Virus record (IMG/VR): IMGVR_UViG_3300030102_003518
Span: 1-21,089 of that record
DNA from: a virus
Length of the DNA: 21,089 nt
Strand: one strand, 5' to 3'
Positions 1 to 21,089 of this stretch are shown in pieces (position 1 is the stretch's first letter; each line of letters opens with the position of its first letter). The notes beneath the pieces are model-generated. The model was not told where the DNA came from and made no database searches. It worked only from the letters and a program-made list of their open reading frames with translations. Made by a program: the position numbers and the translations under genes.

Positions 1-1
1 G

Positions 2-1132
2 AAGTCTGGGCTTTATTCTCTCTTTATCCCAATGGAATGGAACTATGAAGGATTTATTGACGAGCACGGACTTCCAGTCTTTGATAGTAGAAGTGATGAT
101 GTACGATATGGACCAGACGGTGAATTAATTGATGTTGGCGTTATTGATCACTGGGAAAACGAAGCAGAGGGTTTAAAAGATGATCAAGACGCGTTAAACG
201 AATTTTACAGACAGTTTCCTCGCACTGAAGAACACGCGTTTAGAGACGAGACTAAAAACAGTATATTTAATTTAATTAAGATTTATGAGCAAATTGATTT
301 CAACGAAGGCAGTAGACATAATGCGCATACTACAACGGGCTCTTTTGGGTGGGTTAATGGTGTACGTGATACACAAGTTGTTTTCCACCCAGATCCTGGA
401 GGTAGGTTTAAAGTAAGCTGGGTACCACCAACTCATTTGCAAAATAAACAAATAATAAAAAATGGAATTAAATATCCCGGTAACGATCACATTGGCGCCT
501 TTGGTTGCGATAGTTACGATATCAGCGGTACGGTTGATGGTCGCGGTTCTAAAGGAGCTTTACACGGGTTAACAAAATTTTCTATGGAAGACGCGCCATC
601 AAGCACGTTCTTCCTAGAATACATAGCAAGACCACAAACTGCAGAAATGTTCTTTGAGGACGTTTTAATGGCATTAGTATTTTACGGGATGCCTTTGCTT
701 GCGGAGAACAATAAACCACGTCTATTGTATTATCTACGCCGTAGAGGATACAGAGGTTATAGCATGAACAGACCAGATAAGTCTTGGAAAAAATTATCAA
801 CAGCTGAAAAAGAAGTTGGTGGTATACCAAACTCAAGCGAAGATATTAAGCAAGCTCACGCAGCAGCGATTGAAATGTATATCAACGATTACGTTGGGCA
901 TTTAGGCGATGGTGATTTTGGAACAATGTATTTTAACGATACACTACTTGATTGGGCTAAGTTTGATATAAATCGTAGAACAAAACACGATGCGTCTATT
1001 AGTTCTGGTTTAGCTATTATGGCTTGCAACAGGCATTTATACGCACCAAACCCTAAACAAGAGCGAACACCAGTTAATTTAAATATAGCAAAATACGATA
1101 ATAAAGGGTACACATCCCAGATAATTAAATAA
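2..1132 (+). CDS. Terminase large subunit, C-terminal part (5' truncated)
   Basis: This is the DNA-packaging motor protein, which pumps and cuts phage DNA at the portal. Only the end of the ATPase region and the nuclease domain are present. The frame is open to the window edge (K-S-G-L-Y-S-L-F-I-P precedes the Met at 32), so that Met is probably internal. Counting from that Met, residues 56-72 (NEFYRQFPRTEEHAFRD) match the usual end of the ATPase domain. The RNase H-like nuclease follows, with candidate metal-binding acids at D160/D163 (FGCDSYD), E225 (LLAENNKPRLL) and D320 (KHDASISSGLAIM). The layout fits crAss-like and related terminases. The gene ends 2 bases before the portal start, the classic terminase-portal order. 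Assignment of the three acids is by motif position and is inferred. Confidence 0.9.
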   Translation, partial: KSGLYSLFIPMEWNYEGFIDEHGLPVFDSRSDDVRYGPDGELIDVGVIDHWENEAEGLKDDQDALNEFYRQFPRTEEHAFRDETKNSIFNLIKIYEQIDFNEGSRHNAHTTTGSFGWVNGVRDTQVVFHPDPGGRFKVSWVPPTHLQNKQIIKNGIKYPGNDHIGAFGCDSYDISGTVDGRGSKGALHGLTKFSMEDAPSSTFFLEYIARPQTAEMFFEDVLMALVFYGMPLLAENNKPRLLYYLRRRGYRGYSMNRPDKSWKKLSTAEKEVGGIPNSSEDIKQAHAAAIEMYINDYVGHLGDGDFGTMYFNDTLLDWAKFDINRRTKHDASISSGLAIMACNRHLYAPNPKQERTPVNLNIAKYDNKGYTSQIIK

Positions 1133-1134
1133 GT

Positions 1135-3507
1135 ATGGCGGAAAACGTATATGTAAATTTTCCTTCTCAAGCTGTTTCTGATTTAGAGAAGATGAGTCCA
1201 GAGTATGGGCTTAAAGTAGCTCGTGCTATTGAGACAGAGTGGTTTAAGGATTCTTACAATAATAGATATAGATCTTCTCAACACAAGTATCATCAGCTAA
1301 GACTGTATGCTAGAGGCGAGCAAGCTATACAAAAGTATAAAGATGAGTTGTCTATTAATGGCGATTTATCTTATCTTAATTTAGACTGGAAGCCAGTACC
1401 TATCGTACCAAAGTTTGTAGACATTGTTGTTAACGGCATGTCAGAGCGTATGTTTAGTATAAACGCTTATTCGCAAGACCAATACGGTGTAGAGAAAAGA
1501 AACGAATACATGGAAGCTATGTTGAAAGACATAGAAAATAAAAAGTTTAATGATCAAACAAAAGCCGTATATGGAATAGATCTTTATAATAATCCTGAAG
1601 ATAAAAGATTAGATACTAAAGAAGAGTTAGACATACATATGCAGCTTGACTATAAGCAGGCTGTAGAAATAGCAGAAGAACAAGCTATTAACGTATTACT
1701 TGATGGTAATAATTACGATTTAATTAGACGTAGACTTATATATGATTTAACAGTTTTAGGAATAGCTTGCGTTAAAACTAATTTTAACTGGAGTGATGGT
1801 GCAACAGTTGAGTATGTAGATCCAGCTAATATTGTTTATTCATTTAGTGAATCACCTTACTTTGATGATATATACTACATTGGTGAAGTTAAAACTATAC
1901 CTATTAACGAGTTAGCTAGAGAGTTTGATCATTTAACAGAGTCTGACTTAGAAGATATATACGCTACATCTAGTCAAAGATATTTAAGAGGCAGAAGAAT
2001 ACACGAAGTAGATAAAAACAAAGTTCAAGTTTTATATTTTAATTATAGAACTCATATGAACGACGTTTACAAAATAAAACAAACTGGCACTGGTGGCATG
2101 AAAGCTATTGAAAAGCCAGATACTTTTAATCCACCCGAAGATAAACAAACTAACTTTATTAGACTACAAAGGTCTGTAGAGTGTATTTTTGAAGGAGCAG
2201 TTATACTAGGTACGGATAAGTTACTAAAGTGGAACAAAGCTGAAAATATGATGCGTAGCAAATCTGACTTTAATAAAGTTAAGATGAACTACTCATTAGT
2301 AGCACCTCGTATGTATGAAGGCCGTATTGAAAGTTTAGTTAGTAGAATTACTGGGTTTGCTGATATGATTCAGTTAACTCACTTAAAGTTGCAGCAAGTC
2401 ATGTCGCGTATGGTACCAGATGGAGTGTACCTTGACGCAGATGGTCTTGCTGAAGTTGATTTAGGTAACGGTACAAATTACAATCCGCAAGAAGCTCTTA
2501 ACATGTTCTTCCAAACTGGTAGCGTTATTGGTAGAAGTTTCACATCTGAAGGAGAGCAAAACCCTGGTAAAGTACCTATTCAACAGATCTCAAACACTGC
2601 TGGTCAAGATAAAATAGGTACGTTAATAAATACGTATAACTATTATCTTCAAATGATAAGAGACACTACAGGACTTAACGAAGCTAGAGATGCTAGTGTT
2701 CCAGATCCTAAGTCGCTTGTTGGTGTTCAAAAACTAGCTGCTGCAAACTCTAACGTAGCTACTCGTCATATACTTTTAGGTTCTCAATATTTAACAGTTC
2801 AAGTAGCAGAAGCTTTGTCTTTAAGAATATCCGATATATTAGAGTATTCACCTACAGCAGATGCTTTTGTTCAAGCTGTTGGTGCATTTAACGTAGCTAC
2901 ATTGAAAGACATGGCTGATTTGTATTTATACGATTTTGGTATATTTATTGAGCTAGAACCTGATCAAGAAGAAAAAGCTATGTTAGAAAATAACATTCAA
3001 ACCGCTCTTTCACAAAAGCTAATTGATTTAGATGATGCTATAGATATTAGAGATATAAAGAACGTTAAGTTAGCTAATCAGTTATTAAAAATAAAACGTA
3101 AGAAAAAACAGGAAAGAGATCAAGCAATCCAACAACAAAACATGCAAGCGCAAGCGAAGGCGAATGCGCAAGCTCAACAAGCCGCTGCTCAAGCTGAGAT
3201 ACAAAAAAATCAGGCAAAAGCTCAAACGGAGATTCAAATAGAAGCAACTAAAGCAGATGCTAAGCTTCGACATCTTCAAGAAGAGGCTAGAGTAAAGAAA
3301 GAGCTAATGCAGTTTGAGTTTGATTTAAACATGCAGGCGCAACAAATGTCTCGTCAAGACACTATGAATATTGAGCAAATGAAAGAACAAGGCAAAGACA
3401 GACGAGAAAACATTAAGCAAAACGCTAAAAAATTTGAGTCTTCAGGTAATGATGTATTAGAAGGCGGGATTAGATTAGATGATTTTAATCCACAAATAGG
3501 ACAATAA
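1135..3507 (+). CDS. Portal protein
   Basis: This 790-residue protein should form the ring at the unique capsid vertex through which DNA enters and leaves. Residues about 58-105 carry a stretch typical of portals in uncultured marine and crAss-like phages: LRLYARGEQAIQKYKDEL, then SYLNLDWKPVPIVPKFVDIV. The size matches large portals of short-tailed phages (700-800 residues). From about residue 660 to 765 the protein becomes a Gln/Ala/Lys-rich, probably continuous helix or coiled coil, ending in an acidic tail with LEGGIRLDDFNPQIGQ. Such a C-terminal helical barrel could reach into the capsid. The start has A at -3 and no Shine-Dalgarno sequence. It sits directly after the terminase and before the scaffold-like gene, as expected for a portal. 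Confidence 0.9.
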   Translation: MAENVYVNFPSQAVSDLEKMSPEYGLKVARAIETEWFKDSYNNRYRSSQHKYHQLRLYARGEQAIQKYKDELSINGDLSYLNLDWKPVPIVPKFVDIVVNGMSERMFSINAYSQDQYGVEKRNEYMEAMLKDIENKKFNDQTKAVYGIDLYNNPEDKRLDTKEELDIHMQLDYKQAVEIAEEQAINVLLDGNNYDLIRRRLIYDLTVLGIACVKTNFNWSDGATVEYVDPANIVYSFSESPYFDDIYYIGEVKTIPINELAREFDHLTESDLEDIYATSSQRYLRGRRIHEVDKNKVQVLYFNYRTHMNDVYKIKQTGTGGMKAIEKPDTFNPPEDKQTNFIRLQRSVECIFEGAVILGTDKLLKWNKAENMMRSKSDFNKVKMNYSLVAPRMYEGRIESLVSRITGFADMIQLTHLKLQQVMSRMVPDGVYLDADGLAEVDLGNGTNYNPQEALNMFFQTGSVIGRSFTSEGEQNPGKVPIQQISNTAGQDKIGTLINTYNYYLQMIRDTTGLNEARDASVPDPKSLVGVQKLAAANSNVATRHILLGSQYLTVQVAEALSLRISDILEYSPTADAFVQAVGAFNVATLKDMADLYLYDFGIFIELEPDQEEKAMLENNIQTALSQKLIDLDDAIDIRDIKNVKLANQLLKIKRKKKQERDQAIQQQNMQAQAKANAQAQQAAAQAEIQKNQAKAQTEIQIEATKADAKLRHLQEEARVKKELMQFEFDLNMQAQQMSRQDTMNIEQMKEQGKDRRENIKQNAKKFESSGNDVLEGGIRLDDFNPQIGQ

Positions 3508-3524
3508 TTATATAATATTTTATC

Positions 3525-4709
3525 ATGGAAAATAACCAAACAGACCTCGAGGAAGTAATCCAAGAGGTTGAACAAGAAAACACTGTAGAAGAAACAGTAG
3601 AACAAGACCTAAGTAAATTTAAAAGTGCTGATGATCCAGAGGTTATCAAAGTAGATTTATCAAAACCACCAACTAATGAAGTTGAAGAAAACAACACTGA
3701 CGACACAGGAGTGGCTGGAAGCGATGAAAACTCCGAGCCCACACAAGGTGAAGACGAAGTACAAACGCAAGCCGAAACACAAGAATCAGCTGGAGTACTA
3801 GAAGAAGTAAACGAAACAGTTGAAGAACTTAAAGAAGAGGTAAGCGAAGCTATAGATAAAGCACAAGAAGCTGGAACTCCATTACCAGAAAATGTAAAGA
3901 AGCTTATTGACTTCATGGCAGATACTGGTGGTGATCTTGAAGACTATGTTAGATTAAACAGAGATGTATCTAGTATAGATGATCAAGACGCTTTACGCGA
4001 ATACTATCAAAGAACTAAACCGCATCTATCTTTAGATGAAGTAGATTTTTTATTAGAAGATAAATTTTCTTACGACGAAGATGTTGATGATGCTAAAGAT
4101 ATTAAAAGAAAAAAGCTGGCCCTCAAAGAGCAAGTTGCCGAGGCCAAAGCCTACTTAGACGGGCAAAAGTCTAAATACTATGAAGAAATTAAAGCTGGAA
4201 GTAACCTCACTGATGAGCAACAAAAGGCAATTGATTTTTTCAACCGATACAATAAAGAGTCAGAGCAGACTAGAAAAATAGCTGACAAACAGAAGGCTGA
4301 GTTTACAGATCAAACAAACCAAGTTTTTAACGACAAGTTCAAAGGTTTTGAATATAACGTCGGAGAAAAAGTATACAGGTTTAATGTCAATAATGTAAAT
4401 GAAGTTAAAGAAACTCAAAGCGATATTAGTAACTTTGTCAAAAGGTTTTTGAACAAAGAAAACACTATGTCAGACGCTAAAGGTTATCATAAGAGTTTGT
4501 TTACAGCTATGAACGCAGACGCTATTGCTCAACACTTTTACGAACAAGGTAAAGCAGATGCTATCAAAGATGGTGTCGCTAAAGCTAAAAACATAAACAC
4601 TGAAGCCCGTAGTTCACATACAGAGCCTCAGTTTAAAAATGGTATTAAAGCTAGAGTGTTAGGCGATGATTCAGATTCTTTACGTTTCAAAATTAAAAGA
4701 AAAAAATAA
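3525..4709 (+). CDS. Probable capsid scaffolding protein
   Basis: This 394-residue protein most likely guides capsid assembly and is then removed. The call rests on place and composition, not on a recognised domain. The first 120 residues or so are extremely rich in Glu, Asp, Gln and Thr (for example EEVIQEVEQENTVEETVEQD) and look disordered or helical. The middle (about residues 185-270) is charged and helical, with coiled-coil-like spacing. The C-terminus is basic (LRFKIKRKK), as in many scaffolds whose basic tail binds the capsid protein. It lies between portal and major capsid genes, the usual scaffold slot. No serine-protease motif is seen, and no separate maturation protease lies between portal and capsid. 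An internal virion protein is the main alternative. Confidence 0.65.
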   Translation: MENNQTDLEEVIQEVEQENTVEETVEQDLSKFKSADDPEVIKVDLSKPPTNEVEENNTDDTGVAGSDENSEPTQGEDEVQTQAETQESAGVLEEVNETVEELKEEVSEAIDKAQEAGTPLPENVKKLIDFMADTGGDLEDYVRLNRDVSSIDDQDALREYYQRTKPHLSLDEVDFLLEDKFSYDEDVDDAKDIKRKKLALKEQVAEAKAYLDGQKSKYYEEIKAGSNLTDEQQKAIDFFNRYNKESEQTRKIADKQKAEFTDQTNQVFNDKFKGFEYNVGEKVYRFNVNNVNEVKETQSDISNFVKRFLNKENTMSDAKGYHKSLFTAMNADAIAQHFYEQGKADAIKDGVAKAKNINTEARSSHTEPQFKNGIKARVLGDDSDSLRFKIKRKK

Positions 4710-4728
4710 CATTTAAAAAAAATTAATC

Positions 4729-6234
4729 ATGGCAATTACTGCAGGTGGTAATTTAAATAGTGTAGCTGCACCAACTAGGCAGACACTAGAAACAAATTAC
4801 CTAGATTTAGCGTCGTCAGCTGGACAAGGCTGGGCGCAACAATACGTTCCAGATCTAATGGAAGCAGAAGCTGAGGTGTTCGGTCCAAGAACAATATCTG
4901 GTTTCCTTGCTCAAGTTGGAGCTGAAGAATCAATGACGGCTGACCAAGTTGTTTGGTCTGAACAAGGTCGTTTACACCTTTCATACAGAGGACATATCGC
5001 AAACGCTACTCAGCAAACTGGTAACAGTAACGAAGAAGGTGGTACTTTCGAAATTGACACAGATATCGATGGTAACGCTGTAGGTACTTCTGAAATTGAT
5101 CACGGTGTTAGAGTTAACGATATGGTGCTTGTAGCTGATAACAGCGCGACAGCACAAGGTATCGTTACTAATGTAACTAACGATCAGATTAGTATCGCTC
5201 TTTACGATGCTGGTAACTCTACCGCTACATTCGCAAACGCGGGTCTAGCTGCTGATACTGGCGATACAGCTACATTATTAGTTTACGGTTCAGAGTTTAA
5301 AAAAGGAGACAACTACAATGGTGGTACTTCTCGCCAAGCTAACGAGCCACAGTTTAAGTCGTTTAACAACAAGCCTATTATTCTTAAGGACTACTACGAA
5401 GTATCAGGATCTGATGCATCTCGTATTGGTTGGGTTGAAGTAGCTGCTGAAGACGGACAGTCAGGATACCTATGGTACTTAAAAGCACAGTCTGATACTC
5501 GCGCACGTTTCGTTGACTACCTTGAGATGGCTATGCTTGAATCAGTAAAGACTGTAGCTGCTAACTCTAAAGTTGACGCTTTCTTAGGAACTGACGGTAC
5601 CACTCTTACTGGTACAGAAGGTTTATTTGCTGCTATCGAAGATCGTGGTAACATTACTACTGGTGTTACTGGTGTTAACGCTGCTAGTGATCTAGCTGAG
5701 TTTGATGCTATTTTAGCTGAGTTTGACAAGCAAGGCGCTATTGAAGAGAATATGCTTTTCCTTAACCGTGCTACATCTTTAGCTATTGACGATATGCTTG
5801 CTTCAATGAACTCGTACGGTGCTGGTGGTACTTCTTACGGAGTATTTGAAAACGACGAAGACATGGCTCTAAACCTTGGCTTCTCAGGTTTCCGTCGCGG
5901 ATCTTATGACTTCTACAAGTCTGACTTCCGTTACTTAAACGATCGAGCTACTCGTGGTGGTATCAATGATAGAGATACTGTAAATGCTATTCGCGGAGTT
6001 GTTATTCCTGCTGGTACTTCTACTGTATACGATCAAACACTAGGTAGAAACCTTAGACGTCCGTTCTTACACGTTCGTTTCAGAGCTTCTGCTACTGATG
6101 ATCGTCGTATGAAGACTTGGGTAACAGGTTCTGTTGGAGCTGCTACATCTGCTCTAGACGCAATGCAACTACACATGCTTTCTGAGCGTTGCCTAGTTGT
6201 ACAAGGTGCGAACAACTTCATGTTGATGAAGTAA
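4729..6234 (+). CDS. Major capsid protein
   Basis: This 501-residue protein should be the HK97-fold shell subunit. Residues 54-86 hold the family signature seen in marine and crAss-like capsid proteins, from RTISGFLAQVG through TADQVVWSEQGRLHLSY. Residues about 95-190 form a Gly/Asp/Thr-rich beta segment (HGVRVNDMVLVADN) that probably is an insertion domain. The chain ends with a hydrophobic strand, LVVQGANNFMLMK. The gene stands out in codon use: 19 of 27 Arg codons are CGN, while the 312-residue gene at 7930 uses AGA for all 13. That suggests selection for high expression. A terminator-like hairpin follows 14 bases after the stop. The start has an A-rich leader with no Shine-Dalgarno sequence. 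Confidence is high from signature, size and position together. Confidence 0.92.
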   Translation: MAITAGGNLNSVAAPTRQTLETNYLDLASSAGQGWAQQYVPDLMEAEAEVFGPRTISGFLAQVGAEESMTADQVVWSEQGRLHLSYRGHIANATQQTGNSNEEGGTFEIDTDIDGNAVGTSEIDHGVRVNDMVLVADNSATAQGIVTNVTNDQISIALYDAGNSTATFANAGLAADTGDTATLLVYGSEFKKGDNYNGGTSRQANEPQFKSFNNKPIILKDYYEVSGSDASRIGWVEVAAEDGQSGYLWYLKAQSDTRARFVDYLEMAMLESVKTVAANSKVDAFLGTDGTTLTGTEGLFAAIEDRGNITTGVTGVNAASDLAEFDAILAEFDKQGAIEENMLFLNRATSLAIDDMLASMNSYGAGGTSYGVFENDEDMALNLGFSGFRRGSYDFYKSDFRYLNDRATRGGINDRDTVNAIRGVVIPAGTSTVYDQTLGRNLRRPFLHVRFRASATDDRRMKTWVTGSVGAATSALDAMQLHMLSERCLVVQGANNFMLMK

Positions 6235-6248
6235 ACTATATTTATCGA

Positions 6249-6276
6249 AACTACCTCACCTTCGGGTGGGGTAGTT
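6249..6276 (+). terminator. UUCG-loop hairpin after the capsid gene, probable terminator
   Basis: The arm aactacctcacc (6249-6260), the loop ttcg (6261-6264) and the arm ggtggggtagtt (6265-6276) form a 12-pair stem with one G-U pair. The loop is closed by C-G, giving the very stable C(UUCG)G tetraloop. The right arm ends in tt and is followed by ttat, so the 3' tract is short (atatt after tttt). It fits an intrinsic terminator, or a stem that protects the 3' end of capsid mRNA. Confidence 0.75.
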
Positions 6277-6301
6277 TTATATTATTTAATTATATTATAT
6301 T

Positions 6302-7135
6302 ATGGCTAAAAAGAAAAAAGAAGAGGTTATAGAAGAACCTCAAGCACAGGAAACTGTAGTGGTAGAAGCGCCAAAGCCGAAGCCAACTGCAGTTGTGAAA
6401 GAAGAACCAAAAGATACTTGGGAAATAAAAGATAGAGTTTACTATTTAAAGAATAATAAAAAGCCTTTATCTTATATTTTAAAAGGTTCAGACATATATT
6501 ACTTTGACGAAAATCTAGGTTACGAAAGAGAGCTTAGATACACTGCTAACCAAAAAACACCGTTTGTTGATGAAATGAAAGGTGATCAAAGGTTGGAGCA
6601 TATGGTGTTTAGAAACGGAGCTTTATTTGTTCCTAGAAATAAACAAACACTACAAAAACTACTTTCGTTATATCACCCTCATAAAGACAGGGTTTACTAC
6701 GAGTGGAAACCTGTTGAAGTCGCATCAAATGAAATTGATATTTTAGAGATGGAAGCTGATGCTTTAATCGCTGCTAGAGATATTGATGTTGATCTTGCAG
6801 AAGCCATTATGAGAGTAGAACTTGGTTCTGAAGTTTCTTCAATGAGCTCTAAAGAATTACGAAGAGATGTATTGCTTTTTGCTAAGCGTAATCCTACATT
6901 ATTCTTAGAGTTAGTAAATGATGACAACGTAGTATTACGTAACTTTGGAATTAAAGCTGTTGAACTAGGTATTATCAGATTATCTAATGATCAAAGACAC
7001 TTTATGTGGGGATCAAACGATAGAAAACTAATGACAGTACCATTTGACGAACACCCATACTCAGCGCTTGCCGCTTGGTTTAAGACTGATGAGGGTATGG
7101 AAATCTATAAGAATATAGAAAAAAGATTAAATTAA
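6302..7135 (+). CDS. Unrecognised virion-block protein
   Basis: I do not recognise this 277-residue protein. The first 45 residues or so are a low-complexity Lys/Glu/Pro/Val stretch (MAKKKKEEVIEEP) that is probably disordered. The rest looks globular: a beta-rich part near residues 45-140 (YTANQKTPFVDE, MVFRNGALFVPRNKQTLQKL), then a mainly helical part, including ELRRDVLLFAKRNPTLFLEL and VLRNFGIKAVELGII. No signal peptide or membrane segment is seen. It lies between the major capsid gene and the probable ring-protein genes, so a capsid accessory, head-completion or late-gene regulator role is possible. Its spacers on both sides contain UUCG-loop hairpins, which may set its expression apart from its neighbours. 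The coding call is secure; function is open. Confidence 0.85.
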   Translation: MAKKKKEEVIEEPQAQETVVVEAPKPKPTAVVKEEPKDTWEIKDRVYYLKNNKKPLSYILKGSDIYYFDENLGYERELRYTANQKTPFVDEMKGDQRLEHMVFRNGALFVPRNKQTLQKLLSLYHPHKDRVYYEWKPVEVASNEIDILEMEADALIAARDIDVDLAEAIMRVELGSEVSSMSSKELRRDVLLFAKRNPTLFLELVNDDNVVLRNFGIKAVELGIIRLSNDQRHFMWGSNDRKLMTVPFDEHPYSALAAWFKTDEGMEIYKNIEKRLN

Positions 7136-7150
7136 TAATCACTTAGTTGG

Positions 7151-7174
7151 GCGGTCACCCTTCGGGGTGATCGC
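7151..7174 (+). other. Second UUCG-loop hairpin without U-tract
   Basis: The arm gcggtcaccc (7151-7160), the loop ttcg (7161-7164) and the arm gggtgatcgc (7165-7174) make a 10-pair stem with one G-U pair and a C(UUCG)G loop. The following bases, taaactataaaaacg, contain no T-run, so a classical intrinsic terminator is unlikely. It sits 15 bases after one stop and 19 bases before the next start. RNA processing, mRNA 3'-end protection or weak attenuation are possible roles. Confidence 0.65.
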
Positions 7175-7193
7175 TAAACTATAAAAACGAATT

Positions 7194-7928
7194 ATGGCAG
7201 TAAGTATAGACACGGTTTATCAAAGAGTATTAGCAATGGCTAATAAAGAGCAGAGAGGTTATATTACTCCTCAAGAGTATAACTTACTTGCCAACCAGGC
7301 TCAGATGCAAATATTTGAGAGCTACTTCTACTTTCTAAACACAAGAGAAAGAAACGAGCCTGATAGAAAAATAGAAGTAGACGAAACAGATATTACAGAA
7401 TTAATATCTGCAAAACTAGATCCATTTAGATCTATAGCGCCAGTAAGTGGCGGCACTAATTTTCAAAGCACAATATCGGTAGATGGAACTGAGCACGAAG
7501 TGTTTCAGACAGGTAGAGTATTTCATAATGGAGACGTATGCCAGAAAGTGGATGTTAATGAAGCTAGACGATATACAAGATCAATAAGACATCTTGCTAC
7601 TACTGCTAATCAAGGAGCTATTTATTGTGATAGTACTAGCAGCGGTCAAGACATAAACGTGTTTGCTGGATCATCTACAATAGAGTCCAACGTAACTGCA
7701 GAATATTTTAGAGTGCCTACAACTGTTGACTGGGCATATGTTGTTGTTAGCGACGTGGCTTTATATAATGCTAACGTAGCTGTGAACTTTGAGCTGCACA
7801 GATCGGAAGAAGATACACTAGTTAACAAAATTCTTGAATTAGCTGGAATTACTATAGCTAAGCCAGGTTTATCTCAATACGCAGCTGGTTTGGCAGCTGG
7901 CGAAACAGCAACTCAAAATATAATGTAA
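7194..7928 (+). CDS. Probable head-tail connector / ring protein
   Basis: This 244-residue protein probably belongs to the neck of a short-tailed virion, attaching below the portal. Its N-terminus (SIDTVYQRVLAMANKEQRGY, then ITPQEYNLLANQAQMQIFE) resembles a virion protein type that recurs in crAss-like and uncultured marine phages directly ahead of a second adaptor gene. That opening looks helical. Residues about 80-215 look beta-rich, with VAVNFELHRSEED near the end. The C-terminus (LELAGITIAKPGLSQYAAGL) is helical. The family is recalled from motif and context, not verified. It is separated by one base from the next gene, suggesting coupled translation. An accessory head protein is an alternative. 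Confidence 0.6.
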   Translation: MAVSIDTVYQRVLAMANKEQRGYITPQEYNLLANQAQMQIFESYFYFLNTRERNEPDRKIEVDETDITELISAKLDPFRSIAPVSGGTNFQSTISVDGTEHEVFQTGRVFHNGDVCQKVDVNEARRYTRSIRHLATTANQGAIYCDSTSSGQDINVFAGSSTIESNVTAEYFRVPTTVDWAYVVVSDVALYNANVAVNFELHRSEEDTLVNKILELAGITIAKPGLSQYAAGLAAGETATQNIM

Positions 7929-7929
7929 A

Positions 7930-8868
7930 ATGGGTATATTAAGAACAGATCCGTATACGTATTACGACAATACAAGTCCTGATTTTGGTAGATACCAATT
8001 TATCAGTTTAACAGAAATTATAGATTCTTTTTCAGCTACATATGTAGGTAAAGATAAAATTTGCGATAATGTTACTTTAAACGATATTACGTTTCACGCT
8101 ATAAGAGGATTACAAGAATTAAGCTATGATACCTTGAAATGTACAAAAAGCTGGGAAGTAGAGATACCTTCTAGCTTAGTTTTAGTTATGCCTATAGACT
8201 ATGTTAATTATGTAGGTTTATACTGGGCTGATGATAGTGGAGCGTTAAGAAGAATATATCCAACATCTAAAACAGCTAACCCGTTTGATGTTAGTCAAAC
8301 TGTACAAAGTTTTGGTGGCTTTGATACAGGCGGAGCAAGTCAAGATTTGACTAGAACAGCTGCTGATTCAGATGGTAACTTTGGCTCTACTACTTTTGAA
8401 AACTATAAGTCAAACACAACTTCTGATATTGGTGATCAAGATGCAGATGAAATAGATGATCAATACGGTGAGTTATTAGGAGGTAGATATGGACTTGATC
8501 CACAGTACGCTCAAGCTAACGGAACGTTTTTTATTGATGAAGAACAAGGTAAGTTTCATTTTAGCTCTAGCTTAAGTGGAAAAACTTTAGTCTTAAAATA
8601 TATTAGTGATGGTGTAGCAAGCAATGCCGCAGGCACTGCTTTAGACTTAAGCAACTCTTTAGTGCCTAAGTTTGCTGAAGAAGCAATATATCAGCACATA
8701 TTATACGGAGTACTTTTTGCTAAAAAAGATACTAATCAAGGCCTACTGTCAGAGATAAAAAGAAGAAGATTTGCTGAAACAAGAAAAGCAAAAATAAGAT
8801 TATCAAATTATAAGCTTGAAGAGCTTACGCAAGTATTAAGAGGAAGTTCTAAAATTATTAAGCACTAA
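7930..8868 (+). CDS. Probable ring / tail-tube adaptor protein
   Basis: This 312-residue protein is probably a second neck or ring component, comparable to the tail-tubular or gp4-like adaptors of podoviruses. Visible features are a helical region near residues 50-72 (LNDITFHAIRGLQELSYDTL), a beta segment (SWEVEIPSSLVLVMPIDYVN) with the pattern shared by such adaptors, a disordered Asp/Gly/Thr-rich loop near residues 120-185, and a helical, strongly basic C-terminus (EIKRRRFAETRKAKIRLSN). All 13 Arg codons are AGA, in sharp contrast to the capsid gene. It starts 1 base after the previous stop and ends 2 bases before the giant tail gene, so the three probably form one translational unit. The placement supports the neck role; the exact ring layer cannot be told. 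Confidence 0.6.
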   Translation: MGILRTDPYTYYDNTSPDFGRYQFISLTEIIDSFSATYVGKDKICDNVTLNDITFHAIRGLQELSYDTLKCTKSWEVEIPSSLVLVMPIDYVNYVGLYWADDSGALRRIYPTSKTANPFDVSQTVQSFGGFDTGGASQDLTRTAADSDGNFGSTTFENYKSNTTSDIGDQDADEIDDQYGELLGGRYGLDPQYAQANGTFFIDEEQGKFHFSSSLSGKTLVLKYISDGVASNAAGTALDLSNSLVPKFAEEAIYQHILYGVLFAKKDTNQGLLSEIKRRRFAETRKAKIRLSNYKLEELTQVLRGSSKIIKH

Positions 8869-8870
8869 GC

Positions 8871-11800
8871 ATGCCAGAATTAAAACGTACATTTTCTAAA
8901 GCCAAAATGAACAAGGACATGGACGAACGTCTTGTTCCTAAAGGTGAATATAGAGATGCATTAAATATAGAGATAGCTACATCAGAAGGATCAGACGTTG
9001 GTACTGCTCAGTCTTTACTAGGTAATACTCTTCAAAACACTATGAATTCTAATAACGGCGTTTATTTTAGCGCTGATGATGTTACGTCTACCGCTACATG
9101 TGTTGGATCTATAGCAGCACCAGATAGAGACGCTGTATATTACTTTGTATCTAACGGTGATTTAAACAATAGCACTGGATATCCTACAATTAGAAAAGAT
9201 TTTATTATTGAATACAACACTGTATCTCAAGATTTAAAATATGTTTTTGTAGATATATTCGAAGTTAATACTTCACCTAATGCTAACGTTAACGGATCGA
9301 GCGTGGTAGCTGTAGAGCTTGGAGCTGGAAACACTACCAATATTACTGGTATAAGAGAAGGTATGTACGTAACTGGTACGTTTACTAACGCATCTGGTAG
9401 TAGCCAAACTATACTTGGTCAAACTGTAGCTAACGGTGCTACTTATACAGTAACAAAAAACGATAACGTTAGAGTAACTGGCCAATCATACACTGGTAAT
9501 AGAACTTATACGCTTAGCGAGACTTTATATTTAGCAGACGCTGATACTATTACGTTTGAAGCAGATAGAGTATTAGAGTTTAATAGAAATGTTGTAATCA
9601 CTGGTATTAATATATTAGATGACTTTATATTCTGGACAGACAATGTTCATGAACCTAAGAAAATTAATATAGAAAGATCTATACTAGGAACTGGTGGTAC
9701 TACTCAAGACTTGATTGCTGGTAATGGTAACTTTACTTTTGACGGTAGCACACCTTATTTTCATACGAGATTAGTTCTTGATAAAGAGGCTACACATCAA
9801 GTTCTTTCTACCGTTACCGTAAGTGGAGGTGATACTTTGCAGGTAGCTATAACACAAAACACAAGCGGTGATGTAGCTCCAATATACGTAGACTTAAGTC
9901 ATGTTACAGTTATCAGAAAAGCTCCAACTCAACCACTTGAGCTTGATATGTATAGAACGTCAGTAGCAAGAGTTAGAAATAATGGTGATGAAAATCCTCC
10001 ATACGCTACTCAAACTGGCCAATCGTATATGCAAAGTGGTAATACGCCTTATGACGTTGGAGATCAAATACCAGTTTCTTTTGATCAAGAAGTAGACTTT
10101 AGAGTTGGTGACATAATTCTTATAACATATCAAGAAGACGTTTATACTAATGATTCGTTTGACGATTATCAAATTAGAGCTGAAGTTGTAGATTCTCAAG
10201 TTATTGGTCCTAACGTATTATTTAGTACTGGCTTTACAATTAAAATATTATCTATAGACGAAAGCTTAGCTCCATTAACAGATTGGCACGTAAGACTAGA
10301 AGACAAAGATCCTTTGTTTAAATTTAAGTTTCCTAGATTTTCTTATAGATATAGATATCAAGATGGAGAATACTCTCCTTTTGCACCGTTTTCGCAGATA
10401 GCTTTTTTACCTGACATGTTTGAATACAAGCCTAAAAAAGGTCATAACATAGGTATGGTAAATCAGCTTAGAGGATTAGTGCTAAAATATTACAAGCACA
10501 GAGATTATCAATATAGCTCTACTGATTATCCTATATTTCCACAAGACGTAGTAGAAATAGATATACTTTATAAAGAAACAAATAATCCTGCTGTATATAC
10601 CGTAAAGACTATTAAAAAATCTGATGGTGCGCCTTTATGGCCTTCTTATACAACTACTGAAGACGGAGCAACACGAGCGGAGTTTGAAATAACTACAGAT
10701 ATGATACATAATGTAGTGCCTTCAAATCAACTTATAAGACCTTATGACAATGTTCCTAAGAAAGCTTTAGCTCAAGAGATAAGCGCTAGTAGATTAATAT
10801 ATGGTAACTATACTCAAGGTTATGATGTTAAAAACGATCCTTTAATTCGTGTAGGTATTGACCACCAAGACATTGCTTTTTCTACAAACGTACCTACTGA
10901 TGGCTTAAAATACGCTCTACCATCAGTAAAAACAATGCGTAAATATCAAGTAGGAGTAGTATTTAGCGATAGATATGGTAGAGAAACGCCAGTTATTACA
11001 TCTAAAAACGCTAGTATAAATGTACCTAAAAAGTTTTCTGAAAATTTTAATAGATTAGTTTGTAATCTTGATAAAAAAAATGGATCAGTTCCTTCATGGG
11101 CTGAGTATATGTCTTGGTACGTTAAAGAAATTACAACAGAGTATTACACGCTTGCTATGGATAGGTGGTATGACGCTGCCGACGGTAATATATGGATATC
11201 GTTTCCATCTGCAGATAGAAACAAGCTAAGTGTAGAAGATTATCTAATACTTAAAAAAGAGCACGGTAAAGATAAAGCTGTTAAAGAAAAAGCTAGATAT
11301 AAAATTCTAGATATAGATAATGAAGCTCCAGATTGGATAAAAACTAAACGTCAAAGCCTAGGTGTAGTAAATAATCCACCATTTCCACAAGGTATTATTG
11401 GTAACACTAACGAGGGTTTTCCATTACAAGGGACTAGGCATATTGATATGCCACTTACAACATTTGAAAATGTTTACGGAACTCTTGAAGAAATAAGAAA
11501 TCTAGAAAATACATCAATAGTTATTGCTGGAGGACATCAAGAGGTTAGCGGCGTAGGTAGAGCAGAATATATAGTTGAGACGTACACTTTACAAGGTGAC
11601 GACACTGTTAGACTAAGCATAGAAGGATTTTTTGGAGATGAAATAAGTTTTACTACTTTAAATGGAACTTTCCCTACTCACGTTAATAACTTAACGTTTG
11701 AACTAGTTAAGCGTACTGCAGCTCCTAGACCTGAGTTTAACGGTAGATTTTTTGTAAAAATATTTAAAGACAGAGCTTTAGAAAAATATATTTTAAGATA

Positions 11801-14800
11801 CGAAGAAGCTGTTAATTACAGTATTAATGAAAGTATAGGACTACGCTATATAAACAATAACGCTTATAGTAATCTTCCTGCGCCTACTGCTGATAATCCT
11901 ACGCCTTCTATTCCAACAGATCTTAAGTATGCAGCTATGTTTGATAGTGACGTATCGTCAGTTACGGCATCTTTTGCGCCGTCTTACGGTTTAGCAGATA
12001 GATCTCAACACCCGACAGAGGCGTTTCATATATCAAATACTCTTGGTGCATATCTTTGGGGTAATGGTATTGCAGCTCACAATGTGTACCGTGAGTCTGT
12101 GAAAGACAATCCTATGTTGTCTCTTAATTACGGTGCTTTTCAACACGATCAAAATTTTGATAGTGCTTCTCAGTTTTGGGAATACGTTGCAGAAAGTACA
12201 GATGCTTTTATAGACTGCTGTACTGCTTACACGCTTACTGGTGAAAGATGGGACGCAGGAGTTGGTCACCCAGAATGGCCAGAGATAAATACCACCGAGC
12301 AAATTAATTCTTATGGTCACTCAGATTCTCCTGGTAGTAGGTATCAACCTAATTTTCCAGCTTGGGGATCTTCTGACTCTCCTCCTATTCAAGAAGGTGT
12401 AAACTATATCCACTATAGTTTTTGGGGTTCAAGAGATGGATTAGACATGCCTAGCCAGGTAAATCCTTTTTCTAACAACAACTCACCTGTTGCTAACAGC
12501 GCTATAGGTAATGCTTTGTGGGATAATCCGTCTACAATAGATAACTTGTATTTAAGAAATAGAGGTAATCCAAGTAGAGGTATATGGAATAATGGCCGCT
12601 GTATGGATATATCTTGGAGCGGTATTAGAGGTGGCTATTGGGATGGACCTAACAACGGTAATTCGTCTCCACCACCTTTAACAGTACAAGACGCAGACTC
12701 TAACGAAGCAGGTCAAAACCAGTTCCGAGATAAGATGGAACTGTTAATGAATCCTGGTTGTAAGTTTAGGTTTAGAGATGATCCTGACGCAACTGTATAT
12801 ACAGTAGAAAATAATACTTATCCAGGTTATCCAGAAAACTCTGGCACAGGTAGCGAAACTGACGCAGAAAACCTTAGACCTTTTAACGCATCGGTTGGAG
12901 GAACGAGTTATGATTACGGAGTTTGGGGAATACGTAACTACGTAGAAGGTGTACAGTATGATGTTTCATTTTTTACAGGTGATTTTAAAGACGCGTGTAG
13001 AGAACTTAGTAATGAACGATGCCTTCGTCAGAGATGGACTGTATGGGTTACTCCACCTATAGGCAGCGGTCCTTCAGGTTATAATCCTATTAGAGGTACA
13101 GTAAATGAAAATCCTTATTTGCTAGATGGCGAAACAAGTAATCCTAGATTTAGAAGAGCTTTACATCACGACTTTACTAATTCAACTCAAATAGATATAT
13201 TAAACGAAGATACAGCTATATATAAACAAGGAACTTTTACTGAAGAGCCTGGCATATGGGAAACTGAGCCAAAAGAAACAGTAGATTTAGATTTATATTA
13301 TCAAGCTAGTGGTTTAATACCTTTGCATATTACACACGAAAATAATGAAGAGCTTATACCTATAGGCTCTACATTTAGAATACACTCGCAAACTCCTGAA
13401 AGTACAGCTTCTACTTTCCACACAGTAACTAAAGTAGAAGATAATAAAATCACTTTTACTCCTGCTACTCACGTATCAGATACTTTCTTACAGCTTGAAG
13501 AAGGCGATACTGTAAAATTTACAAAAAGAAATTTTTATACGTTTGAGTTAGTCGCAGACGAAGCTACTGGTCTTAATAATACTACTCTTCATCTTAAAGG
13601 AAAGAAAGGTGTAGTAACACCTTTAGATCAAAGAGTATATACTCAACTTCACTACTTAGACTGGAACAACTGTTGGGCGTTTGGCAATGGTGTAGAGTCT
13701 GATAGAATAAGAGATGACTTTAACGGTACTCAAATGGATAACGGTGTTAAAGTATCTTCTACAACGCTTAGCGCGATAGAAGAAGAAACTAGAAAGCACG
13801 GTATGATATATTCTGGTATATACAACTCTACTTCTGGTGTAAATGACACTAATCAATTTATCGCTGGTGAAAACATAACAAAAGATTTAAATCCGGTACA
13901 CGGTAGTATACAAGCTCTTTTAAATAGAAACACTAGACTTATCATGTTCTGCGAAGATAAAGTTCTTAGAGCAGATACAAATAAAGATCTTATATTTAAT
14001 GCTGATGGTAATTCACAGCTTGTAGCTAGCAATAAAGTAATAGGTAGCACAGTGCCTTATAAAGGTAAATACGGTATAGCTACTAATCCAGAATCTCTTG
14101 CTGCAACTCCATATGCGGTTTACTTTGCAGACGCTATGAGAGGCGCGGTATTGCGACTTACTAATGAAGGTATAGTTAATGTGTCTGATTTCAATATGAA
14201 AGATTATTTTGCAGACATATTCTCGTCTTATGTTGATAGAGTTATAGGAACATATGACGACAGAAAAAAGGAGTATAATATTTCTATATCTAGAGCTTAC
14301 GAATCTGGTGATTCTCCATTTAATCAAGTAACAGTTTCTTATAGTGACAAAGCAAAAGGCTGGACTAGCTTTAAATCTTTTTATCCTGAGTCTGGTGTAA
14401 GTATAAATAATCAGTACTATACGTTTAGTAGAGGTGAAATATATAGACACCATAGTAATGATGAAAGAAATAACTTCTACGGTGTAGCTGCTGCAAGTCA
14501 AACATCAAATACTATTTTGCCTTTTGACACTAGTAACGCTACTACAGGTGACTCTTCTATTACTGTGTTATTTAACGATAGACCAGAGGAAGTAAAGTCT
14601 TATATGACTATAAACTACGAAGGTAGTGAAAATAGAATACAAGAGTTTGATACTCAAGTAGCTAACTTTTATAACAATAACTATGAAAGCAACGATGGGT
14701 TAGTTTCTACATCTGTAACTGATGGTGAATACTATAATCTTGACGCTCAAGCTGGTTGGTATGTAGATAACATAACTACAAATTTACAAGCTACAGAAAA

Positions 14801-17255
14801 TATATTCTTTAAAAATAAAGAAGGAAAATACTTTGCATATCCTAAAGGATCAACAACAGGTTTTGAAAGCGTAACAGTTAGCTCTGGATCAAGTGTACCA
14901 AGTATTAATGAAGTAGCTTTAAATAAAGAAGCTAAAGATTTTACTGTTCAAGGTTTAGGTAACGCTAATATATTACATAGCGATTCCAACGCTAAACCAA
15001 CTATATTTATAAACGTACAAAATAACGTATCTAATACATATAAAAAAGACGGCGGTAGTTCTGGTAGTGAGTATGATGCTACGTCTGATTCTAATAGCTG
15101 GAGAACAGATCCTTCTGTTTTCTCCACTTGGTACGGTCTTGATGATACTGTAATACCTGCAAATCAATCTGTAGATTTAACAATAACACCCGTACTCGCT
15201 GGAAATATATATAGTGGTATACCTGTTTCAGCTAGTAACTTTAAAATTGGTGGAGCTACTTATAACTCAGGAACGAATACGTGGTCTGGAGGTAATATGG
15301 ATTCACCAATAGCAGGCGTTCAATTTACAGATAACGGTGTTGCTGGAGAAAGCTCTAATACTGTAAATGTAAAATGTTTACTAAACACAGCTTATACTAC
15401 TGATGGAAATCAAACAGTATATATTGATATTGATCAAGTTGTTGTAGACGAAGGTAGAAGAAGATCAGCAGGTATAAAAACAGTATATCAAATATATGGT
15501 TCTGAAGTACAGACTGATCCAACGGTAGCTAACGGTAGAGTGTTTGATTTAACAGATATTACAGAATCTGGATTTCAAAGCGGATCTAATCCTCCAGCTA
15601 ATCCTTTGCTAGGGCCTTTAGATCAAGTAGTACCAACTAGCATTATAAATAGTCATATAGCAAACAATCTTGATCCGTTAATTACTACGCCTCAAGAAAT
15701 AGCTAAGATTAGATTTGAAGCTACTAGTCCATACTATTACTTAGCTGGGCAACAACCATACGTAGATTTTGAAATACCTAGCGGTAGCCCATTAGAACCT
15801 TATTATTCGTATGAGGTTACAGACCATGTGTATACTACATTTACAGGTATTGATGGATCGTTTTTAACTGATTTTACTGTTAGAATATTTTTTACTATAC
15901 CTCAAGATCCTGAGCTATGGAATGATTTGTCAAATATACAATACTTATCTCACATTGCTAATATTGTATATACACCTTTGTTAGGTCCTACAGAGCCAAA
16001 TCATATAAAAAGTGTTACATATAGTAAGTCTTGTCCAAGTGAAGGTGGTGAAAAAGAAATAAAAGTATACGGAGAACAAGATACTACATATAAAGTCTGC
16101 GTTGAAAAGAAACAAAGCAGAACGTCTTCTAATACAGTTGCTACTGGTGGATATTACAATTTTGAAAATCATAGTTTTCAAGATGACAAATATGATGTAG
16201 TACAAAAAATCAAAAAAGGCGGAGTTAACTCTCACTACTTATGTTTACCTAAATCTACATCAGATGTTAGGTATGATATTACAATAGTACCTGTAAACAG
16301 TCCTAGTGGCGGAACTGCTACTGTAGCTAGCGGTGTTCCAACAGTACCTGGAGACGCTACTTTAACTCAATATGGAGAAAGAACTCTTACGTTAACTCCT
16401 GTTAGCGATAGCAGCTCATATGATACTATGCCTACTCAAGCTATAAGTAGGCCTGTACAAATACCTAGATACAGCTATAATGAGTCTTATGGTAAATCTG
16501 TTAATATTACTGGAGGTACTGCTGGTTTAAGTACAACTGAACTTAGTCTTGATATTCCAAGTGAAGACATAAGAACTGGTATGTTAGTATATGATCCGTT
16601 TGGTTCTAGTACAATACCATTACAAACAACTATAACTAGAATAGTAGATGAAGTTGTAACTTTATCAAACTCTGTAACAGTAGCTGATGGTACTACTCTT
16701 CGTTTTACTGAAAACAATGGTACGCTTACTCCATTTAGTTTAACTGTACAACCTGCTGCTGGTAAAACAATAAGCTTAAAATCAGATAAATCTTTTACTA
16801 ACTCAATTAATGCTAGATCTTCGTTTGCTTTTTCAGTAACTACAAGCGGCTCAAGCACTACACTTAGAACGAATAAATCACCGCGAGGTGTTGTGGCTGG
16901 TATGAAACTTTACGGTAAAGATATAGTTAGCACAACGCTTGACGAATATGGCCCATTTTTAACTGTGCAATCAGTCGGCTTATCAGCTAGTACAATCATT
17001 GTAGATCAAGCGCAAAACCTTTCTACTAGTACTGAAGTTTCAGCTCAACACATTAAACCTGATTCAAGTTCAGAATATTCTGCAGGAACTAATGAGGATT
17101 ACGCTTCTAGCACTTTTAACAAAGTTATTCCAAAGCATGTTCAAGCTAAAATTGAAGATGGTAACTTAATAGTTGAAGGATATATACAAATTAAAAAGAT
17201 AGGTATTGATACTCCTATTAATATTCACATTGACGACTTTGCATCAATAAATTAA
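8871..17255 (+). CDS. Giant muzzle / DNA-stabilisation-type tail protein
   Basis: This 2,794-residue protein probably closes the tail tube and carries host-contact parts. The core looks like the muzzle or gp10-like stabilisation proteins of crAss-like phages. Core signatures are MNKDMDERLVPKGEYRDALN and EGSDVGTAQSLLGN (residues 13-52), RFSYRYRYQDGEYSPFAPF (about 490-510), YQVGVVFSDRYGRETPV (about 691), RPEFNGRFFVKIF (about 948), EPKETVDLDLYYQASG (about 1466), FADAMRGAVLRLTNEG (about 1752) and GWTSFKSFYPESGVSIN (about 1830). The strand-rich repeats fit a beta-propeller. Between about 990 and 1460 lies an insertion with 13 Trp in roughly 330 residues. From about 2000 to the end, Ser/Thr/Gly-rich beta domains form a fibre-like extension. 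No intein or membrane segment is seen. Fusion of tail core and receptor-binding modules is inferred. Confidence 0.75.
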   Translation: MPELKRTFSKAKMNKDMDERLVPKGEYRDALNIEIATSEGSDVGTAQSLLGNTLQNTMNSNNGVYFSADDVTSTATCVGSIAAPDRDAVYYFVSNGDLNNSTGYPTIRKDFIIEYNTVSQDLKYVFVDIFEVNTSPNANVNGSSVVAVELGAGNTTNITGIREGMYVTGTFTNASGSSQTILGQTVANGATYTVTKNDNVRVTGQSYTGNRTYTLSETLYLADADTITFEADRVLEFNRNVVITGINILDDFIFWTDNVHEPKKINIERSILGTGGTTQDLIAGNGNFTFDGSTPYFHTRLVLDKEATHQVLSTVTVSGGDTLQVAITQNTSGDVAPIYVDLSHVTVIRKAPTQPLELDMYRTSVARVRNNGDENPPYATQTGQSYMQSGNTPYDVGDQIPVSFDQEVDFRVGDIILITYQEDVYTNDSFDDYQIRAEVVDSQVIGPNVLFSTGFTIKILSIDESLAPLTDWHVRLEDKDPLFKFKFPRFSYRYRYQDGEYSPFAPFSQIAFLPDMFEYKPKKGHNIGMVNQLRGLVLKYYKHRDYQYSSTDYPIFPQDVVEIDILYKETNNPAVYTVKTIKKSDGAPLWPSYTTTEDGATRAEFEITTDMIHNVVPSNQLIRPYDNVPKKALAQEISASRLIYGNYTQGYDVKNDPLIRVGIDHQDIAFSTNVPTDGLKYALPSVKTMRKYQVGVVFSDRYGRETPVITSKNASINVPKKFSENFNRLVCNLDKKNGSVPSWAEYMSWYVKEITTEYYTLAMDRWYDAADGNIWISFPSADRNKLSVEDYLILKKEHGKDKAVKEKARYKILDIDNEAPDWIKTKRQSLGVVNNPPFPQGIIGNTNEGFPLQGTRHIDMPLTTFENVYGTLEEIRNLENTSIVIAGGHQEVSGVGRAEYIVETYTLQGDDTVRLSIEGFFGDEISFTTLNGTFPTHVNNLTFELVKRTAAPRPEFNGRFFVKIFKDRALEKYILRYEEAVNYSINESIGLRYINNNAYSNLPAPTADNPTPSIPTDLKYAAMFDSDVSSVTASFAPSYGLADRSQHPTEAFHISNTLGAYLWGNGIAAHNVYRESVKDNPMLSLNYGAFQHDQNFDSASQFWEYVAESTDAFIDCCTAYTLTGERWDAGVGHPEWPEINTTEQINSYGHSDSPGSRYQPNFPAWGSSDSPPIQEGVNYIHYSFWGSRDGLDMPSQVNPFSNNNSPVANSAIGNALWDNPSTIDNLYLRNRGNPSRGIWNNGRCMDISWSGIRGGYWDGPNNGNSSPPPLTVQDADSNEAGQNQFRDKMELLMNPGCKFRFRDDPDATVYTVENNTYPGYPENSGTGSETDAENLRPFNASVGGTSYDYGVWGIRNYVEGVQYDVSFFTGDFKDACRELSNERCLRQRWTVWVTPPIGSGPSGYNPIRGTVNENPYLLDGETSNPRFRRALHHDFTNSTQIDILNEDTAIYKQGTFTEEPGIWETEPKETVDLDLYYQASGLIPLHITHENNEELIPIGSTFRIHSQTPESTASTFHTVTKVEDNKITFTPATHVSDTFLQLEEGDTVKFTKRNFYTFELVADEATGLNNTTLHLKGKKGVVTPLDQRVYTQLHYLDWNNCWAFGNGVESDRIRDDFNGTQMDNGVKVSSTTLSAIEEETRKHGMIYSGIYNSTSGVNDTNQFIAGENITKDLNPVHGSIQALLNRNTRLIMFCEDKVLRADTNKDLIFNADGNSQLVASNKVIGSTVPYKGKYGIATNPESLAATPYAVYFADAMRGAVLRLTNEGIVNVSDFNMKDYFADIFSSYVDRVIGTYDDRKKEYNISISRAYESGDSPFNQVTVSYSDKAKGWTSFKSFYPESGVSINNQYYTFSRGEIYRHHSNDERNNFYGVAAASQTSNTILPFDTSNATTGDSSITVLFNDRPEEVKSYMTINYEGSENRIQEFDTQVANFYNNNYESNDGLVSTSVTDGEYYNLDAQAGWYVDNITTNLQATENIFFKNKEGKYFAYPKGSTTGFESVTVSSGSSVPSINEVALNKEAKDFTVQGLGNANILHSDSNAKPTIFINVQNNVSNTYKKDGGSSGSEYDATSDSNSWRTDPSVFSTWYGLDDTVIPANQSVDLTITPVLAGNIYSGIPVSASNFKIGGATYNSGTNTWSGGNMDSPIAGVQFTDNGVAGESSNTVNVKCLLNTAYTTDGNQTVYIDIDQVVVDEGRRRSAGIKTVYQIYGSEVQTDPTVANGRVFDLTDITESGFQSGSNPPANPLLGPLDQVVPTSIINSHIANNLDPLITTPQEIAKIRFEATSPYYYLAGQQPYVDFEIPSGSPLEPYYSYEVTDHVYTTFTGIDGSFLTDFTVRIFFTIPQDPELWNDLSNIQYLSHIANIVYTPLLGPTEPNHIKSVTYSKSCPSEGGEKEIKVYGEQDTTYKVCVEKKQSRTSSNTVATGGYYNFENHSFQDDKYDVVQKIKKGGVNSHYLCLPKSTSDVRYDITIVPVNSPSGGTATVASGVPTVPGDATLTQYGERTLTLTPVSDSSSYDTMPTQAISRPVQIPRYSYNESYGKSVNITGGTAGLSTTELSLDIPSEDIRTGMLVYDPFGSSTIPLQTTITRIVDEVVTLSNSVTVADGTTLRFTENNGTLTPFSLTVQPAAGKTISLKSDKSFTNSINARSSFAFSVTTSGSSTTLRTNKSPRGVVAGMKLYGKDIVSTTLDEYGPFLTVQSVGLSASTIIVDQAQNLSTSTEVSAQHIKPDSSSEYSAGTNEDYASSTFNKVIPKHVQAKIEDGNLIVEGYIQIKKIGIDTPINIHIDDFASIN
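9321..9560 (+). repeat. Beta module A in the giant tail protein
   Basis: Residues 151-230 contain the pattern [TT..I.G(I)REGM.V.G ... T ... LADADTITFE]. It resembles modules B and C at the other end of the same protein, sharing the R-x-G-M-x-V core, a Thr-rich strand and a closing hydrophobic strand. Its position inside the N-terminal core suggests a loop insertion. Similarity is by eye. Confidence 0.45.
16524..16709 (+). repeat. Beta module B in the giant tail protein
   Basis: Residues 2552-2613 carry GLSTTELSLDIPSEDIRTGM, then LVYDPFGSSTIPLQTTI, VTLSNSVTVADGTTLRFT. The order (Thr-rich strand, R-T-G-M, V-T-L-S, D-G-T-T-L) is a small beta module common in marine phage tail proteins. It lies 44 residues before module C. 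Confidence 0.5.
16842..17045 (+). repeat. Beta module C in the giant tail protein
   Basis: Residues 2658-2725 carry SGSSTTLRTNKSPRGVVAGM, then KLYGKDIVSTTL and TIIVDQAQNLSTSTEVSA. It matches module B in order: Thr-rich strand, V-A-G-M, a T-T-L segment and a closing strand. It probably arose by duplication of the same fold; DNA identity is low, so the event is old or the modules were acquired separately. Confidence 0.5.
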
Positions 17256-17259
17256 TAAC

Positions 17260-17649
17260 ATGCCATACGCAGAATTAACATTTACAGCTCCATTGAACGT
17301 GTCTTGCCAAGTAGGTGATACAGCCTATTATTGTAATACTAGCTCAGGTACTAGCGCTGATGGAGGATTTACTAACCAGTCAGGAAGCATAGTAGAAATA
17401 GGTGAGATAAGAGAAATAAATAATAGAAATAGTAATACTCCTACAATAAAGGTAGAAACTACACTGGGTTATTCTGAGTTAGGCAGCGCTGCTGGTTTGT
17501 CTAATCAATTTATATTGTTTAACAAAAACAATAAAGCAAATCTTAGTTCACCTGCTGGATATTTTGCTAGTGTAAAACTAGTAAACAACTCTAGATCTGA
17601 GTCTGAGCTGTATTCTGTTGCTATGGAAGTGTTTGCTAGTAGTAAATAA
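17260..17649 (+). CDS. Small virion protein, probably tail-associated
   Basis: This 129-residue protein has no named domain that I recognise with certainty. It appears to be mostly beta strands: AELTFTAPLNVSCQVGDTAY near the start, GSIVEIGEIREINNR in the middle and YFASVKLVNNSRSESELYSV near the end. The ending, with ILFNKNNKANLSSPAGYFAS followed by a VKLVNNS-type strand, recalls small structural proteins encoded near tail genes of uncultured marine phages. Cys15 and Cys25 could pair, though phage proteins fold in a reducing cytoplasm. It begins 4 bases after the giant tail gene, and so is probably translated with it. A tail decoration or fibre-adaptor role is plausible but inferred. Confidence 0.55.
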   Translation: MPYAELTFTAPLNVSCQVGDTAYYCNTSSGTSADGGFTNQSGSIVEIGEIREINNRNSNTPTIKVETTLGYSELGSAAGLSNQFILFNKNNKANLSSPAGYFASVKLVNNSRSESELYSVAMEVFASSK

Positions 17650-17694
17650 ATAGTAAAAAGTGTAACTATATATTAGTAAAATTTAATTAAATTT

Positions 17695-18189
17695 ATGGCT
17701 AATAATAGTTTAAACAAAAGCAACAGTCAATTAGTAAAAAACTTTAGATCTTCTATAACAGAATTAGAAAATAAATTTAAAGAAGCTGCTGACGGTAAAA
17801 ACATAATTGTAGGTACTAGTGATAATCCTATAATACCTAATAGCGATTTATGCGCGTCTGAATCTTTATTTGCTGACGGCGTTTACGCTAGAGAGATGTT
17901 TGTAAAGCAAGGCTGCATTGTCATTGGTGCTATACATAAGCACGAGCACATAAGCTTTCTTATGTCAGGTCATTTAACCGTTGTAGATGAAAACGGAGCT
18001 TCAGAGCACAAGGCTCCAAGCGTAATAGTAGCTGGACCAGGAATAAAACGAGTTGCGTATGCGCATGAAGACACCATATGGTACAACGTACATAGTAATC
18101 CTACAAACACTACTGACTTGAAAGAACTAGAAAAAGAAATAATCGTAGCTAATTATGAAGAATATGATGATTACATTAAAAATAAATAA
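17695..18189 (+). CDS. Cupin-like protein in the virion block
   Basis: This 164-residue protein appears to carry a cupin beta-barrel at about residues 60-135. Motif 1 is GAIHKHEHISFLMSGHLTVV, with His81, His83, His85 and the Gly92 turn. The usual Glu of the H-x-H-x(3,4)-E motif is missing (Ser87 near its place). Motif 2 is around PSVIVAGPGIKRVAYAHEDT with His124, and His133 follows in WYNVH. Several His could still bind a metal. The N-terminus (about 1-35) is polar and helical; the C-terminus is acidic (ELEKEIIVANYEEYDDYI). Comparable small cupins occur in marine T4-like and other phage genomes, function unknown. It lies between tail and internal virion genes, so a structural or enzyme role in the particle is possible. 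A late, non-virion enzyme is also possible. Confidence 0.65.
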   Translation: MANNSLNKSNSQLVKNFRSSITELENKFKEAADGKNIIVGTSDNPIIPNSDLCASESLFADGVYAREMFVKQGCIVIGAIHKHEHISFLMSGHLTVVDENGASEHKAPSVIVAGPGIKRVAYAHEDTIWYNVHSNPTNTTDLKELEKEIIVANYEEYDDYIKNK

Positions 18190-18195
18190 ACTATA

Positions 18196-18936
18196 ATGGC
18201 GTGGGCAATGGTGGCAGGCGCTGCAATTAGCGCTACAGTAAGTATAGTACAAAGCACTCAAGCAAATAACAGGGCTAAAGAGCAAGCTGATTTAGCAAGA
18301 GAAGCTCAAGAAGAGTTAGATAGAGCTAAAGATCAGTTTAAAACTTTAGACACTAGTAATCCGTACTTAAACATGGAAAACGTGTATGAAGATTTAACTG
18401 TAAACAAAGAGGCCGCAGAGTTTGAAAGATCTCAGATGCTGCAGTCTCAAGCAAATACTATGAATCAAATGAGGACTGCCGCTGGATCATCTGGTATAGC
18501 TGCATTAGCACAAACGTTAGCTAACACAGGGGCTATAGCTGCACAAAAAACAAGTGCATCTATAGCTCAACAAGAGCAAGCAAATACTCTTAAAGAGCGT
18601 GGTGAAGAAGCTAGACTGCAAGGGCTTGAGCGTGAAGGAGAACTTATTAGCAGACAAGCTGAAATGGGTATTATACAGTCTATGATGGGTATGTCGGCTG
18701 ATGAAATTAACGTAGCTAGACAGGCTGAAATGCAAGCAATACAGCAGCGCCAACAAGCTCAATCTCAAGCTATACAGCAAGGTACCCAAGCTGTAGTAGG
18801 TACGTTGGCTTCAGATCAAGTAGGCTTAATAGATGCGCAGCAATATGACGCTGCTATGAATCAGTTAGGTGGTACTGGCTCTGCGTCTCAGTACGAGTTG
18901 TTTAATCAGTGGTTGGCAAGCCAAGGAAATCTATAA
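18196..18936 (+). CDS. Probable internal virion protein, Ala/Gln-rich
   Basis: This 246-residue protein is probably packed inside the particle and ejected with DNA. The first 18 residues are hydrophobic (MAWAMVAGAAISATVSIV) and could insert in a membrane; no signal cleavage site is evident. A long helical, Ala/Gln/Glu-rich body follows. Residues 55-76 contain the box NPYLNMENVYEDLTVN followed by KEAAEF. Next comes QANTMNQMRTAAGSSGIAAL, a pairing that I recall from virion proteins of many marine phages. Residues about 170-200 form a Gln-rich coil (MQAIQQRQQAQSQAIQQGTQ). The composition resembles small ejection proteins such as P22 gp7/gp20 or T7 gp14, but no direct homology is claimed. It sits 3 bases ahead of the next gene, likely co-translated with the two other probable internal proteins. 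Confidence 0.6.
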   Translation: MAWAMVAGAAISATVSIVQSTQANNRAKEQADLAREAQEELDRAKDQFKTLDTSNPYLNMENVYEDLTVNKEAAEFERSQMLQSQANTMNQMRTAAGSSGIAALAQTLANTGAIAAQKTSASIAQQEQANTLKERGEEARLQGLEREGELISRQAEMGIIQSMMGMSADEINVARQAEMQAIQQRQQAQSQAIQQGTQAVVGTLASDQVGLIDAQQYDAAMNQLGGTGSASQYELFNQWLASQGNL

Positions 18937-18939
18937 GAC

Positions 18940-20247
18940 ATGTCTAATCATACAACACGATCAGCAAGAACTTTAAACTACACTTTAAACCCTGATACTT
19001 TAAATAGAATGAGGGCAGCCAATTTAGCGACTGCTAAAGTAGATTCTATGAAAGCGCCTGGCGGCAAAGGATTTGGTGCAAACATATCACCTGATATTTT
19101 AAATGCCACTAAACTAGTTGCTACTACAGCTATAGACTTCAAAAAAGCTTTAGACGAAGGTAAAGAAGCAACGCGTGTACTTAAAGAAAAGTTTAAAAAC
19201 GCAGAACTTACTGAAGGGTGGAATACAGTAGAACTAAAAGAGCAAGTTACTACAGCAGAAAAAGATCGCCAAACTCGTTATAACATTGCTGTAAGAGATG
19301 GTGATAAAGCCGAGCAAGAAAAAATACTTGAAGAGCAGCAGGTAGCTGTTGCAGCATTTGCTAAGCACGATGCTTTGGGTAAAACTATTATAGATACTCA
19401 GAAAAACGTAGGTTTTATTGATAATGAAAACGCTTTTCCAACAGCTGATAAATATTTTTTAGGTGAATATGCTGACCCTAGAAATTTAATGATTATAGAT
19501 ACTAACATAGATGGTAAGAAAGACGGTATCACCCGCATGGGCGTTACGTATCAAACAACTGATGCTGATAAACCAGGTTATATAAGCGAGCAAGAAAAAT
19601 CAGATTTACTTTCAGACAAAAACAGTGGATTCCGTATGATTGACGGTAAGTTAGTAAGAGCATTAACTACATCTGAGGTAACTGACATGCTTGGTAATGC
19701 TACGCTACCTACTGTAGAGGCTAATGAAATAGAAAAAAACATACAAAGATTAGAAAAAGAAAAAGGTAAAGCTGAAGATACATACAACTTCAATAATGAA
19801 ACGATAAGTAGTTCTTTTGGTTCTATGATAACAGAAGGTAATAGCAAAAAGATGATGTATGGTGATTTAAGCATGGGTACTACTTTTGCGCAAGACTTTT
19901 TATTACACCCTGATTTTGAAGCAATGGCTATAAACGAAGATGGGTTTAACAATATATCTCTTACAGTACCTAAAGATAATACTGGTAAAGCTCTTGGTGA
20001 TGCTGACGGAGACGGTATACTTACAGTAAAAGAGATGAAAGCTGCTGCAGATCCTGATGTAAGAAAGCTGATATTAAAAGAATTAGAGAAGCCTGAAAAC
20101 ATTGAGATATTAAAAGCTTACTGGGGTGAGTGGGCTATGCTAAAAGCAAAAGGAAGACTTGATGAAGTTAATAAAGGTGGAGTAGCTAATGTACCTCCTT
20201 CGTCTACTGCTGTAACTTTAGGTGGTAAAACCAACAATAATAGATAA
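18940..20247 (+). CDS. Probable internal virion protein with EF-hand-like loop
   Basis: I do not recognise the family of this 435-residue protein. Residues about 62-145 are helical and charged. The outstanding feature is a perfect EF-hand-type calcium loop at residues 354-365 (DADGDGILTVKE), with acids at positions 1, 3, 5 and 12, Gly at 6 and Leu at 8. A helix follows (MKAAADPDVRKLILKELEKP), but a clear entering helix is not obvious. A second loop at residues 187-198 (DTNIDGKKDGIT) has a DxNxDGxxD pattern, as in dockerin-type calcium loops. The C-terminus is loose and ends in GGKTNNNR. Its place between the Ala/Gln-rich gene and the last gene suggests an ejected or cargo protein. Calcium binding is inferred from the motif alone. 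Confidence 0.55.
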   Translation: MSNHTTRSARTLNYTLNPDTLNRMRAANLATAKVDSMKAPGGKGFGANISPDILNATKLVATTAIDFKKALDEGKEATRVLKEKFKNAELTEGWNTVELKEQVTTAEKDRQTRYNIAVRDGDKAEQEKILEEQQVAVAAFAKHDALGKTIIDTQKNVGFIDNENAFPTADKYFLGEYADPRNLMIIDTNIDGKKDGITRMGVTYQTTDADKPGYISEQEKSDLLSDKNSGFRMIDGKLVRALTTSEVTDMLGNATLPTVEANEIEKNIQRLEKEKGKAEDTYNFNNETISSSFGSMITEGNSKKMMYGDLSMGTTFAQDFLLHPDFEAMAINEDGFNNISLTVPKDNTGKALGDADGDGILTVKEMKAAADPDVRKLILKELEKPENIEILKAYWGEWAMLKAKGRLDEVNKGGVANVPPSSTAVTLGGKTNNNR

Positions 20248-20252
20248 TTTAA

Positions 20253-21089
20253 ATGGCATTAAATCCAGAACTTGAACAGTTATTAGTAGACTTTGTTGGT
20301 ACTGCTAGAGCTGATAACTTTAATTTAGACATAACACTCACCAAGTTTCCAGAGCTACAACAGGTTGATCCGCAACTATTAGTAGATTTTGTTGGTACAG
20401 CTAGAGAAGATAACTTTGATTTAAACGTTACTCTTCCTAAGTTTCCAGAGATTACTGGTGTAGGCCAAGAAGACAAAGAGCCGGGAAAGACCGAAGGCCC
20501 AACGATATACCGCGGAGCTCCGATCGTTGGGTCAGGACAAGGACCTTCAGCTACGGAAGAAGAGGTACAGGAGGAACAGCCAGATTATTTATCAATTCCT
20601 ATAAAGGATAGAGATTATTCTAGCTTCGATACAGATGAAAAGAAGATCGAACATCAATATAAAATTGAGGCAGAAAGAATTTTAACTAGCACTACAATTG
20701 ACTATAGTGATAGTTTAGCAAAAGTTCCTGGCTATTCAATGGCCGCAACACTTGAATATAATATTAACGTTGTTGCTAAAGCTATTAAAGACGGTACTTG
20801 GGGCGGACAAGATGTAAGACCGCCTATTGACCCAAACGATCCGTATATTCCTGAAGAGCTAAAAACAGAAACTCAAAAGTCAGAGGAAAAAGTTGGTAAA
20901 GAAGGATCATCACTAGGTTTTCGAGCGCAACCTGAAGATGTAACACTACTTAACTTTGAAACTTTAACAGGTCAAGACGAAGATCTTGTACTTCGAAAGT
21001 TTGAAGAAAGCCCAGATTACCCTGGTTTAAGAATTAATAAAATAGGCGAGCGCGGTTTACTTTTTACACTACCAGACGGATCACAAGTA
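20253..21089 (+). CDS. Start of a probable large internal virion / cargo protein (3' truncated)
   Basis: The first 279 residues are present, open to the window edge. The start at 20253 (leader taatttaa, no Shine-Dalgarno) is chosen because a tandem repeat begins at residue 9 and the preceding gene ends 5 bases upstream. Residues 9-40 and 41 to about 70 are two copies of a 32-residue unit (LLVDFVGTAR.DNF.L..TL.KFPE). A linker of Gly, Pro, Glu and Ser follows to about residue 108, encoded by unusually GC-rich DNA. After that come a charged helical part (DEKKIEHQYKIEAERIL) and, near the edge, GLRINKIGERGLLFTLPDGS, a strand pair that resembles segments of giant virion-packaged proteins. The position at the end of the virion block fits a large ejected protein, transglycosylase or virion polymerase. 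No catalytic motif is visible yet. Confidence 0.55.
   Translation, partial: MALNPELEQLLVDFVGTARADNFNLDITLTKFPELQQVDPQLLVDFVGTAREDNFDLNVTLPKFPEITGVGQEDKEPGKTEGPTIYRGAPIVGSGQGPSATEEEVQEEQPDYLSIPIKDRDYSSFDTDEKKIEHQYKIEAERILTSTTIDYSDSLAKVPGYSMAATLEYNINVVAKAIKDGTWGGQDVRPPIDPNDPYIPEELKTETQKSEEKVGKEGSSLGFRAQPEDVTLLNFETLTGQDEDLVLRKFEESPDYPGLRINKIGERGLLFTLPDGSQV
20277..20462 (+). repeat. Tandem 32-codon repeat, two copies
   Basis: Copy 1 covers 20277-20372 and copy 2 begins at 20373, exactly 96 bases later, and fades by about 20462. About 22 of 30 aligned residues are identical, from Q-LLVDFVGTAR to KFPE. Roughly seven of the identical residues use different synonymous codons. That points to an old, selected duplication, not a recent copying event. 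Confidence 0.8.
20498..20531. other. Perfect GC-rich inverted repeat within a coding linker
   Basis: cccaacgat (20498-20506) and atcgttggg (20523-20531) are perfect 9-base inverted arms. Between them cggagctccg (20513-20522) is itself a perfect 10-base palindrome. The surrounding 20481-20580 is 58 of 100 G/C, far above the neighbouring coding sequence. The codons give T-I-Y-R-G-A-P-I-V-G. It could be a hairpin in mRNA or a trace of an inserted linker. Confidence 0.7.

Follow-up and report, generated by a model that had tools for sequence, protein, structure and literature searches.

The window, i.e., the whole stretch of 21,089 nucleotides of viral DNA analyzed here (IMG/VR record IMGVR_UViG_3300030102_003518), carries a muzzle-type gene of 2,794 residues on its plus strand (Table 1). 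The gene opens with ATG and is found as an identical, uninterrupted frame in a 24.9 kb virus record, which confirms as one open frame the single gene that an earlier reading of the letters without database searches (the sequence-only reading) had described. Directly upstream lie two genes which, judged by their position, may encode ring or tubular proteins, while a Pfam search of both gave no ring-protein match. The muzzle of phicrAss001 likewise stands directly behind ring-protein genes, and phi38:1-type phages share the gene order of the window from the terminase onward. Further downstream, at 18940-20247, a 435-aa protein contains a single EF-hand/dockerin-like motif (DADGDGILTVKEM) that scores under the Pfam cut-off.

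Table 1. Features of the muzzle-type gene and its surroundings (positions in the window, residues of the encoded protein).
Feature	Residues	Position	Strand	Basis
Two upstream genes (244 and 312 aa), ring/tubular by position		7194..8868	+	PHROG virion structural; phi38:1 gene order
Whole muzzle-type gene, 2,794 aa	1-2794	8871..17255	+	PHROG, profile and structure matches
Conserved N-terminal muzzle signature	1-52	8871..9026	+	hhalign to crAss001 gp44 2-52; invariant columns
Smaller third expansion	150-330	9318..9860	+	Mostly missing in comparison muzzles
Putative IG2/crass equivalent	629-1635	10755..13775	+	7qok_A 293-1022, Z 6.2, 264 residues, rmsd 4.8
Block 1, probably an enlarged variable stretch within the crass domain	985-1455	11823..13235	+	Conservation, alignment, model
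C-terminal propeller blades	1666-1863	13866..14459	+	7qol_P 1024-1244, Z 13.5, 170 residues, rmsd 3.1
crAss_MUZ_C-like segment	1894-1990	14550..14840	+	PF25729, 17.3 bits, below cut-off
Fusion joint (YDATSD)	2068-2073	15072..15089	+	Related split muzzles stop here (..WDATAD)
Block 2, adhesin-like all-beta module	2074-2794	15090..17252	+	Stand-alone gene in many relatives
First module domain	2078-2209	15102..15497	+	Secondary structure, pLDDT, junctions
Beta-sandwich resembling macroglobulin (MG) domains	2375-2502	15993..16376	+	Complement C5, Z 8.6-8.8, 106 residues
Terminal hairpin (..VEGYIQI..INIHIDDFASIN)	2742-2793	17094..17249	+	Ends most fused and separate slot proteins
g129, small gene always behind the muzzle/slot genes in these relatives		17260..17649	+	Gene order
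Cupin-like gene, 164 aa		17695..18189	+	PHROGs "short tail fiber protein" and "tail fiber adhesin"

Muzzle identity and nearest relatives

The ORF encodes a muzzle-type tail-tip protein. It matches PHROG 14478 (virion structural) with an E-value of 2e-111, and in profile comparisons it aligns with phi38:1-type muzzles over residues 1-2047 (E 1e-115) and with the crAss001 muzzle over residues 1-52 and 1670-1918. The link to Crassvirales muzzles was obtained with hhalign (98.5% probability, 221 columns) and also via the phi38:1-type muzzles as a bridge. For structure prediction, the contiguous residues 590-1640 and 1600-2794 were folded separately, yielding models of moderate confidence (mean pLDDT 70, pTM 0.41-0.51). 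The crAss001 muzzle was the top solved structure for the model of residues 1600-2794 (Foldseek E 5e-6; Z 13.5), other podovirus tail proteins ranking just behind, and by this predicted-structure match a beta-propeller of the crAss001 muzzle or T7-type nozzle kind is present.

Because its scores miss the curated cut-offs, the protein falls outside the Pfam filing under PF25731 (crAss_MUZ), for which the Pfam search gave no match, and PF25729 (crAss_MUZ_C), whose cut-off of 27 is exceeded by the outgroup flavophage muzzles phi38:1 and elemo. Direct sequence searches of the PDB returned no matches, and the Pfam tail-hub models THA and THB, which matched crAss001 only and missed even phi14:2, were uninformative here.

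Searches of isolate phages with tblastn gave matches in phages of Flavobacterium, Cellulophaga, Tenacibaculum and Maribacter and in one uncultured podovirus, and among the matches listed none extends past residue 1992; the host of the window phage is probably a member of the Bacteroidota. According to NCBI, the nearest annotated kin belong to the Pervagoviridae, the Pachyviridae and Elemovirus, all outside the order Crassvirales, the closest annotated relatives being the flavophage muzzles phi38:1 gp097 (Pervagoviridae), phi13:2 gp120-121 (Pachyviridae) and those of the Flavobacterium elemo phages. Flavophage muzzles measure 1,324-1,613 aa and continue for ~85-120 aa past the MUZ_C segment, compared with ~800 in the window protein. 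Uncultured marine relatives in IMG/VR (L001-L148) belong to the same family, with full-length identities of up to ~60%; the nearest of them, L001-L004, are fused like the window muzzle. The likeness to phicrAss001 gp44 (1,371 aa; 7QOK/7QOL) resides in the N-terminus at the profile level and in the propeller blades at the structural level, the alignment over the IG2/crass range being weak, and gp44, unlike the window protein, has no C-terminal module.

Conservation along the protein and the nature of block 1

The core signatures named by the sequence-only reading lie on or next to columns that are invariant in a 19-member alignment, i.e., N14-N52, F487-R493, R690-Y692, G958, E1464, D1754-R1757 and G1830. 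Across 29 relatives, residues 1-1000 and 1451-2000 show an occupancy of 68-100% and an identity to the window of 18-76% per 50 aa; at residues 1001-1450 and 2001-2794 these values drop to 39-84% and 8-29%, respectively, so that the two low-conservation blocks were correctly placed. Compared with L001, the core is 71-75% identical, block 1 48% and the tail 53%. Both blocks thus diverge faster, which could also stem from a loose structural constraint.

The claim that the protein is oversized for its family holds against the Crassvirales muzzles examined (1,340-1,503 aa) but not within its own marine clade, as 11 of the 92 marine and outgroup muzzles, which range overall from 1,324 to 3,359 aa, are longer. 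In a similar manner, the two blocks explain most of the excess length but not all of it: measured against L116, a minimal relative of 1,424 aa used as gauge, another ~200 residues are located in the first 590, most of them around 150-240 and 300-330. This smaller third expansion, which the earlier reading had not named, is mostly missing from the minimal relatives, phi38:1/elemo and crAss001/phi14:2.

In crAss001, two stretches inserted into IG2, at residues 453-904 and 940-1012, make up the crass domain; length differences among muzzles arise by insertions in the crass and IG2 regions (PMC10172136). Residues 990-1460 of the window protein align with about residues 610-891 of crAss001. The structural match over the IG2/crass equivalent is weak when taken alone, since end to end it reaches Z 6.2-6.3 over 245-264 residues, no better than unrelated rows, with a Foldseek E of 0.07, yet it is consistent with the profile map. 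In the model of residues 590-1640, small-barrel structure matches cover residues 757-1468 and flank block 1 on both sides. Based on the crAss001 alignment, the weak whole-range model match and these flank-spanning small-barrel matches, block 1 is most readily interpreted as a variable, enlarged portion of a domain that belongs to the muzzle itself. This speaks against its earlier description as an accessory module inserted into the core, as the predicted fold of the crass/IG2 domain does span the block, if weakly, an outcome that the sequence-only reading had itself listed as refuting. Among the proteins compared, block 1 varies in length from 180 to 774 aa; its middle (~1122-1232) is modeled with pLDDT <50, and no Pfam domains were found in it, neither in the window nor in ten relatives. 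Variation of this type within muzzles has been described before, and block 1 probably belongs to it.

A separable C-terminal module

For the C-terminal block, the proposal of an accessory module was borne out by its occurrence as a stand-alone gene in many relatives and by a modular boundary at ~2074. In 30 relatives the muzzle stops just before block 2, and separate ORFs occupy the slot before the next conserved gene; about a third of the IMG/VR marine relatives carry the module as a separate gene, unlike the window. The slot proteins of split relatives begin just before the position equivalent to residue 2078. In L008, L033, L041 and L058 the muzzle stops at the equivalent of residue 2073 and the next gene starts within ten bases, and the junctions of L084 and L109 look alike, while other breakpoints lie after the first module domain (L024, L037, L046) or after ~residue 2215 (L007, whose sister L012 is fused). 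Minimal relatives (1,409-1,500 aa) end ~17-36 aa past the core; in most of them, one or two ORFs come next and then g129. An HMM built from fused tails only matched ten slot ORFs at E 4e-62 or better and gave weaker matches in L100, L094, L119, L088, L117, L104, L122 and L137, the matches lying nearly always directly behind the muzzle.

On a 92-row FastTree, fused and split states interleave with at least six changes by parsimony, and the deepest marine branches are mostly split. A single split clade within the clade of the window was rejected (AU p 0.0081), for a group that was not picked wholly blind to the tree. We conclude that one block is probably native variation, and that the other is a separable module which has been joined to the muzzle repeatedly.

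In isolate phages, tblastn with the slot proteins of L008 or L005 found no match to the module. Virus NIOZ-UU157, listed with two proteins in BFVD (A0A7S9SUA2, A0A7S9SUB0), is probably in the split state: its muzzle record shows 41% identity over 369 columns, and its 568-aa protein matches the window model over 610 columns (Foldseek, BFVD), a match that would fall in the window tail because of its length. The muzzles of phi13:2 and ctfjg026 (L063 and L064) are split elsewhere than those of the marine relatives, namely within the propeller, with MUZ_C carried on the second gene; the two muzzle parts of ctfjg026 are separated by a gene for a "putative glycosidase" of 183 aa. In the clade of L115, L132, L127 and L059, an ORF of 500-700 aa is found after the g129 homologue and not before it, and the tail that the muzzle carries in fused form is a different one; the L115 ORF in this position matches the fused-tail HMM (E 4e-13).

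Several candidate mechanisms were rejected. Programmed frameshifting at the ~46-nt ORF overlaps of L008, L033 and L041 was dismissed because the overlap is an artefact of extending the second ORF upstream to a TTG, an ATG being present one base past the stop. An insertion of the module before the ancestral muzzle C-terminus was discarded, as the terminal hairpin compared with the C-terminal ends of phi38:1 and crAss001 did not outscore shuffled profiles. The idea that a split intein links the muzzle to the slot protein was dropped as well, since the Hint domain of L096 looks complete and is C-terminal and the start of the next ORF does not resemble an intein C-part.

The window tail is predicted to be all-beta, mostly with pLDDT 70-96, and the pTM of 0.41 leaves the arrangement of its domains unconstrained. 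One of its beta-sandwiches is of the MG type (Table 1), a common sandwich fold. No matches of the window module were obtained in Pfam or PHROG, in contrast to relatives of other lineages, whose slot proteins or fused tails contain Ig-like (Big_9), cadherin, fn3 or Hint domains: Big_9 or cadherin scored above the curated cut-offs in the slot ORFs of L096, L107, L090, L134, L141, L124 and L105 and in the fused tail of L092, and fn3 in the fused tails of L115 and L132. Host contact would be the most likely role of the module. The muzzle relative at L096:10001-19087 (3,028 aa) ends in a complete Hint domain (VHNKG; PF07591 above cut-off), a self-processing domain of the intein/hedgehog type.

Proposed role of the module and rival explanations

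The explanation we favor, and hold to be fairly probable, is that the window belongs to a marine crAss-like podophage and encodes its tail-tip muzzle together with a separable beta-domain module at the tip touching the host. Residues 1 to ~2045 would constitute the conserved muzzle, with a ring-joining end, a beta-propeller gate and an enlarged IG2/crass domain including the block at 990-1460, and residues ~2074-2794 would form a string of beta-sandwich domains, corresponding to the separate gene at the equivalent slot in other members. The module would be located at or near the tail tip and touch the host surface. In the fused state, each muzzle subunit would carry one contact arm, tying recognition to the opening of the gate, and in the separate state the module would bind there as a subunit of its own. 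Surface exposure, receptor contact and coupling to gate opening are properties that we infer. More tentatively, and with some doubt, we propose that repeated fusion and fission let a host-contact module alternate between a covalent part of the gate and a separate subunit, by which recognition could be wired into the gatekeeper. Host sensing and tail opening in crAss-like phages are still under debate, contact between muzzle and cell being a proposal of the published structure; a clade in which the module is sometimes fused to the gate offers natural experiments on the coupling of recognition and gating. For annotators, very long "structural proteins" in this group correspond to a muzzle plus the slot gene.

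A purely structural module, which would stabilize, cap or extend the tail tip or serve as a docking site for other fibers without binding a receptor, appears rather unlikely to us, although relatives with fused muzzles also hold separate tail-fiber ORFs, Ig-like and MG-type sandwiches are common spacers, and the terminal hairpin is retained in fused and separate forms, as an assembly contact predicts. Against it stand the different domains found in the slot in different lineages and a tail that changes faster than the core, both more typical of host-contact parts. Post-translational cutting of the fused chain, by which fused and separate genes would yield the same two proteins and the fusion would have no functional meaning, could account for the interchange of both forms on the tree and would agree with the Hint self-processing domain ending the L096 muzzle; we nevertheless regard it as improbable, as the window protein shows neither a Hint nor a protease domain and the L096 Hint sits at the C-terminal end, away from the joint.

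Ordinary muzzle length variation, with both blocks as crass-domain-type insertions and nothing fused, is highly improbable as a common explanation: the described insertions in the crass and IG2 domains (PMC10172136) fit block 1, for which it stands, but it is refuted for block 2, which follows after both the propeller and the MUZ_C segment and in many relatives forms a gene of its own. All the split forms come from metagenomic contigs, so that they could be artefacts of sequencing or assembly and the gene always fused. We consider this extremely improbable, since L008, L033 and L041 have the same TAA-T-ATG junction in front of modules that are only 82-91% identical, in other split relatives the stop is followed by an A-rich leader and then by an ATG opening MANWT or MADWY, and L024, L037 and L046 have their later breakpoint in common.

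The sequence-only reading had further supposed that receptor binding is built into the muzzle and not carried by separate fibers, and had noted that no separate fiber gene was visible. This inference is not supported, because L013, L018 and L019 have fused muzzles and yet their records encode ORFs with a Peptidase_S74 tail-fiber chaperone domain above cut-off, the one in the L013 record also matching tail-fiber PHROGs. As the window comes from a fragment of 24.9 kb, a missing fiber gene says little. The gene at 17695..18189 has fiber-related PHROG matches, but a fiber reading is weak since its product resembles a small cupin, only weak cupin matches being found in the PDB. L003 is closely related to the window, and a 489-aa ORF in its record shares its N-terminus with a fiber-like appendage protein of the L006 record, which may be a tail or head appendage. 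The L006 record also contains, at L189:11723-14725, a protein of 1,001 aa whose start resembles a signal peptide and which has a MAM domain and a Por_Secre_tail (type IX secretion sorting) domain. Two related phage records carry chaperonin-like ORFs of 520 aa, GroEL-like by eye (L190:5445-7004 and L192:11309-12868).
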